From Polaribacter sp. Hel1_85 (GTDB lineage: Bacteria; Bacteroidota; Bacteroidia; Flavobacteriales; Flavobacteriaceae): DNA of 64,000 nt. Below, piece by piece: positions 1 to 64,000 of the stretch (positions are counted from its first letter, which is position 1; the number at the start of each line of letters is the position of its first letter). The DNA is taken from the NCBI RefSeq assembly GCF_000766795.1, contig NZ_JPDS01000003.1, forward strand, positions 310,001-374,000. Reading direction: 5' to 3'. The notes under the pieces are model-generated. The model had not been told where the DNA came from. It did no database searches and saw only the letters and a program-made list of their open reading frames with translations. The translations under genes and the position numbers were made by a program.

Positions 1-29
1 CAAAACCATTTTTAAAATAACCATCCCTA

Positions 30-707
30 ATGACTAAGGTAAAAATTTTACTTGCAGAAGACGAAGCTAGTTTAGGGATGATCGTTAAAGAGAGTTTAGA
101 AACAAGAGGTTTTATTGTTTTTCATGCCATAAATGGTGAAGAAGCACTTGATCTATACCAAAAAGTAAATCCTGTTATTTTAGTTTTAGATGTAATGATG
201 CCTTTAAAAGATGGATTTACTTTGGCAAAAGAAATAAGATTAGAAAATAAAAATATTCCTATTATTTTTCTAACAGCAAAGTCGCAAACAAGTGATGTTT
301 TAGAAGGTTTTAATCATGGAGGAAATGATTATCTTAAAAAACCTTTTTCTATGGAAGAATTAATTGTTAGAATCAATTCTTTATTAAATAGAATTGAATT
401 AGCAAGTAATTTAGAAGAAATAATAATTGGCGATTACTTATTTAACTACACTAAACAAACACTTATCTACTTAAAAGAAACAGTACAATTAACGCACAGA
501 GAAGCTCAACTTTTATTTCATTTACAACAAAAGAAAAACGAAGTTTTAGACAGAACTTTTATTCTAAATAAGCTTTGGGGAAATGATGATTTTTTTAACG
601 CAAGAAGTATGGATGTTTTTATAAGTAAACTTAGAAAAAAATTAAAAAGCGATTCAAATATTCAAATTATAAATGTGAGAGGATTTGGATATAAATTAAT
701 CTGTTAA
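30..707 (+). CDS. OmpR/PhoB-family response regulator
   Basis: Cytoplasmic DNA-binding response regulator of a two-component system, 225 residues. Seen: an N-terminal receiver domain (about 4-118) with acidic pocket E10/D11, phospho-acceptor D54 in VLDVMMP, T82 and K104 before P105. A C-terminal winged-helix DNA-binding domain follows (about 130-225), ending in the usual VRGFGYKL motif. It would be phosphorylated by a sensor histidine kinase and then bind promoter DNA. The kinase is not in the window and probably lies just upstream, since only 29 bases precede the start. The ATG at 30 gives a standard receiver N-terminus. The target genes cannot be told from the sequence. Confidence 0.95.
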   Translation: MTKVKILLAEDEASLGMIVKESLETRGFIVFHAINGEEALDLYQKVNPVILVLDVMMPLKDGFTLAKEIRLENKNIPIIFLTAKSQTSDVLEGFNHGGNDYLKKPFSMEELIVRINSLLNRIELASNLEEIIIGDYLFNYTKQTLIYLKETVQLTHREAQLLFHLQQKKNEVLDRTFILNKLWGNDDFFNARSMDVFISKLRKKLKSDSNIQIINVRGFGYKLIC

Positions 708-771
708 GCCTTTTCTATTTATTATTTTTACTATTTTAGCATCCCTTATAATCTTTTTACAATTAAAAAAT

Positions 772-1386
772 ATGCACGTTGCAATTGCAGGAAATATTGG
801 TGCTGGTAAAACCACACTAACCAAACTATTAGCCAAACATTATAAATGGAAACCTCATTTTGAATCTGTTGATGAAAATCCATATTTAGACGATTTTTAT
901 ACAGAAATGGAACGTTGGTCATTTAACCTTCAAGTTTATTTTTTAAATAGTAGATTTCGTCAGATACTTGAATTAAGAGAATCTGGTAAAAATATTATTC
1001 AAGACAGAACCATATATGAAGATGCTCATATTTTTGCACCAAACTTACATGCAATGGGTTTAATGACAAATAGAGATTATGGAAATTATAGCTCTTTATT
1101 TGAATTAATGGAGAATTTAGTGACTCCTCCAGATTTATTAATTTACTTACGTGCAGATATTTCTACATTAGTGGGGCAAATTCATAAACGTGGTAGAGAT
1201 TATGAAAACTCTATAAGCATCGATTATTTAAGTAGATTAAATGAACGTTATGAAGCTTGGATAACTACATATACAAAAGGAAAACTGCTAATAATTGATG
1301 TTGACAATTTAGATTTTGTAGACAACCAAGAAGATTTAGGATATATTATAGACAGAATAGACGCTCAAATAAATGGGTTGTTTTAA
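772..1386 (+). CDS. Deoxynucleoside kinase (dAK/dGK-like)
   Basis: Nucleotide salvage enzyme that phosphorylates deoxynucleosides (probably deoxyadenosine or deoxyguanosine) with ATP in the cytoplasm; 204 residues, normal for the bacterial dNK family. Seen: P-loop GNIGAGKT at 7-14, the DRT variant of the family's [ED]RS motif at 78-80, and an arginine-rich LID segment KRGRDYE at 139-145. The exact base preference cannot be read from sequence. The gene is 64 bp downstream of the response regulator on the same strand, so co-transcription is possible, but a functional link is not obvious. A strong terminator follows. Confidence 0.9.
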   Translation: MHVAIAGNIGAGKTTLTKLLAKHYKWKPHFESVDENPYLDDFYTEMERWSFNLQVYFLNSRFRQILELRESGKNIIQDRTIYEDAHIFAPNLHAMGLMTNRDYGNYSSLFELMENLVTPPDLLIYLRADISTLVGQIHKRGRDYENSISIDYLSRLNERYEAWITTYTKGKLLIIDVDNLDFVDNQEDLGYIIDRIDAQINGLF

Positions 1387-1407
1387 AATACAAAAAAAAT
1401 AAAAAGC

Positions 1408-1439
1408 AAAAGAGACTGTTTTCACAGTCTCTTTTTTTT
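1408..1439 (+). terminator. Intrinsic terminator after the dNK gene
   Basis: Stem AGAGACTG (1411-1418) and CAGTCTCT (1425-1432) around the loop TTTTCA, extended by A:T pairs to 1408/1435 and followed by T1432-1439. It closes the transcription unit of the response regulator and kinase. Confidence 0.85.
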
Positions 1440-1496
1440 GTGATATATCACAATGATAGATTGTCCCCCAACACTCTATCAAATCTTAAATACTAT

Positions 1497-1679
1497 TTAT
1501 CTTTTTTTTGAAATTTCTTCACTGATATAAAAATCAGAAAGCGTACCAGGATATTGTATTAGAAATAAATCTGCAATATCAAAAGTACGTCTTATCATAT
1601 TAATGTCATCAAGAATTTTATTCTTAAGAACTTTGGGCACCTCATGATTAGTGAGGATTTTTTTAAAAGAGTTTTTCAT
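1497..1679 (-). CDS. Small conserved-type protein downstream of an ECF sigma factor
   Basis: A 60-residue, lysine-rich protein with no signal peptide or membrane segment. I do not recognise a named domain. It starts 5 bp after the stop codon of the ECF sigma gene, on the same strand, so it is very probably co-transcribed and translationally coupled. Predicted mostly helical (residues 5-35), then a short ADLFLIQYPGTL stretch. It is too short and too soluble to be a classical membrane anti-sigma factor, but a role linked to the sigma factor is a reasonable inference. Downstream there is no clear terminator apart from the dNK hairpin, which is symmetric enough to act in both directions. Confidence 0.65.
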   Translation of the reverse strand: MKNSFKKILTNHEVPKVLKNKILDDINMIRRTFDIADLFLIQYPGTLSDFYISEEISKKR

Positions 1680-1684
1680 AATTA

Positions 1685-2254
1685 TTACAGCTCATCATAA
1701 ATTTTTACAACTTTTGCTTTTGCTCTTTTAACTCTCATTTTAACGGCACTTTCACCAACTTGTAATGCTTCCATAATTTCCTTAATACTCATATCATCTT
1801 GATATTTCATTAATAAAATCATTTTTTCTGCTGGTTCAATTAAAGTTAAAACCTTTGCTAATTTATCCGATTTTAATTCAAATAAAGTAACATCGTCAAT
1901 TTCATCAAAAACATTCTCATCTTTTATTTGATCTGTAACAACAGTAATTTTTTCTTTTTTCTTGTAGGCGTTTCTTTGAACATAGTTTACACAAAAATTA
2001 TATGTAAAAGAATACAACCATGTAGAAAACTTAGAATTACCTTTAAAGGTTCTTAGCTTCACAAATAGCCTAATAAAAACATCATGTGTTAAATCTTCTG
2101 CTTCTTCTCTACTTTTAGAAAAACCATAACATTTATTAAAAACTACTTTAGAAAATCTGTCATACAATTCAGCAAATAATGCAGCATTATTTGTTTCTAC
2201 AATTTTAAAGACTAAATCTTCGTCCGTTACGTTTTTTAATACAAGTGTTTTCAA
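1685..2254 (-). CDS. ECF-type RNA polymerase sigma factor
   Basis: Extracytoplasmic-function sigma-70 family factor, 189 residues, which directs RNA polymerase to a stress or envelope regulon. Seen: region 2 (about 25-90) with the EEAEDLTHDVFIRLF helix and the aromatic-rich KFSTWLYSFTYNFCVNYVQR helix. Region 4 (about 130-185) has the helix-turn-helix around MSIKEIMEALQVGESAVKMRVKRAK. The start used is a TTG at 2254; no ATG or GTG fits better in frame. It is divergent from rpoD across a 200-bp gap and is followed by a 60-residue partner gene. No membrane anti-sigma gene is adjacent, which is unusual for this class. The regulon is unknown. Confidence 0.9.
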   Translation of the reverse strand: MKTLVLKNVTDEDLVFKIVETNNAALFAELYDRFSKVVFNKCYGFSKSREEAEDLTHDVFIRLFVKLRTFKGNSKFSTWLYSFTYNFCVNYVQRNAYKKKEKITVVTDQIKDENVFDEIDDVTLFELKSDKLAKVLTLIEPAEKMILLMKYQDDMSIKEIMEALQVGESAVKMRVKRAKAKVVKIYDEL

Positions 2255-2266
2255 TTCGGTTATTTT

Positions 2267-2295
2267 TATGACACAAAGAAATAGAATAAGTCACA
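2267..2295 (-). promoter_or_regulatory. Possible ECF-type promoter of the sigma factor gene itself
   Basis: On the minus strand, TGTGAC (2295-2290) and TGTCATA (2273-2267) are separated by 16 bases and end 12 bases before the TTG start. The pair resembles the TGTAAC/CGT-type boxes of ECF promoters, suggesting autoregulation. Inference only. Confidence 0.35.
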
Positions 2296-2378
2296 TTCAA
2301 AATAAATAAAAAGATTAACTGTCATATTAAGTCGGTGAATGGTAAAAAATCATCTTTTAAAAAAAATGTGAAACTTTT

Positions 2379-2407
2379 TGTAACATTTATTTAAACTCTT
2401 ACGTATA
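2379..2407 (+). promoter_or_regulatory. Possible ECF-type promoter of rpoD
   Basis: TGTAAC at 2379-2384 and CGTATA at 2402-2407 are 17 bases apart, the shape of an ECF-sigma promoter and not of the housekeeping TAnnTTTG type. It lies 47 bp before the rpoD start, beside the divergent ECF gene. The remaining gap between the two genes shows no other clear signal. Confidence 0.4.
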
Positions 2408-2454
2408 ATAAAATGTGACATCATATTAATCCTTAAATCTACCTAGATAATTAA

Positions 2455-3318
2455 ATGAGACAACTTAAAATTACCAAGCAGGTTACTAATAGAGAAACTG
2501 CATCGTTAGACAAATATTTACAAGAAATTGGAAAAGTAGACTTAATTACTGCTGATGAAGAAGTAGAATTGGCACAGCTTATTAAAGCTGGAGATCAAAG
2601 AGCATTAGAAAAATTAACGAAAGCAAATTTAAGATTTGTTGTATCTGTAGCGAAACAATATCAAAATCAAGGATTAACTTTACCAGATTTAATAAACGAA
2701 GGAAACTTAGGTTTAATTAAAGCAGCAAAACGTTTTGATGAAACTCGTGGTTTTAAATTTATATCATACGCAGTTTGGTGGATTCGTCAATCTATCTTAC
2801 AAGCTTTAGCAGAACAATCTAGAATTGTACGTTTACCGTTAAATAAAATTGGTTCTATCAATAAAATTAACAAAATGTACGCTTTCTTAGAACAAGAAAA
2901 CGAAAGACCTCCTTCTGCAGAAGAAATTGCTAAGAAATTAGACATGACTGTTAATGACGTAAAAGAATCTATGAAAAATTCTGGACGTCATGTATCTATG
3001 GATGCTCCGTTAATTGAAGGTGAAGATTCTAACTTATATGACGTTTTAAACTCTGGAGAATCTCCAAATCCTGATAGAAAATTATTACACGAATCTCTAA
3101 GAATAGAAATTAATAGAGCTTTAGAAACATTAACTCCAAGAGAGGCAGATGTTGTAAAATTATACTTCGGTTTAGGTGAACACCAACCAATGACTTTAGA
3201 AGAAATTGGTGAAACTTTCGATTTAACTCGTGAGCGTGTTCGTCAAATTAAAGAAAAAGCAATTAGAAGATTAAAACATACTTCTAGATCTAAAATTTTA
3301 ATGACATATCTTGGATAA
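2455..3318 (+). CDS. rpoD: Primary RNA polymerase sigma factor RpoD/SigA
   Basis: Housekeeping sigma factor of the short Bacteroidetes type, 287 residues and lacking the acidic region 1.1 of proteobacterial sigma-70. Seen in order: region 1.2 (about 15-50, [16 protein letters not shown]), region 2 with [17 protein letters not shown] and the -10 melting helix [15 protein letters not shown] (about 100-115), region 3 (about 140-200), and region 4.2 helix-turn-helix [20 protein letters not shown] (about 244-263). It binds core polymerase and recognises the TAnnTTTG -7 box seen before many genes in this window. It is divergent from an ECF sigma gene and followed by a strong terminator. Confidence 0.97.
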
Positions 3319-3340
3319 TCATTAATCTTAATAAAACTTA

Positions 3341-3374
3341 AAACTCTCGAATTCATTTTCGAGAGTTTTTTTTT
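3341..3374 (+). terminator. Intrinsic terminator after rpoD
   Basis: Eleven-base stem AAACTCTCGAA (3341-3351) and TTCGAGAGTTT (3358-3368), loop TTCATT, followed by T3366-3374. Confidence 0.9.
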
Positions 3375-3548
3375 GAAGCTATTTCCTGCTTTCACTACTC
3401 GCTTTTTTTACTTTTGTTCTCGATACAAATTTTTCATTCTTCAAAATTCACTCGAACAGACAGTAAAAAAGAGCTCAAACAAACCGTTTCAAATGCGGAG
3501 CATTCAACGACTCAAAAAAATATTAGAGCGGAGTTAATCAGGGCTAAA
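3375..3548 (-). repeat. Dispersed element A, copy 1 (mosaic, interrupted)
   Basis: Read on the minus strand, it begins TTTAGCCCTGATT (3548-3536) and ends GAAAGCAGGAAATAGCTTC (3393-3375). Both ends match the copy at 34213-34290: 13 of 13 and 18 of 19 bases. The middle contains GAAACGGTTTGTTTGAGCTC, related to copy 3 at 48957-49051, and part of element B. The 363-bp gap between rpoD and rpe holds this element, the rpoD terminator, element C and the rpe promoter; no gene is supported there. Confidence 0.7.
3418..3463 (-). repeat. Half copy of element B inserted in element A
   Basis: On the minus strand this segment runs from TGTCTGTTCGAGTGA to TTTGTATCGAGA. It matches the left arm of the full inverted-repeat element B at 48707-48800, where the same arm begins TGTCTGTTCGAGTGA and ends TTGTATCGA. 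The right arm is missing. It separates the two halves of element A copy 1. Confidence 0.65.
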
Positions 3549-3584
3549 CCTATTTATAAACTTTTCTACTTAATCAAACAAAAC

Positions 3585-3613
3585 CTATGTTTTCTATGTT
3601 TCTATGTGGTCAG
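3585..3613 (+). repeat. Dispersed element C, copy 1
   Basis: A 29-base segment containing CTATGTTTTCTATGTTTC and TATGTGGTCAG. It recurs inverted at 48834-48862 with one mismatch in 29. It stands just before the rpe promoter. Confidence 0.65.
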
Positions 3614-3629
3614 GTTTTTTAAAATCAAG

Positions 3630-3637
3630 TATCTTTG
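3630..3637 (+). promoter_or_regulatory. -7 box of rpe
   Basis: TATCTTTG is an exact TAnnTTTG Bacteroidetes -7 box. The leader to the ATG at 3682 is about 40 nt and holds a repeated ACATTACAACAACA unit with no Shine-Dalgarno sequence. Confidence 0.6.
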
Positions 3638-3681
3638 CAAAAACAACAACATTACAACAACAACATTACAACAACAAACTA

Positions 3682-4338
3682 ATGAGTAATTTAATTGCAC
3701 CTTCAATTTTAGCAGCAGATTTTGCTAACTTACAAAGAGACATCGAAATGGTAAACAATAGTGAAGCAGATTGGTTTCATATTGATATTATGGATGGTGT
3801 TTTTGTACCAAACATTTCTTTTGGAATGCCCGTTTTAAAAGCAATTGCAAAACACGCTACAAAAACAATAGATGTACATTTAATGATTATAAATCCTGAC
3901 CAATACATTCAAACATTTGCAGATTTAGGTACAAATATTTTAACGGTACATTATGAAGCTTGTACACATTTACACAGAACAATACAAGCAATAAAGGCAG
4001 CAGGAATGAAAGCTGGAGTTGCTCTAAATCCTCACACACCAATTGCAGTTTTAGAAGATGTAATTGAAGAGTTAGACTTAGTTTGTATTATGAGTGTAAA
4101 TCCAGGTTTTGGCGGACAATCATTTATAGAAAACACATATAAAAAAGTAAGTCAATTAAAACATTTAATAGATTTCACAGCATCTGATTGTCAAATAGAA
4201 ATTGATGGTGGAGTTACCAACCAAAATGCAAATAAATTAATAGAAGCTGGAGCAAATGTTTTGGTTGCTGGTAGTTATGTTTTTGGATCAGAAAATCCTA
4301 CAGAAACAATTGCAGATTTAAAAAATATTATTGCATAA
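3682..4338 (+). CDS. rpe: Ribulose-phosphate 3-epimerase
   Basis: Interconverts ribulose-5-phosphate and xylulose-5-phosphate in the pentose phosphate pathway (cytoplasm). 218 residues from the ATG at 3682, the usual length. Seen: MSNLIAPSILAADFANL N-terminus, metal and catalytic residues in the DWFHIDIMDGVFVPN segment, HLMI, MSVNPGFGGQ and the second catalytic Asp in IEIDGGV; TIM-barrel phosphate loop AGSYVFG near the end. The reading frame is open for 26 further codons upstream, but these run through the promoter and element C, so the ATG at 3682 is preferred. The next gene begins at the base after the stop. Confidence 0.96.
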   Translation: MSNLIAPSILAADFANLQRDIEMVNNSEADWFHIDIMDGVFVPNISFGMPVLKAIAKHATKTIDVHLMIINPDQYIQTFADLGTNILTVHYEACTHLHRTIQAIKAAGMKAGVALNPHTPIAVLEDVIEELDLVCIMSVNPGFGGQSFIENTYKKVSQLKHLIDFTASDCQIEIDGGVTNQNANKLIEAGANVLVAGSYVFGSENPTETIADLKNIIA

Positions 4339-5697
4339 TTGCTATACACAGTAATAGACATAGAAACAACAGGAAATGGATATAAAGGTTCTAAAATAAC
4401 CGAAATATCCATTTTTGTTTTTGATGGAAAAACTGTAGTTGATGAATTTACTTCTTTGGTAAATCCAGAGCAAAATATTCCTCCATTTATTACCAATCTA
4501 ACAGGTATTACAAATGCCATGGTAAGAAATGCACCTAAGTTTTATGAAATTGCAAAAAAGGTTCAAGAAATCACAAAAGACACCATTTTTGTAGCACATA
4601 ATGTCAACTTCGATTATAATATTATTCACGAAGAATTTAAAAACTTAGGTTTCGATTTTAAACGAAAAAAACTCTGCACAGTTCGTTTATCAAGAAAGAT
4701 AATTCCTGGTTTAAATTCTTATAGTTTAGGTAATATTTGTACTGTAGAAAAGATTCCTATTAATGGAAGACACAGAGCAAAAGGAGATGCAGAAGCAACC
4801 ACAGAATTATTTAGAAGATTAATAGAAAGAGACAATAATTTTACAATCAACTCTTTTTTAAATCCAAAATCTAGACAAGCAACTTTACCACCACTTTTAG
4901 ACAAAAAAGTAGTAGACAATTTACCAGAAACTTTTGGTGTTTATTACTTTAAAAATTTAGCAAAAGAAGTAATTTATGTTGGTAAAGCTAATAATATAAA
5001 GCAGCGTGTTATCAGTCATTTTTATGATAAAAAGAAAAAAGAGCAAACTATGTGTTTAGAAACTGCCGATATTTCTTACACAAAAACAGGTAGCGAATTG
5101 TTAGCGCTTTTACATGAATCTGCAGAAATAAAACATCTCTATCCAAAATTTAACAGAGCTCAAAGAAGAGCTGGAGAAGCTGTTGGTTTATTTTCTTACG
5201 AAGATCAAAAAGGAATTATTCATCTGGCTCACAATCGATTAAAATTAATTCCAAATCCATTAATAAAATTCTATTCTGTTTCAGAAGCAAGAAACTATAT
5301 AGAAGCACTTTGTAAAGAATTCGAACTTTGTCCTAAATATTGTCATTTACAAACAAATGTTTCTAGTTGTTTTCATTATCAATTAAAAGAATGTAAAGGT
5401 ATTTGTTGTGATAAAGAATCTGTAAAAGATTATAATATTAGAGTTTACAAAGCAATAAAATCTATTGGTATTGGAGCAGAAAATTTAATAATTAAAGAAA
5501 CGGGAAGAACAGAAAACGAAGTTGGTTTTGCTTTAATTTTAGACGGAATTTATCAAGGTTTTGGTTATATTGATGTTCATCAATCTAAAGAATTAGACAA
5601 TCCAGAAGATTATCAGTTTTTTGTAGAACCTAAGAAAGACAATAGAGATATTCAACGAATAATCGCGGCTTATTTAAAGACAAAAAGTAACCTATAA
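4339..5697 (+). CDS. DnaQ-like exonuclease fused to a GIY-YIG (UvrC-like) nuclease
   Basis: 452-residue two-nuclease fusion. Domain 1 (about 1-165) is a DEDDh 3'-5' exonuclease like DNA polymerase III epsilon: D7 and E9 in DIETTG, D92 in AHNVNFD, H145 and D150 in HRAKGD. Domain 2 (about 195-285) is a GIY-YIG nuclease as in UvrC and Cho: GVY at 200-202, YVG at 213-215, R223. The cysteine-containing C-terminal part (about 330-380) resembles the Cho-type tail. A repair role, incising and trimming damaged DNA, is inferred. The start is a TTG that directly abuts the rpe stop (TAATTG), so translation is probably coupled to rpe. Other starts would cut into the exonuclease motif. Confidence 0.88.
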   Translation: MLYTVIDIETTGNGYKGSKITEISIFVFDGKTVVDEFTSLVNPEQNIPPFITNLTGITNAMVRNAPKFYEIAKKVQEITKDTIFVAHNVNFDYNIIHEEFKNLGFDFKRKKLCTVRLSRKIIPGLNSYSLGNICTVEKIPINGRHRAKGDAEATTELFRRLIERDNNFTINSFLNPKSRQATLPPLLDKKVVDNLPETFGVYYFKNLAKEVIYVGKANNIKQRVISHFYDKKKKEQTMCLETADISYTKTGSELLALLHESAEIKHLYPKFNRAQRRAGEAVGLFSYEDQKGIIHLAHNRLKLIPNPLIKFYSVSEARNYIEALCKEFELCPKYCHLQTNVSSCFHYQLKECKGICCDKESVKDYNIRVYKAIKSIGIGAENLIIKETGRTENEVGFALILDGIYQGFGYIDVHQSKELDNPEDYQFFVEPKKDNRDIQRIIAAYLKTKSNL

Positions 5698-5698
5698 A

Positions 5699-6316
5699 TT
5701 AAAATTTATAATTTAATCCAATTTGAAAAACTCGATTAAACCTATTGTGTTTATACTCTCCTTTATTATACTCTCTATTTAAAATATCTATTAAACCAAA
5801 TAAGTATTTAGCTTCAATACTAATTTTCTTATACAACCTATATTCTACTGAAGCCAATGCTCCAAAATCAAAATTACTATAATTGTTTTCATCTTCATAG
5901 AAATAATCATCTACAAAAACTAAATACCCCAAATAACCTCCAAGTCCAACAAATAAATTATCAAATAATACTGCTTTAATCCTAATTGGTAAATTAATCT
6001 GGTTTATTTCATCGAAGTTCTTTTCATTGTTAAAATCCTCTACAAAGTTTCCTTGTTGAGAATATTGTAACTGTATATTTAATGAAAATTTATCGGATTT
6101 TGCAATTTTAACAGGAAATTCAATTCCTCCACCTAAAAAAAAAGAAGTTCGATTATCTCGATTCCATTTTGATATATCACCTTTATGATTAATTGATAAT
6201 TCTAGATTTGAAACACTTAAACCTCCGACTATTTCATAAGAAATAGACTGACTAAATGAGTTTAAAAAAAAAGATAATAAAAATATAGGTAGTAAAACTT
6301 TTTTTATATTTTTCAT
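5699..6316 (-). CDS. Outer-membrane beta-barrel protein (porin-like, PorT type)
   Basis: 205 residues from the ATG at 6316 (a TTG two codons earlier is possible). Seen: signal peptide MKNIKKVLLPIFLLSFFLNS followed by FSQ, then amphipathic strands with alternating aromatics, and a C-terminus FQIGLNYKF ending in Phe, typical of small Bacteroidetes outer-membrane barrels. Probably an eight-stranded barrel in the outer membrane; no substrate can be named. It is convergent with the DnaQ/GIY-YIG gene, with one base between the stops, and lies downstream of the CBS gene's terminator on the same strand. Confidence 0.8.
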   Translation of the reverse strand: MKNIKKVLLPIFLLSFFLNSFSQSISYEIVGGLSVSNLELSINHKGDISKWNRDNRTSFFLGGGIEFPVKIAKSDKFSLNIQLQYSQQGNFVEDFNNEKNFDEINQINLPIRIKAVLFDNLFVGLGGYLGYLVFVDDYFYEDENNYSNFDFGALASVEYRLYKKISIEAKYLFGLIDILNREYNKGEYKHNRFNRVFQIGLNYKF

Positions 6317-6377
6317 AAGCAACCAAATATATTAAAAATAGTTTCTAAAAAAAATATTTGAAGATAAAACTTAAATG

Positions 6378-6406
6378 AAAAAAGAGGCCTTATAAAAGCC
6401 TCTTTT
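6378..6406 (-). terminator. Terminator after the CBS gene
   Basis: Stem AAAAGAGGC (6380-6388) and GCCTCTTTT (6398-6406) with a nine-base loop. The A-run at 6378-6383 becomes a T-run on the minus strand, downstream of the CBS gene. Confidence 0.75.
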
Positions 6407-6433
6407 CTTACTAACTAACCAATATAAAAACCA

Positions 6434-6850
6434 CTATAATTTCGCTACCAAATATTTTACTAAATCCCTTGTAGTAACTATTCCTACTAACTCAGAATCT
6501 TCAACTACTGGTAAAGCGTGAAATCCTTTTTTTGTAAGCAATTCTGCCGCATCTTTAATAGATGTATAAGGAGGAATTGCTATTATTTCTTTTGCCATAA
6601 CTTGCTCTATAGAAAATGCATTGTATACAATACTATCTACATGAGTTTCATCTTCACTTACATCAGAAAAACTAACTCTTTGCATGTCTGTGTTACTCAA
6701 CATACCTATAATTTCTTTTCCTTTAACTATAGGAATGTGTTTAATCTTGTATTCTGCAAATAATTTTTCTGCTGTAACTAAATCATCATTAACACATAAT
6801 GTAACTAAATCAGTTGCCATTATTGCTGATACAGGTTCATCTCTTCTCAT
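6434..6850 (-). CDS. Two-CBS-domain protein
   Basis: 138-residue cytoplasmic protein made only of a tandem pair of CBS domains (about 5-60 and 78-136), a Bateman module that usually binds adenine nucleotides. Seen: PVSAIMATDLVTLCVNDDL and ELVGIVTTRDLVKYLV, the typical start and end of CBS units. No catalytic domain is attached, so a stand-alone regulator or sensor role is inferred. A single-gene unit with its own terminator. The 300-bp gap between it and the large gene at 7158 holds only short non-coding frames and one promoter-like box. Confidence 0.9.
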   Translation of the reverse strand: MRRDEPVSAIMATDLVTLCVNDDLVTAEKLFAEYKIKHIPIVKGKEIIGMLSNTDMQRVSFSDVSEDETHVDSIVYNAFSIEQVMAKEIIAIPPYTSIKDAAELLTKKGFHALPVVEDSELVGIVTTRDLVKYLVAKL

Positions 6851-7078
6851 AATGTATGGCTTTAAAACTTATGTCAAATTTCGATATAAAAACGGCTTTA
6901 AAAGATGATTTTTATCAGTTTTGGTTAAAAAATATTTTTACCTATTTGCGCTACACTTCTACCCCCTTAAAAATAAAGATGTTATCCCTTGTAATCTATT
7001 TTAACCATACAAAAAAGTATTTCATCTACACTTTTAAGTGAATCCACTTTTTAAAAAAATTCCTTTAAGTAAAAATAA

Positions 7079-7086
7079 TAAATTTG
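7079..7086 (+). promoter_or_regulatory. -7 box of the large T9SS protein gene
   Basis: TAAATTTG fits TAnnTTTG and leaves a leader of about 65 nt. No good -33 TTTG is visible, so support is moderate. Nothing else was identified in 6851-7157. Confidence 0.4.
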
Positions 7087-7157
7087 AACTAAACCCCTCA
7101 TATACAACAATATAAACAAACTTAATCATAGTGATTTATTTTCTTAAAACAACAAAA

Positions 7158-10100
7158 ATGAAGACCCCTTACAAATTTATTATTAATTTTGTCCTAAAAA
7201 TAATATTAGGACTTGTATTTCTTATTAATAGTAATTCCCTTGCTCAAACAATTTTCTTAGAAGATTTTGGACAAACTACCACTAGACAAACATCTGCTTA
7301 TATGCCAACTGGTTCTTTTACATTTGCAGACCCAAATGGAACATCTAATGAAAAGCAAATAGAAAATAATCATTATGCTGTAATAGACCCTACACATATT
7401 CAAGATGCATATCCAAGTGATGGATATTGGTTCTGGTCTGGAAACATACCTCCTGGTGTTAGCTCTGGTGTAAATAGTCCAGACACTGATGATCATACAA
7501 CTGGTGATATTAATGGTGCTGTAATGGCAATAAATGCTGGAACAACATTAGACTATTTATACGTAAGGTCTGTAAGCCTTAATGCAGGAGATTGTTATAG
7601 AATTTCATATTGGATATACCTTGTAAATAATGATGCACAAATTGAAGTAGATCTAAGAGATACTTCTAATCAATCTGTTTTAAATAATGATAACGATTAC
7701 CAAACAAACCTTATAACAATCATCGATAATTGGGCGCAATATTCAATAGACTTTAAAGTTCCTAATACATGTACAAATACAGATTTTGAGGTAACATTAA
7801 GAAACGATTATCCATTAAACTCTGGTAACGATTATTATGTAGATGATATATTTATGGAAAAACTAAGTACATGTACTGCTACAGAAGTTGCTAATTGTCC
7901 TTTAGGCGTATCTCAAACAGATAAAGATGGAGATTCTATACCTGATATGGATGATATAGATGATGACAATGACGGAATTTTAGATACCTTAGAAAGTAAT
8001 GGAAACAACCCTGATGGAGATGAAGATGGAGATGGAATTCCTAATTTCAAAGATAATACCGATGGAACACTTGGTAATGGTAGTCCTGGAACCGATTACA
8101 CAGACACAAATAATGATGGTATTCCAGATGTATATGACTTTGATGATGATGGTATCTCAAACCATTTAGATTTAGATGCTGATAATGATGGAATTTATGA
8201 TATTTTAGAAGCAGGAGGAACAGATTCAAATAATAATGGAGTTGCAGATGATTTAAGTGATTTAGACAGTGATGGTTTAGTAGATATTTATGATGATACT
8301 TGTCAATCTCCAGCTATTCCTGCGTCCAATTATTATGCGACAGACGTTACAGCTTCACAACATTTTAATAATACTAATAATGCATTAGGAGCTCCAAGCA
8401 ATACTTTTTCTTCAGGACCCACTGGTTGGCCTGGATCAAACCCTTTTTATGTTGTATTAGACTTTACAGAAACTTTAACTGTAGGAACAGAACTAACAAT
8501 CCATCTAGGAACAAATACAGGAACGGCAAGTGTTAGAGTAAGGCAAACAGATGCTTCGGGGACTGGAGACACTAATTATGTAGCATATAATGTTACAGGT
8601 ACAGATCCAACAACATTTACTTATACGATAACCTATTCAAATACAGATTATATTAAAATACAAACTTATGATTACAATGTGCGTGTTTATGGGGTAGAAT
8701 ATGGCACAGCAGCTTCTGGAGGTGAAGATTGTGCAGGATCTGCTCTTTCACCAATAGAAACAACTTTAGGAACAGCAGATTTTTTAAATCTAGATTCTGA
8801 TGGAGATGGTTGTTTTGATGTTTTAGAAGCTGGATTTACAGATGCAAACATTGATGGTGAAATAGATGGAACAAGCTATTCCACTAAAGGTATTGTTATT
8901 GGTAGCGATGGATACACAGGTACAACATCAGCTGTAACAGATAACTCTAATTCTGCTGCTTGTCAATCACTAATAGATAGTGATAATGACGGAAGTACTG
9001 ATTTAGATGATTTAGATGATGACAATGATGGGATTTTAGATACAATAGAAAATAATCAATGTGGTATTGGAGGTAATATTGTTACTACAATATTTACCGA
9101 AGATTTTGGGACACAAAATACATCAAACGGAACTAAAAGTAATACTTCAGAATATACCAATTATAATTATTATGAAGCAGAAGTAGGTACAGTACCTACA
9201 GATTGGATGGATGGTAGTTCTGCTCCACAATCTCTACAAGATGGTAGATATACAATATTTAATGATATACAATATACAGCAAGTTGGGCTGCTACTGATT
9301 GGCAAACAATTGGAGATCATACTACCGGAAGTGCAACTCCATCTTCTGGTAGAATGGCAATCTTCAATGCAAACGAAAATATTGCCGGTTTAGAATTTTA
9401 CAGAAGAACTTTAAAAAACATAGTTGCAGGTGCACCAATTAACGCTTCATATTGGGCTATGAATATTTATACAACTCCAGGAGGTTCAAGTGTTATCAAA
9501 CCCAATATTACAGTTCAGTTCATTCAAAGAGGAAACGAAGTATATTCTTTCAATTCAGGTGATATTGATCCTGTAGCTGCTGGAAGTACTGCTGCTTGGT
9601 CTCAATTTTCAAATCAAACAGTTTTTATACCAACTTCAAATGACCCAATAGAAATAATATTTATTAATAATACTATTGGAGGTGGTGGAAATGATTTAGC
9701 CATCGATGATATTTTGATAACTCAAAGCTTCTGTGATGAAGATGGGGATGGAATACCAAGTTATTTAGATTTAGACTCAGACAATGATGGTATACCAGAT
9801 GTTATTGAAGCTGGTGGTACAGATGTTAATAGAGATGGTTTAGCTGATGATGATGACAATAACGTAAATAACTTTGCAACTAATGGAATTCCTACAACTG
9901 CAGGAACTGGTCTAACAGCGACAAATACAGATGGAGATAGTTTACCAGATTACCTAGATATCGATGCAGATAATGATGGTATACCAGATAATATAGAAGC
10001 ACAATCATCTAATAGATACATAGCTCCAAGTAGTGTTGGTGCAACTATTATTGACACGAATAATAATGGAGTTGATGATAACTACGAAACTGGATCAATA

Positions 10101-13100
10101 GTAGGATTAAACCCTATAAATACAGATAGCAGCAATGATACTATACCAGATTATTTAGATTCTGATTCAGACAACGATGGTATAAATGATGTTTTAGAAA
10201 ACGGAGATACAGATAATATAGCTTCTGGTTTAGATACTGATGGTGATGGTCTAGATAATGCTTTTGATGACAATGATGATTCTAGTATTACTGGTTCTAC
10301 CATTAATGATGGTTTAGGTATAGGAAATAAAGTAACTGATTCTTCTTCTTTAGAATCAGCTTTCGGAGATGAAGATAGTGATTTTAACCCAGGAACTGGA
10401 GATTTAGATTATAGAGATTCCTTTAACCCACAAGGAACTCCAATGATTACGCAAGTATATCAATTCGGAACAGAAAAATGGATAGAAATTACAAATATTA
10501 GTACTACTAATTCTATTGAAGCAAATCTAATTAAAATTCAATTATACTTAAATAAAACTGGAGACCAAACTGGTGTAACACCAGATGTAACTTATACCGT
10601 TACTTCTGCACTAATTCCTGGTCAATCTATTATTATTGGTAATTCTGCAAATTCAATTATCAATACTAATGCTGGTGCAATAACTGTAACCAACGATGCT
10701 TTAACAAATATTGATGGTGCTAATGATTTAATCACATTATCAACTACAAATGATACAACCTCTTTTGCTAACAGATATGATGTTATTGAATCATCTTCTA
10801 ATAAAACATCTTTTGTTAGAATAGATGAAACTCTAACTCCAAACTCAACTTATACGGTTAGCGAATGGGCGGTGTTTATTGATGATGCTTTAGATCCGTA
10901 TCTTTTATTAGGTGCTGGTGGTGCAGAAAGACATCCTCATGATCCGTTAATCTCAGAAATTGAAAATGCGAATGCTCAAGCGAATATTCAATTAGGTTTG
11001 CATAGAATTGATATTACTAATAGAGTGGCTGCTTCTGGTGGTAGTTGGGATAATGGATACCCAGATAGATCTCGTTATGTTATTATTGATGAAGATTACA
11101 ATCATACAACTGATAGATTAAGTGCTAGAAAACTAACAGTTAACACTTCTAAAAAGTTGTCTATTACAGATAATCTATTAGCTGTAACTAATGATATTCT
11201 TTTAAATGGTGAAGTTCGACTAATTGGTTCTTCCCAATTAATACAAACACATACTGCTGCTAGTTTAGTTACTGGAACAGGTATATTATTAGTGGATCAA
11301 AATTCTACGGTACCTAGTAAATATAGATATAACTATATGGGATCTCCTGTTAAAAATAGTACAGGAGCAGCCAATTATACTGTGGCAAGTATTTTTAAAG
11401 ACGGTACAAACCCAACAAATCATACAGGTATTATTAATACAAACATTGCCAAAGATATTACTTGGATTGGTGGCTATGATGGAGACACAACAGATCCTAT
11501 TTCTCTTGCTGAACATTGGATTTACACTTATGCTGCTAATGGAGGTTCTAGAGCTAGTTGGACTCAAAAGTTTAGTGCTGGTAATATTCCAAATACTGAT
11601 GGTTTTATTTTTAAAGGTCCTGGAAGAGCTCAAAATTACACCTTCTCAGGTATTCCTAAAGACGGGCTAATCACAACTTCTATTGGGGCTAATGAATCTT
11701 ATCTAGTTGGTAATCCTTTTGCTTCAGCAATTAGTGTAAAAGAATTTATTGAAAATAACAATGCTTCTATTTCTGGAACGCTTTATTTCTGGGAACATGC
11801 AAGTGAGCAAACTACTCAAGAAGGATCTAGTGTAGGGCATAATTTTGCAGGTTATATTGGTGGATATGCTACAAGAACTATTGCAATGGGGGTTAATGCT
11901 AAAACTGCTGCAAATACAGGTACTGTAAATACAACTTTAGAAGCTGAAAATGCGAATACGATTAATGGAACTTCAGAACAAATAGTAGACAATAGTGTAA
12001 CAATAGATGTGGTCCGTTTTAACGCAACAAATAATTTTATCGAATTTGAAAATATTGTTAAAGGTGTAGATACTTTAAAAATTAGATACAAAGCAGATCT
12101 TGATAAAAACATTATTCTTAAAACACAAGGTGACGTTTTAAAAACAATTAACATTACTTTACCTCAAACTAGTGGTGAGTTCAGTATTTTTGAAATTAAA
12201 CATTGTGCAGAACCTTCAGACAACATCACAATAACCTCTAATGATACTAATCTTTTATATATAGACCACTTAAATTTATATGATGGTGATGGTCTTATAT
12301 CTTGTGTACCAAATGTTGGTGGTGATCAAATAACATACACAGAACCAGAACCTTATATTGCAATTGGTCAAGGATTCTTTGTACAGGGAGATAATGTAGA
12401 TGGTGGTCAAATTATATTTAACAACAGTCAAAGAGAATTTAAAACTGAAGGAACGGGTTCTTCTGTATTCTTAAAATCTAATGCTAAAAAAACTACAGAT
12501 AATAACTCTATTTTAACCCTACCTGTTATTAAATTAGGGATGAACTTTAATAGTACAGATGACAATAAAAAGTATCATCGTCAAATTGGAATCTCTTTTA
12601 GCAATTATACTTCTTTTAGTTACGACAAAGGGTATGATGCTGAAATTTATGATGTTGGAAATACAGATGTTTATTGGAAATTCCCTGACGATGAAAGAAA
12701 ATTTATAATTGCTGGGGTACAAAATATTACAGATGATTTAGAAGTTCCTCTAGAAATAACAATGGGGTATTCTGGTGAAATTGTTTTAAAAGTTGATGAA
12801 ATGAAAAACATTAGCAATAATATATATATTACAGATAAATTAACAGGCAACTCTTATGATATATTAAACAATAAAGCTATGTTAAATTTAGAGCAAGGTC
12901 TCTATACTGATCGTTTTGTATTGGCATTTGCTCTTACTAATGCTTTAAATATAAATGATGAGATAATTAAACAATATGCCACTGTTTATGTTGATCATAA
13001 TAATGCACATTTAGTCATTACTAAAAACCAAAACATCAACATAAAACAAGTTTCTTTGTATAATATATTAGGTAAAAAAGTAGGCTTTTGGAACATTAAA

Positions 13101-13214
13101 GAACAAAATCAAAAAACAAAATTATCTTTCAATAAAAGATTAGCTACAGGTCTTTACATCACCAAAATAAATACTGATAAAGGTCAATTCTCTCAAAAAA
13201 TTATTATTGAGTAA
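7158..13214 (+). CDS. Giant secreted T9SS protein with thrombospondin type 3 repeats
   Basis: 2018 residues from the ATG at 7158, which begins a good signal peptide (MKTPYKFIINFVLKIILGLV, cut near SLAQ). A GTG nine codons upstream is the alternative. Seen: a lectin-like N-terminal domain (about 25-240), then acidic Ca2+-binding thrombospondin type 3 repeats of the form DxDNDGIxDxxE in three blocks (about 254-383, 546-630, 858-1090). Further beta-sandwich-like modules follow, with a CBM6-like stretch near 1590-1710 (AENANTINGTSEQI, then FIEFENI). A type A T9SS sorting domain forms the C-terminus (about 1930-2018, ending GLYITKINTDKGQFSQKIII). Probably an outer-surface or secreted adhesin. No catalytic motif was found. 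It is a single-gene unit with its own terminator. Confidence 0.9.
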   Translation: MKTPYKFIINFVLKIILGLVFLINSNSLAQTIFLEDFGQTTTRQTSAYMPTGSFTFADPNGTSNEKQIENNHYAVIDPTHIQDAYPSDGYWFWSGNIPPGVSSGVNSPDTDDHTTGDINGAVMAINAGTTLDYLYVRSVSLNAGDCYRISYWIYLVNNDAQIEVDLRDTSNQSVLNNDNDYQTNLITIIDNWAQYSIDFKVPNTCTNTDFEVTLRNDYPLNSGNDYYVDDIFMEKLSTCTATEVANCPLGVSQTDKDGDSIPDMDDIDDDNDGILDTLESNGNNPDGDEDGDGIPNFKDNTDGTLGNGSPGTDYTDTNNDGIPDVYDFDDDGISNHLDLDADNDGIYDILEAGGTDSNNNGVADDLSDLDSDGLVDIYDDTCQSPAIPASNYYATDVTASQHFNNTNNALGAPSNTFSSGPTGWPGSNPFYVVLDFTETLTVGTELTIHLGTNTGTASVRVRQTDASGTGDTNYVAYNVTGTDPTTFTYTITYSNTDYIKIQTYDYNVRVYGVEYGTAASGGEDCAGSALSPIETTLGTADFLNLDSDGDGCFDVLEAGFTDANIDGEIDGTSYSTKGIVIGSDGYTGTTSAVTDNSNSAACQSLIDSDNDGSTDLDDLDDDNDGILDTIENNQCGIGGNIVTTIFTEDFGTQNTSNGTKSNTSEYTNYNYYEAEVGTVPTDWMDGSSAPQSLQDGRYTIFNDIQYTASWAATDWQTIGDHTTGSATPSSGRMAIFNANENIAGLEFYRRTLKNIVAGAPINASYWAMNIYTTPGGSSVIKPNITVQFIQRGNEVYSFNSGDIDPVAAGSTAAWSQFSNQTVFIPTSNDPIEIIFINNTIGGGGNDLAIDDILITQSFCDEDGDGIPSYLDLDSDNDGIPDVIEAGGTDVNRDGLADDDDNNVNNFATNGIPTTAGTGLTATNTDGDSLPDYLDIDADNDGIPDNIEAQSSNRYIAPSSVGATIIDTNNNGVDDNYETGSIVGLNPINTDSSNDTIPDYLDSDSDNDGINDVLENGDTDNIASGLDTDGDGLDNAFDDNDDSSITGSTINDGLGIGNKVTDSSSLESAFGDEDSDFNPGTGDLDYRDSFNPQGTPMITQVYQFGTEKWIEITNISTTNSIEANLIKIQLYLNKTGDQTGVTPDVTYTVTSALIPGQSIIIGNSANSIINTNAGAITVTNDALTNIDGANDLITLSTTNDTTSFANRYDVIESSSNKTSFVRIDETLTPNSTYTVSEWAVFIDDALDPYLLLGAGGAERHPHDPLISEIENANAQANIQLGLHRIDITNRVAASGGSWDNGYPDRSRYVIIDEDYNHTTDRLSARKLTVNTSKKLSITDNLLAVTNDILLNGEVRLIGSSQLIQTHTAASLVTGTGILLVDQNSTVPSKYRYNYMGSPVKNSTGAANYTVASIFKDGTNPTNHTGIINTNIAKDITWIGGYDGDTTDPISLAEHWIYTYAANGGSRASWTQKFSAGNIPNTDGFIFKGPGRAQNYTFSGIPKDGLITTSIGANESYLVGNPFASAISVKEFIENNNASISGTLYFWEHASEQTTQEGSSVGHNFAGYIGGYATRTIAMGVNAKTAANTGTVNTTLEAENANTINGTSEQIVDNSVTIDVVRFNATNNFIEFENIVKGVDTLKIRYKADLDKNIILKTQGDVLKTINITLPQTSGEFSIFEIKHCAEPSDNITITSNDTNLLYIDHLNLYDGDGLISCVPNVGGDQITYTEPEPYIAIGQGFFVQGDNVDGGQIIFNNSQREFKTEGTGSSVFLKSNAKKTTDNNSILTLPVIKLGMNFNSTDDNKKYHRQIGISFSNYTSFSYDKGYDAEIYDVGNTDVYWKFPDDERKFIIAGVQNITDDLEVPLEITMGYSGEIVLKVDEMKNISNNIYITDKLTGNSYDILNNKAMLNLEQGLYTDRFVLAFALTNALNINDEIIKQYATVYVDHNNAHLVITKNQNINIKQVSLYNILGKKVGFWNIKEQNQKTKLSFNKRLATGLYITKINTDKGQFSQKIIIE

Positions 13215-13219
13215 CTATA

Positions 13220-13274
13220 AAAAGGTAAATCATATAAAACACTTAAAAGTGTCTTTTAATCTGATTTACCTTTT
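13220..13274 (+). terminator. Compound terminator hairpin after the T9SS protein gene
   Basis: Outer 13-base stem AAAAGGTAAATCA (13220-13232) with TGATTTACCTTTT (13262-13274), enclosing an inner hairpin ACACTT-AA-AAGTGT (13239-13252). The T-run is short, and the hairpin could serve both this gene and the convergent tRNA. Confidence 0.7.
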
Positions 13275-13281
13275 AATATTG

Positions 13282-13355
13282 TGACTCCAGCAGGATTCAA
13301 ACCTGCAACCCTCAGAGCCGAAATCTGATATTCTATTCAGTTGAACTATGGAGCC
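13282..13355 (-). tRNA. tRNA-Arg (anticodon UCG)
   Basis: Folds on the minus strand as a complete cloverleaf of 74 nt. Acceptor stem GGCTCCA pairs with TGGAGTC (one G-T), D stem GTTC/GAAT, anticodon stem TCAGA/TCTGA around the loop TTTCGGC with anticodon TCG at positions 34-36, and T arm GCAGG-TTTGAAT-CCTGC. The discriminator is A and the CCA end is not encoded. It reads CGN arginine codons. Confidence 0.95.
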
Positions 13356-13369
13356 TTTATATATAATAT

Positions 13370-13819
13370 TTACATTAAATTCTTTTTCACCAAACTAGAT
13401 ATCAACTTACCTTCAGCTTGTCCTGCTAATTCTTTAGAAACAATTCCCATCACTTTTCCCATATCTTTCATTCCTGATGCTCCTAATTTTTGAATAGTAG
13501 CAACAACAACTTCTTCTACCTTTTCTTCAGATAATGCTTCTGGTAAAAATTGTTCTAGAATAGCAATTTCAGCCAATTCTGGGTCTGCTAAATCTTGTCT
13601 ACCTTGTTTTATAAAAATAGCTGCACTATCTTTTCTTTGTTTAACTTGTTTCTGAATAATTTTGGTTTCCTTTTCTTCAGTTAATTCAGCCTGAACACCT
13701 GTTTCTGTTTTCGCCAATAAAAATGCAGATTTTACAGCTCTTAAAGCTTGTAAAGCAACAGTATCTTTTGCTTTCATTGCTTCCTTCATTTTATCCATTA
13801 CTTGTTTTTGCAAACTCAT
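13370..13819 (-). CDS. GatB/YqeY domain protein
   Basis: 149 residues, the full length of stand-alone YqeY proteins. The whole protein matches the YqeY pattern: helical N-terminus MSLQKQVMDKMKEAMKAKD, the KQRKDSA segment near 75-81, LEQFLPEALSEEKVE, and a C-terminal helical domain with GMKDMGKVMGIVSKELAGQA. The family resembles the tRNA-binding tail of GatB amidotransferase; its own function is not firmly known. It is 14 bp downstream of the tRNA-Arg in sequence, on the same strand, and follows the retropepsin-like gene by 21 bp. Confidence 0.93.
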   Translation of the reverse strand: MSLQKQVMDKMKEAMKAKDTVALQALRAVKSAFLLAKTETGVQAELTEEKETKIIQKQVKQRKDSAAIFIKQGRQDLADPELAEIAILEQFLPEALSEEKVEEVVVATIQKLGASGMKDMGKVMGIVSKELAGQAEGKLISSLVKKNLM

Positions 13820-13840
13820 ATTTTATCTATTTTAAATTAA

Positions 13841-14290
13841 TTATTTTTTTGCCTTTTTTAAGTACAAAACATTTTTATTATAATCTATAAATGCTTTTCC
13901 TTTTTGTAAAATATCAGCTCCAATAATACCATGAACCTCCTTTGCATTGTGTTGTGTTAAAGCAGTATTTACATGTGATAAATTAAACAATACTAAATGA
14001 CACTTATTTGTTTTCCAACTGCCAATTTTTAATGAATTATTATCAGATTGAAGAGTTTCCATGTCTGTAGCTCCAGCACCTGCAGCTTTGGTTTCACTTT
14101 CTTGAGCATCCAATTTAAAATGTTCAATTAAATCTAAACCTACACAAGAATTTGAAGCTCCAGTATCTAAAATAAAACGTCCTTTTACACCATTTATAGT
14201 TGCTTTCAACTCTAAATGATTTGTGGCCATCTTTTTAAGTTTTATTTTGATGTATTTTTTCTTTTTAAAAAATTTTTCTAATCGTTTCAT
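13841..14290 (-). CDS. Retropepsin-like aspartic protease (clan AA)
   Basis: 149-residue single-domain aspartyl protease of the retropepsin-like type found in bacteria. Seen: catalytic motif D42-T-G-A-S in FILDTGASNSCV, a GIIGADIL segment (the ILGxDxL-like second hallmark) near residues 122-129, and a basic N-terminus rich in Lys. Active enzymes of this fold are homodimers, each subunit giving one Asp. No signal peptide or membrane anchor is present, so a cytoplasmic location is inferred; substrates are unknown. The ATG at 14290 is kept since the Lys-rich start is usual for relatives I recall; M21 is the alternative. Confidence 0.85.
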   Translation of the reverse strand: MKRLEKFFKKKKYIKIKLKKMATNHLELKATINGVKGRFILDTGASNSCVGLDLIEHFKLDAQESETKAAGAGATDMETLQSDNNSLKIGSWKTNKCHLVLFNLSHVNTALTQHNAKEVHGIIGADILQKGKAFIDYNKNVLYLKKAKK

Positions 14291-14342
14291 GCAATAAATC
14301 TATCTGAGATTCAAAAATACAATTTATAAAATTCAGAAAATA

Positions 14343-15137
14343 CTAACGCTCTAAAATTTCTTGAAGCTTTTCTTTATAAATAGCAAATTCTCTAAGGTTA
14401 TGATGGGTTCCTCCATCAATTTCAATATGTTGGTTTTTGGTTGAAGTGTTTAACTTTAATAATTTTTTTGACCCTATAAACGAAGTTGTTTTATCTTCAC
14501 TTCCATGAAAAACAGTAATTGGAGCAGTAACTTTTGGAATATCATTATTGGTTTTAAATTGATATTTAAGTAAAAAAGTTGGAGCAATTCTAGAATAACA
14601 TTGAAAGGCTTTTTTTAAGTTATAAAAAGGAGCTTCTAAAATAAGTTCCTTTGGTTTATTTTTAGATGCAATTTTTGTGGCAAAAGTAGCGCCTAATGAA
14701 AAACCATACACAACAATGTTTTCTTCTTTAAAATCCTTCTTTAAACTATTATATGTCGATAAAGCATCATTATACATTTTTTCTTCATTAAAATCCCCAG
14801 TACTTTTTCCATAATTTCGATAATCAAAAACTAAGACTTCATAATTATATTCTAAAAAGTAATCAACTCTATTTCCCCATCTTGTTAAATTCCCTTTGTT
14901 TCCATGGCAAAACAAAATAACTCCTTTTGGGTTTGGTAATTTAAAATGGAGTGCATTTATTTCATTATCTCCATCAGTTTTTATAAAAATTTCTTTGAAT
15001 TTATTTGAAAAACTGTATTGATAACTTCTATCTAATTTTTTCCAATTGATAAAAATAAATTTATCTTGAAAGAAGTAGAAAAAAACCAATCCTATTATCA
15101 ATAAAAAACTAATGGAAGTTATAATTCTCTTTATCAC
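14343..15137 (-). CDS. Membrane-anchored alpha/beta hydrolase (second of a pair)
   Basis: 264-residue serine hydrolase of the ABHD13/BEM46-like group. Seen: N-terminal membrane anchor (about 5-23), oxyanion motif HGNKG at 78-82, nucleophile S147 in GFSLG, acid D215 in HGSED, and His near 245 in GGTHHN. Probably faces the periplasm, held in the inner membrane; substrate unknown. Its ATG overlaps the stop of the upstream paralogue by four bases (ATGA), so the two are translationally coupled. They are probably a tandem duplication. Confidence 0.88.
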   Translation of the reverse strand: MIKRIITSISFLLIIGLVFFYFFQDKFIFINWKKLDRSYQYSFSNKFKEIFIKTDGDNEINALHFKLPNPKGVILFCHGNKGNLTRWGNRVDYFLEYNYEVLVFDYRNYGKSTGDFNEEKMYNDALSTYNSLKKDFKEENIVVYGFSLGATFATKIASKNKPKELILEAPFYNLKKAFQCYSRIAPTFLLKYQFKTNNDIPKVTAPITVFHGSEDKTTSFIGSKKLLKLNTSTKNQHIEIDGGTHHNLREFAIYKEKLQEILER

Positions 15138-16003
15138 TTTTTCTTGCTCTTTTTAGTTCTAATAAAATCAATACTGGTTTTTTCTCTGTCTATTTCCAAT
15201 TCTTCTTTGGGTGTTAAAATCTCATGTAGTACTTTATGATAACTCTCAAAATTATGTAAATCTTTATGCCCACCACCAATTATTGGAAACAATTTAGTTT
15301 GATTTGGCTTCATCTTAGAAAGCCGAATACTTGAAGCAAATTTAATTACTTTATCATTAGTACCATGAATAATTTTGATTGGACATTTTACATATTTAAT
15401 CCATTTATAAGTTGGCATAGAATAGCGCATTACTAATCCTAGAGGAACAAAAGGTAAATATCTTTTTACGTTTTTTTTCATACTAAAATAAGGACAAGCC
15501 AACACCAACATTTTTGGGTTGTTCATAGATGCTACTTTGGTTGCCAAACCTGTACCTAAAGAGCGTCCATAAATTATTATATTCTCTTCTTTTACTACTT
15601 CTTTTAATTTATTATAAACATACAAAGCATCATGCTTCATACTTTCTTGACTCATTTTACCTGTGCTTTTTCCAAAACCCCGATAATCTATCATTATTAC
15701 ATCGTAATTATGCAGTGTAAAATCTACAGCAAATTTACCCCAACCTTTTATGCTTTTAGAGTTTCCTTTTAAATAATACACTAATCCTTTAGAATTTTCT
15801 GCTTTAAAATGCAATCCATTTATAGTAACTCCATCTTTTATTTTAAGATTGTATTCTTTTACTTTTTGATTTTCATATTGAAACTGAAAGTTTTTATGTA
15901 ATTTTTCTGGATGAAATAAAAATCGTTCTTGAAAGAAATAAAGAACGATACTAACTACAACAACAATACTTGCAAAAATTAGAAGGTAGGTTGTCCAGTT
16001 CAT
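15134..16003 (-). CDS. Membrane-anchored alpha/beta hydrolase (first of a pair)
   Basis: 289 residues, paralogue of the following gene. Seen: membrane anchor (about 5-23), FLFHPEKL just after it, nucleophile S148 in GRSLG, acid Asp in HGTND, and His in GGGHKD. The usual oxyanion HG is replaced by KG (YYLKGNSKS, about 77-84), unlike its partner, which keeps HGNKG. The C-terminus is extended by a Lys-rich tail (RTKKSKKK). Probably an inner-membrane-anchored esterase or thioesterase-like enzyme; the substrate cannot be inferred. Confidence 0.88.
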   Translation of the reverse strand: MNWTTYLLIFASIVVVVSIVLYFFQERFLFHPEKLHKNFQFQYENQKVKEYNLKIKDGVTINGLHFKAENSKGLVYYLKGNSKSIKGWGKFAVDFTLHNYDVIMIDYRGFGKSTGKMSQESMKHDALYVYNKLKEVVKEENIIIYGRSLGTGLATKVASMNNPKMLVLACPYFSMKKNVKRYLPFVPLGLVMRYSMPTYKWIKYVKCPIKIIHGTNDKVIKFASSIRLSKMKPNQTKLFPIIGGGHKDLHNFESYHKVLHEILTPKEELEIDREKTSIDFIRTKKSKKK

Positions 16004-16045
16004 TACTATTATTTAGTTCTACTAAACTACTGAATTTTAAGGAAT

Positions 16046-16073
16046 AAAAAAACCGACACAATTGTGTCGGTTT
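16046..16073 (-). terminator. Terminator of the nqr operon
   Basis: Perfect palindrome whose halves are AAACCGACACAA and TTGTGTCGGTTT (16050-16073). On the minus strand it is followed by seven T (16052-16046), directly downstream of nqrF. Confidence 0.9.
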
Positions 16074-16115
16074 AATATTTTAGATTTCTGTCGTTAAAAG
16101 AATGACAATTATTGT

Positions 16116-17426
16116 CTACCCTCCAAAATCGTCAAAACGAATATTCTCATCAGCAAGACCAAAATCTTCACCCATTTTCTGAACTGCGTTATTCATTAAT
16201 GGTGGTCCACAGAAATATAATTCTAAATCTTCAGGAGCTTCATGATGATTTAAGTAGTTTTCTATTACACAATTATGTATAAATCCTACAAAACCATCTC
16301 CTGCTTCATCGTTAATATCTTTTTTCTTTACCCAATTATCTGCATCTGTAGGATCAGATAAAGCAATATAAAATTTAAAATTTTGAAAATCTTTTTCTAA
16401 AGCTCTAAAGTGTTCGATATAAAATAATTCTGCTTTAGAACGACCTCCATACCAATAAGTAACTTTTCTACCCGTTTTTAATGTTCTGAATAAGTGGTAT
16501 AAGTGAGAACGCATTGGCGCCATACCTGCTCCACCACCAACATAAAGCATTTCTGCATCAGATTCGTTGATAAAGAATTCACCATAAGGTCCAGAAATTA
16601 CACACTTATCTCCTTTCTTTAAATTAAAAATATAAGAAGATGCAACTCCTGGATTTACATCCATCCATCCACCTTTTACTCTATCAAAAGGAGGTGTTGC
16701 AATACGTACATTTAACATAATTTCTCTTCCTTCTGCAGGGTAAGAAGCCATAGAATATGCTCTTTCTACAGTTTCAGCATTTTTCATTACTAATGGTCTA
16801 AGTTTAAACTTATCCCATTCAGCTTCAAACTTATCTGGTGTATCATGTTCTTCTGGGTGAGCTGTAATGTCCATCTCAGAATAATTTACTTCACAAGCTG
16901 GAATTTCAATTTGAATATACCCTCCTGCTTTGTAACCCATATCTTCTGGAATCTCAACCACAAACTCTTTAATAAAAGTTGCTACGTTATAGTTTCTTAC
17001 CACAACTGCATCCCATTTCTTAATTCCAAAAATTTCTTCTGGAATAGAAATATCCATGTCTTGTTTTACTTTTACTTGACATGATAAACGCACACCATTT
17101 GCTAATTCTTTTCGAGTAAAGTGAGGTGTTTCTGTTGGTAAAGCTTCACCTCCACCAGAATTTACATGACATTCACATTGAATACATGTTCCTCCTCCAC
17201 CACATGCAGATGGTAAAAATATCTTTTCGTTTCCTAAAGTAGATAATAAAGATCCACCTGAAGCAACTTCAATTGTTCTTTCTCCATTAATGGTAATCTT
17301 TACAGGACCAGATGGAGATAGTTTTTGTTTTACAAATAATAACAATGCAACTAATAACAAAGTTATTACTAAGAATGCAGCTACTGTAGCTACAATGGTT
17401 CCTAATGTACTTGCGGCTAACATCAT
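16116..17426 (-). CDS. nqrF: Na+-translocating NADH:quinone reductase subunit F
   Basis: Electron-entry subunit of Na+-NQR: oxidises NADH through FAD and passes electrons to its 2Fe-2S centre. 436 residues. Seen: one N-terminal membrane helix (about 8-32), a ferredoxin domain with C75, C81, C84 and C116, the flavin motif RAYSMASYP, and the NAD(P)-binding GGGAGMAPMRSHL, ending in the family's FDDFGG. Last gene of a six-gene operon; its ATG overlaps the nqrE stop by one base (TAATG). Confidence 0.97.
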   Translation of the reverse strand: MMLAASTLGTIVATVAAFLVITLLLVALLLFVKQKLSPSGPVKITINGERTIEVASGGSLLSTLGNEKIFLPSACGGGGTCIQCECHVNSGGGEALPTETPHFTRKELANGVRLSCQVKVKQDMDISIPEEIFGIKKWDAVVVRNYNVATFIKEFVVEIPEDMGYKAGGYIQIEIPACEVNYSEMDITAHPEEHDTPDKFEAEWDKFKLRPLVMKNAETVERAYSMASYPAEGREIMLNVRIATPPFDRVKGGWMDVNPGVASSYIFNLKKGDKCVISGPYGEFFINESDAEMLYVGGGAGMAPMRSHLYHLFRTLKTGRKVTYWYGGRSKAELFYIEHFRALEKDFQNFKFYIALSDPTDADNWVKKKDINDEAGDGFVGFIHNCVIENYLNHHEAPEDLELYFCGPPLMNNAVQKMGEDFGLADENIRFDDFGG

Positions 17427-18163
17427 TATTCTATAATTTCTTTAGTGTTGTTCGCTAATTCTTTATTGTTCATTTCTTTAGCTTTTACCTCTTCTTTAAC
17501 TTCAATAACAGCTTCTGTTTTTGGAGCATCCTTCTCTTCTTCATCACCACCTGTTAACATTCCACCAAAGCTCATAAAACCTATTGCCATTAAACCAGTT
17601 ACAATAAACGTAATTCCTAGTCCTCTTAATGGAGCAGGTATGTTAGAATATCTAATTTTTTCACGAATAGCTGCAATAGCTAAAATAGCTAAAAACCATC
17701 CGATTCCAGATCCAATACCATAAGTTGTTGCTAACCCTAAAGTGGCTATCTCACGAGATTGCATAAATAATGATCCACCTAAAATTGCACAGTTTACTGC
17801 AATTAATGGTAAGAAAATACCTAATGAATTATATAAAGAAGGAGAGAATTTCTCAACTATAATTTCTACCAATTGTACCATTGTTGCAATTGTTGCAATA
17901 AATAGAATAAATGATAAGAAACTTAAATCGTATTCTGCATATTCTGCACCTAACCAAGATAATGCTCCTGGTTGTAATATGTATTGATCTAATAACCAGT
18001 TTAAAGGAACTGTAACAGCTAATACAAAAATTACTGCTGCTCCTAAACCTACTGCTGTAGTTACTTTTTTAGATACTGCTAAGTAAGAACACATTCCTAA
18101 AAATGTAGCAAATACCATGTTATCTATAAAAATTGACTTGAAAAATAATTCTAAATGTTCCAT
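17426..18163 (-). CDS. nqrE: Na+-translocating NADH:quinone reductase subunit E
   Basis: Integral membrane subunit with six helices. C25 (GMCSYLAV) and C125 (VNCAILGG) are the cysteines that, with the NqrD pair, hold an intramembrane Fe-S cluster in the known complex. Length 245 against about 200 in the well-studied enzymes: the extra C-terminal part from about residue 203 is a charged tail (GGDEEEKDAPKTEAV, then Lys/Glu-rich) likely on the cytoplasmic side. The tail's role is unknown. Start six bases after the nqrD stop. Confidence 0.96.
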   Translation of the reverse strand: MEHLELFFKSIFIDNMVFATFLGMCSYLAVSKKVTTAVGLGAAVIFVLAVTVPLNWLLDQYILQPGALSWLGAEYAEYDLSFLSFILFIATIATMVQLVEIIVEKFSPSLYNSLGIFLPLIAVNCAILGGSLFMQSREIATLGLATTYGIGSGIGWFLAILAIAAIREKIRYSNIPAPLRGLGITFIVTGLMAIGFMSFGGMLTGGDEEEKDAPKTEAVIEVKEEVKAKEMNNKELANNTKEIIE

Positions 18164-18169
18164 ATCTTT

Positions 18170-18817
18170 TTAGTTATCTTCAATTAATGCTTCATTTCTA
18201 CTACGTTGAATCCAGATAATAATTCCAACAACTATTAATGCCATTGGTGCTAATAACATAAATCCGTTATTTTCATATCCTATAGAATACAATCCTGTTT
18301 TTTCAATTGGATCTCCTAAAACTTTAAATCCTAATAAAGTACCAGAACCTAATAACTCTCTAAAGAAACCTACAATAATTAGGATAACTCCATAACCAAC
18401 TGCATTTCCTATTCCATCTAAGAAAGATTTCCAAGGTCCGTTTGCTAAAGCAAAAGCTTCAAAACGTCCCATAATAATACAGTTTGTAATAATTAATCCA
18501 ATAAAGGCTCCTAATGTTTTACTTAATTCATACTGAAAAGCTTTTAGAACTAAATCAACAATAATTACTAATGTTGCAACAACAATTAACTGTACAATAA
18601 TTCTAATTTTTGAAGGAATAATGTTTCTCATTAAAGAGATTACCACGTTTCCTATACCTAACACAAACAATACAGAAACTGCCATTACAATAGATGCTTT
18701 TAATTCTGCTGTAATTGCTAATGCAGAACATATTCCCAGTACCTGAATAGTAATAGGGTTATTATCTGCAAATGGATCTGTGATTAATGCTGCGTCTTTT
18801 TTTGATAAAAGTCCCAT
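18170..18817 (-). CDS. nqrD: Na+-translocating NADH:quinone reductase subunit D
   Basis: Membrane subunit homologous to NqrE, 215 residues, six predicted helices. C30 (VLGICSALAIT) and C113 (ITNCIIMGRFEAFA) fit the conserved Fe-S-binding cysteines. Forms the central Na+ pathway with NqrB and NqrE (established for the family). One base separates it from the nqrC stop, so the genes are tightly coupled. Confidence 0.97.
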   Translation of the reverse strand: MGLLSKKDAALITDPFADNNPITIQVLGICSALAITAELKASIVMAVSVLFVLGIGNVVISLMRNIIPSKIRIIVQLIVVATLVIIVDLVLKAFQYELSKTLGAFIGLIITNCIIMGRFEAFALANGPWKSFLDGIGNAVGYGVILIIVGFFRELLGSGTLLGFKVLGDPIEKTGLYSIGYENNGFMLLAPMALIVVGIIIWIQRSRNEALIEDN

Positions 18818-18818
18818 A

Positions 18819-19565
18819 TTAATTTGTTTTTAAAGTGTTAAAATATGATACGTATTTTTTCAACTCAGATTTAATCATTGCTGAAACTCCATCACCAGTA
18901 ATTGTTGCACCGGCAATTGCATCTACTTCGTTATCTGTTTTTTCTATGTTCTTTGGATCATTATTAGATTTAGAAATTGAAATTCCTTTAAAATCTCCAT
19001 CTTTTAATAAATGTTCTCCAATAAAATCATCCATAAAGTAACGTTGTTTAATGTTTGCACCTAAACCTGCCGTTTCTCCTTTGTGATCAAAATATGCTCC
19101 TTGAACTACCATATTGGCATCCATTGCAACATAAGCCCAAACTGCATCCCAAAGACCTTTACCTCTAATTGGCGCAATGTAAAATGTTTTACCATCTTTT
19201 TCTCCAATAAATAAAGGTAACTTTCTTTGTTTACCTTCTTTGGCTGCTGTTTGTTCTTTCTTAATATCAATTAAATATGCATTTGCATCTTCAGAAACTT
19301 TTGTCCCTTCAATAACCAATTGTTTTTTAATATATTTAGAAAATTCTGCTGCAACTTTGCCTTTAGAAACAAAGACGGCACTAGTTTCATCATTTTCGTT
19401 TACGCCCATTGCGTATAATATATTTTGTTGCTTTTCTATACGTTTATTTTCATCAATCGTAGGTTTTAATGACGATGCGAAAAACGCTAATATTGCTCCT
19501 ACTATTATCACCATACCTGTGGCGAATAATATTGTATATAAATTACTATCTGTGTTTTTAGACAT
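18819..19565 (-). CDS. nqrC: Na+-translocating NADH:quinone reductase subunit C
   Basis: Subunit with an N-terminal membrane helix (about 10-32) and a periplasmic FMN-binding domain. T221 in AGAT (218-221) is the expected covalent FMN-phosphothreonine site; the motif is AGAT instead of the more common SGAT. 248 residues. Matches the family in KGLWDAVWAYVAMD and GETAGLG. Two bases separate it from nqrB. FMN attachment would need ApbE, which is not in the window. Confidence 0.96.
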   Translation of the reverse strand: MSKNTDSNLYTILFATGMVIIVGAILAFFASSLKPTIDENKRIEKQQNILYAMGVNENDETSAVFVSKGKVAAEFSKYIKKQLVIEGTKVSEDANAYLIDIKKEQTAAKEGKQRKLPLFIGEKDGKTFYIAPIRGKGLWDAVWAYVAMDANMVVQGAYFDHKGETAGLGANIKQRYFMDDFIGEHLLKDGDFKGISISKSNNDPKNIEKTDNEVDAIAGATITGDGVSAMIKSELKKYVSYFNTLKTN

Positions 19566-19567
19566 AA

Positions 19568-20776
19568 CTAAGCAGTTTTGGCTTTTAAACGTTTCTTTCT
19601 TCTTTTTACATTTCCTTGAACCACATAATGATCAATGGTTGGTGCAAATACATTCATTAACAAAATTGCTAACATTACTCCTTCTGGATATGCAGGATTG
19701 AAGACACGTATCATAATTGAGATAAACCCTATTAAGAAACCGTAAATCCACTTTCCTTTATTTGTTTGTGATGCTGTTACAGGATCTGTAGCCATATAAA
19801 CAGCTCCAAAAGCAAAACCACCAATTAATAAATGATGCCAAAAAGGTGTGTTCATCAAACTATAAAACTTACTACTTTCAGTAATAATACCTGCATCTGC
19901 AATTTGATTGAATATTAAACCCATTGCTAAAGCTCCTAAAGTAGCACTTAACATGATTCTCCAACTTCCTATTTTTGAAAATATTAAGAAAAGACCTCCT
20001 AATAAGATTAATAAAGTAGATGTTTCTCCAACAGAACCAGGAATAAAACCTACAAACATATCCCAAGCAGAATATACGATCTCTTTACCTTGTGCTAAAC
20101 TTCCTAAAACAGTTTCTCCAGAAATAGCATCTGCTGTTCCTGCTGTTTCTACTGCTCCTGTTACCCAAACTTTATCTCCAGACATCCAAGTTGGATATGC
20201 AAAAAATAAGAAAGCTCTAATTGTTAAAGCTGGATTTAAGATATTCATTCCTGTACCTCCAAAAACTTCTTTTCCGATAACAACACCGAAAATTACAGCT
20301 ACAGATAACATCCATAATGGCGTATCAACAGGTACAATTAATGGAACTAACATTCCTGTTACTAAATACCCTTCTTCAACTTCGTGTCCTTTTATAATAG
20401 CAAAAATAAATTCTACTCCTAAACCAACACCATAAGAAATAATTACCAATGGTAATATTTTAGCAGCACCAATTAGTAAGTTTCCAAAGTTCCAAAAGTC
20501 TCCGCTAAAGAAAGACATTCCTGAAGCGAAATTACCATTTACTGCTACATTATGTTGAAAACCTGCATTAAACATACCGAATATTAAACATGGCACCATT
20601 GCCATAATTACAGTATTCATTGTACGTTTTAAATCGTCTGCTGCTTTAATATGAGTTCCTCCATGAGTCGTCTCATTTGGCAAATATAAAAAGGTATGGA
20701 TTGCGTTAAACGCAGGAGCCATTTTTGTCCCTTTATATTTTTCTTTTAAATTATGTAAATTTTGTTTTAAGCCCAT
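19568..20776 (-). CDS. nqrB: Na+-translocating NADH:quinone reductase subunit B
   Basis: Largest membrane subunit, 402 residues with about ten helices, housing covalent FMN, riboflavin and the quinone site. The covalent FMN Thr is T222 in SGET (219-222), where the reference enzymes have SGAT. Other family segments: LYLPNETTHGGTHIK near 30-44, GGTGMNILNPALTIRAFLFF near 173-192. The N-terminus lies in the cytoplasm. Starts four bases after nqrA. Confidence 0.97.
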   Translation of the reverse strand: MGLKQNLHNLKEKYKGTKMAPAFNAIHTFLYLPNETTHGGTHIKAADDLKRTMNTVIMAMVPCLIFGMFNAGFQHNVAVNGNFASGMSFFSGDFWNFGNLLIGAAKILPLVIISYGVGLGVEFIFAIIKGHEVEEGYLVTGMLVPLIVPVDTPLWMLSVAVIFGVVIGKEVFGGTGMNILNPALTIRAFLFFAYPTWMSGDKVWVTGAVETAGTADAISGETVLGSLAQGKEIVYSAWDMFVGFIPGSVGETSTLLILLGGLFLIFSKIGSWRIMLSATLGALAMGLIFNQIADAGIITESSKFYSLMNTPFWHHLLIGGFAFGAVYMATDPVTASQTNKGKWIYGFLIGFISIMIRVFNPAYPEGVMLAILLMNVFAPTIDHYVVQGNVKRRKKRLKAKTA

Positions 20777-20780
20777 AATC

Positions 20781-22130
20781 TTATCCTAATTCTTCTCTCA
20801 TTAAATCTAAACCTTCACGAATGATTTTCTGATGAGGTTGTTTTGATACACAAATAAATTCTGTTAGTGCAAAATCTTCTGGTGCTATTTCATAAGCACC
20901 TAAAGCCTCCATTTCATCTAAATCTTTATACATACATGCTTTTAACAATTGCATTGGATAAATATCTAAAGGAAAAACATCCTCGTAAGAACCAGTAACT
21001 ACAAATGCTCTATGTTCTCCGTTTGTATTTGTATTTAAATCGTATTTTTTCTTTGGGTTTAACCAAGAAAAAGTTAACGCTCTAGTAGTTGATATTTTAT
21101 TGAATACTGGAGCTGTCCATCCAAATAATTCATAATCATCTCCTTCTGGAATCGCAGTTATTTGATTATCATAATACCCTAAGAATTCATCTTCTTTTAC
21201 TTGCTTTCCAGAAAGTACGTTTCCGCTAATAATTCTTGTATTATCGTTTTCTAAATTACTTGCAGTTACATCACTAATTGTAGCTCCTGCAATTGCAGAT
21301 ACATATTGTGGTTTGCTAAATTTAGAACCTGTTAATGCTACCATTCTTCTAGCATTAAACTTACCTGTTAAAAGTAACTCACCAATGATTACTAAATCTT
21401 GTGGTGTAATTACCCAAACAACTTCTCCTTTATTAATAGGATCTATGTTTGCAATTTGTGTACTCACATTTCCTGAAGGATGTGGTCCTGAAACTTTATG
21501 AATTTCTATTCCTTTTAAACTTGATAAAGGTGAATTAGAATTTGAACCTACAGAAACATGAACTTTACCATTAGTAAGTTTAGAAACAGCTGTAATTGCT
21601 GCTTGCAATTCTGCTTCTTTACCCGCTAAAGTAAAATCTAAATCTGCTGCTAAAGGTGCACTTGCATATGCTGATACAAAAATAGCTTTTGGTGCTTGGT
21701 TTGGATTTGCAACAACATCATAAGGACGTTGTTTTACAAATGGCCAACAACCCGAAGCAAATAAATGATTTTTTACTTCTTCTGCAGACATTTTTGCTGC
21801 ATCTTTAGAACCAAAATCTTTATATTCTTGCGTTGAATCTGCTGCAATTTTCATTGCTAACACTTTTCTTCTTGCTCCACGAATTATCTCTACTACTTTA
21901 CCAGAAACCGGACTTGGAAATAAAATGCGTTCGTCACTTTTTGAATAAAAAAGTGCTTCTCCAGCTTTTACTTCTGAGCCTTCTTTTGCTATAAGTTTAG
22001 GTGTAATTCCGTGAAAATCTTCTGGCTTAACTGCATAAACACTACTTAAAGAAACCTTAGTAGTTGTTTTTTCTGCATTGCCAACAAGCTTAATATCTAA
22101 GCCTTTTTTAATACGAATGTCTTTTGACAT
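20781..22130 (-). CDS. nqrA: Na+-translocating NADH:quinone reductase subunit A
   Basis: Cytoplasmic subunit of Na+-NQR, 449 residues, first gene of the operon nqrABCDEF. Seen: the biotinyl-like N-terminal part (IKKGLDIKLVGNAE), SKSDERILFPSPVSGKVVEI, and the family signature GPHPSGNVSTQIANIDPIN near 235-253. It covers the NqrB face on the cytoplasmic side and has no cofactor of its own. A complete operon implies a primary sodium pump, consistent with a marine organism and with the NhaC antiporter elsewhere in the window. Confidence 0.97.
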   Translation of the reverse strand: MSKDIRIKKGLDIKLVGNAEKTTTKVSLSSVYAVKPEDFHGITPKLIAKEGSEVKAGEALFYSKSDERILFPSPVSGKVVEIIRGARRKVLAMKIAADSTQEYKDFGSKDAAKMSAEEVKNHLFASGCWPFVKQRPYDVVANPNQAPKAIFVSAYASAPLAADLDFTLAGKEAELQAAITAVSKLTNGKVHVSVGSNSNSPLSSLKGIEIHKVSGPHPSGNVSTQIANIDPINKGEVVWVITPQDLVIIGELLLTGKFNARRMVALTGSKFSKPQYVSAIAGATISDVTASNLENDNTRIISGNVLSGKQVKEDEFLGYYDNQITAIPEGDDYELFGWTAPVFNKISTTRALTFSWLNPKKKYDLNTNTNGEHRAFVVTGSYEDVFPLDIYPMQLLKACMYKDLDEMEALGAYEIAPEDFALTEFICVSKQPHQKIIREGLDLMREELG

Positions 22131-22168
22131 AGTAAATTGGAATTGTTAGTTATCTTAAAAAAATCATG

Positions 22169-22176
22169 CAAATTTA
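22169..22176 (-). promoter_or_regulatory. -7 box of the nqr operon
   Basis: TAAATTTG on the minus strand, 38 bases before the nqrA start; an exact TAnnTTTG match. Confidence 0.5.
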
Positions 22177-22299
22177 GGGTTTTTGCTATTTATGACAGGA
22201 ACATTTTAACTTTTATCTTGGCTAAAAAATCTTATTTATAATTGTTCTAAATAAATATTTATAAAGAAAACGTTGTAGTTTTAAATTTTGGCTTAAATA

Positions 22300-22331
22300 T
22301 TGATAATTCAAATAAATGTATCCTATTTTTG
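22300..22331 (+). promoter_or_regulatory. Promoter of the T9SS Plug gene
   Basis: TTG at 22300-22302, 21-base spacer, TATTTTTG at 22324-22331. The ATG at 22336 begins only four bases after the -7 box, implying a leaderless or nearly leaderless mRNA. Confidence 0.5.
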
Positions 22332-22335
22332 TAAT

Positions 22336-23553
22336 ATGTTTAAGAAATTATTAATTCCTTTTTTTATCCTTTTTTGCTTAAATGTTTTTTCACAAAACAT
22401 AAAATCTATCCAATTAAGACCTCTACAAGAAAACAACTTTTCTTCAATTGTTCCTTTAGGTACTGTTTTAGAATTATCTTTTGATGATTTAGATGCAGAC
22501 AGTAAAGACTATCAATATAAAATAGAACACATGACACATGATTGGCAATCTAGCAGATTATCTTCTAGTCAATATATAGATGGGTTTGAACAAAATACAA
22601 TCATAGATGTTACTAACTCTTTTAACACTTTTCAAAATTACACGCATTATTCTGTTCAAATACCTAATATTAATACCATAATTACAAAAAGTGGAAATTA
22701 TCTTTTATCCGTATTAAATTATGATGATGAAGTTGTTTTTACAAGACGTTTTGTTTTATATGAAAGTGCAACTACAATTGGTGTAACCGTAGAAAGAAGC
22801 AGAAATACAAAAACCTTAAACACACAACAAACAGTTCAATTCTCTATAAATCATCCAAATATTAGAATTAACAATCCAAGGCAAGAAATAAATGTAGTCG
22901 TTTTAAAAAATAATAATTGGAATGAAAAAACCACCAATCTACAACCTACGTTTTTCAAACCAAATCAATTATTATACACTTACACCAATAAAACCAATTT
23001 TTGGGGAGGAAACGAATATTTCAATTTTGATAATAAAATAATTAGAAACAGTAGTTTAAATGTTGTAAAAGTGATAAGGAAAGATATTTTTCATCACTAT
23101 TTATATCCATTTACATATAATAAATACAGAAATTACAAATACAACCCAGATATTAATGGGCAATTTGTAATTAGAACTTTAGAAGCAAATGATAATGAAA
23201 CAGAAGCAGATTATGCCATGATGCATTTTTCTATTTTGGTTGATGAACCCTTTACAGAAAAAGAAATCTATGTTTATGGTGCTTTTAATGATTTTACAAT
23301 TTCTGAGGAAAACAAAATGTATTATAACCCCGAAGCAAATGCTTACCAAGGAAACATTTTACTAAAACAAGGTTTTTACAATTACACTTATGCCACTAAA
23401 GATGCTAACAATAACATAAACACAAATGATGTAAATGGCTCTTTTTATGAAACCGAAAACGAATACTCAGTTATTGTTTACTACAAACCTTTTGGCAGTT
23501 TTTACCAACGTGTAATTGGTGTTGGCAAAGGTTACTTCAATCAAAATAGATAA
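22336..23553 (+). CDS. Type IX secretion system Plug protein (DUF5103)
   Basis: 405 residues from the ATG at 22336, which gives a clean signal peptide (MFKKLLIPFFILFCLNVFSQ); the frame is open 12 codons further but that stretch contains the promoter. Conserved DUF5103 features: IKSIQLRPLQ, VPLGTVLELSFDDLDAD, YQYKIEHMTHDWQ, and a C-terminal beta domain (YVYGAFNDFT, KQGFYNYTYAT). In Flavobacterium this family is the periplasmic Plug that closes the SprA translocon. It fits the T9SS cargo proteins encoded at 7158 and 28345. Confidence 0.88.
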   Translation: MFKKLLIPFFILFCLNVFSQNIKSIQLRPLQENNFSSIVPLGTVLELSFDDLDADSKDYQYKIEHMTHDWQSSRLSSSQYIDGFEQNTIIDVTNSFNTFQNYTHYSVQIPNINTIITKSGNYLLSVLNYDDEVVFTRRFVLYESATTIGVTVERSRNTKTLNTQQTVQFSINHPNIRINNPRQEINVVVLKNNNWNEKTTNLQPTFFKPNQLLYTYTNKTNFWGGNEYFNFDNKIIRNSSLNVVKVIRKDIFHHYLYPFTYNKYRNYKYNPDINGQFVIRTLEANDNETEADYAMMHFSILVDEPFTEKEIYVYGAFNDFTISEENKMYYNPEANAYQGNILLKQGFYNYTYATKDANNNINTNDVNGSFYETENEYSVIVYYKPFGSFYQRVIGVGKGYFNQNR

Positions 23554-23627
23554 AACTTTTTTGAATTTCTTAAATGAAATAAAAAATCATTTGTGGTTTA
23601 TATTCAAAAAAACTACATTTACTTGCA

Positions 23628-24014
23628 ATGGTAAATCAAATTACAAAAGGAATTAAAATTTCTGTTGAAACTAAATACAATGGCACAAGCTATAGAAATT
23701 ATAAGTTGTATCATATTTTTGGATATGTAATTACTATCGAAAATAAATCTTTAGAAACAGTAAAACTAACAGATCGATTTTGGAAAATTTTTGACACCCT
23801 TAATAATACAGAGATTGTAAGTGGAGAAGGTGTTGTAGGGCAAACCCCAATTTTAAAACCAAATGACACATACACATATAGTTCTGGTTGTTTTCTAGAA
23901 TCTAACATAGGTGCTATGAAAGGTTTTTACACTATGATAAACACCGAAACTTATGAGCAATTTAAAGTAATAATACCAACATTTCAACTTACAAACCAAA
24001 CGATATTAAACTAA
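23628..24014 (+). CDS. apaG: ApaG domain protein
   Basis: 128-residue single-domain ApaG protein with a fibronectin-like beta sandwich. Seen: GIKISVETKYNG, YVITIENKS, DRFWKIFD (the family's R-x-W core), GEGVVGQTPILKPNDTYTYSSG and a FKVIIPTFQL C-terminus. Linked in enterobacteria to Co2+ and Mg2+ phenotypes, but the molecular role is unresolved. Its promoter (TTTG at 23590-23593, 20 bases, TACATTTA at 23614-23621) ends six bases before the ATG. Its last codons overlap the proposed ATT start of the next gene. Confidence 0.92.
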   Translation: MVNQITKGIKISVETKYNGTSYRNYKLYHIFGYVITIENKSLETVKLTDRFWKIFDTLNNTEIVSGEGVVGQTPILKPNDTYTYSSGCFLESNIGAMKGFYTMINTETYEQFKVIIPTFQLTNQTILN

Positions 24015-25135
24015 CTAAATCCAAAAAAAAAGTAGCTAAAATTAAAGACCCTAAATGTTTAAATTGTGGTCATCCATTTTTTGGACAGGAAAAATTTTGC
24101 CCAGAATGTGGTCAAGCAAATAAAGGAGATAAAATTTATTTTAAAAATTTTATTTACGAAATGTTTAATGGGTTATTCAATTTTGATGCGAAATTTTGGA
24201 AAACATTAATACCGCTTTTAATTAATCCAGGTAAAGTCTCTAAAGATTATAAAGAAGGTAAAAGAAGTAGATATTCTAATCCTTTTCGATTTTATATAAC
24301 AGTGTCTATTATCTTTTTTTTGATTATTGGATTAATAATGAGTAAAAAAAGATTTGATGAACTAACTAAAAGCAACAAAGAAAATATTGTTGAAGTTGTT
24401 AAGGACGATAATACTAAAGAAATAACACAAAAAGAAATTGATTCATTAAAAACGTTAGTTTCAGATAAAATAGATGCTGCTATTATTCCAATTCCAGAGG
24501 CAGCCAAAAACCAAATTTTAAAAGAAATCGAAAAAGAAGCCAAAGACACAACTGCTATTAAAATGTCTGATGGAAACAGAATTTCATTTAATGGGGGCTC
24601 TAGATTAGATAAATTTGTTAAGTATCAAAAAAAATATCCAGACTCAAAAATAGACCAAGCATTAGACAGCCTAAATTATGATAAAAACTTTACAAACAGA
24701 TTTTTATATACTAGGGCAAAAGCGGCAAACTCAATGGTTAAGAAAGACAATAGAGATAAATTTATTAGTGAGTTAATTTCTTACGCTTCAATTTCTTTAT
24801 TTATATTCTTACCAATTTTTACATTATTTTTAAAACTGTTTTACATAAGAAGAAAATATACTTATGTAGACCATTTAATTTTTGTTTTCCATACACAAAC
24901 AGTTTTATTTATGTTGTTAACAATATTTTCAATAATTACTCTTTTTATTGCAACGGAAAATTTTTGGATTTTTATACTCTTATTTTTATTATACCTGTTT
25001 TTAGCAATGAAAAAATTCTATCAACAAGGTTATTTTAAAACCTTTGTAAAGTTCATTATGTTAAACTTTGTCTATCTATTATTAGGAACATTAGGTGTAA
25101 CGATGGTTGGCTTAATTTCTTTTGCTTTTTATTAA
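24005..25135 (+). CDS. DUF3667 membrane protein with zinc ribbon, probable ATT start
   Basis: The frame encodes a zinc ribbon CLNCG...FCPECG (C18, C21, C32, C35 counting from 24005) followed by a DUF3667-like body with membrane segments (about 90-110, and several between 255 and 376). The first ATG is at 24161, after the ribbon, which would delete it. No ATG, GTG or TTG exists between the upstream in-frame stop (23963) and 24161. An ATT at 24005 begins IKLTKSKKK and overlaps the apaG stop, so it is the best start. 376 residues. Function unknown; an inner-membrane protein. A sequencing error in the nine-A run at 24023-24031 is the alternative explanation. Confidence 0.8.
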   Translation: MKLTKSKKKVAKIKDPKCLNCGHPFFGQEKFCPECGQANKGDKIYFKNFIYEMFNGLFNFDAKFWKTLIPLLINPGKVSKDYKEGKRSRYSNPFRFYITVSIIFFLIIGLIMSKKRFDELTKSNKENIVEVVKDDNTKEITQKEIDSLKTLVSDKIDAAIIPIPEAAKNQILKEIEKEAKDTTAIKMSDGNRISFNGGSRLDKFVKYQKKYPDSKIDQALDSLNYDKNFTNRFLYTRAKAANSMVKKDNRDKFISELISYASISLFIFLPIFTLFLKLFYIRRKYTYVDHLIFVFHTQTVLFMLLTIFSIITLFIATENFWIFILLFLLYLFLAMKKFYQQGYFKTFVKFIMLNFVYLLLGTLGVTMVGLISFAFY

Positions 25136-25812
25136 TTCAATAAATCTAAATACAACATATTTACTGTTGAATTTTCTTTTTGTACAGATGTAACACTTAC
25201 CGTTTCAACAAACTCTCTTTTCATTTTTGGTGAAGTTTCAGCAGTTCCTAGTTTTTCATTTTGATGAAATCCAATAATTGATTCTTGACGAAACCTTGTA
25301 TTTTCCTTTAAAAAATCAGCAAACCATTTTTTTCTTAATTGCTTCATTTCTTCTGTATACAAAGTTGAAGAAGACCAAATTTTAGGTTCTTGAGGTAATT
25401 TATTAAAATGCTTTTTTTCTCCATCCCAAACCAATTCATAAGTTTCTAATTGGTGTTTCCAATCTACCAGAATTAATGTAAAAGGCTCTATATCGGTAAA
25501 ATCAAAATTATTTATATAAGAAACTCCATCATCTGCAGATAAAATATTTTTTACAATAATTCCTCTACTTATTTTATACAAACTCTTTCTTACATGTATT
25601 TCAAAGGCCCCATTTAAGAGACAAACCAAACGTTTCTTATCACTCAAACCAATCCAAGTTCCACCAGCTAATTCATCTTTTGGATACGTTAACTCTACAC
25701 CGTTTTCTAGATATTTCTGTGGATAAATCGTATTTCTCAATGGGGTTTCATCTCTGTTAGAAGTTAAAATAAAATTATTATCGCCTAAAGGCAAATAGGT
25801 TACTGTACACAT
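25132..25812 (-). CDS. NRDE/TANGO2-family protein
   Basis: 226 residues. Seen: Cys2 directly after Met in MCTVTYLP, the family's NRDE motif at SNRDETPLRN, and GGTWIGLSDKKRLVCLLNG. The N-terminal Cys suggests an Ntn-hydrolase-like fold. TANGO2 relatives have been connected to haem or lipid handling, but the biochemical role is open. Convergent with the DUF3667 gene, overlapping its stop by four bases. Confidence 0.88.
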   Translation of the reverse strand: MCTVTYLPLGDNNFILTSNRDETPLRNTIYPQKYLENGVELTYPKDELAGGTWIGLSDKKRLVCLLNGAFEIHVRKSLYKISRGIIVKNILSADDGVSYINNFDFTDIEPFTLILVDWKHQLETYELVWDGEKKHFNKLPQEPKIWSSSTLYTEEMKQLRKKWFADFLKENTRFRQESIIGFHQNEKLGTAETSPKMKREFVETVSVTSVQKENSTVNMLYLDLLN

Positions 25813-25917
25813 ATTCTCACTACTTATTTATGATAAATTTCATGTTTATGTAAATTCTTTGAATTTAATGCAACAAAAGACATTAAATATCCATCAAATT
25901 TATTGAAACAAAAATTG

Positions 25918-25925
25918 TAACTTTG
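25918..25925 (+). promoter_or_regulatory. -7 box of pruA
   Basis: TAACTTTG, a TAnnTTTG match, 40 bases before the pruA start. Confidence 0.5.
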
Positions 25926-25965
25926 AATCTCAAAATTAGTCGATAAAATTTAAATAACATACAAT

Positions 25966-27591
25966 ATGGCAAGAGGATTTTTTAATGTTCCAAAAGCAGT
26001 AAATGAACCTGTAAAAGGTTATGCTCCTGGCTCTCCAGAAAGAGAAGAATTATTAGCTACTTATAAAGCAATGTTTAACAGTAATATTGATGTGCCAATG
26101 CATATTAATGGTGAAGAAGTTAGAACAGGTAATACTAGAAATATTACACCTCCTCATGATCATAAGCATGTAGTTGGACAATATCATACTGCAGATAAAT
26201 CACATATAGACACGGCAATTTCTACTGCTCTAGCCGCCAGAGAAGCTTGGTCAAGTGTTTCTTGGATGGAAAGAGCCTCTATTTTCTTAAAAGCTGCTGA
26301 ATTATTAGCAGGTCCTTATAGAGCAAAAATGAACGCTTCAACAATGATTTCCCAATCTAAAAACGTACATCAAGCAGAAATTGATGCAGCTTGTGAAATG
26401 ATTGATTTCTTCCGTTTTAACGTAGAATATATGACAGACATTTTTAAAGATCAACCAGCATCTGCACCAGGAATCTGGAATAGAGTTGAATACAGACCTT
26501 TAGAAGGATTTGTGTATGCTATTTCTCCTTTTAACTTTACATCTATTGCTGCAAACTTACCTGCTGCTGCTGCTTTAATGGGTAATGTTGTAGTTTGGAA
26601 ACCTTCTGATCATCAAGCATATTCTGCACAAGTAATTGTAGATTTATTTAAAGAAGCTGGTTTACCTGATGGAGTAATAAATGTAGTTTATGGAGATCCT
26701 GTTATGATTTCTGACACTGTTTTAAGTTCTCCAGATTTCTCTGGATTACATTTCACAGGTTCTACCCATGTTTTCAAAAACTTATGGAAACAAATAGGTA
26801 ACAACATTCACACATATAAAACATATCCAAGAATTGTTGGAGAGACTGGTGGAAAAGATTTTATTTGGGCGCACAACTCTTCTAATCCATTACAAGTTGC
26901 AACTGCAATTGTAAGAGGTTCTTTTGAGTATCAAGGTCAAAAATGTTCTGCCGCTTCTAGAGCTTACATTCCAGCTTCAATGTGGGAAGAAGTTAAAAAA
27001 CATGTAATTGCTCAAACTAGCGAAATTACAATGGGTTCTCCAGAAGATCCATCAAACTTTGTAAATGCAGTGATACATGAAGCTTCTTTTGATAAAGTTT
27101 CTAGTTTTATTGATGCTGCTAAAGCTGATAATAATGCAGAAATTATTGTTGGTGGAAACCACGATAAATCTGTAGGTTATTTTATTGAGCCAACTGTTAT
27201 TTTAGCAAAATCGCCAACATACGCAACAATGACAACTGAATTATTTGGACCAGTGATGACTGTTTTTGTATATGAAGATGCTGAGTGGGAAGCTTCATTA
27301 AAACTAGTTGATGAATCTACAGAATATGCATTAACTGGAGCAATTTTTTCTACAGACAGATATATTGTTGAAAAAGCTTCTAAAGCCTTAGAAAATACTG
27401 CTGGAAACTTTTATATTAACGACAAACCAACAGGAGCTGTGGTAGGTCAGCAACCATTTGGAGGAGCAAGAGCTTCTGGAACAAATGACAAAGCTGGTTC
27501 TGCTCAAAACTTATTACGTTGGACTTCTGTTCGTTTAATTAAAGAAACATTTGTAACTCCAACAGATTATAAATATCCTTTCTTAGGATAA
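25966..27591 (+). CDS. pruA: L-glutamate gamma-semialdehyde dehydrogenase
   Basis: Second step of proline catabolism: oxidises glutamate-gamma-semialdehyde (P5C) to glutamate with NAD+. 541 residues, the length of stand-alone P5C dehydrogenases. Seen: the NAD fold with YAISPFNFTSIAAN, GSTHVFKNLW, general base E293 in VGETGGKDF, and nucleophile C327 in YQGQKCSAASRAY; QPFGGARASGTNDKAG near the end is characteristic of this subfamily. No proline dehydrogenase gene is adjacent. Single-gene unit followed by a strong bidirectional terminator. Confidence 0.96.
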   Translation: MARGFFNVPKAVNEPVKGYAPGSPEREELLATYKAMFNSNIDVPMHINGEEVRTGNTRNITPPHDHKHVVGQYHTADKSHIDTAISTALAAREAWSSVSWMERASIFLKAAELLAGPYRAKMNASTMISQSKNVHQAEIDAACEMIDFFRFNVEYMTDIFKDQPASAPGIWNRVEYRPLEGFVYAISPFNFTSIAANLPAAAALMGNVVVWKPSDHQAYSAQVIVDLFKEAGLPDGVINVVYGDPVMISDTVLSSPDFSGLHFTGSTHVFKNLWKQIGNNIHTYKTYPRIVGETGGKDFIWAHNSSNPLQVATAIVRGSFEYQGQKCSAASRAYIPASMWEEVKKHVIAQTSEITMGSPEDPSNFVNAVIHEASFDKVSSFIDAAKADNNAEIIVGGNHDKSVGYFIEPTVILAKSPTYATMTTELFGPVMTVFVYEDAEWEASLKLVDESTEYALTGAIFSTDRYIVEKASKALENTAGNFYINDKPTGAVVGQQPFGGARASGTNDKAGSAQNLLRWTSVRLIKETFVTPTDYKYPFLG

Positions 27592-27611
27592 GAAAATCAA
27601 TTTTACATAAT

Positions 27612-27647
27612 AATAAAGCCTCATCATTTAAATGATGAGGCTTTATT
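27612..27647. terminator. Bidirectional terminator between convergent genes
   Basis: A perfect 36-base palindrome with halves AATAAAGCCTCATCATTT and AAATGATGAGGCTTTATT. It serves pruA on the plus strand and the lipoprotein gene on the minus strand. Confidence 0.88.
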
Positions 27648-27664
27648 TATGAACTACACTTTGT

Positions 27665-28348
27665 TTAATTCGTAGTAAACTTCCAAGTTTGACCAATAGA
27701 TTTTGCTCCATTTTGATCTACAACATTTACTTTCCAATAATAAGTCTTTCCTATTTCTGGAATAACAGTATAAGATTCTGAAGTTAAAGAAGTTTCTATT
27801 AATGTTGGTGGTGAAGTTTCACTAAAATAAAGTTCATAAGTTAAAACGTCTCCAAAATCTGCATCAGAACCTGTCCATTTTAAATCTAACGAATTAGAAC
27901 TAATAATGCTATTATCTAAAGGGGCTACCAATTTAGAAGCAAATGGTGCGTAATTTACTATTCCGTCTCCTTTTGTATAAAGAGAAAAAATTTCTGAATT
28001 ACTTTCTTCATTATTTTGAGTGTTTACAGCAATTACTTTCCAATAATAAGCTGTTGCCTTATTTAAAGTAACTGTAATTTTAGCTTCGTTTACTATACTA
28101 TTTTCTACGATATCTAATAAAGCTCTATCTTTTGCTATAATAATAGTATAATTTATTGTGCTGTTTTCAGATTCTAATTCATCACTCCATTCAAAAGTTA
28201 TAGTATTCTCAATACATAAAAAATTATTTGTTGGAAATGATAAGTTAAGCACATCTGTAGTTGGCATATTTAATCCATCAGCATTATTACAACCATAGTT
28301 TAACAAAATAAAACTTGCTAGCACAACAAAATTTATTACTCTTTTCAT
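27665..28348 (-). CDS. Lipoprotein with two fibronectin type III-like domains
   Basis: 227 residues. Seen: lipoprotein signal MKRVINFVVLASFILLNYGC with Cys20, then two repeats of a beta-sandwich ending in YYWKVIAVN and YYWKVNVVD, like the fibronectin type III units often found in Bacteroidetes surface proteins. No catalytic motif. Its ATG overlaps the metalloprotease stop by four bases (ATGA), so the two are translationally coupled. The same YYWRV repeat type occurs in the protease. An accessory role at the outer membrane is inferred. Confidence 0.8.
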   Translation of the reverse strand: MKRVINFVVLASFILLNYGCNNADGLNMPTTDVLNLSFPTNNFLCIENTITFEWSDELESENSTINYTIIIAKDRALLDIVENSIVNEAKITVTLNKATAYYWKVIAVNTQNNEESNSEIFSLYTKGDGIVNYAPFASKLVAPLDNSIISSNSLDLKWTGSDADFGDVLTYELYFSETSPPTLIETSLTSESYTVIPEIGKTYYWKVNVVDQNGAKSIGQTWKFTTN

Positions 28349-31300
28349 TGTTTTATAATTTTAATAGGTTTAGAATTCTCTATAGATAACTTTAAAATAT
28401 AAACACCTTTAGCGACATAAGAAAAAGGGATTGATAAATTATTATTTTCTTTTTTTATTGATTTGTTAAAAATAAGTTTTCCATTCATATCAAAAACCAT
28501 AGCATTTACAAACCTTTCTCCTAAGTTAAACGGCAAAACTAACTCTACAGCATCTACAACAGGGTTTTGTTTTAAATAAATATTACCTATACTTGTTTTA
28601 AATGATCCTTCACAATCTTTTACTGTTTTTACCTCTAAGTTTCCATTCTCTTCTAATACAACTTCAAAAATATTTTCTTCAGAAACATATACTAATTTTT
28701 CATTAAGAAATACTTTATAGGGAGCTGTACCACTTGAAATGTTAAATGAATAATTTCCAGCTGATCTTTCAGCCACTTTTAATGCTATTTCTTCAGATTC
28801 TTCAATTACCACTTCAAAACATTGAGTTTGATTTATTTCTTGGGCAGTTATACAAACTTCATAATCTCCAGGTTCTAAATCTGATAACGAATAATTATCA
28901 CTAGTTAGTATTTGATTTACATTTGTTGATGGACCAGTAACAACTATTTGAGAAGTTAATCCAGTTTGATTAATATCTACATTAATAATTCCATCATTTT
29001 GATCTACACAAGTTTCAGAAGTTGTTTGAATTATATAACTATTCGAATCTACTCCAATTACTATTATTGTATAATCCTCTGTTTCACCCCATTCTGTTAA
29101 ATGATCTTCATCACAAGCTCCTTCTCCAAATCCATCACTCGGGTCTTCATACTCTATAATAACCCTCATTCTTGTGCTACCTATTTTAGCATCACTGGGT
29201 ACATTAATATTAAAACTTGCAGTTGCTACATCATCTACTTCACCTCCAAGATCATATCTTTCTGTTGTATTGTCAAAAATATAATCTTGATTCCAATCAA
29301 TAAATACATAGCAATGATCTTGATAACCTCCTGTATCTAAAGTCACACTAATTTGATGTGATTCACCTCTTTCTACAATTGTATTTATGTTTGTAAAATC
29401 TTCATAACCATCTTCAGTATCATTTCCTGAATTATTATTAATGGTATTAAATGAAACATTAGTTATATGCTCTGAACCATTAGCTTCATCTGTAAAAGTT
29501 GAAGTACAATAAGAAGGTGTAAACGTTGTAAAACTAAAAATACTAGAATAAGGGCCTTCACCACAATTATTCTTAGCTTTTACTCTCCAATAATAAGTTG
29601 TATCTGCAGAAAGGTCATTTATGAAATATGAATTTGTGATAACATTTCCACTAGATATAATAAAAGTAAAATTATTATCTGAAGCTACCTGCACATCATA
29701 AGAAACTGCATTAGAATCTGCATCCCATTTTAATTCTTCTGACAAAGCAACACCTGTTGCCCCATTTACTGGAGATGTTAATGTTAATACATCAAAAGTA
29801 GAAGTTGTTAAATTTAATTCAACATCTATGTTTTGATTAACTGTTACTGCTTCTCCTTTAATATTAATACTATAATTTTGAGGTGTTAATCCATCTAAAT
29901 TAGAAACTTCCATAACTACATCACCACTTCCACTTATTGAATTTGGTGTAAAAACAATAGTAGCACCCGAAGGTTGACCTGTTGTCGTAAAAGTTACAGG
30001 TTCAGAAAAACCATTTAAAAAATCAAAATTTAAAACATAGCTTACTGTTTGATTTCCTGAATTACATGCAGATTGAACTCCACTTGTATTACTCATTAAA
30101 AATGTTGGAACAGTAGAATTTATTGTAAAATTTGTTGAATTTACATTATAAAAAATATTGTCTGCAGCTTCAATTATTATTCTAGCAGTAGTAGTTGCAT
30201 TATTTGGAATAACAACATCTTCAGTTCCATCATTTGGTGTGTTAGACTTTATGGTTATCGGAAAAGTCAAACCTCCGTCAATAGATAATTTAATATTTAC
30301 ATTTTGGCAATTTATAGGAGCTACATCAGTGGTTCCTTTATTCCATGTAATTGTTTGTGTAGAACCTGTATCCCAAGTAACTGCAGAATTAGGAGTTGAA
30401 ACAACAAATGCTTCTGCATCTGTTACTGTAATTTCCATATCATCTCTAGCCGTACTTCCTCCTCCTGCATTGTTATCTCTAACAAGAAAAGAAAAACTCA
30501 TATCTCTTGCTACAGATGGCAAGACTTCCCAAGTTGTAGCAGTACTACCTGCAACAATTGTTGCTAATTCTGGTAAATATCTATTTGGTGATGTTTTAGA
30601 TGGTAATGACCTAAACAATGGCCCTCCTGTATTTGTTGACAAAGGTGGCATTGATGCAACTCCATTATCTATCTGCTCCCAATTGTAAGTTAAACTAGAA
30701 GTACCATCAACATCTGTTGCCATTCCTTTTAAAACAAAAGGAGTAGATTTTGGTATATTATAATCAGATCCGGCATTAGCTATTGGTGCTGAATTACTCG
30801 TATCTGTTAACGTGGCACAATTTGCAGAAGATTGAATAGTATTCCACATTTCAGTAATACTAACAGTATGAAAATAATCATCACTTTGGTTTTGTACGTT
30901 TGGCGAACAAATACCTGCATAACCCATAATTGTAGATGCACTTCCTGGTTCTACTGCTGTTGCATTATTTCTATTACAATTATTATTTTGAGTATGATTA
31001 GCCCCAAATTGATGTCCAATTTCATGCGCTACAAAATCTACATCATATGCATCTCCAATTGGCTCACTTCTACCAGTTACTCCTTTTGCCTTCTGGCCTG
31101 TAACACAAACTACACCTCCACCTGCTAAACCATCTCCTCCAATACTAAAAATATGGCCAATATCATAATTAGCATTTCCAATTTTTGTGTCACAAATAGT
31201 TTGAACTTCATCAATCATTGTCTCAGGATCTCCATCTGTAATTCCATCAGTTGCAGCGTCTAAAAAAATTACTTCATCATTATTAGCAACTAAAACCATT

Positions 31301-32052
31301 TTTACAGATAAATCTCTTTCATAAATTCCATTAATTCTTGTTAATGAAGTATTCATTGCTGATAAAACAACTGCTTTTTTTTCTGCATCTGTAGCTGTGT
31401 CAGAAGTACCTTGTCTTTTTAAATGAAATTGTGCATATTCTGCACTGCAAACAATTGCAAAACGAAATGTTCTTAATTTTCCATCGTTTGCGTTTCTAGC
31501 TAAATTTTCTGGCTGTAAATTTTTACTTACAACTTCCTCTACTTTACAACTAAAGTCTTTTTCATCTTTACCTAGATTACTTCTCTTATAAACAATATAA
31601 TCTTTATTGTCTTTTGAATAAGGGTCTATATATATCGTTTTTTCGTTTCCAGAATATACAACTGCATGAAAGCCATCGATACCAACACTTATTTTAGCCA
31701 CAGATGTAGGATCATCTATACCTTGTGCTGAATAAGATTTTATTGTTGGGAATTTAGCCGATAAATCTGATTCAAAATTTGAAGTTTCTTTAATACTAAA
31801 CCTCAACAATTCTCCTTTTTCATTTGGCAATACTATAATCTCTTGCTTTTTCTTTAAGTCAGTTTTTAATTCATTAATATTTAATGACAACAATTTATAC
31901 TTAGAAGGAAAATTTTTGTTTTTATAAATTTCTTTTCTTTGTAATGAAGAATTAGTTTTCTCTAGTTTTTTCCAAAACTTTTGAGCATTAACCTCTCCTA
32001 CAGATAAAAAAAACGTAGCAAAAACAAAAACAAAGGTTAATCTAATTTTCAT
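28345..32052 (-). CDS. Secreted T9SS zinc metalloprotease (reprolysin-like, GEVED domain)
   Basis: 1235 residues. Seen in order: signal peptide (about 1-23), a propeptide-like region, a metzincin catalytic domain with HEIGHQFGANH at 343-353 (Zn ligands H343, H347, H353; E344), cadherin/Ig-like modules, a fibronectin type III unit ending YYWRVKAKN (about 755-840), a GEVED domain with CYVFIDWNQDYIFD (about 895-960), and a T9SS type A sorting domain (about 1155-1235). A secreted or surface protease exported by T9SS, able to degrade proteins. No separate promoter was identified; the gene is divergent from lipB. Confidence 0.9.
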   Translation of the reverse strand: MKIRLTFVFVFATFFLSVGEVNAQKFWKKLEKTNSSLQRKEIYKNKNFPSKYKLLSLNINELKTDLKKKQEIIVLPNEKGELLRFSIKETSNFESDLSAKFPTIKSYSAQGIDDPTSVAKISVGIDGFHAVVYSGNEKTIYIDPYSKDNKDYIVYKRSNLGKDEKDFSCKVEEVVSKNLQPENLARNANDGKLRTFRFAIVCSAEYAQFHLKRQGTSDTATDAEKKAVVLSAMNTSLTRINGIYERDLSVKMVLVANNDEVIFLDAATDGITDGDPETMIDEVQTICDTKIGNANYDIGHIFSIGGDGLAGGGVVCVTGQKAKGVTGRSEPIGDAYDVDFVAHEIGHQFGANHTQNNNCNRNNATAVEPGSASTIMGYAGICSPNVQNQSDDYFHTVSITEMWNTIQSSANCATLTDTSNSAPIANAGSDYNIPKSTPFVLKGMATDVDGTSSLTYNWEQIDNGVASMPPLSTNTGGPLFRSLPSKTSPNRYLPELATIVAGSTATTWEVLPSVARDMSFSFLVRDNNAGGGSTARDDMEITVTDAEAFVVSTPNSAVTWDTGSTQTITWNKGTTDVAPINCQNVNIKLSIDGGLTFPITIKSNTPNDGTEDVVIPNNATTTARIIIEAADNIFYNVNSTNFTINSTVPTFLMSNTSGVQSACNSGNQTVSYVLNFDFLNGFSEPVTFTTTGQPSGATIVFTPNSISGSGDVVMEVSNLDGLTPQNYSINIKGEAVTVNQNIDVELNLTTSTFDVLTLTSPVNGATGVALSEELKWDADSNAVSYDVQVASDNNFTFIISSGNVITNSYFINDLSADTTYYWRVKAKNNCGEGPYSSIFSFTTFTPSYCTSTFTDEANGSEHITNVSFNTINNNSGNDTEDGYEDFTNINTIVERGESHQISVTLDTGGYQDHCYVFIDWNQDYIFDNTTERYDLGGEVDDVATASFNINVPSDAKIGSTRMRVIIEYEDPSDGFGEGACDEDHLTEWGETEDYTIIVIGVDSNSYIIQTTSETCVDQNDGIINVDINQTGLTSQIVVTGPSTNVNQILTSDNYSLSDLEPGDYEVCITAQEINQTQCFEVVIEESEEIALKVAERSAGNYSFNISSGTAPYKVFLNEKLVYVSEENIFEVVLEENGNLEVKTVKDCEGSFKTSIGNIYLKQNPVVDAVELVLPFNLGERFVNAMVFDMNGKLIFNKSIKKENNNLSIPFSYVAKGVYILKLSIENSKPIKIIKQ

Positions 32053-32103
32053 GAATTATAATTTAAAATAGAAATTTTTAGTCTTCAAATATAAACAAAT
32101 ATT

Positions 32104-32111
32104 TACCTTTG
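32104..32111 (+). promoter_or_regulatory. -7 box of lipB
   Basis: TACCTTTG, an exact TAnnTTTG match, 11 bases before the ATG at 32123, so the leader is very short. Confidence 0.5.
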
Positions 32112-32122
32112 TTGTCGAGATT

Positions 32123-32833
32123 ATGAATAGAAACATATTACTAAAAGACTTATCTGTAAAAGATTATAAAGAAACTTGGGATTATCAAACTGAATTACTA
32201 CAAGAAACTGTAGCTGTTAAGATTGATAATCGAAGAAACAACAACAAGAATGATACCAAAAATCATTTTTTATTTGTGGAGCATCCTCATGTTTATACTC
32301 TTGGAAAAAGTGGTGATTTTAGTAATTTATTACTAAATGAGAAACAGCTTGAAGAAAAAGGTGCTACTTTTTACAAAATAAATCGTGGTGGAGATATTAC
32401 CTATCATGGTCCTGGACAAATTGTTGGGTATCCTATTTTAGATTTAGAAAATTTCTTTACAGATATTCATAAATACTTACGTTTTTTAGAAGAGGCAATT
32501 ATTTTAACGATTGCAGAATATGGAATAAAAGGAACTAGAAGTGAAGGCGAAACTGGTGTTTGGCTAGATGTTGGAACGCCTTTTGCTCGTAAAATTTGTG
32601 CTATAGGAATTCGCTCTTCACGTTGGGTAACTATGCATGGTTTTGCTTTGAATGCAAATGTAAATTTGGGTTATTTTGATAATATTATTCCTTGTGGAAT
32701 TAAAGGTAAAGCAGTTACTTCTATGGAAGCTGAGTTAAACAGAAAAGTTGATTTAGAAGAAGTAAAAACTAAAATTTTAAAACATTTTAAAGCTTTATTT
32801 GAGGTTGATGAGTTTTTGGTTGATGGTTTATGA
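32123..32833 (+). CDS. lipB: Lipoyl(octanoyl) transferase
   Basis: Transfers octanoyl from acyl carrier protein to lipoyl domains, the first step of lipoate synthesis; cytoplasm. 236 residues. Seen: [12 protein letters not shown] at 88-99, K158 in KICAIG, and catalytic C191 in [14 protein letters not shown]. The [11 protein letters not shown] motif (54-64) is also typical. No lipA is adjacent. It is convergent with the nucleoid-associated protein gene, with 29 bases between and no evident terminator. Confidence 0.96.
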
Positions 32834-32862
32834 AAATTTTACCCAACTAACAACTAACAAAA

Positions 32863-33918
32863 CTACTTTTCTTCGTTAAAATACACTTTGTAATATTTCA
32901 TTTTCTTTTCTTCATCATAACCTCTTTCTAAATATTCTGAAGCGGCTTCTGGTGCATCTACATCTAGCTTTATACTAATATTAGTGTCTAATTTAATTTC
33001 TGTTTTAAGCTTGTTCTTCTCTTTCTTTAAAACAACTCCAGAAACATCAAAATTATTTCTAACTAAAACATCGTTTAACGTTTCGAAATGTTTTTTATAC
33101 TCATCAAACTTTTCTTTATGTTTCTCTTCTTCAAAGACTTCATCTTTAAATGTAGCATAATCTACAGTTTCATTTTCTTTAAAATAATCTACAGTATTTG
33201 CTAAGAAATTTCCTTGTTCATGCATTCCTAACTCTGGCTTAATTACTTCTTCTGAAAATTCTTTACACAACTCTAAGTAATTCTGTGTATGTGAATTATA
33301 ATCGTCTGCTAATTTTACAGACAAGAAGTTTTTAATCCAATATTGAGCATCATAATTGTTATTATCTACCGAAAGTACAATAGTACCTTCTGTGTCTGAA
33401 GTATTTAAAATTAAACAACCTTTGTCTATTCTTTTTGTTGAAATTCCTTTTTGTACAACTACATCCCAACTTTCGTTATCGTCTAAATAGGTTTGAAAAA
33501 AGTCGACTTTATTTTCTATTTTAAAAACTCCAACTGCTTCTGTTAAAACATCTTTATACTCGATACCTTCTATAAAAACAACCAACACATCTCCTGTTTT
33601 TATCTGGGCAGAATTAGATTGTTCATATAAATGATTTACAATGTTTTTTGAGTATTCTACAAATGTACTTTCTTCTTTAAAAACTTCTGAAGCGTAATTA
33701 TTTAGTTCATTTAAACGAACATCTGCATGATGAGAAAATCGGTAACTTTGTGTTAAACCACCAAAAGGTTTTAGTAAAAACCCTTTCATTAAATCGTAAC
33801 TTTCTTGATCGAAACGAATTAAGTCTTCAGAAAAAACATTGCTTCCGCTATTAAATTTGTTTGCAACTTTATGAAGGATACATTTTGTAATTTCTGCTCT
33901 GGTTTTTTTAATCATCAC
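32863..33918 (-). CDS. Nucleoid-associated protein (NdpA/YejK family)
   Basis: 351 residues, the length of the 37-kDa nucleoid-associated protein family. Seen: N-terminal ITKCILHKVANKFNSGSN, SYRFSHHADVRLNELN, and a soluble, charged protein with no signal peptide. The family binds DNA loosely in E. coli; its job is unclear. Two Met codons open the frame (33918 and 33915) and either may be used. The 377-bp gap upstream, between it and rnhB, is filled by structured repeats (D and A). Confidence 0.85.
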   Translation of the reverse strand: MMIKKTRAEITKCILHKVANKFNSGSNVFSEDLIRFDQESYDLMKGFLLKPFGGLTQSYRFSHHADVRLNELNNYASEVFKEESTFVEYSKNIVNHLYEQSNSAQIKTGDVLVVFIEGIEYKDVLTEAVGVFKIENKVDFFQTYLDDNESWDVVVQKGISTKRIDKGCLILNTSDTEGTIVLSVDNNNYDAQYWIKNFLSVKLADDYNSHTQNYLELCKEFSEEVIKPELGMHEQGNFLANTVDYFKENETVDYATFKDEVFEEEKHKEKFDEYKKHFETLNDVLVRNNFDVSGVVLKKEKNKLKTEIKLDTNISIKLDVDAPEAASEYLERGYDEEKKMKYYKVYFNEEK

Positions 33919-34006
33919 TTAGAATTTTGGAGCGTAAAAATAGAAAAACTTTATGTATGAATTTTAATAAAATGAAATTAGTGTGAAACTATTTTTTATT
34001 CTTTTT

Positions 34007-34165
34007 CTTTTTTCCATTGATGAAAAAAGAAACAAAAAAATCTAGACTGATTTTAATTTTCTTGAATTCAATATTTTATTCCACTATCACATCCAGACCA
34101 CTTCGTTCTTTGGATGTTTTCCGTTTCATAAAACGTGAATTCTTACTAAAATTAAAAATAGGTCA
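34007..34165. repeat. Large imperfect inverted-repeat element D
   Basis: Arms at 34041-34070 (TCTAGACTGATTTTAATTTT...GAATTCA) and 34136-34165 (TGAATTC...AAAATTAAAAATAGGTCA) pair over about 27 bases. They enclose an inner hairpin CATCCA (34090-34095) with TGGATG (34111-34116). A second hairpin, TTTCTTTTTT with AAAAAAGAAA (34007-34033), stands beside it. No reading frame is supported here. I recall similar sequences in other flavobacterial intergenic regions, unverified. Confidence 0.6.
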
Positions 34166-34212
34166 TTAAAAAGAGGAAATTTAAAAATTTATTATAAAAA
34201 TTGGTGAGTTAG

Positions 34213-34290
34213 TTTAGCCCTGATTGAAATGGCATCCTTTTTTTTTCATAAAAAAAGATATAATGGAAAGCAGGAAATGGCTTCTAAAAA
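34213..34290 (+). repeat. Dispersed element A, copy 2
   Basis: Begins TTTAGCCCTGATTGAAATGG and ends GAAAGCAGGAAATGGCTTC. A central hairpin, ATCCTTTTTTTTT with AAAAAAAGATAT, separates the ends, and AGCC (34216-34219) can pair with GGCT (34279-34282). Lies at the 3' end of rnhB, which is on the other strand. The ends match copy 1 at 3375-3548. Confidence 0.7.
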
Positions 34291-34295
34291 AGGAT

Positions 34296-34895
34296 TTACA
34301 AATCTAATTTTATTTGTTCTGGCAATAGCTTAAATGTTTTTCTGTGGTAATTTGTTGCTCCAAATTCTCTAATTGCATTTCTGTGTTCTTTGGTAGGATA
34401 CCCTTTATTTTTTTGCCAATTATACATAGGAAATTCTTGATGAATTTTTGCCATATAGGCATCTCTATACGTTTTTGCCAACACAGAAGCTGCTGCTATA
34501 CTTAGATATTTTGCATCTCCTTTTACTATAGTTTTGTGTGGAATATCTTTATAATCTCTAAATTTATTACCATCTACAATAATATATTCTGGTTGTGTTT
34601 TTAGCATTTCAATTGAGCGATGCATACCAGTTATAGAAGCTTGCAAAACATTAATTATATCTACTTCTTCTTGCCAAACAAACGAAACACCAAAAGCAAT
34701 AGCATTTTCTTCTATAAAAGGGCGTAATTCATCTCTTTTCTTTTCTGATAATTGCTTTGAATCGTTTAAAAAAGGATGTGTAAAGTCTTTGGGTAAAATT
34801 ACTGCTGCTGCAACCACTGGCCCAGACAAACAACCTCTACCAGCTTCATCTGTACCTGCTTCTAAAGAAAAACCACTAAAATTTGATGTTAACAT
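34296..34895 (-). CDS. rnhB: Ribonuclease HII
   Basis: Removes ribonucleotides and RNA primers from DNA; cytoplasm. 199 residues. Seen: DEAGRG at 16-21 (catalytic D16, E17), D108 in IVDGN and D127 in [17 protein letters not shown], the complete acidic active site of the family. Single gene; its 3' side runs straight into element A. Confidence 0.96.
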
Positions 34896-35057
34896 TTTAC
34901 AAAGAAAAGAAAACTTTTTCTTTTAAATTGCTGTTAGCCCAATCTAGTTGAGCATGAATTTTACGGGAATGACACTTTTTAAAGATTCTTTAAATAAATT
35001 TACTTTAATTAACAGTTTTCGTGATAATTATTAACAATTATTTTCGTTAAATTATTT

Positions 35058-35065
35058 TACATTTG
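35058..35065 (+). promoter_or_regulatory. -7 box of the porin gene
   Basis: TACATTTG, exact TAnnTTTG match, 18 bases before the ATG at 35084. Confidence 0.55.
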
Positions 35066-35083
35066 CCATTGCAGAAACAATCT

Positions 35084-37042
35084 ATGAACAAATCGTTATT
35101 TTATCTTTTGATACTTACTTTTTTAAGTGTAAACACATTGTTTTCGCAAAAAACTCTTAAATCGTTTCAAAATGGGAATGGTTTTAGCAACATTCAAAAC
35201 GATTCTCTTAGAAGTTCTGGTGAAATTACCGTAAAGTTATCTGGAAAAACAAAATATACAGATTATAAAATCTTTTCTCACCAAAGAGATACGACTTATA
35301 TTGATACGACTTTAACGATACAAAAAGATTATAAATTCAATTATTTAAGAACAGATAATTTTGAATTATTAGCTTTTCATAATCAAGGTCAGACTTTTAC
35401 AAATTTAGGATATAATTTTAGTAATTTAAAACTATTTCCGGATATTGGTTTTACAGCAAAACAGTTTAGTTATTTAGATATTGATGAAATAAAATATTAC
35501 GAAGTTCCTACAACAACTACAGAAATAACTTACAGAACTGGCTTGCAACAAGGACAGGTTTTAGATGCTCTTTTTACATTAAATTTTTCACCAAGATTAA
35601 ATGTTTCTCTTTCTTACAAAGGGATTCGCTCTTTGGGAGCTTACAGAAGATCTTTAGCAAGTCATGGTAACTTTAGAGGGGCTTTTCATTATAGAACAAA
35701 AGAAAATCAATATGAAATTCGTGGTCATTTAACTTCTCAAGATTTTTTTAATCAAGAAAGTGGTGGATTGCCACAAACAGAAATTGAGAAATTTCAAAGT
35801 AATGATGACAACTACACAACAAGGGCTAGATTGGATGTGAATTTTACAGATGCCGAAAATCAATTTGAAGGAAGAAGAGTATATTTAGAGCATAGCTACA
35901 AGTTACTAGCTAGTAAAGACACTATTAATAAAAAAGATTTTAGCAATTTAAAAGTTGGACATGTTTTTACAAATGAAACTAAAGAATATAGTTTTACTCA
36001 ACCAACAGTTTCGTCTATTTTTGGAACTGCAACAGACTCTGGAGCAAGTGATAATGAAGCACAAAACACAATTACTAACAACGAGTTAAACCTAGAATTT
36101 AATTCAAAATATGTTCTTGGTAAATTTAAAGCCAAAGTAAATATTGTAAAATATTCTTATGGATATGATACTATTTTAAACAGTAATAGTAACATTTCTA
36201 AAATAAAATTAGAAGGTAGTGCTATTTCTTTTGGAGCTGATTGGAATGCAAAGATTAAAAACTTTCAGTTAAATGCTACAGGAAATTTAAGCCCAGGAAG
36301 TGGTAGGTTATCTGGTAATTTTATACAAGGTGAAGCACTTTATAAAAAGGACAGTGTTTTTGAATTAAAAAGTAGTTTATTAATTAGTTCTAAATCTGCA
36401 AATTTTAACACAATACTACATCAAAGTAAATATGATGACTACAATTGGCAAAATGATTATAGCTCAGTAAATACAAGAGATTTAGGTTTTGCATTTAACT
36501 CCAAATGGGGAAATGCTACACTTAATTTTACCAATATAGATAACTATACATATTTTGATGAAAACAACAAACCTCAGCAGTTTGCAGATCAGATTACATA
36601 TTTAAAAGTAAAGGCAAATAAAGAGTTTAGATATTGGAAAATTGCTTTAGACAATACTGTAATGTACCAAAATGTAAGTAGTGGAAGTTCTGTTTTTAGA
36701 GTTCCAGAACTAGTTACTAGAAACACTTTATATTATGAAGATTATTGGTTTAAAGGAAAACCAATGTTGGTAAATATTGGAGCTACCTTTAATTACTTTA
36801 CAAAATATAAAATGAATGCTTATAATCCGTTATTGGCAGAATTTACATTGCAAAACGACGAAGAAATAGGTTTTCCTTCTGTTGATGTTTTCTTTAATGC
36901 ACAAGTAAGAAGAACACGTTTGTTTTTTAAAATTGAGAACGTAACTTCTAGCTTTACAGAAAAAAATTATTTTTCTGCTCCTAATTATCCTTATCGAGAT
37001 TTTGTAATTCGTTTTGGTTTGGTTTGGAACTGGTTTATTTAA
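35084..37042 (+). CDS. Putative outer-membrane porin (Porin_10 type)
   Basis: 652 residues from the ATG at 35084, which opens a signal peptide (MNKSLFYLLILTFLSVNTLF, SQ next). A TTG seven codons earlier overlaps the -7 box and is rejected. The body is a long series of alternating-pattern strands (e.g. LNVSLSYKGIRSLGAYRRS, DNYTTRARLDVNFTDAE), ending in RFGLVWNWFI, as in the Bacteroidetes putative porin family. Outer-membrane location inferred; the substrate is unknown. Confidence 0.82.
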   Translation: MNKSLFYLLILTFLSVNTLFSQKTLKSFQNGNGFSNIQNDSLRSSGEITVKLSGKTKYTDYKIFSHQRDTTYIDTTLTIQKDYKFNYLRTDNFELLAFHNQGQTFTNLGYNFSNLKLFPDIGFTAKQFSYLDIDEIKYYEVPTTTTEITYRTGLQQGQVLDALFTLNFSPRLNVSLSYKGIRSLGAYRRSLASHGNFRGAFHYRTKENQYEIRGHLTSQDFFNQESGGLPQTEIEKFQSNDDNYTTRARLDVNFTDAENQFEGRRVYLEHSYKLLASKDTINKKDFSNLKVGHVFTNETKEYSFTQPTVSSIFGTATDSGASDNEAQNTITNNELNLEFNSKYVLGKFKAKVNIVKYSYGYDTILNSNSNISKIKLEGSAISFGADWNAKIKNFQLNATGNLSPGSGRLSGNFIQGEALYKKDSVFELKSSLLISSKSANFNTILHQSKYDDYNWQNDYSSVNTRDLGFAFNSKWGNATLNFTNIDNYTYFDENNKPQQFADQITYLKVKANKEFRYWKIALDNTVMYQNVSSGSSVFRVPELVTRNTLYYEDYWFKGKPMLVNIGATFNYFTKYKMNAYNPLLAEFTLQNDEEIGFPSVDVFFNAQVRRTRLFFKIENVTSSFTEKNYFSAPNYPYRDFVIRFGLVWNWFI

Positions 37043-37060
37043 AAAGAAGCCCATCCTAAA

Positions 37061-37084
37061 TCCTTCCCTAAAGGAAGGACTTTT
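37061..37084 (+). terminator. Terminator-like hairpin after the porin gene
   Basis: Stem TCCTTCC (37061-37067) and GGAAGGA (37073-37079), followed by CTTTT. Preceded by CCCATCCTAAA. I recall the same motif as a frequent intergenic hairpin in flavobacteria (unverified). Confidence 0.6.
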
Positions 37085-37107
37085 AGCTTGTTTATGAAAA
37101 AAAAATT

Positions 37108-37383
37108 ATGACATTAATTTTTGCTTTTTTTACAATTTTATTATTTTCAAGTTTCGCTAGTTTACTTCTCTTCGCTAGATGGAAAAAACTGTCAACATTT
37201 ATATTTTTGAATATATCACTAATCATAATATACTTATTCTTAATAATTATAATTAAAGATGATAAATATAGTTTTGGTTTTTATTTTAAAATTCTAACTT
37301 ACATAACTTTTCATTCTTCAATCATTTTTATATTTTCTATTTATAAATTTTTTACTCTTGGAAAACATGAAAAATCAACTTAA
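37108..37383 (+). CDS. Small hydrophobic membrane protein
   Basis: 91 residues with three predicted membrane segments (about 1-23, 28-50, 58-84) and a short charged tail. No family recognised. It starts with an ATG 66 bases after the porin stop and ends inside the next gene (overlap of 17 bases with the ATG at 37367), which suggests coupled expression. Composition fits a real membrane protein, but confidence is moderate because it is short. Confidence 0.6.
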   Translation: MTLIFAFFTILLFSSFASLLLFARWKKLSTFIFLNISLIIIYLFLIIIIKDDKYSFGFYFKILTYITFHSSIIFIFSIYKFFTLGKHEKST

Positions 37384-37621
37384 AAAAAACTGCAAGCTCT
37401 TTTTAATAGCAAGTTTAACTTTGGGATTAGCTCCTTTTAATCCTCCTCATATTATAGGTAAGATTCAATGGATTTTAGGTGGTAATGCTTTTTCTGGAGA
37501 AAATGCAATGCAAGCTCAAGATTGGTTTGATGTTTTACTACATGGAAGTCCTTGGTTGCTTTTATTGATTTCTATTGTTTTAAATCTTTTTGCATTATTG
37601 GCAAAAAACGACCAGAAATAG
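37367..37621 (+). CDS. Small conserved-type membrane protein
   Basis: 84 residues from the ATG at 37367 (a TTG three codons earlier is possible). Two membrane segments flank a conserved-looking core: LGLAPFNPPHIIGKIQWILG (about 19-38) and DWFDVLLHGSPWLLLLI (about 53-69). I recall small proteins with the same LAPF...PPHI...DxFDxLLHGxPW pattern in several phyla, sometimes labelled RND transporter although they are far too short to be one. Function unknown. Its 3' end overlaps the convergent acetyltransferase gene by 50 bases. Confidence 0.75.
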   Translation: MKNQLKKNCKLFLIASLTLGLAPFNPPHIIGKIQWILGGNAFSGENAMQAQDWFDVLLHGSPWLLLLISIVLNLFALLAKNDQK

Positions 37622-38024
37622 AACTTTCTTTTCTATCTATTTGATAAAATCCTTTCGACTTATAAAAAGGTACCGCATTTGGGTCTGCTAATAATGTCAT
37701 TGAGTATACATTCAATTTCAACGCTTTTTCAAATAAATGTTGTAATAGTTGTTTTCCTATTCCTTTGCCAATAAATTGAGGCAACATAAACAACATTTCT
37801 AATTCTATGGTTTTCTCTTTTGGTGAGTTTAAGACATAAAACCCTACAATCTCATTGTTAACAAGAAATTTAAAAATCCCACAATTAGAAATCATTGCAG
37901 AAGTAACTGTTAAATCATTTCTCCAACTCTCTATCAAATCATTAGAATACCCCCAAAAAGCTTTCGATTTTAATGCAATTTCGGTAAGTTGTTTTGCATC
38001 AGAAAAAATAGCAGGCACAATCAT
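37572..38024 (-). CDS. GNAT-family N-acetyltransferase
   Basis: 150 residues, one GNAT domain. Seen: acetyl-CoA-binding segment LEMLFMLPQFIGKGIGKQLL (Q/RxxGxG/A motif QFIGKGIG, about 90-97) and the C-terminal DPNAVPFYKSKGFYQI motif. Cytoplasmic; substrate not predictable. It begins one base after the nhaC stop, on the same strand, so the two form an operon. Convergent overlap of 50 bases with the small membrane protein gene. Confidence 0.88.
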   Translation of the reverse strand: MIVPAIFSDAKQLTEIALKSKAFWGYSNDLIESWRNDLTVTSAMISNCGIFKFLVNNEIVGFYVLNSPKEKTIELEMLFMLPQFIGKGIGKQLLQHLFEKALKLNVYSMTLLADPNAVPFYKSKGFYQIDRKESSISGRFLPIMQKDLKQ

Positions 38025-38025
38025 A

Positions 38026-39495
38026 TTATTTCTTTACTAACTGTCTTATTTTAATATTTAAGGCAGCAAAGAATAACGTTGTAAAAGGACTTAAGTAATT
38101 AAAAATCGCATAAATAGCATAATCTGCAACAGAAACTCCTAATACACTAGATTGGTAAGCTCCACAAGTATTCCAAGGAATTAAAACAGAAGTAACAGTA
38201 CCAGAATCTTCTAAAGTTCTACTTAAATTTTCTGGGGCCAATCCCTTATCTTCATAGGCTTTTTTAAACATTTTACCTGGAATTACAATTGCTAAATATT
38301 GATCTGAAGCAATTGCATTTAAACCTAAACAACTTACAACTGTACTTGCAAATAAACCAAACACAGAAGTTGCAACAGATAATAAACTCTTGGTAATTTT
38401 TGCCAATGCACCAATTGCGTCCATAATTCCTCCAAAAACCATCGCACAAATAATTAAAAAGATGGTCCACAACATTCCATTCATTCCTCCTGCAGAAAAT
38501 AATTCAGATAATTTTTCATTATCCGTTTCTATATTTATGTCTGTTAAAACTGCATTAATTATAGATTGAAATTTAGACGTTGATAAACTATCTAAAATAT
38601 CACCTTGAAAAATAAATGCAAAAATTGCTGCTAAAACAACACCTGTTCCTAAAGCTATTAATGGTTTTGTTTTCATTAAAATCATGGCAATTACAATACC
38701 AGGAACTAAAAATAACCATGGAGAAATATGAAATGTATTATCTATTGTTACTAACAAATTGCTAATATCTGCACTACCTGATGTGTCTATTGTACCACTT
38801 AAAAATGCAAATACAATTAAAGTAATTATAATTGTAGGTACTGTTGTAATAGACATGTATTTTATATGTGTAAATAAATCTGTACCTGCCATTGCTGGCG
38901 CTAAATTTGTAGTATCAGAAAGTGGAGACATTTTATCACCAAAATAAGCTCCAGAAATTACAGCTCCAGCAATCATCCCTGTAGGAATACCTAATGCACT
39001 ACCAATACCAACTAACGCAATACCAACTGTTGCAGAAGTTGTCCAAGAACTTCCTGTTGCTATAGAAATAATAGCTGCAATTACTACAGAAGCTGGTAAA
39101 AATATTTCTGGACTTAAAACCTGTAATCCATAATAAACCATAGCTGGAATAATACCACTTACCAACCAAGTTCCTGCCAAAGCTCCTACTAAAAAAAGAA
39201 TCATAATTGGCACAAAAACACTTTTCCAATTCTCCCAAACTTCAGCAATCATTGTAGAAAAAGATACTTTATTAAAAAAACCTACAGCAGCTGCAACTAA
39301 ACCTCCCATTAAAAGAATATACTGATTTGTATAACCTCCAAACCATTCTTGTCCATCAACAAAAAAGATATTATAAGCTAACAAAGCCATTAAAATTACA
39401 ACTGGCACTAATGATTCAAATAAATTCAGCTCATTATTATGAATTATTTTTTGATCTTCTATATTAATTTCTGAAAGATTTTTGTCTTCTGGCAT
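38026..39495 (-). CDS. nhaC: Na+/H+ antiporter NhaC
   Basis: 489-residue inner-membrane antiporter with about 11-12 helices. Characteristic NhaC segments: SVFVPIMILFLVGALAGTWL, ATGSSWTTSATVGIALVGIG, GAYFGDKMSPLSDTTNLAPA (about 185-205) and LSRTLEDSGTVTSVLIPWNTCGAYQSSVLG near the C-terminus. Expels Na+ in exchange for H+ and would complement the Nqr sodium pump of this genome. Cotranscribed with the acetyltransferase. Confidence 0.93.
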   Translation of the reverse strand: MPEDKNLSEINIEDQKIIHNNELNLFESLVPVVILMALLAYNIFFVDGQEWFGGYTNQYILLMGGLVAAAVGFFNKVSFSTMIAEVWENWKSVFVPIMILFLVGALAGTWLVSGIIPAMVYYGLQVLSPEIFLPASVVIAAIISIATGSSWTTSATVGIALVGIGSALGIPTGMIAGAVISGAYFGDKMSPLSDTTNLAPAMAGTDLFTHIKYMSITTVPTIIITLIVFAFLSGTIDTSGSADISNLLVTIDNTFHISPWLFLVPGIVIAMILMKTKPLIALGTGVVLAAIFAFIFQGDILDSLSTSKFQSIINAVLTDINIETDNEKLSELFSAGGMNGMLWTIFLIICAMVFGGIMDAIGALAKITKSLLSVATSVFGLFASTVVSCLGLNAIASDQYLAIVIPGKMFKKAYEDKGLAPENLSRTLEDSGTVTSVLIPWNTCGAYQSSVLGVSVADYAIYAIFNYLSPFTTLFFAALNIKIRQLVKK

Positions 39496-39560
39496 ATGTA
39501 TCTTTTTAGTCTTGTAATGTTACGATTTTACAAAATGTTATGCAAATGAAAATGGTTGCT

Positions 39561-39568
39561 TACATTTG
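39561..39568 (+). promoter_or_regulatory. -7 box of the YdjM-like gene
   Basis: TACATTTG, exact TAnnTTTG, ending five bases before the ATG at 39574; an almost leaderless mRNA is implied. Confidence 0.5.
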
Positions 39569-39573
39569 TGTCT

Positions 39574-40452
39574 ATGGATTCGTTAACTCAAATTGTTTTA
39601 GGTGCTGCTTGTGGAGAAATTGCACTTGGCAAAAAAATCGGCAACAAAGCTTTACTGTTTGGCGCTATTGGAGGTACAATTCCTGATTTAGACGTTTTTG
39701 TTGGAAAATTTTTATTTAACAATGAAATACAAGCAATGGCTTTTCATAGAGGGTTTATGCATTCTTTTTTATTTGCAATTTTAGGTTGTTTTCTCTTCGG
39801 ATTTATAATTTTTAAATTATACAATTCTGGAAAACGTAAAGAAACTACTACTTTAAAAAACTGGATTTGGCTTTTCTTTTTATCCATTTTTACACATCCT
39901 ATTTTAGATAGTTTTACACCTTATGGAACACAATTATTTGCTCCCTTTTCTGATTATAGAGTTGCTTTTAATACTATTTCTGTTGTAGACCCTTTTTACA
40001 CGCTACCTTTTTTAATCTGCATGATTATATTGCTATTCTTTAAAAGAACAAACCTAAAAAGATTAAAATGGACAAAAACAGGAATTTATATTAGTTCCTT
40101 TTATTTGGTGTTTACCATTGGAAATAAATTATATATTAATACTGTTTTTAAAAAATCTTTTGGAAACGCTAAAATTACTGTTGATAGAATTAGAACGCAG
40201 CCAACAATTTTTAATAATGTTCTCTGGTATGGAATTGCAGAAACTAAAACGGATTATAAAGTTGCCTATTATTCTTTATTTGACAAAAAAAATACCGCAG
40301 AAAACATTATTAGTATCCCTAAAAATCATAATTTATTAAACATGCATGAATCAGATTTAAATACTTTAGCATGGTTTAGTGATCATTTTTATCAACTTGA
40401 AAAGCTTGAAAATCCTTCAAAACGATCTTCAATGATTTACGTTACGTTATAA
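39574..40452 (+). CDS. YdjM-like membrane-bound metal-dependent hydrolase
   Basis: 292 residues from the ATG at 39574; an upstream TTG at 39556 falls in the promoter and is rejected. Seen: MDSLTQIVLGAACGEIALG, the metal-binding patterns IGGTIPDLDVF and AFHRGFMHSFLFA, HPILDSFTPYGTQLFAPFS, and four or five membrane helices. Family DUF457/YdjM: predicted inner-membrane hydrolase, true substrate unknown. A 47-residue reading frame overlaps its stop codon. Confidence 0.88.
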   Translation: MDSLTQIVLGAACGEIALGKKIGNKALLFGAIGGTIPDLDVFVGKFLFNNEIQAMAFHRGFMHSFLFAILGCFLFGFIIFKLYNSGKRKETTTLKNWIWLFFLSIFTHPILDSFTPYGTQLFAPFSDYRVAFNTISVVDPFYTLPFLICMIILLFFKRTNLKRLKWTKTGIYISSFYLVFTIGNKLYINTVFKKSFGNAKITVDRIRTQPTIFNNVLWYGIAETKTDYKVAYYSLFDKKNTAENIISIPKNHNLLNMHESDLNTLAWFSDHFYQLEKLENPSKRSSMIYVTL

Positions 40453-40595
40453 TGAACTCTAAAACTTCTGTAAATTCTGTTTTGAATTTTGAAATACAAA
40501 AAAAAGATTCTCGTTGGATAACAAAACCATATTCTAATTTTGAGCCTTCTAGTAAAATATTTAGTGATTTGTGGAAAAGAATTAAAGGAATTTAG
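40452..40595 (+). CDS. Small ORF coupled to the YdjM-like gene
   Basis: 47 codons. Its ATG shares one base with the stop of the YdjM-like gene (TAATG), a classic arrangement for re-initiation. The peptide (MNSKTSVNSVLNFEIQKKDS, then ...SRWITKPYSNFEPSSK) has no membrane segment or known motif. It ends one base before the convergent trans-sulfuration gene. No homology is recognised, so it is only a candidate. Confidence 0.45.
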   Translation: MNSKTSVNSVLNFEIQKKDSRWITKPYSNFEPSSKIFSDLWKRIKGI

Positions 40596-40596
40596 T

Positions 40597-41796
40597 CTAA
40601 ATAACTCCCACTTCTTTCATACAAGATTTCATCATTTTATATGTTCTTTCAATATCATTATCTAAACCAATCGAAAAACGCACTAATCCATTTGAAAGTC
40701 CCATTTCTTTTTGTTCTTCTTCAGGAATTTCTGATGAAGTTGAACTTCCAGGAGCAGAAAACAATGTTTTGTAAAAACCTAAACTCACTGCTAAATATCC
40801 AAGATTATGGTGTTGCATCAATTCCATTAATTCATTTGCTTTTTCTAAAGAACCTACATCGATTGTTAACATACCTCCAAATCCATATTCTGCATTCATC
40901 ATCGATTTAAAAAGATGATGAGAAGGATGAGATTCTAAACCAGGATATACTGTTTTTAATCCATCAGATTCAAACTTATCAGCTAAAAAAGCAGCATTAT
41001 AACTGTGTTGTTTCATTCTTATATGTAGCGTTCTCATATTTTTTAAAACAGATGAAGCTCTTAAACTATCCATTGTAGCACCTAATAACATGCTTGCTCC
41101 ATCATTTACATTTCGTAAATCATTTATAAACTCCTGAGTTCCACAAACTACACCTCCAACTGTATCTGAAGATCCGTTTATAAACTTTGTTAAACTATGT
41201 ATTACAATATCTGCACCTAATTTGGCTGGTGAAATTGATAATGGTGAAAACGTATTATCTACTACTAATTTTAAATTATATTTTTTCGCTAAAGCGGATA
41301 AACCAGCAATATCTGCAACTTCTAACAACGGGTTACTCACAGTTTCACAATACAAAACCTTCGTATTTTGTGTAATTGCAGCTTCTACAAAATCTAATTT
41401 TGTAATATCAACAAAAGTTGTTTTTACATTAAATCTTGGAATAAAATTCTTTAAAAATGCATAGGTTCCTCCATAAATTGTTCTACTAGATACAATATGA
41501 TCTCCAGCACCACATAACTGCATTAAAACCGGTGTAATTGCTCCCATTCCAGATGCAGATACATTTGCAGTTTCTGTTCCTTCCATTGCAGCCAATGCTT
41601 CACCTAAATGCAAATTACTCGGTGTAGAATGACGTGAATATAAATAACATCCATCTGCATTTCCTTCAAAAGTATCAAACATTGTTTTTGCTGATAAAAA
41701 GGTGTAGGTTGATGAATCTGAAATGGATGGATTTACACCACCGAATTCTCCAAAATATTGTAAATCTTGAATTTTGTCTGCAGGATTGAATTTCAT
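40597..41796 (-). CDS. PLP-dependent trans-sulfuration enzyme (MetB/MetC/MGL family)
   Basis: 399 residues, fold type I Cys/Met metabolism enzyme. Seen: YSRHSTPSN (55-61), ASGMGAI, YGGTYAFL, K204 in HSLTKFINGSSD as the PLP lysine, and SLGFYKTLFSAPGSSTSSE near 340. Candidates are cystathionine gamma-synthase, cystathionine lyase or methionine gamma-lyase. The residue equivalent to the MGL-specific Cys (YGCT) is Gly here (YGGT), which argues against a classical methionine gamma-lyase. It is divergent from an Lrp/AsnC regulator that probably controls it. Confidence 0.9.
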   Translation of the reverse strand: MKFNPADKIQDLQYFGEFGGVNPSISDSSTYTFLSAKTMFDTFEGNADGCYLYSRHSTPSNLHLGEALAAMEGTETANVSASGMGAITPVLMQLCGAGDHIVSSRTIYGGTYAFLKNFIPRFNVKTTFVDITKLDFVEAAITQNTKVLYCETVSNPLLEVADIAGLSALAKKYNLKLVVDNTFSPLSISPAKLGADIVIHSLTKFINGSSDTVGGVVCGTQEFINDLRNVNDGASMLLGATMDSLRASSVLKNMRTLHIRMKQHSYNAAFLADKFESDGLKTVYPGLESHPSHHLFKSMMNAEYGFGGMLTIDVGSLEKANELMELMQHHNLGYLAVSLGFYKTLFSAPGSSTSSEIPEEEQKEMGLSNGLVRFSIGLDNDIERTYKMMKSCMKEVGVI

Positions 41797-41894
41797 AATT
41801 GATCGTTTTAACTAACACAAAACAACAACATAAAAGAAAATATATCAATACTTTAAAATAATTATAGTTTATTTTTCCTTATTAATTATAATTA

Positions 41895-41911
41895 TTAGTT
41901 TTAAAAACTAA
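41895..41911. promoter_or_regulatory. Candidate Lrp/AsnC operator palindrome
   Basis: Perfect 17-base palindrome TTAGTTTT-A-AAAACTAA between the divergent trans-sulfuration and Lrp/AsnC genes. Lrp-type regulators bind AT-rich dyads of about 15 bases, often in such gaps. Inference. Confidence 0.4.
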
Positions 41912-41952
41912 AATATTAATATAAATTGCTATTTTACCGAAAATTTAAAATT

Positions 41953-42411
41953 ATGACTTTAGATTCTATTGATAAAAAACTCATCAATTTACTTCAAAAT
42001 GATAGTAAACAAACTACCAAACAGCTTTCACTTCAATTAAATTTATCTGTAACTGCTGTTTATGAACGAATTAAAAAGCTAGAAAATCAAGATGTAATTA
42101 AAAAGTATGTAGCTATCATCAATAAAAACAAAATTGGAAAGTCTTTTTTAGTTTTTTGTCACATAAAACTCATTCAACATTCTAAAGAATATGTCACCAC
42201 TTTTGAACGTGAAGTTTTAAAACTAGAAGAAGTTTCTGAATGTTTCCATGTTAGTGGAGATTATGATTATATTTTAAAAATTTACGTAAAAGATATGGAT
42301 CAATACAGAGATTTTATGGTTACAAAGTTAACAGCAATTGCATATATTGGAAGTACTCACAGTACTTTTGCAATTGAAGAAGTAAAAAACACAACTGTAA
42401 TTAAATTGTAA
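41953..42411 (+). CDS. Lrp/AsnC-family transcriptional regulator
   Basis: 152 residues from the ATG at 41953; a TTG nine codons earlier is less likely. Seen: N-terminal helix-turn-helix (LDSIDKKLINLLQND, LSLQLNLSVTAVYERIKKLE) and a C-terminal ligand-binding RAM domain (about 65-150) with SECFHVSGDYDYILKIYV. Binds an amino acid as effector and regulates metabolism genes. Divergent from the sulfur amino acid enzyme, the likely target. Confidence 0.93.
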   Translation: MTLDSIDKKLINLLQNDSKQTTKQLSLQLNLSVTAVYERIKKLENQDVIKKYVAIINKNKIGKSFLVFCHIKLIQHSKEYVTTFEREVLKLEEVSECFHVSGDYDYILKIYVKDMDQYRDFMVTKLTAIAYIGSTHSTFAIEEVKNTTVIKL

Positions 42412-42414
42412 AAA

Positions 42415-44379
42415 TTATTTTTTCACAAAGACAATTTTCTCTGTTTGCTTTTTTACCATTTGTCCGTAAAAATCTTTTAAAGAAGCATAATATTGTGGAG
42501 AAATAATACCGTTGTTAAATTGTAATATTGACATGACACTAATTTTATTTCCTTTTTGTAATACCTGATATTTAAATACACCTAAATTATCTGGCAAACC
42601 AATTGCTAATGGTTCTGGCAATTTTTCAACTTTATAACCTTCTGGAATACTAATAGCTACTCTATTAACATCTTTCCAAGGTGTTGCAAAATCTACAGGA
42701 AATTTTCTATCTTTTAATTTAAAAGGATTATTATGTGTCGTTAAAAACAATAAAGGTTCTACATAAATTTTCCCATTAATTTCTTCTATTAAATCTTCAC
42801 TTAAAAACTTAACATTTCTAATAATTGGTAAACTTACTTTTTCTTTATTTATAACTTTATAATCTTCTATTTCTATGCTATATTTTTCTTCTAATTTAGT
42901 TCTTAAACTTTCTTCTTTTATATGATTCTTATTTTTCCTATAATTTAACGCGCTTAGATTCAAAAATTTAGACCTAAACAAACCTTCTACCATCATATCT
43001 TCTGTAATCTTTACCATTAAATTATGATCATAAACAGAATGCTTAGTAGATGTTAATTTAACCCAAGAAGAAACTCCTTCTTTAGTTACTTTTCTACCAT
43101 TCCAATTCAATGCTCTAGTTGGCAATAAATTTGGTAAACTAAATGGCTCTGTAGCATCTAATAAAACATAGGTACCATCTGCAAATTCTACCATAGAAAT
43201 TACATAATTAAAACCATTAAGTGTTGGAAAAAACGGTACTCCATTAGATCTTGTACTTACCAAAACTGGATTTGCTTTTAAACCTGCAGAACGTAACATA
43301 GAAGTTAGCATTAAATTAATATCTGCAACACTACCTGCTCTATTATTAAATGCTTTTTTTACACCTTCTCTTGTATATTTACCATAACGACCATTCCATT
43401 TAACTTTATTTTTTAAAAAATTAAATATAGAATTGATTTTTTCTGAATCTGTTTTAGCAGTTGCTAAAATTACTTCTAATTCTTTTTTATAGTAATTTGT
43501 TTTATTTAGTTCTGTACCAAATCTTGAAGACTTATAAATCTGTTTACTAACTGTTTCCCAAGTATTAGAAAAGTTTTTAACATCTCCCTGAAGAGATAAA
43601 AAATTTATCTGAGTTAATTCAAATTTCAAACCTCCTCTATAATTATAAATACTACTTATAAAAGGTTCGTCATCTTTTAAAGCAGGAATATTATCTGCCT
43701 TATAAGAAAAAACATCTATTCTGAAATTTATAGAACCAATAGTACCATTTTTTGAAGTCTTTTCCATTGGAATACTATAGTAACCTTTAGATCTTTTATT
43801 ATACGTATAATACTCTGGTACTTCAACTCTGTAAGACAACTTTTTTACAGGAATTCCATATTGAAACTCTAAATCATCAATAGAATTAGCATAAGGTGAA
43901 ATTAACTTATACTTTATCTCTATTACTGTACCTATTTTAATATTAGGCATTACGATTTTCTTAATACTGTAAGATCTATTTTTCTTTTCTTTAAAAATAC
44001 TTTTTTTAGATAATTTTTCTTTGTTTACCTTACCATCAATTAAAGAATAGGTATATCCTTTTATAGAACTTACATCTTGATCTTCTCCATGTTCTGGATC
44101 ATAATATGCTATAGATTTTGTAGCCAAATCAAAACCATTTTTGGTGTAGATTTTAATACGTTCATGAATTTCTGTTACCGATTGAAAACCAACGTTAGTA
44201 ACATAATGAGAATAAGTTCTCCTACTTCTATACAAATAAGCAGCATTTGCAGTAGAATCTAATGGATAATACTTTTCTTCTAATTCTTCTTTTGACACTT
44301 TACCAAACTTATAATCTTGTGCAAAAGTTGATAACTGTATAACTATTAAAATCGTAATGAGGGATAACGCTTTTTTCAT
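42415..44379 (-). CDS. DUF3857/transglutaminase-like protein, catalytic residues lost
   Basis: 654 residues with a signal peptide (MKKALSLITILIVIQLSTFA, Q next), a DUF3857 N-terminal region and a transglutaminase-like domain (about 300-430). Aligned with its neighbour paralogue, the catalytic Cys is V351 (RAGSVADIN) and the His is Y392 (GFNYVIS), while the Asp of VLLDATEP remains, so it should not be an active cysteine enzyme. Probably periplasmic or outer-membrane associated. Lies 12 bases after its paralogue in the same operon. Function unknown; a scaffold or carbohydrate-binding role is conceivable. Confidence 0.88.
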   Translation of the reverse strand: MKKALSLITILIVIQLSTFAQDYKFGKVSKEELEEKYYPLDSTANAAYLYRSRRTYSHYVTNVGFQSVTEIHERIKIYTKNGFDLATKSIAYYDPEHGEDQDVSSIKGYTYSLIDGKVNKEKLSKKSIFKEKKNRSYSIKKIVMPNIKIGTVIEIKYKLISPYANSIDDLEFQYGIPVKKLSYRVEVPEYYTYNKRSKGYYSIPMEKTSKNGTIGSINFRIDVFSYKADNIPALKDDEPFISSIYNYRGGLKFELTQINFLSLQGDVKNFSNTWETVSKQIYKSSRFGTELNKTNYYKKELEVILATAKTDSEKINSIFNFLKNKVKWNGRYGKYTREGVKKAFNNRAGSVADINLMLTSMLRSAGLKANPVLVSTRSNGVPFFPTLNGFNYVISMVEFADGTYVLLDATEPFSLPNLLPTRALNWNGRKVTKEGVSSWVKLTSTKHSVYDHNLMVKITEDMMVEGLFRSKFLNLSALNYRKNKNHIKEESLRTKLEEKYSIEIEDYKVINKEKVSLPIIRNVKFLSEDLIEEINGKIYVEPLLFLTTHNNPFKLKDRKFPVDFATPWKDVNRVAISIPEGYKVEKLPEPLAIGLPDNLGVFKYQVLQKGNKISVMSILQFNNGIISPQYYASLKDFYGQMVKKQTEKIVFVKK

Positions 44380-44391
44380 AATTATTTTTGT

Positions 44392-46311
44392 TTATTTTTT
44401 TAAAATAGCAATTCTTAAATTTTCATATTTGGCAATACTTCTTCTAAAATTTCTATATTTTTTGTAGTCTTCTTTCGGATAAACACCTTCTTTAATTAAC
44501 ATAGATTTATTGTATTTAAAAGTAGTGTCATCAATTTTAGTAAAAGTGACTTTATAAGTTCCAAAATTTGAAGAGAGGGTTTTCTCTGATGGTAATACTC
44601 CTAAAACATATCCTTTAGGAAGTGTAAATTCATACGAATCAACATCTTTAAAACCTCTTGGAATTTTTAACGGTAATTTTCTAGTTCTATATCTCTTTGG
44701 TACAAAACTATTTTTATTAAAAACATTTACTCGAAACAAATATTCTTGCTCATTTACAGATGCATAATTTTTAATCGAAACTTTTAAATCTTCTTTAAGA
44801 ACAACTTTCTCTTTATCATTTATTATATCTGTAGAAGTAATTTCTAAATTGTTATTATAACTCCAAACGTTAGATTTGTATCTTTTAATTAATTCTTCTT
44901 CATTTAAAGTTTCATAAAAAGATTTATCATCATATTGAATTCCTTTAGAAACTCTATTTAAAGTAGCAGTTAAATTACCGTTTTCTTCTAATTGAATTTT
45001 ACCATTTATTTCTTGAAGATTTGTCTCATTTTTATAAGATGGCGTTCTTTTTATTACACCTCCTTCTGGCGTCATTACTAATACATTTCTATCGTCTGTA
45101 AAATCTCCTAAAAACCCAAAAGGTATTGTTTGACTTGTACATTCTAACCAAATGTCATTTCCACTATTAGGAATGTTTAATATAACATGGTTTCCTTGAG
45201 CTAAAGATGCAAAATCATTTTCAAATGAAACTTTATCATTTCTATTTGCCTCTACATGAACATAATTTGATTTCACACCAACCACATCTAAAAGTGCCTT
45301 TGTATAGTTAGTTAAACCTTTACAATCACCATAACTAACCTTATCAACTTGGTTTGCAGCTATTGGCTGAATCCCACCAATACCAACTTGCACACTAATG
45401 TATCTCGTTTTATTTTGCATATAATCATATACAATTTTAGCTTTTTCAATAGGATTATCTATTCCTTTAACCAAATTTAAAACTTTGAGTTTAGTAGCTT
45501 CATCCAAATCAGTCTTACCATATAAAATTTTATCATTCATCCAAGACCCTAACTCTTTCCAATTTGAATAACTTCCTTTTACTCCATCCGTTTGAAAATC
45601 TTTAGGAACAACCAATAATAAAGGCATTATTTTAGAGAAAGAGACACTATTCGCTTCATATTTAATTGCTGGCTGACTTTTTATAACACTATTTAACTCG
45701 TAATCTAAATGGGAGTTTTCAATAGAATAATCACTAAAGTTTTTTTCTTTCTTATGAATTGTAATACGTTTTGGATTCACTAATTTGTATTCACTTTTTT
45801 CCACAGAAACAGAATATCCAGAAATTGGATACCAACTTGGTATAAAACCTGTTGTAGATGTTTTATACTCAGATTCAAAAACTATTGTATATGGATAAGA
45901 AACAGGAGTATAATCTACATATTTAACTCTAGAATCCGAGTATAATGTACCTCCATCAACTGCACTTACATCTAAAAATTTGTTTTTTGAGTATTTCTTA
46001 AGCTGACTTCCAAAAGCATCATAAATAATAGCAGAAAGTTTCGTTATTTTAGTATGATTATCATAATATTCAGACATAGAAACATTTCTATCTCCTAATT
46101 TATTTAAAACAGTTACAACTTTTCTGTTACGAACAACCATTTCATCAACATCTTCAATAGTTATTTCTATTGAATTGTCTCTAATTACAGCATTTGCGTT
46201 TTCTTTTAACTCAACAGGAATTAATAATGATGAATAATTATTTTTTTGACTAAAAGTAGCTACTATTGAAAATAGGGAAACTAATAAACAGAGGGGGATA
46301 ATTTTTTTCAT
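44392..46311 (-). CDS. DUF3857/transglutaminase-like protein, Cys and His intact
   Basis: 639 residues from the ATG at 46311, giving a signal peptide (MKKIIPLCLLVSLFSIVATF, SQ next); the frame stays open 20 codons upstream over the YceI-gene terminator, so that start is rejected. Seen: DUF3857 region (about 40-200), transglutaminase core with C330 in YGDCKGL and H375 in GNHVIL; the acid position reads WLECTS (Glu). Potential periplasmic cysteine protease or transglutaminase. First gene of a two-gene operon with a degenerate paralogue. Confidence 0.88.
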   Translation of the reverse strand: MKKIIPLCLLVSLFSIVATFSQKNNYSSLLIPVELKENANAVIRDNSIEITIEDVDEMVVRNRKVVTVLNKLGDRNVSMSEYYDNHTKITKLSAIIYDAFGSQLKKYSKNKFLDVSAVDGGTLYSDSRVKYVDYTPVSYPYTIVFESEYKTSTTGFIPSWYPISGYSVSVEKSEYKLVNPKRITIHKKEKNFSDYSIENSHLDYELNSVIKSQPAIKYEANSVSFSKIMPLLLVVPKDFQTDGVKGSYSNWKELGSWMNDKILYGKTDLDEATKLKVLNLVKGIDNPIEKAKIVYDYMQNKTRYISVQVGIGGIQPIAANQVDKVSYGDCKGLTNYTKALLDVVGVKSNYVHVEANRNDKVSFENDFASLAQGNHVILNIPNSGNDIWLECTSQTIPFGFLGDFTDDRNVLVMTPEGGVIKRTPSYKNETNLQEINGKIQLEENGNLTATLNRVSKGIQYDDKSFYETLNEEELIKRYKSNVWSYNNNLEITSTDIINDKEKVVLKEDLKVSIKNYASVNEQEYLFRVNVFNKNSFVPKRYRTRKLPLKIPRGFKDVDSYEFTLPKGYVLGVLPSEKTLSSNFGTYKVTFTKIDDTTFKYNKSMLIKEGVYPKEDYKKYRNFRRSIAKYENLRIAILKK

Positions 46312-46355
46312 ACAATTTTTTGATAGCCTTCCAAAGTTAAAAAAAAGAAAATGAA

Positions 46356-46387
46356 AAGAGGCTAAAAACAAAAGTTTTTAGCCTCTT
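46356..46387 (-). terminator. Terminator after the YceI gene
   Basis: Fourteen-base stem AAGAGGCTAAAAAC (46356-46369) and GTTTTTAGCCTCTT (46374-46387), loop of four A, followed on the minus strand by TTCATTTTC. Confidence 0.75.
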
Positions 46388-46411
46388 AAATAAAATTTGA
46401 ATTAATCTAAT

Positions 46412-47050
46412 TTACGCTTTCGTTTTTACAACAAAAGATAATTCCATTATATCGTTTATAAATTTATCTTTTAAACCTTCAAAGAATTTTTTAGAACCAT
46501 ATTTTACATTAAAATCTGCTCTATCTACATTAAATGTTTCACTTGCAAAAGTAGTTATACCAGTTTCTGTAGAAATTGTTGCAGGTATTATTATGCTTTT
46601 TGTTACATCTTTTATTTGTAAATTACCTGTTACAGCTAATTTACCTTCTACTTCTTCTACTTTAGTAATTACAAATTTTGCTGTTGGATATACAGCAATA
46701 TCAAAAAAGTCTGCATTTTTTAAATGACCTTCTAATTTTCCTGCTCCATCAGATCCTTGCATATCTACATTTGTAATTGTACTCATATCAATCACAAACT
46801 CACCATTTGTAAGTTTACCATTCTCTATTAACAAACCTCCGCTTTTTAAAGCTACGGTTCCATTATGAGCACCTGTTGGTTTTGTTCCTTTCCAGTTTAA
46901 TACAGAAGTAGCAAGATCTACATTATTTAATTCAGCGACATTAACTGCAACTTTCACAGCTTCTTTAACTTCTACTTTTTCTTTTTTATTCTCTTTACAT
47001 GCAGTTAAAACTGATGCTACTAAAACTAATGATAAAACTATTTTTTTCAT
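46412..47050 (-). CDS. YceI-family lipoprotein
   Basis: 212 residues. Seen: lipobox LTAC with Cys18 (MKKIVLSLVLVASVLTAC), a charged linker (KENKKEKVEVKEA), then a YceI lipocalin-like domain (about 45-212) with LNWKGTKPTGAHNGTV, GKLEGHLKNADFFD and the RADFNVKYGSK motif. YceI proteins bind isoprenoid-type lipids in a beta barrel. Being lipidated, it probably sits on the periplasmic side of a membrane. Single gene with its own promoter and terminator. Confidence 0.92.
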   Translation of the reverse strand: MKKIVLSLVLVASVLTACKENKKEKVEVKEAVKVAVNVAELNNVDLATSVLNWKGTKPTGAHNGTVALKSGGLLIENGKLTNGEFVIDMSTITNVDMQGSDGAGKLEGHLKNADFFDIAVYPTAKFVITKVEEVEGKLAVTGNLQIKDVTKSIIIPATISTETGITTFASETFNVDRADFNVKYGSKKFFEGLKDKFINDIMELSFVVKTKA

Positions 47051-47094
47051 TTTTGATTTGATTTAAATTGATTTTTAAATTTTATTTTCCATGG

Positions 47095-47102
47095 CAAATA
47101 TA
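47095..47102 (-). promoter_or_regulatory. -7 box of the YceI gene
   Basis: TATATTTG on the minus strand, exact TAnnTTTG, 44 bases before the start. Confidence 0.45.
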
Positions 47103-47177
47103 TGTAATTCATTTTCCTTGGAAACTATTATTTTTACTTTTTTGATAAAATTAACAATTTAGCAACTTTAAAATTTT

Positions 47178-47630
47178 TTATTCTTTGATTTTAGAATCGA
47201 TAATTATAGTTACTGGTCCGTCATTTATTAAAGATACTTTCATATCTGCACCAAATTCTCCTGTCTGAATTTTTTTGCCTAATGCTGTTTCTAAATTGTC
47301 TACAAATTTCTGATAAAGTGGAATTGCCACATCTGGTTTTGCTGCTTTTATATAACTAGGTCTATTGCCTTTTTTAGTAGATGCTTGCAATGTAAACTGA
47401 CTTACAACAATAACTTCTCCTTTTTCATCTAAAAGAGAATTATTCATTACATTATTTTCATCATTAAAAATACGAAGATTTATTATTTTACGAACTAACC
47501 AATTAATATCTTCTTGAGTATCTTCATTTACAATACCCAACAAAACTAAAAGTCCATTTTTAATATCTGCAACTTTATTTTGATTGATCGTAACACTTGC
47601 TTCTGAAACTCTTTGAATAACAACTTTCAT
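47178..47630 (-). CDS. dtd: D-aminoacyl-tRNA deacylase
   Basis: Hydrolyses D-amino acids from mischarged tRNA; cytoplasmic dimer. 150 residues, the family length. Seen: MKVVIQRVSEASVTI, the active-site SQFTLQAST, and the cross-subunit Gly-cisPro motif in GNRPSYIKAAKP. Lies 76 bases downstream of rsgA on the same strand and is probably cotranscribed. Confidence 0.96.
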   Translation of the reverse strand: MKVVIQRVSEASVTINQNKVADIKNGLLVLLGIVNEDTQEDINWLVRKIINLRIFNDENNVMNNSLLDEKGEVIVVSQFTLQASTKKGNRPSYIKAAKPDVAIPLYQKFVDNLETALGKKIQTGEFGADMKVSLINDGPVTIIIDSKIKE

Positions 47631-47706
47631 TTTAAATGCTTTTTGCTGCTTACTATTAGTTACTCGTTTGTGTTGTTATAACCTTATAAACATTCAACCT
47701 TAAATT

Positions 47707-48669
47707 TTAATCCTCTTCTTCGTTCCAAACATCTGTTCTGTAATGTTCAGATTCTTCATCTCCTTCTAAAATTTGCAAGTAACTTTTATAACGAGACCAA
47801 GAAATTTTACCTTCTTCTAAAGCTTCTTTTACAGCACAATGTGGTTCTTTTGTATGAATACAATTGTTAAACTTACAATCTTGTTTTAAGGCAAAAAACT
47901 CAGGAAAATAATCTCCTAATTCGTATTTATCAATATCAACAACTCCAAAACCTTTAATTCCTGGTGTGTCTATAATTCTTGCATCGAAACTTAAATCGAA
48001 CATTTCTGCAAAGGTTGTAGTATGTTTTCCTTGATTGTGTTGGTCTGAAATTTCTTTGGTTTTTAGATTTAAAGAAGGTTCTATTGCATTTACCAACGTA
48101 GATTTACCAACTCCAGAATGACCAACAAACATAGATGTTTTACCAATCATCATTTCTTTAATTGTATCTATATTTTTTTTCTCTTTTGCAGAAACCTCAA
48201 CACATCTATACCCAATTGCTTCGTATATATCTTTTAAATATAAAATTTCTGCACGTTCTTCTATTGCATAAGAATCTATCTTATTAAAAACTAAAATGGT
48301 ATCTATTCTATACGCTCTAGAAGAAACTAAAAAACGATCTATAAATGCAGTAAATGTTGGTGGATTGTTAATAGTAATCAACAAAAAAACTTGGTCAATA
48401 TTTGCTGCAATAATGTGTATTTGTTTAGAAAGATTTACAGATTTACGAACAATAAAATTTTCTCTTTCTAAAATCTTTTTAATGACTCCTACTTCTTCAT
48501 CTCCTTTTTTTTCTACATCGAACACTACTTTATCTCCAACTGCAACTGGATTGGTACTTTTAATACCTTTTATTCTGAATTTACCTTTTATTCTACATTG
48601 ATAAAAGACACCTTCTTCAGATTTTACTTGATACCAACTTCCTGTAGATTTATATACGATTCCTGTCAT
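47707..48669 (-). CDS. rsgA: Ribosome small subunit-dependent GTPase A
   Basis: Late-stage 30S ribosome maturation GTPase. 320 residues from the ATG at 48669. The frame remains open 58 codons upstream, but that part reads through repeat B and is not protein-like. Seen: OB fold (about 1-70), circularly permuted GTPase with NKID at 129-132, GHSGVGKS at 183-190, DTPG at 234-237, and a zinc site with C265, C270, H272, C278. A -7-like box (CATCTTTG) ends six bases before the ATG, so the message is nearly leaderless. Confidence 0.95.
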   Translation of the reverse strand: MTGIVYKSTGSWYQVKSEEGVFYQCRIKGKFRIKGIKSTNPVAVGDKVVFDVEKKGDEEVGVIKKILERENFIVRKSVNLSKQIHIIAANIDQVFLLITINNPPTFTAFIDRFLVSSRAYRIDTILVFNKIDSYAIEERAEILYLKDIYEAIGYRCVEVSAKEKKNIDTIKEMMIGKTSMFVGHSGVGKSTLVNAIEPSLNLKTKEISDQHNQGKHTTTFAEMFDLSFDARIIDTPGIKGFGVVDIDKYELGDYFPEFFALKQDCKFNNCIHTKEPHCAVKEALEEGKISWSRYKSYLQILEGDEESEHYRTDVWNEEED

Positions 48670-48706
48670 TGCTGCAAAGATGCAGAATTTTAAATAAAAA
48701 CGAGAA

Positions 48707-48800
48707 TGTCTGTTCGAGTGATTTTCGAATTTATGAGAAAATTGTATCGAAAACTTCTCGATACAAAATTTCTGAAAAAGAAATTTTACTCGAAGTGACA
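48707..48800. repeat. Element B, full-length MITE-like inverted repeat
   Basis: 94 bp. Left arm starts TGTCTGTTCGAGTGA and ends near TTGTATCGA; the right arm starts TCTCGATACAAAATTT and ends TTTACTCGAAGTGACA. The arms are imperfect inverted copies of about 45 bases, with TGTC/GACA termini. No coding capacity. Half of it recurs at 3418-3463. Position: directly upstream of rsgA. Confidence 0.7.
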
Positions 48801-48833
48801 ATGTATTTCTATATAGGTGTGTAAAATTTAATT

Positions 48834-48862
48834 CTGACCACATAGAAACTTAGAAAACATAG
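48834..48862 (-). repeat. Dispersed element C, copy 2
   Basis: Inverted copy of 3585-3613 (one mismatch in 29), here starting CTGACCACATAGAAAC on the plus strand. It stands next to element B, as it stands near the B half-copy at 3.4 kb. Confidence 0.65.
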
Positions 48863-48877
48863 TTTTAATACTAAAAA

Positions 48878-48908
48878 AATCCTTCAGGTTTTAAAACTTG
48901 AAGGATTT
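48878..48908. repeat. Palindromic hairpin between elements C and A
   Basis: AAATCCTTCAGGTTTT followed by AAAACTTGAAGGATTT forms an almost perfect dyad (one mismatched pair). It could act as a terminator in either direction or be another small palindromic repeat. Confidence 0.55.
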
Positions 48909-48956
48909 GTATTCTATTGGTAATTTTTAAAGAACTTTCTAATGTAAACTAGCTCT

Positions 48957-49051
48957 TTGCGTTAAGGATTGAATGGTTTGTCTGAACTCTTTTTTGTTTC
49001 TTAAAAAACAAAAAAAGTGAGTAATGAAAGCCTGACCCTTGGGTAACGCCC
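48957..49051 (+). repeat. Dispersed element A, copy 3
   Basis: Starts TTGCGTTAAGGATTGAATGG, has a long central hairpin (ACTCTTTTTTGTTT with AAACAAAAAAAGTGAGT), then TAATGAAAGCCTGACCC and GGGTAACGCCC. GCGTTA (48959-48964) can pair with TAACGC (49044-49049), closing the element. It directly follows the last gene of the aromatic operon and may serve as its 3' end. The 387-bp gap 48670-49056 is filled by B, C, the palindrome and A. Confidence 0.65.
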
Positions 49052-49056
49052 AAAAA

Positions 49057-50139
49057 TTATCCGTTTATAATTTTTTCTTGGTGATTGATAGATTCTTGGT
49101 GAATTGCTTTAAACATTTTTAAAACAAACTCTTCACTTAAACCTCTATTACTACCTTCTAAAACCATGTTTCCTAAAATCTCGTTCCAACGACGTGATTG
49201 TAAAACAGCAACGTTTTCATCTTTCTTTAACTGACCGATTTTGTCTGCAACTTGCATTCTTTTACCTAACAAGTCGATTAACTGATCATCTACAACGTTA
49301 ATTTGAGCTCTTAAGTTTTCTAAAGGTTCTCTGTAACTAATAGCAGTTTCAGTTTCTTTTTTAACTTTTAAGTCTTGCATTATTTGCTTTAAAGAATCTG
49401 GTGTTACTTGTTGTGCAGCATCAGACCAAGCATTTTCTGGATCGTAATGAGTTTCAATCATTAAACCATCAAAGTTTAAATCTAATGCAGTTTGACATAC
49501 ATCAAAAATCATATCTCTATTTCCTGTAATATGAGATGGATCGTTGATTAAAGGTAAATCTGGAAATTTATTTTGAAACTCAATAGCTAATTGCCATTCT
49601 GGAGTATTTCTATATTTTGATTTTTCGTATGTTGAAAATCCTCTATGAATTGCTCCTAAATTTTTGATTCCTGCAGTATATAATCTTTCGATACCACCTA
49701 ACCATAAAGCTAAATCTGGATTTACTGGATTTTTAACTAAAACAATTTTATCTGTTCCTTGCAAAGCATCTGCAATTTCTTGCATAATAAAAGGTGATAC
49801 TGTAGAACGAGCACCAATCCATAATAAATCTACATCATACTCTAAAGCTAACTTTACATGTGCTGCATTTGCAACTTCTGTACAGGTTTTCATGCCTGTT
49901 TCTTCTTTTACTTTTTGTAACCATTTTAAACCTAAAGCTCCAACACCTTCAAAATTTCCTGGTCTTGTTCTTGGTTTCCAAATTCCGGCACGGAAATAAT
50001 TTACATCAGAATCTTTTAATTCGTGTGCAATTTTTAAAACCTGTTCTTCGGTTTCTGCACTACAAGGCCCTGCTATTACTAGTGGATGCGCTAAATTCAT
50101 ATCATCCAACCATGTTCTTAATTCTTTTGTATTCTCCAT
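49057..50139 (-). CDS. Bifunctional DAHP synthase / chorismate mutase
   Basis: Entry enzyme of the aromatic pathway. 360 residues. N-terminal DAHP synthase of the KDO8P-synthase-like type (about 1-265): VIAGPCSAETEEQ, RAGIWKPRTRPGNFEG, HRGFSTYEKSKYRN, DPSHITGNRDMI, GLMIETHYDPENAWSDA. C-terminal AroQ-type chorismate mutase (about 270-355): LRAQINVVDDQLIDLLGKRM, QSRRWNEIL. The fusion lets chorismate mutase sense prephenate and feed back on DAHP synthase (known in related fusions). Last gene of the operon pheA-aminotransferase-tyrA-this gene, under the attenuator at 53.1 kb. Confidence 0.95.
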   Translation of the reverse strand: MENTKELRTWLDDMNLAHPLVIAGPCSAETEEQVLKIAHELKDSDVNYFRAGIWKPRTRPGNFEGVGALGLKWLQKVKEETGMKTCTEVANAAHVKLALEYDVDLLWIGARSTVSPFIMQEIADALQGTDKIVLVKNPVNPDLALWLGGIERLYTAGIKNLGAIHRGFSTYEKSKYRNTPEWQLAIEFQNKFPDLPLINDPSHITGNRDMIFDVCQTALDLNFDGLMIETHYDPENAWSDAAQQVTPDSLKQIMQDLKVKKETETAISYREPLENLRAQINVVDDQLIDLLGKRMQVADKIGQLKKDENVAVLQSRRWNEILGNMVLEGSNRGLSEEFVLKMFKAIHQESINHQEKIING

Positions 50140-50159
50140 TTTTCTACTTGTTTTGGCTT

Positions 50160-51011
50160 TTATTTTATGCCGTTTAAAATTTGTTTAATATAATTTGTGT
50201 TCTCCATTTCGTTAAAAATTTCAGAGAAATTATCTTGTTGCATCAACTCTTTAAATTGTTGTAAATTATTGATGTATTCTTCTAACGTTTCTATTACGTT
50301 TTCTTTATTTTGTTTAAAAATTGGTGTCCACATTGCTGGTGAACTTTTTGCCAAACGAACAGTTGAAGCAAAACCAGAACCTGCCATATCAAAAATATCA
50401 CGTTCATTTTTTTCTTTATTGATAACTGTTTTACCCAACATAAATGCACTAATGTGAGATAAGTGCGAAACATACGCAATATGCTTGTCATGAGAAACAG
50501 GGTCCATGTAACGAATACGCATTCCAATGGCTCTAAAAAGCTCTAAAGCTTTTTCTTGAAGCTTAAAAGTTGTCTTTTCTACTTCACAGATAATGTTCGT
50601 TTTCCCAACGTATAAGCCAGAAATAGCTGCTGTTGGTCCAGAATTTTCTGTTCCAGCAATTGGATGACATGCTAAAAAATTTCTTCTTTTTGGATGATGT
50701 TCAACCGCTTTACAAATTGCTTCTTTTGTTGATCCAGCATCTACAACCAAACCATTATCTGATATTTTATCTAAAATCGTTGGCAATAATTTTACAGTTG
50801 CATCTACAGGAATTGATACAATTACCAAGTCTGCATTTTCTATATCATCTAGAGTTGCTTTTTTGTCTATTAGTTTTAATTCTAAAGCCTTATTTAAGGT
50901 TTCGTCTTTTCTACTAATTCCATGAATTACAACATCTGGATTGTTATTTTTAATATCGATAGCAAAACTACCGCCTATTAAACCAATACCAATCATGTAA
51001 ATATTTTTCAT
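50160..51011 (-). CDS. tyrA: Prephenate dehydrogenase
   Basis: Oxidises prephenate to 4-hydroxyphenylpyruvate with NAD(P)+ (tyrosine branch). 283 residues. Seen: NAD-binding GIGLIGGSFAIDI (about 7-19), VDAGSTKEAIC, HPIAGTENSGP with the catalytic His, and a C-terminal helical dimer domain (HIAYVSHLSHISAFMLG). No ACT domain, so tyrosine feedback at the enzyme may be weak. Three bases separate it from the aminotransferase gene. Confidence 0.94.
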   Translation of the reverse strand: MKNIYMIGIGLIGGSFAIDIKNNNPDVVIHGISRKDETLNKALELKLIDKKATLDDIENADLVIVSIPVDATVKLLPTILDKISDNGLVVDAGSTKEAICKAVEHHPKRRNFLACHPIAGTENSGPTAAISGLYVGKTNIICEVEKTTFKLQEKALELFRAIGMRIRYMDPVSHDKHIAYVSHLSHISAFMLGKTVINKEKNERDIFDMAGSGFASTVRLAKSSPAMWTPIFKQNKENVIETLEEYINNLQQFKELMQQDNFSEIFNEMENTNYIKQILNGIK

Positions 51012-51014
51012 AAT

Positions 51015-52157
51015 CTATAATCTTGATATTGCTTCTTTAATTATTTCTGAAGTTACACATAATGAAAATCGGATATATCCTTCTCCTTGAGAACCAAAAA
51101 TAGTTCCTGGAGTAATAAAAATATCGTTATTGTATAAAACTGAATCTGTAACTTCTTCAGATTTTTTTCCTTCAGGAATCTTTGCCCAAACAAATAATCC
51201 TGTTGCGTTTTTATTATACGTTGCATCTAATTTATCTGCTAATTGCCAAATTAGATTTCTACGTTCTTCATATATTTTATTCTGATCTAAAAACCAATCA
51301 TCAGATAATTGTAATGCTTCTATTGCTCCTTTTTGAATTCCGTAAAACATACCAGAATCCATATTAGATTTTACTTTTAATATTTCATTGATATAAGTGG
51401 CTTTTCCTAAAACCATACCTACTCGCCAACCAGCCATATTAAACGTTTTACTTAAAGAATTTAATTCTAAAGCAATGTCTTTTGCACCTTCAACTTGTAA
51501 AATACTAATAGGATTATCGTTTAAAATAAAACTATAAGGATTGTCATTGATGATTAAAATATTGTGTTTTTTTCCAAAAGCAACCAATTTCTCAAATGTT
51601 TCTAATGTTGCGTCTGTACCTGTTGGCATGTGTGGATAATTTACCCACATAATTTTTACATTCTCTAAATCTTGGGCTTCTAATTCTTCAAAATTAGGTT
51701 GCCAATTATTAGCTGCATCTAAATTGTAAAATAAAGGCTCTGCACCTACTAATTTTGTAACAGAAGTATAAGTTGGATATCCAGGATTAGGAATTAATAC
51801 TTTATCACCTTCATTTAAAAAAGCCATAGAAATATGCATAATTCCTTCTTTGCTTCCCATTAAAGGTAAAATCTCATTTTCTGGGTTTGAATCTACAGAA
51901 AACTTATTTTTATAGAAAGTAGAAATTGCAGTTCTTAGCTCTGGTAATCCTTGATAAGATTGATATTTATGCGCATTTGCATCTCCTAAACTTTTAGAAA
52001 TTGCTTCTAAAACTTTTGTTGGTGGTTGCAAATCTGGAGATCCAATTCCCATATTGATAATTGGTTTTCCTGCAGCAACTAAACCTCTAACTTCTCTTAA
52101 TTTTTTAGAGAAATAGTATTCTTGAACTGTGTCTAATCTTTTGGCTGGTTTAATCAT
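51015..52157 (-). CDS. PLP-dependent aminotransferase of the aromatic operon
   Basis: Class I/II aminotransferase, 380 residues from the ATG at 52157; an upstream TTG at 52184 lies inside a palindromic repeat and is rejected. Seen: GIGSPDLQPP, NPGYPTYTSV, NDNPYSFI and the PLP lysine in SLSKTFNMAGWRVG (about 225-238). Location between pheA and tyrA suggests it transaminates phenylpyruvate and 4-hydroxyphenylpyruvate (or prephenate) to give Phe and Tyr. The exact acceptor range is inferred from context. Confidence 0.93.
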   Translation of the reverse strand: MIKPAKRLDTVQEYYFSKKLREVRGLVAAGKPIINMGIGSPDLQPPTKVLEAISKSLGDANAHKYQSYQGLPELRTAISTFYKNKFSVDSNPENEILPLMGSKEGIMHISMAFLNEGDKVLIPNPGYPTYTSVTKLVGAEPLFYNLDAANNWQPNFEELEAQDLENVKIMWVNYPHMPTGTDATLETFEKLVAFGKKHNILIINDNPYSFILNDNPISILQVEGAKDIALELNSLSKTFNMAGWRVGMVLGKATYINEILKVKSNMDSGMFYGIQKGAIEALQLSDDWFLDQNKIYEERRNLIWQLADKLDATYNKNATGLFVWAKIPEGKKSEEVTDSVLYNNDIFITPGTIFGSQGEGYIRFSLCVTSEIIKEAISRL

Positions 52158-52172
52158 ATTATTTTGAATGAG

Positions 52173-52192
52173 ATCCTGAAACAAGTTCAGGA
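52173..52192. repeat. Palindrome between pheA and the aminotransferase gene
   Basis: ATCCTGAA (52173-52180) and TTCAGGAT (52185-52192) form a hairpin in the only notable gap inside the aromatic operon. I recall GATCCTGAAACAAGTTCAGGAT-type palindromes in other flavobacteria (unverified). It may trim or stabilise the operon mRNA. Confidence 0.5.
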
Positions 52193-52200
52193 TAGCTGCG

Positions 52201-53025
52201 CTATTTTCTACCGTTTTTATAGGTTCCTAATATTTTAAATTCTTCAGCCATTATTTCTATAATTGCTTCTGCTTTTTTGTAATCTTTATATTCATCAAAA
52301 GTTATATCAACAAAAAACGAGTATTTCCAGGGAGTTTCTATAACTGGTAAAGATTGAATTTTAGTTAAATTCATTTTACAATCGCTCAACACATTTAGTA
52401 TTGCTGCTAAACTTCCTCTTTTATGATTCAATTGAAATTTTAAAGAAGCTTTATTTACTTCTTCATCAATTTTTGGTTCTTCAGTTTGTACAATTACAAA
52501 TCTTGTAGAGTTATCTTTTATAGTCTGAATTTCATCTTCAAGAATTTCTAAACCAAAAATTTCTGCTGCTATTTTTGGAGCAATTGCCGCAATACCAACT
52601 AAATTTTCTTTCGAAATTCTTTTAGCTACTTCTGCTGTATCTACATCTTCAACTAATTTAATATGAGAATGCATTTTAAAGAATTCTTTACATTGTAACA
52701 ATGCCATTGGATGTGACCAAACTTCTTTAATATCTTTAATTTCCTGACCTTTTAATGCCATTAAATGATGATGAATATTTAAATATTCTTCATTTGTTAT
52801 ATGCAAATTGTGTTTATCAATTAAAGCGTAATTAGGAATAATTGAACCTGCAATTGTGTTCTCTAAAGCCATCACTCCAAGATTTGCAGAACCCTCTAAC
52901 AAACTATCTACCAACTCATCAAAAGACATACATTCTTTTAATTGTATTGAAGTTCCGTAAAAGTCGCGAGCAACTTTATGGTGATTTGAGCCTTCTGCTC
53001 CTTGAATGGCAATAGTTTTATTCAT
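52201..53025 (-). CDS. pheA: Prephenate dehydratase
   Basis: Converts prephenate to phenylpyruvate (phenylalanine branch). 274 residues. Seen: PDT domain (about 1-180) with IAIQGAEGSNHHKVA, NTIAGSI and the catalytic DNSTRF (TRF 174-176), then an ACT domain (about 195-270) with HKRGSLAAIL. The ACT ESRP motif, which binds Phe in the E. coli enzyme, reads QSLP (224-227), so allosteric control may differ. First gene of the four-gene aromatic operon. Its start follows the attenuator terminator by 17 bases. Confidence 0.95.
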   Translation of the reverse strand: MNKTIAIQGAEGSNHHKVARDFYGTSIQLKECMSFDELVDSLLEGSANLGVMALENTIAGSIIPNYALIDKHNLHITNEEYLNIHHHLMALKGQEIKDIKEVWSHPMALLQCKEFFKMHSHIKLVEDVDTAEVAKRISKENLVGIAAIAPKIAAEIFGLEILEDEIQTIKDNSTRFVIVQTEEPKIDEEVNKASLKFQLNHKRGSLAAILNVLSDCKMNLTKIQSLPVIETPWKYSFFVDITFDEYKDYKKAEAIIEIMAEEFKILGTYKNGRK

Positions 53026-53042
53026 TAGTTACAAATAATGTC

Positions 53043-53075
53043 AAAAAAAAAGCCTCGAATTAAATTCGAGACTTT
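53043..53075 (-). terminator. Attenuator terminator in the pheA leader
   Basis: On the minus strand: AAAGTCTCGAATT (53075-53063), AATTCGAGGCTTT (53061-53049), then a run of nine T (53051-53043). It lies between the leader peptide ORF and pheA, so it would stop transcription before the operon. Its 5' arm is shared with the antiterminator. Confidence 0.85.
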
Positions 53076-53116
53076 ATATTATATGAATGCTTCTTAACAA
53101 CATGATACAAAGTCTC
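53068..53116 (-). promoter_or_regulatory. Antiterminator of the aromatic operon leader
   Basis: RNA GAGACUUUGUAU (53116-53105, end of the leader ORF) pairs over 12 consecutive positions (one G-U) with AUAUAAAGUCUC (53079-53068). The latter includes the 5' arm of the terminator, so the two structures exclude each other. The loop contains the leader stop codon. Confidence 0.75.
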
Positions 53117-53174
53117 TGCTTTTATTGTAAAAATAAAAGTAAAAATAGAAACGAGTAAAAGTGTTATTTAACAT
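53094..53174 (-). CDS. Phe/Tyr leader peptide of the aromatic operon
   Basis: A 26-codon ORF starting with ATG (53174-53172) and ending TAA (53096-53094). Residues 8-18 read RFYFYFYFYNK: four Phe-Tyr pairs in a row (codons 9-16), with further Phe at 6 and 22. It lies just upstream of an antiterminator and terminator and of pheA. A ribosome stalled at scarce Phe- or Tyr-tRNA would leave the antiterminator free; a ribosome reaching the stop would cover it and allow termination. This is the classical amino acid attenuation layout, here tuned to both end products of the operon. Too short for ordinary gene callers. Confidence 0.85.
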   Translation of the reverse strand: MLNNTFTRFYFYFYFYNKSRDFVSCC

Positions 53175-53197
53175 TTGTATGCTCTTTGTTTGAGAGA

Positions 53198-53228
53198 CAA
53201 ATCTAAAGATTAAATTGAAACAAACAAA
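53198..53228 (-). promoter_or_regulatory. Promoter of the aromatic operon leader
   Basis: On the minus strand, TTTG (53228-53225), exactly 19 bases, TAGATTTG (53205-53198): a full match to the Bacteroidetes -33/-7 consensus. The leader ATG lies 24 bases beyond. The rest of 53229-53335 shows no gene. Confidence 0.7.
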
Positions 53229-53335
53229 TTATATCTCCCTTTTTATCAAAGAATTGACATATCATTAAAAATTAGATTGAATGCACCGTTGGTTTTATGA
53301 AATTCCTCAACTAAAAAGGAATAAAAAAGATAATT

Positions 53336-54832
53336 CTAAATTTTAAACCATTCTTTTACCAATTGCTTTTCTATGGGAGCTACTGTTTTGTGGCTATAAT
53401 CGTTTTTAATTGCTTCATATTGATAGTCTTTAGACCATTCTTCTATATTTTTCGCCAAATCTTTTAAAGATTGACAAATAAAATTTAGTTCTTCATTTGC
53501 TATTGTTGGGTGCACAGATAAACGAACCCAACCTGGTTTTTGAGTATTGCAACCATGCAAAATTTCATCTTTAATTCTATTAGAAGTTGCATGATCTACA
53601 TTTAATAAAAAATGTCCATAAGTTCCTGCGCAAGAACAACCTCCTCTAGTTTGAATTCCAAATCTGTCATTCAATAATTTTACAACGAGATTAAAGTGAT
53701 ATTTTTCAAAATAGAAAGAAAAGATACTCAAACGTTCTTTATGATTTGGTGCTAAAATTTTAACTCCGGATAAATTTTCTAAAGTATTAAAAACAATTTC
53801 ATTAATTTCTTCTTCTCTATTTCTAATATTTTGAACACCCATTTTTTCTTTCAATTGTATTGAAAGTGCAATTCTAATGGTTTGTAAAAAACCAGGTGTA
53901 CCACCATCTTCTCTTGCTTCTACATCATCTAAATAATCATGTTCTCCCCAAGGATTTGTGTAACTTACTGTACCTCCTCCTGGATTATCTGGAATTGTAT
54001 TTTTATACAGTTTCTTATTAAAAACTAATACTCCAGAACTACCTGGACCTCCTAAAAACTTATGAGGAGAAAAGAAAATAGCATCTAAATACTCATCTTC
54101 ATTCTCTGGATGCATATCAATATTTACATAAGGTGCACAACATGCAAAATCTACAAAACACAAACCATTATAACTGTGGATTAATTTTGCTACTTCATGA
54201 TAAGGCGTTTCTATGCCTGTTACATTTGAACAAGATGTAATTGAAACAATTTTTATTTTTCTATCCTGATATTTTTGAATGCATTTTTCAAACTCTATCA
54301 AACATAATAAACCTTCATTATTACAAGGAACAACTTCTACATCTGCGATCGTTTCTAACCATGAAGTTTGATTAGAATGATGTTCCATATGACTTATAAA
54401 AACAATTGGTTTTAAATCTTCTGGAATTGTTGTGTGATTCTTTAAGTTTTCAGAAACTTTTAAACCTAAAATTCGTTGAAATTTATTGACAGCACCAGTC
54501 ATACCTGTTCCAGAGGTAATTAAAACATCATTACTATTTGCATTTAAATGACGTTTAATAATATTTCTAGCTTCGTGATATGCTAATGTCATTGCAGCTC
54601 CAGAAGTAGAAGTTTCTGTATGTGTATTTGCAACAAATGGTCCAAATTGATGCAGCATTTTATCTTCAATTGGTCCGTATAATCGTCCACTTGCTGTCCA
54701 ATCTGTATAAATCAATTTTTGTTCTCCATAAGGAGATTGAAAAGTTTGATTAATTCCTACAATATTCTTTTTAAATTGATTAAAATACTGTTCTAAATCT
54801 GACTTTAAACTGTTTTCTTTTGTTGAAATCAT
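53336..54832 (-). CDS. Class V aminotransferase-fold PLP enzyme (cysteine desulfurase-like)
   Basis: 498 residues, longer than SufS or IscS (about 400). Seen: N-terminal TDWTASGRLYGPIEDKM, HMEHHSNQTSWLE, PLP lysine K258 in FFSPHKFLGGPGSSGVL, and a Cys-rich loop RGGCSCAGTYGH near 395 where desulfurases carry the persulfide Cys. Could release sulfur from cysteine or act on another amino acid; family relatives are only annotated generally. Downstream of the DsbD-like gene on the same strand, with its own -7 box. Confidence 0.88.
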   Translation of the reverse strand: MISTKENSLKSDLEQYFNQFKKNIVGINQTFQSPYGEQKLIYTDWTASGRLYGPIEDKMLHQFGPFVANTHTETSTSGAAMTLAYHEARNIIKRHLNANSNDVLITSGTGMTGAVNKFQRILGLKVSENLKNHTTIPEDLKPIVFISHMEHHSNQTSWLETIADVEVVPCNNEGLLCLIEFEKCIQKYQDRKIKIVSITSCSNVTGIETPYHEVAKLIHSYNGLCFVDFACCAPYVNIDMHPENEDEYLDAIFFSPHKFLGGPGSSGVLVFNKKLYKNTIPDNPGGGTVSYTNPWGEHDYLDDVEAREDGGTPGFLQTIRIALSIQLKEKMGVQNIRNREEEINEIVFNTLENLSGVKILAPNHKERLSIFSFYFEKYHFNLVVKLLNDRFGIQTRGGCSCAGTYGHFLLNVDHATSNRIKDEILHGCNTQKPGWVRLSVHPTIANEELNFICQSLKDLAKNIEEWSKDYQYEAIKNDYSHKTVAPIEKQLVKEWFKI

Positions 54833-54859
54833 ACTTTACAAAGCTTCAAATTCGTTTAC

Positions 54860-54867
54860 CAAAAATA
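54860..54867 (-). promoter_or_regulatory. -7 box of the class V aminotransferase gene
   Basis: TATTTTTG on the minus strand, 27 bases before the start; TAnnTTTG match located between two same-strand genes. Confidence 0.4.
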
Positions 54868-54878
54868 GGATTTTAAAA

Positions 54879-57314
54879 TTACTCTTTATTGTTGTTTTTA
54901 AAAACCTCTAAACCACATTCCAAAAACTTTGCGTAGTCGTTTTCATCTGGAGTATAACCTACAGCTTGATTTAGAATTTTTGTACCATCAGAATTTAATA
55001 AAACATAATATGGTTGAGAGTTTGTTTTAAAAAACTGTGTTTGATAATTTGCCCATTTATTTCCATAAGTTTCAAGCTTTCTTGTTCCACCATTAATTCT
55101 ATTTACCAAAATTTGTTCTTCTTTTGGTAATTCCTTTTTGTCATCAACATATAAAGAAATTAGCACATAATCATTTCTTAAATAATTATCAATCTTTTTA
55201 TTTGGCCAAACATGTTCTTCCATTTTTCTACAATTTACACATGCATATCCTGTAAAATCTAGCATAATTGGTTTGTTTACTTTATTAGCATATTCAATTC
55301 CTTTTTTTAAATCTTTAAAGCAATCTAAATTATTAGGACAATCATTTGGATATAAAAAACTATAACCAACTGGAGGTGCTAAACCACTTAATAAAGTTAA
55401 TGGGGTAAATGTTTTTGTCTCTTTATTTACCATAAAACCAGAAGCTAAATAAACTACAAAAGAAGCTACTAAAATACCACCAGCAATTCTAGAAAATGAT
55501 AATTTTTTGATTGGAGAATCATGTGGAAATTTAATTTTACCTAATAAATATAATGCTAAACCTGCAAAAATCAGAATCCATAATAATAAGAATGGTTCAA
55601 TTTTAAGAAGGTTCCAATGTGCAACTAAATCTGCATTTGATAAGAATTTAAATGCTAAAGCCAATTCTAAAAACCCTAAAATCACTTTTGTTGTATTTAA
55701 CCATCCACCAGATTTTGGTAGGGCATTCATCATATTAGGAAACATTGCAAACAAAGCAAAAGGCAAACCCAATGAGACTCCAAAACCTGCCATACCAGCA
55801 GTTAATTGCCACGCGCCTCCATCTGCAGTTAAAGAACCTGCTAATAAAGAACCTAAAATTGGTCCTGTACAAGAAAATGAAACGATCGCTAAAGTTAACG
55901 CCATAAAAAATATGCCAATAAAACCTCCAGAATTTTCTCCTTGAGTTGTTTTATTTGTCCAGCTTGCAGGAAGTGTTAATTCGTAATATCCGAAGAAAGA
56001 AAAAGCAAAAAACACAAATATGATAAAGAAGATAATATTTAACCAAATGTTAGTTGATATCTCATTCAAAATATCTGGATTTACAGAATCTAACAAATGA
56101 AAAGGTACACTTAAAAGGATATAAACTGCAAAAATAAAGAAGCCATACAAGAGTGCTTTTGATATTCCAGCGCCTTTATTTTGTCCGCTTTTCTTTGTGA
56201 AAAAACTAACTGTTAAAGGAATCATTGGAAAAACACAAGGAGTTAACAACGCTAATAATCCGCCTAAAAAGCCAAGTCCAAAAATATTCCAAAGAGATTT
56301 TCCTCCACTTTGTATTTCTGATGAATTACTTTTTATTTCATCTTTACAGGTATCAGAAGAAAAAGACAATCCATCTGTGTTCATTCCATAAAGAAGGTTA
56401 TTTACAGATGTATTATCAACTGATGTAATTATTGAATTTTCATTTTTTCCGTTTAATAAAAAAGTAAAATCTTCATCTATTTGAATGCAAACTTTTCTAC
56501 AAACTTGTCCTGTTAAATTTAAAGTAACCTTAGAAATATCTTGGTTTTTTAACTTTATTCTTTGCTTTAAGATTGCTTTATTATCAAAATACGTTTCTTG
56601 TACATCAAAAATTTCATTAAATTTTTTAATCGTATCACTTTCTACTGCTTTTCCTACCAAGTCATAAGCATCCTTTTCATTAGATTTTGTGATTTCTATT
56701 GGCAAGGCACCTCCATCTGCAGTATGTTGAGAATATAAATGCCAATCGGCATCAATTTCTGCCGTTATTACTAAGTCATATTCAACTTTCGAAATTTTTT
56801 CAATGGAAGTTTTCCATTTTACAGGATTTAATAGCCCTTCATCTGAATTAAAAGGATTCTCAGATTCATTAGGAATATTAAATTTTAAATCTATTTCTGT
56901 TGGTGCTAAACATTTAGAATCGTCACAAACCATAAATTCTACAACACCATTTATTGTATTTATGTCTGATAAAACCTTCACTTCCTGTCTGAAAACAGCT
57001 TTATTTTCAAAAAACTTAATTTTCATTTGAAAAACAGTATCGTCGATTGTATGCCCTTTTTCTTCTATTGTTTTTTCTATTAAAGAAAAATTTTGTTCAG
57101 AATCATCAAACGTAAATGTTGTAGGTACTGGCCCATCTTCTGGAACATTTTGAGAATACAAATGCCAACCTTCTTCTATAGTTGCCGTTGAGACTAATAC
57201 AAACTCACTGTCAGAAATTTTTTCCACAGAAGTAGACCACTCAATAGGATCTTCTATTTGAGAGAATACCCCTAAACTAAAAGTTATAAATAAAAATATA
57301 AATATGTTTTTCAT
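54879..57314 (-). CDS. DsbD-like thiol:disulfide interchange protein
   Basis: 811 residues. Seen in order: signal peptide (about 1-18), two tandem N-terminal DsbD alpha-like domains (each with EEGWHLYSQNVPEDG or DADWHLYSQHTADGG), a membrane domain with about eight helices (about 345-640) including TPCVFPMIPL (Cys near 360) and FSCTGPILGS (Cys near 482), and a C-terminal thioredoxin domain with C-V-N-C near 692-695. Carries electrons from cytoplasmic thioredoxin to periplasmic thiol proteins. The duplicated N-terminal domain is seen here; the electron path is known from the family. Confidence 0.93.
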   Translation of the reverse strand: MKNIFIFLFITFSLGVFSQIEDPIEWSTSVEKISDSEFVLVSTATIEEGWHLYSQNVPEDGPVPTTFTFDDSEQNFSLIEKTIEEKGHTIDDTVFQMKIKFFENKAVFRQEVKVLSDINTINGVVEFMVCDDSKCLAPTEIDLKFNIPNESENPFNSDEGLLNPVKWKTSIEKISKVEYDLVITAEIDADWHLYSQHTADGGALPIEITKSNEKDAYDLVGKAVESDTIKKFNEIFDVQETYFDNKAILKQRIKLKNQDISKVTLNLTGQVCRKVCIQIDEDFTFLLNGKNENSIITSVDNTSVNNLLYGMNTDGLSFSSDTCKDEIKSNSSEIQSGGKSLWNIFGLGFLGGLLALLTPCVFPMIPLTVSFFTKKSGQNKGAGISKALLYGFFIFAVYILLSVPFHLLDSVNPDILNEISTNIWLNIIFFIIFVFFAFSFFGYYELTLPASWTNKTTQGENSGGFIGIFFMALTLAIVSFSCTGPILGSLLAGSLTADGGAWQLTAGMAGFGVSLGLPFALFAMFPNMMNALPKSGGWLNTTKVILGFLELALAFKFLSNADLVAHWNLLKIEPFLLLWILIFAGLALYLLGKIKFPHDSPIKKLSFSRIAGGILVASFVVYLASGFMVNKETKTFTPLTLLSGLAPPVGYSFLYPNDCPNNLDCFKDLKKGIEYANKVNKPIMLDFTGYACVNCRKMEEHVWPNKKIDNYLRNDYVLISLYVDDKKELPKEEQILVNRINGGTRKLETYGNKWANYQTQFFKTNSQPYYVLLNSDGTKILNQAVGYTPDENDYAKFLECGLEVFKNNNKE

Positions 57315-57379
57315 GCTTTAAAATCTATTAAAAAAGAATGATAAACAGGTAAATCCCTACTTACGTTTCTTTTAAAAAT

Positions 57380-57387
57380 CAAAGATA
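57380..57387 (-). promoter_or_regulatory. -7 box of the DsbD-like gene
   Basis: TATCTTTG on the minus strand, an exact TAnnTTTG match, 65 bases before the start. Confidence 0.45.
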
Positions 57388-57424
57388 ATTAAATCAATAA
57401 GACTGAGTTTAACTAAAAAGTTAA

Positions 57425-57446
57425 TTTTGGTTTACATAAACCAAAA
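57425..57446. promoter_or_regulatory. Perfect 22-base palindrome, candidate operator
   Basis: TTTTGGTTTA and TAAACCAAAA flank the central CA. A further half-site AACCAAAT lies at about 57458-57466. Sits between the divergent DsbD-like and PL6 genes, 113 bases before the PL6 start; a LacI- or GntR-type site for polysaccharide control is possible. Confidence 0.45.
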
Positions 57447-57559
57447 ACATTTGAAAAAAACCAAATAAGTTTTATTTTTAAATCATAAAATAAGAACTCT
57501 AAGCAGATAATTTATGGTATCTTCAATTTTATTTTTTATACTAAAAATCAGTTTTAAAT

Positions 57560-59884
57560 ATGAAGTTAAATTTTGAAACAGTTAGTACACTATTGTTTGT
57601 TTTTATATTGCTCTTAATTACTTCATGTAAAGAAAATTCAAAACATGAAACTATTTTTGTAAAAAATAATGCTGAACTTAAAACAGCAATTACAAATGCA
57701 ACTCCTGGAACAAATATTGTTTTAAAAGACGGAATTTATAAAGGTGCACAGATTAAATTTTACGCAATTGGAACCAAAGAAAAACCAATTACATTAAAAG
57801 CAGAAAATCCTGGTAAAGTGTTTTTTGAAGGCAAATCTTATTTGCATTTAGGAGGAGAATATTTAATTGTTGATGGATTATATTTTAGGAATGGTTACAG
57901 TCCAGAAATTAGTATTCTTAGATATAGAATAGGTAAAGATTCAACTGCTTTTCATAGCAGAATTACAAATACCGTTATTAAAAATTTCACCAAACCAAGT
58001 AGACTAACCAATGATCATTGGATCGAATTTTACGGTAAACACAACAAAATAGATCATTGTTATATTTCTGGAAAATCTAACGACGGAGAAACCATAAGAG
58101 TTTTTCAAGACGGAAATAAAAACGTTAGTAACTATCATCAAATTGTACATAATTATTTTGGACCAAGACCAAGAAAAGGTGGTCCAAGAGCAGAAACGAT
58201 TCGTGTTGGAGATAGTAAAACTTCAATGAGTTCTGGTTTTGTAAATGTTTCTGATAATTATTTTGAAGCTTGTAATGGAGAAGTAGAAATAATATCAGAC
58301 AAAACAAACTTCAACACTTTTAAAAACAATATTTTCTACAAATGTGAAGGTTCTTTGGTGTTAAGACATGGAAGTTTTTCTACTGTAGATAGCAACATTT
58401 TTATTGGTGATGATGATTCTGATTTTTATGGAGGAATCAGGTTGGTAAGTACAGGTCATTTTATAACTAACAATTATTTCTATAAAATAAATGGCTCAAA
58501 ATTTAGAAGTCCGTTAGCAGTTATGAACGGTATAAATATGTCGCCAATTAATAGATATAAACAAGTTACAGATGTTGTTGTTGCTTATAATACTTGGGTA
58601 GATTGTAAATCTCCAATTCAAATTGGAGTTGGTCAAAACGTAGCAAGTGCTGGAGTTTTACCTAAATACGAAATTCGTTCTGCTCCACCAATTCGTTCTG
58701 TAATTGCCAATAATTTAATTTACAATCATCAATCAGATGCAAAACCTTTTATCAATCATGATAATATGGAAGGAATTTTGTTTCAAAACAATATTCTTGA
58801 TAATAACGGAAGTGAATTTACAAAGTATGAGGTTTTACAGAATGAAACTGTTAAAATGAAGCAAATTAATGATTGGTTATTTGTTCCAGAAACAAATCAT
58901 TCAGAAGCTTTTAATGAAACCTATATTGGTTATGAATTTGATAAAATAAAAACAGACCTTTTTGAAAGTTCTAGAGCTGATAAAAACAATGTTGGTGCAA
59001 TTACAAATTTAGCAGCAGCAGAAAAGTTTAAAATTGATACCAAAAAATATGGTCCTTCTTGGTTTTCAACTGATAAAATAAATCCTGAAGCAAATCTTAT
59101 AAATGTTTCTAAATCTGATGATTTAATCACTAAAATTTCAGAAGCAAAAAGTGGAGATATTATCAATTTAACAGACAAAGTTTATACATTTAAAACTTCA
59201 CTTAAAATTGATAAAAACGTTACAATTCAATCAAAAAATAAAGCACAAATTATTTTTACGGGTGATAAAAACACTCCTGCTTTTGTAATGAACCCTTATG
59301 GAAATTTATTTTTAGAAAATATTGATATTAAAAGTAAAACCAATCAAATCACTTTTGAAACACTGAAAGGAAACATGTCTGCAGCTTATAATATCACTGT
59401 AAACAATTGTACTATTTCTAATTTTAAATCAATCATTGAAGTTTCTAAAGGTTCGTTTGCAGATAATATCACTTTTAAAAACACTAAAATAAAAGATTGT
59501 AAAAACGGAATTATTTTAGCTTCAGAAGAAAAAGGAGATTATAATGCAGCAATGATTGTAATTGATAATTGTGAAATAACAAACATTCAACAAAATGTGA
59601 TTCATTATTATAGAGGTGGTTATGATGAATCTACCATTGGAGGAAGTTTAAAAGTAACAAATAGCACTTTTAGAAACTCTGGAAGCAAAGAAAAAAGTGG
59701 CATTTTATTAAAAACAAGAGGAATTGTAAATGTTGATATATCAGGAAATACATTTCAAAATAATCCTATAAAAAACATTGCTTTCTTATGGGGAGAAAAA
59801 AATAATCATCACAAAGAAAATACTGTAATTCATTCTGGAAAAATAAAAGTTGAACAACAATTGAAGCTGGATATTCTTTATTAA
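57560..59884 (+). CDS. Polysaccharide lyase family 6 (alginate lyase-like) lipoprotein
   Basis: 774 residues. Seen: lipobox LITSC with Cys23, then a right-handed beta-helix typical of PL6 (alginate lyases and chondroitinase B). Catalytic pair K248 (IISDKTNFN) and R269 (LVLRHGSF), 21 residues apart as in chondroitinase B, and the Ca2+/substrate segment GPRPRKGGPRAETIRVGDS. A second beta-helix region forms the C-terminal third (about 515-774). It would cleave alginate or a related uronate polysaccharide by beta-elimination at the outer membrane surface. Substrate not certain. No SusC/SusD genes are nearby. Confidence 0.9.
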   Translation: MKLNFETVSTLLFVFILLLITSCKENSKHETIFVKNNAELKTAITNATPGTNIVLKDGIYKGAQIKFYAIGTKEKPITLKAENPGKVFFEGKSYLHLGGEYLIVDGLYFRNGYSPEISILRYRIGKDSTAFHSRITNTVIKNFTKPSRLTNDHWIEFYGKHNKIDHCYISGKSNDGETIRVFQDGNKNVSNYHQIVHNYFGPRPRKGGPRAETIRVGDSKTSMSSGFVNVSDNYFEACNGEVEIISDKTNFNTFKNNIFYKCEGSLVLRHGSFSTVDSNIFIGDDDSDFYGGIRLVSTGHFITNNYFYKINGSKFRSPLAVMNGINMSPINRYKQVTDVVVAYNTWVDCKSPIQIGVGQNVASAGVLPKYEIRSAPPIRSVIANNLIYNHQSDAKPFINHDNMEGILFQNNILDNNGSEFTKYEVLQNETVKMKQINDWLFVPETNHSEAFNETYIGYEFDKIKTDLFESSRADKNNVGAITNLAAAEKFKIDTKKYGPSWFSTDKINPEANLINVSKSDDLITKISEAKSGDIINLTDKVYTFKTSLKIDKNVTIQSKNKAQIIFTGDKNTPAFVMNPYGNLFLENIDIKSKTNQITFETLKGNMSAAYNITVNNCTISNFKSIIEVSKGSFADNITFKNTKIKDCKNGIILASEEKGDYNAAMIVIDNCEITNIQQNVIHYYRGGYDESTIGGSLKVTNSTFRNSGSKEKSGILLKTRGIVNVDISGNTFQNNPIKNIAFLWGEKNNHHKENTVIHSGKIKVEQQLKLDILY

Positions 59885-59921
59885 ATTTCAGAAACGAAAT
59901 TTTTAAAAACCATATATATAA

Positions 59922-60305
59922 ATGAGTACTTTTATATTCAATCACATAGCTCTTTCTGTAAAAGATGTAGATAAATCCATAGCCTTTTATCAAAAAATAT
60001 TTCACTTTAAAGAAATTAAGAATACAGCTTCAGATTCTAAAACGAGATGGTTATCTATAGGAGAAGGCAAACAACTTCATTTAATTCCTCGTCCTAATTT
60101 TGAAATAAAAGTAAATAAGGCCGTTCATTTTGCTTTATCAACAGCTAAAATAGATTCATTTGTAGTTTATCTAAAAGAACTGAAAATTGATTATTCTGAT
60201 TGGATTGGTTCACAAAATAAAGATTACGTTCGGAAAGATGGTATTAAACAAGTGTATTTTCAAGATCCAAATGGTTATTGGATTGAAGTAAATGATGCTA
60301 TTTAA
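59922..60305 (+). CDS. VOC-family (glyoxalase/dioxygenase-fold) protein
   Basis: 127 residues, one vicinal-oxygen-chelate domain. Seen: FNHIALSVKDVDKSIAFYQK with the first metal His, KQLHLIPRP, AVHFALST and the C-terminal YFQDPNGYWIEVND with the Glu ligand. A small metal enzyme; substrate unknown. It begins 37 bases after the PL6 gene on the same strand and may be cotranscribed, but is convergent with the redoxin gene (13 bases between stops). Confidence 0.87.
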   Translation: MSTFIFNHIALSVKDVDKSIAFYQKIFHFKEIKNTASDSKTRWLSIGEGKQLHLIPRPNFEIKVNKAVHFALSTAKIDSFVVYLKELKIDYSDWIGSQNKDYVRKDGIKQVYFQDPNGYWIEVNDAI

Positions 60306-60318
60306 TAAATATTAAAAA

Positions 60319-60873
60319 CTATTTCCACTTAATACCACAACCCATACTTGGTTTTTGGTTTTCTAAAGCAGGTTTGTTTTCCAATAAATTATCAAGAGAG
60401 TTTCGTAAATCACTTCCTGTAACTGGCATTCCATTTCCAGGTCTAGAATTGTCTAATTGCCCATGATAAATAGCTTTTAAACCAACATCAAAAACATAAA
60501 AATCTGGCGTACAAGCTGCATTATATGCTTTTGCTACTTCTTGGGTTTCATCATACAAATACGGAAATGGAAATTGTTCTTTTTTTGCCAATTTCTTCAT
60601 TAATTCAGGAGAATCTTGTTGGTAATTTTCAACATCATTAGAACTAATTGCAATAAAACTGATTCCTTTTTGTTGATATTCATTTGCCATTTTAACCAAC
60701 GCTTCATTTACATGAATTACAAACGGACAATGATTACAAATAAACATAATTACAGTTCCTTTTTCTCCTTTTACATCTTTTAGAGAAATTAGCTTGTCAT
60801 CAATTGTATTTATTAAAGTGAAATCGGGCGCTTTTGTTCCTATTGTAAATTCGTTAGATTCTGTTAATGCCAT
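60319..60873 (-). CDS. Thioredoxin/AhpC-TSA-fold redoxin
   Basis: 184 residues, no signal peptide. Seen: GTKAPDFTLINTIDDKLISL, VIMFICNHCPFVIHVNEAL with a CNHC site (about 46-49), FIAISSND, and DVGLKAIYHGQLDNSRPGN typical of the AhpC/TSA-like thioredoxin family proteins. Probably a cytoplasmic peroxidase-like or thiol-dependent reductase; partner unknown. Confidence 0.88.
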   Translation of the reverse strand: MALTESNEFTIGTKAPDFTLINTIDDKLISLKDVKGEKGTVIMFICNHCPFVIHVNEALVKMANEYQQKGISFIAISSNDVENYQQDSPELMKKLAKKEQFPFPYLYDETQEVAKAYNAACTPDFYVFDVGLKAIYHGQLDNSRPGNGMPVTGSDLRNSLDNLLENKPALENQKPSMGCGIKWK

Positions 60874-60979
60874 AATTTGATTAATTTCAAACCAAAAATA
60901 AGGAAATATTTGAAAGAACTAAATGTTGTTTTTCTAATTATTTTCGAATAACTTGCTATTTCATTCCAAATAAAACTTA

Positions 60980-62806
60980 ATGAAACTTTTATCTTCCCTA
61001 CTATTTGTATCTGTTTTTTCTATACTTTCAAATTTAGCACAAGAACAATTAATTCAGAATGTTTACCTCAGAGAAAGTACTTCTCTTAACGGAATGTGGA
61101 AATATATTGTAGACCCTTATGAAAACGGTTTTTACAATTACAGATTAGAGCCTTTTGAAAAGCAAGAAAAACCTCAAAAAAGTGCATTTTTTAAAAATGC
61201 TAAACAAGAAGATAAAACAGAATTATTAGAATATAATTTTGATAAAAGCGATTCTATTTCAATTCCAAGCGATTGGAATTCTCAAAAAGAAAATCTGTTT
61301 TATTATGAAGGAACAGTTTGGTTTAAAAAGTCTTTCAACTACAACATCAAAAAAGAAAATAACAGAGTTTTTGTACATTTTGGAGCATCAAACTACGAAA
61401 CTGATGTGTATTTTAATGGAGAAAAATTAGGAAAGCATATTGGAGGCTTCACTCCTTTTAATTATGAAATAACACATTTACTTCAAAAAAAAGACAATTT
61501 TTTAGTTGTAAAAGTTGATAACAAACGTAAAAAAGAAGGTGTTCCTACCTTAAATACAGATTGGTGGAATTATGGAGGAATTACAAGAGATGTAAAATTA
61601 ATTGAAACTTCATCTACTTTTATTAATGATTATTTTATTCAGCTTAATAAAAACGATAGAAATACAATTAATGGTAAAATTCAGTTGAATGGAAGTGATA
61701 TTTCATCAAAAGAAATACAAATTAAAATTCCTGAACTAAAAATCAATAAAAAAATAAAAACAGATAAAAATGGGGTTACAACTTTTAAAATATCTTCAAA
61801 AAAAATAAAGTATTGGTCAAATAAAAACCCACATTTGTATGAAGTTTTTTTAAAAATAAATGATGATATAATTAAAGACAAAATTGGTTTTAGGACAATA
61901 AAAACTTCTGGAAGTTCCATCTTATTAAATGATGAAAAAATTTATTTAAAAGGAATTTCAATTCACGAAGAAAGTCCTTTTAGAGGAGGAAGAGGTTACA
62001 CAAAAAAAGATTCTAAAAAGTTACTTACTTGGGCAAAAGAATTAGGCTGCAACTATGTACGTCTTGCTCACTATCCTCACAACGAGCACATGGTTAGATT
62101 GGCAGATGAAATGGGTATTTTAGTTTGGGAAGAAAACCCTGTTTATTGGACAATTTCTTGGAAAAATAAAGAAACTTATAACAATGCTAAAAATCAATTA
62201 GCAGAAGTAATTAGTAGAGACAAAAACAGAGCTTCAGTTATTATTTGGTCTATGGCAAATGAAACTCCTACAAGTAATGCTAGAAATGCTTTTTTAACCA
62301 GTTTAGCCGAATTCACTAAAAAAGAAGATCCTACAAGATTAATTAGTGCTGCCTTAGAACAAAGTGATTATAAAAACAGTAAAACAATTAGAACTATAAA
62401 TGATGATTTTGCAGATATTGTAGACGTATTAAGCTTTAATCAATATATTGGTTGGTATGATGGTTTACCAGAGAAAACTGAAAAAATTTCATGGAAAATA
62501 ACTCAAAATAAACCTGTGTTAATTTCTGAATTTGGCGCAGGTGCTAAAAAAGGTTTTTATGCAGACAAAAACACACGTTGGAGTGAAGAATTCCAAGAAG
62601 AAGTGTATGTAAAAACATTAAAAATGCTCGATAAAATTGATCAACTCCAAGGTTTATCTCCATGGATTTTAGTTGACTTTAAATCTCCAAGAAGAGTATT
62701 ACCAGAAATTCAGGATGGGTATAATAGAAAAGGCCTTATTTCTGAAAAAGGTGAAAAGAAAAAGGCCTTTTTTGTATTGCAAAAATTTTATAATTCTAAA
62801 GATTAA
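60980..62806 (+). CDS. Glycoside hydrolase family 2 (beta-glucuronidase/galactosidase-like)
   Basis: 608 residues with a signal peptide (cut near SNLAQ, about 21). Seen: jelly-roll sugar-binding domain (about 25-205: LNGMWKYIVDPYENGFYN, NYETDVYFNGEKLGKHIGGF, TDWWNYGGITRDV), Ig-like domain (about 210-305), and TIM barrel with acid/base E428 (SMANETP) and nucleophile E517 (LISEFGAG). KGISIHEESP starts the barrel. An exo-glycosidase acting on beta-linked uronic or neutral sugars in the periplasm. Near a PL6 lyase, a role in polysaccharide degradation is inferred. Confidence 0.92.
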   Translation: MKLLSSLLFVSVFSILSNLAQEQLIQNVYLRESTSLNGMWKYIVDPYENGFYNYRLEPFEKQEKPQKSAFFKNAKQEDKTELLEYNFDKSDSISIPSDWNSQKENLFYYEGTVWFKKSFNYNIKKENNRVFVHFGASNYETDVYFNGEKLGKHIGGFTPFNYEITHLLQKKDNFLVVKVDNKRKKEGVPTLNTDWWNYGGITRDVKLIETSSTFINDYFIQLNKNDRNTINGKIQLNGSDISSKEIQIKIPELKINKKIKTDKNGVTTFKISSKKIKYWSNKNPHLYEVFLKINDDIIKDKIGFRTIKTSGSSILLNDEKIYLKGISIHEESPFRGGRGYTKKDSKKLLTWAKELGCNYVRLAHYPHNEHMVRLADEMGILVWEENPVYWTISWKNKETYNNAKNQLAEVISRDKNRASVIIWSMANETPTSNARNAFLTSLAEFTKKEDPTRLISAALEQSDYKNSKTIRTINDDFADIVDVLSFNQYIGWYDGLPEKTEKISWKITQNKPVLISEFGAGAKKGFYADKNTRWSEEFQEEVYVKTLKMLDKIDQLQGLSPWILVDFKSPRRVLPEIQDGYNRKGLISEKGEKKKAFFVLQKFYNSKD

Positions 62807-62849
62807 GTACAAATATTAAAATTACTTTTTAGAAAAATAAAATTAATAA

Positions 62850-63290
62850 CTATGCCTTCTTCATTTTTCCTGTCCAAGTTCTTCCTCCTAAAGTAGATTC
62901 ATAGTAAACGTTATTATGTTTTATCTTTGTAATATGCATCGATAACTTTGTACCACTTTTAAATGGAAAATTTGGTAAGTTAGATTCTATAATAGTCATT
63001 GTGCATTCATCTTTTGAAACCCAAGAGATTTTAGATTTTATATAATTTTTTTTATTATTAAAATATTCTATATGCTGAGTTTCACTAAAAATCACTAAAA
63101 CTTCTTCTCCATGATACTTATAAGTAAACTTTTGATTTTCTATTAAAGGGGAAAAAGTAGAATTATTTGTTTCAGTAGAATCATTTTCTTCAATTTCAGC
63201 AACAGTATTCATTGCGTAATCTTGAGCATAAAAGTTTAGCGATAATAAAATTGTTAGACTTAAAAATAATATTTTTTTTAATTTTTTCAT
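62850..63290 (-). CDS. Secreted protein of unknown function
   Basis: 146 residues with a signal peptide (MKKLKKILFLSLTILLSLNF, YAQ next). The mature part is mainly beta, with SGTKLSMHITKIKHNNVYY, and ends GRTWTGKMKKA. No family recognised. Convergent with the GH2 gene; a single gene. Confidence 0.75.
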   Translation of the reverse strand: MKKLKKILFLSLTILLSLNFYAQDYAMNTVAEIEENDSTETNNSTFSPLIENQKFTYKYHGEEVLVIFSETQHIEYFNNKKNYIKSKISWVSKDECTMTIIESNLPNFPFKSGTKLSMHITKIKHNNVYYESTLGGRTWTGKMKKA

Positions 63291-63393
63291 AATGGAGGAA
63301 TTTATAAAGTTTAATAAATTTGTTTGTATTTCATACCCAAATCTATGACTTTTTCAAGCACTTGTCAATCCCCAAAAACAGTGAAATTTTTAC

Positions 63394-63433
63394 ATAACTG
63401 AAAACAGTTAGTTCTCTAACTGAAAACAGTTAG
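63394..63433. repeat. Tandem pair of palindromic 17-mers
   Basis: TAACTGAAAACAGTTAG occurs at 63395-63411 and again at 63417-63433, a 22-base period. Each contains the dyad TAACTG-AAAA-CAGTTA. It lies six bases beyond the stop of the next gene and 104 bases upstream of the secreted protein gene (both minus strand). A further AAAACAGTGA occurs at 63374-63383. The rest of the gap 63291-63438 shows nothing. Confidence 0.6.
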
Positions 63434-63438
63434 AAAGA

Positions 63439-64000
63439 TTAATTTTCAATAATTGCTTGCGCACAAATATATCCTCCTGTCCAAGCATTCTGAAAATTAA
63501 AACCTCCTGTAACCGCATCAATATTAAGAACTTCTCCTACAAAAAATAAATTTTTATGCTTTTTACTTTCAAAACGCTTAAAATTAATTTCTTTTAAATC
63601 AATTCCTCCAGCAGTAACAAATTCATCTTTAAAAGTAGTTCTACCATTTGCATTAAAAACACCTTTTGTTAGTTGGTTTGCCAAATGTTCTAATTGAGCA
63701 TTATTTAAATCTGCCCAATTTTGATTTATTCTAATTTCAGCAGCAATTACAAAACGCTCCCACAATCTTTTAGAAATTTCTGTAAATGGCGATTTTAAAA
63801 CCACCGTTTTTCTAGGCTCTTTCTTTTTTAAGTTTAAAAGAACATTTAAAACTTTGTCTGTTGGTCTAGACAACCAATTAACTTGAACATTATATTGGTA
63901 TTTTTTATCAGCTAAAACTCTTGCTCCAAAAGCAGATAGTTTTAAAACTGCTGGCCCACTCATTCCCCAATGTGTAATTAATAAAGGCCCTGAAGCTTCT
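63439..64000 (-). CDS. BaiN/HI0933-like FAD-dependent oxidoreductase, C-terminal part
   Basis: The frame is open to the window edge (codons read EASGPLLITHWGMSGPAVL at 63999-63943), so the true start lies beyond base 64000; a Met at 63963 is internal. 186 codons plus stop are visible. Seen: LLITHWGMSGPAVLKLSAFG, the GGIDLKEINFKRFESK segment and the C-terminal VGEVLNIDAVTGGFNFQNAW, all characteristic of the HI0933/BaiN flavoprotein family. Function of most members is unknown. Confidence 0.92.
   Translation of the reverse strand, partial: EASGPLLITHWGMSGPAVLKLSAFGARVLADKKYQYNVQVNWLSRPTDKVLNVLLNLKKKEPRKTVVLKSPFTEISKRLWERFVIAAEIRINQNWADLNNAQLEHLANQLTKGVFNANGRTTFKDEFVTAGGIDLKEINFKRFESKKHKNLFFVGEVLNIDAVTGGFNFQNAWTGGYICAQAIIEN

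Follow-up and report, generated by a model that had tools for sequence, protein, structure and literature searches.

A putative Phe/Tyr leader-peptide attenuator upstream of the pheA operon in Polaribacter and other Bacteroidia

The window analyzed here, a stretch of 64,000 nucleotides from the marine bacterium Polaribacter sp. Hel1_85, carries the pheA operon and its leader on the minus strand (Table 1). Upstream of pheA, we found the elements that an initial annotation of the locus had proposed: a promoter-like motif, an ORF of 26 codons with four consecutive Phe-Tyr pairs at codons 9 to 16, and a terminator with nine T. The motif has the form TTTG-N19-TAGATTTG, which we take to be the Bacteroidetes promoter consensus. 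The same annotation placed a 12-bp antiterminator after the ORF; the length is right, but the 5' strand lies inside the ORF. The 12 bp, one of them G-U, form between GAGACTTTGTAT and ATATAAAGTCTC, and antiterminator and terminator compete for part of the same letters. The pheA ATG, at 53025, lies 17 nt past the T run. Attenuators of the trpL/hisL/pheL kind call for a small ORF with many codons for the amino acids made by its operon, as found here. They also call for an intrinsic terminator and an antiterminator that exclude each other and lie between this ORF and the first gene, which sequence and folding indicate at this locus.

Table 1. Features of the leader and operon, with positions in the window. 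Named loci are the best 80 of 84 pheA loci found in a named collection.
Feature	Position	Strand	Details
Promoter-like motif, TTTG-N19-TAGATTTG	53198..53228	-	Read from sequence; TTTG 53228-53225, TAGATTTG 53205-53198
Leader ORF, MLNNTFTRFYFYFYFYNKSRDFVSCC	53094..53174	-	26 codons, ATG at 53174
Putative control codons 9-16, TTC TAT TTT TAC TTT TAT TTT TAC	53127..53150	-	FYFYFYFY
P1 hairpin	53119..53139	-	53139-53132 paired to 53126-53119; covers F/Y codons 12-15 and those that come next
Antiterminator 5' strand (segment 2), GAGACTTTGTAT	53105..53116	-	Within ORF codons 20-24
Antiterminator 3' strand (segment 3), ATATAAAGTCTC	53068..53079	-	Overlaps terminator 5' arm
Intrinsic terminator hairpin	53049..53075	-	12 bp with one G-U, -12.8 kcal/mol
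U tract	53043..53051	-	Nine T; first three pair at stem foot
pheA, prephenate dehydratase	52201..53025	-	PF00800, E 2.5e-53; weak ACT match
Class I/II aminotransferase	51015..52184	-	3' of pheA in 80/80 named loci
tyrA, prephenate dehydrogenase	50160..51011	-	Downstream in 77/80 named loci
DAHP synthase fused to chorismate mutase	49057..50139	-	Downstream in 76/80 named loci

The named loci come from Polaribacter, Tenacibaculum, Lutibacter, Algibacter, Flavivirga, Flaviramulus, Lacinutrix, Zeaxanthinibacter, and other genera, and all 80 have an ORF with at least six Phe or Tyr within 10 residues 5' of pheA. Together with 30 loci from a genus search, they make up a near set of 110 loci (L002 to L111), which includes the window's own locus and near-duplicates and contains 97 distinct leaders. 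At least seven aromatics in 10 residues were found in all 110 upstream regions, compared to 1.3% of dinucleotide shuffles; among shuffled upstream regions, six aromatics were reached in 1.0 to 5.0% and seven in 0 to 1.3%. The promoter-like motif, searched as TTTG-N17-22-TAnnTTTG, is present in 65 of 109 near loci and 0.8% of shuffles, with its -7 element mostly 22 to 24 nt 5' of the leader ATG (23 nt in the window). Farther out it is rare, occurring in 2 of 28 family loci and 6 of 21 order or class loci.

For the samples of the family, order, and class, the loci considered are the best matches of each search. In the family sample, where 53 of 60 genomes matched, 28 of 30 loci had at least six aromatics in 10 residues and the other two lacked the leader. 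The corresponding count was 12 of 28 in the order sample (L142 to L169; 32 of 59 genomes matched), where five of the leaders belong to the window's own family and seven to four other families, and 9 of 15 in the class sample (L171 to L185; 17 of 60 genomes matched), where most of the sampled genomes had no comparable pheA to inspect. Five aromatics together with a terminator occur in order loci L161 and L168 and class loci L174 and L178. Among the best matches examined, 14 of 28 order loci and 4 of 15 class loci lack the leader. The leaderless order loci comprise seven from one family (f4; L142 to L146, L150, and L162) with a distantly similar PheA (83.6 to 94 bits), six from 0.6-Mb genomes, and L149. 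Locus L148, from a 0.6-Mb genome, carries, 55 nt 5' of pheA, an ORF rich in F that starts with TTG; it was left out of the count. Outside class Bacteroidia, none of 26 phylum loci reached six aromatics in 10 residues (the highest had five), with gene starts placed crudely at whichever start codon came first in frame, an approach by which a leader may be missed. Overall, the predicted leader arrangement is found across many members of class Bacteroidia.

A terminator-like hairpin follows the leader in all 110 near loci and all 49 distant leaders, mostly about 15 to 53 nt beyond the stop codon among the loci listed, some of which have hairpins that the detection over-extended back to the stop codon. 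Of 164 loci, near-duplicates included, 142 had a duplex between ORF and terminator arm that beat shuffles at p ≤ 0.05, and 102 reached p ≤ 0.01; the other 22 pheA loci had p above 0.05. We also exchanged arms among 57 representatives, a comparison that ignores relatedness and skips the window's own locus (L082) and L136, which have over-long hairpins. Leaders paired with their own terminator 5' arm at -11.75 kcal/mol, compared to -7.74 (SD 0.30) after exchange, and none of 10,000 permutations reached the energy of the own pairing. For the two arms of the terminator, the values were -14.18 with the own arm and -8.01 when exchanged. The own arm was the single best or tied partner for 12 of 57 antiterminators and 28 of 57 terminators, numbers that would be expected if relatives often have an arm in common.

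Of the 97 distinct near leaders, 74 entered alignment A1, in which the window stands for its own locus. The remaining 23 are divergent (e.g., L020, L036, and L073), were shortened by the script (L008 and L032), or are near-identical to a kept row. Terminator cells in A1 are paired in 99.9% and antiterminator cells in 90.8%, and the cells paired, the cells with two-sided change, and the covariation score were matched by 0 of 500 shuffles. Other measures were reached by most shuffles: pairs with two-sided change in P1 and the antiterminator by 301 of 500, further pair types in the same two stems by 492 of 500, and further pair types in P1 and the terminator by 500 of 500. Both antiterminator and terminator stems are nearly invariant within the near set. 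Where the ORF ends early with TGA, the segment 2 letters past the stop are still kept. In the exchange of arms, the predicted leader, antiterminator, and terminator show covariation throughout the class. The initial annotation had suggested looking for the F/Y ORF, both stems, and covariation in Flavobacteriaceae, and the comparison bears it out there and reaches other families of the order and class.

P1 cells in A1 are paired in 99.5%, and one P1 pair is U-A in 35 cases, C-G in 31, and broken in none, its 5' change being silent (TAT/TAC). Against shuffles, however, P1 is weak: with regions filtered and de-duplicated, it reached p ≤ 0.05 in no more than 26 of 75 from the near set, 4 of 21 from the family, and 3 of 19 from the order or class. 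The weakness is greatest beyond the near set, so we claim P1 for the near set alone and rejected it as a class-wide feature.

The leading edge of the E. coli ribosome lies 15 nt past the first base of the P-site codon. Using E. coli footprint sizes, we positioned ribosomes in silico on 148 leaders, after 16 of the 164 loci had been dropped for an antiterminator p > 0.1 or fewer than six aromatics. Under a stalled ribosome, 98% of the aromatic codons would leave segment 2 free, and the gap from the ribosome edge at the last aromatic codon to segment 2 is mostly +3 nt (65 of 148 loci). A ribosome at the stop codon would cover at least four of the first seven nucleotides of segment 2 in 136 loci, including 69 in which it covers all seven, and fewer than four in 12 of the 148. 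At the window's own locus, all eight codons leave segment 2 free, and the ribosome at the stop codon covers five of the seven nucleotides. The ORF ends either about 20 nt past the start of segment 2, as in the window, or with a TGA at the segment 2 edge, and both types of ending are compatible with attenuation geometry. Attenuation requires that a stalled ribosome free segment 2 and that a ribosome at the stop codon mask it, and by geometry the leader provides for both.

Anatomy, conservation, covariation, and in silico geometry together support the initial reading of this region as a ribosome-mediated attenuator, and we consider it very probable that a transcription attenuator sensing Phe and Tyr precedes the pheA operon. 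Leader-peptide attenuation requires a ribosome close behind RNA polymerase. In the proposed mechanism, RNA polymerase would start near 53190 and transcribe the leader ORF, which a ribosome would translate closely behind it. When Phe- or Tyr-tRNA is scarce, the ribosome would stall on codons 9 to 16 with its leading edge short of segment 2, leaving segment 2 to pair with segment 3; this pairing would block the terminator and allow transcription of pheA and the aminotransferase, tyrA, and DAHP synthase/chorismate mutase genes. When both Phe and Tyr are ample, the ribosome would proceed to the stop codon and cover much of segment 2; segment 3 would then pair with the terminator's 3' arm, ending transcription at the T run near 53043. 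That the leader is real is well supported by comparison; the mechanism we infer from analogy and geometry.

The strict alternation of Phe and Tyr emphasized in the initial annotation is typical of the near set but does not extend beyond it, where the two residues are mixed without alternation. Every leader scored, 110 near and 49 distant, contains both, and sensing of both amino acids would fit the content of the leader and the operon. An alternative is that the same terminator answers to an arrest peptide, which would sense a small molecule or drug through the nascent chain instead of reading charged tRNA. Arrest leaders that sense small molecules exist elsewhere, and in the near set the F/Y core and its codons are highly conserved, both of which speak for this alternative. 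However, residue order is free in the 49 distant leaders (dipeptides FF 97, YF 94, FY 85, and YY 24), which keep only the aromatic content; in addition, the operon genes serve Phe and Tyr synthesis, and the genome has parallel leaders for other amino acids. An arrest peptide is, on these grounds, very unlikely.

The parallel leaders precede hisG (MNFIQNHHRHFYNCSQAI, with HHRH; L192, G000:C1), a trpE-like gene (MKNILNNTWWWNSLIK, with WWW; L207, G000:C2), and ilvD (MNNQLLNIISIIIVIVIITA, with IISIIIVIVII; L241, G000:C3) in the same genome, and each is followed by a terminator-like hairpin. Across 14 genomes of the genus, 13 of them with ilvD, leader and terminator were found at hisG in 14 of 14, at the trpE-like gene in 14 of 14, and at ilvD in 8 of 13. 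A simple test of the antiterminator duplex was significant in 13 of 14 his leaders and gave p > 0.05 in every trp (14) and every ilvD (8) leader. Because no duplex was significant in the latter two groups, we claim only a leader plus terminator for them. Each genome also has a weaker second trpE match (L216 to L229); no Trp-rich leader was found among the 6 of 14 listed, and these matches were left out of the trp leader counts.

A further reading is that the hairpin and T run serve only to terminate an upstream gene, with the F/Y ORF arising by chance from AT-rich DNA. An aminotransferase class V gene does lie upstream on the same strand, ending 260 nt before the hairpin, and the F/Y run is not improbable as bare DNA in this AT-rich genome: the pattern TTYTAYTTYTAYTTYTAY has two overlapping matches, both at the leader, and its reversed control has three. 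Because the bare pattern is not unlikely in the genome, our rejection of chance relies on place, structure, conservation, and covariation, and the latter two rule out a chance run. Synteny rules out the terminator of the upstream gene: the leader and the downstream aminotransferase gene are present in 80 of 80 named loci, unlike the upstream gene, which is present in only 6 of 80 (70 of which had at least 1,500 nt upstream). We regard this combined explanation as extremely improbable.

Control of the terminator by a riboswitch, T-box, or bound protein, with the ORF untranslated, would suit the strong structure of the leader (z -3.38 against dinucleotide shuffles) but is barely conceivable, since no Rfam family reaches its gathering score in the leader and F/Y is kept class-wide with both synonymous codons (TTT 180, TTC 92, TAT 133, and TAC 37 in the 49 distant leaders). 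This use of both codons for conserved residues points to selection on the peptide. A search for T-boxes and metabolite riboswitches gave no match, and within the window only Flavo-1 and one tRNA reach Rfam gathering scores. Rfam membership of the leader was rejected in the same way; the Phe_leader family (RF01859) scored below gathering in it (20 bits versus 55, E 0.59).

The ribosome-mediated attenuator proposed here resembles known systems. In the pheL-pheA system of enterobacteria, a leader peptide with Phe codons, an antiterminator, and a terminator precede pheA, and pheL responds to Phe only. The Polaribacter leader shares with this system (RF01859) the leader peptide, antiterminator, and terminator before pheA; unlike pheL, it contains both Phe and Tyr codons, and the operon behind it serves both amino acids and includes a DAHP synthase. 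Enterobacterial thrL and ilvL show that one leader can sense several end products of one operon, as we propose for the pheA leader, although they differ from it in amino acids, phylum, and Shine-Dalgarno initiation.

The initial annotation knew of no described flavobacterial case, a statement that has to be revised. In Flavobacterium psychrophilum, strong clues of leader-peptide attenuation 5' of amino-acid operons have been reported, along with a structured 5' element before pheA that is common to other Flavobacteriaceae and has no Rfam match (PMC9723704). That element involves the same gene and bacterial family, and attenuation is suggested there for amino-acid operons, so this kind of attenuator was known and its place already pointed at. 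The text consulted of PMC9723704 gives no peptide, antiterminator, covariation, geometry, or reach beyond Flavobacteriaceae. Measured against that text, our predictions add a peptide, an antiterminator that covaries, a ribosome geometry, and a distribution extending through Bacteroidia; the mechanism is not new. In Acholeplasma, the uORFC-13-1 motif before aroF has been proposed as a Phe-reading uORF with a terminator (PMC8632094); it likewise combines a uORF and a terminator before an aromatic gene but, as described there, differs in having at least one Phe codon, another structure, and another phylum. Leader-like sORFs have been described in Bacteroides thetaiotaomicron (PMC7366714), and Bacteroidetes leader genes near structural genes have been counted in connection with reinitiation (PMC4833913). 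The latter paper cites Lopatovskaya 2010 as a comparative survey of attenuators, and that survey may contain an earlier prediction. Our open-access keyword search, with most subscription journals outside its scope, found no experimentally tested attenuator in class Bacteroidia.

In the 87 of 97 near leaders with an F-Y-F-Y-F-Y type core, codon 6 (53159-53157), three codons before the core, encodes W in 51, F in 26, and Y in 7, and at least 84 of the 87 have TGG, TTT, or TAT/TAC. By this comparison, codon 6 is an aromatic position with drifting identity. In counts that ignore kinship, W is present in 66 of 110 near and 21 of 49 distant leaders; the window's own leader has F at codon 6 and no W. 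The exchange of W, F, and Y at codon 6 raises the possibility that Trp might serve many relatives as an additional, third signal, as would be reasonable for a leader that precedes DAHP synthase. Codons 9 to 11 (53150-53142; TTC TAT TTT) are nearly invariant in the same leaders, synonymous positions included (85, 78, and 81 of 87). These codons lie 5' of P1, and no pairing that explains their invariance was found.

We tentatively entertain a broader reading, which we rate as somewhat less than an even prospect: a sensor of Phe, Tyr, and, in many lineages, Trp, ancestral to much of Bacteroidia, might jointly adjust the initial step of the shikimate pathway and the Phe and Tyr branches as part of a set with His, Trp, and Ile/Val attenuators. 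If true, such a sensor and set would need tight transcription-translation coupling without Shine-Dalgarno pairing. Bacteroidia ribosomes fail to recognize Shine-Dalgarno sequences (PMC9976891). As a conserved element with consistent geometry, the leader would allow coupling in Bacteroidia to be tested directly, and it offers a defined target for the study of aromatic amino acid synthesis control in this class. Elsewhere in the window, a Flavo-1 RNA (RF01705), for which PMC9723704 reports no clear function, lies at 34212-34281 (+) with 71.4 bits, and terminator-like hairpins with 14-bp stems lie at 48877-48908 (+) and 46387-46356 (-).
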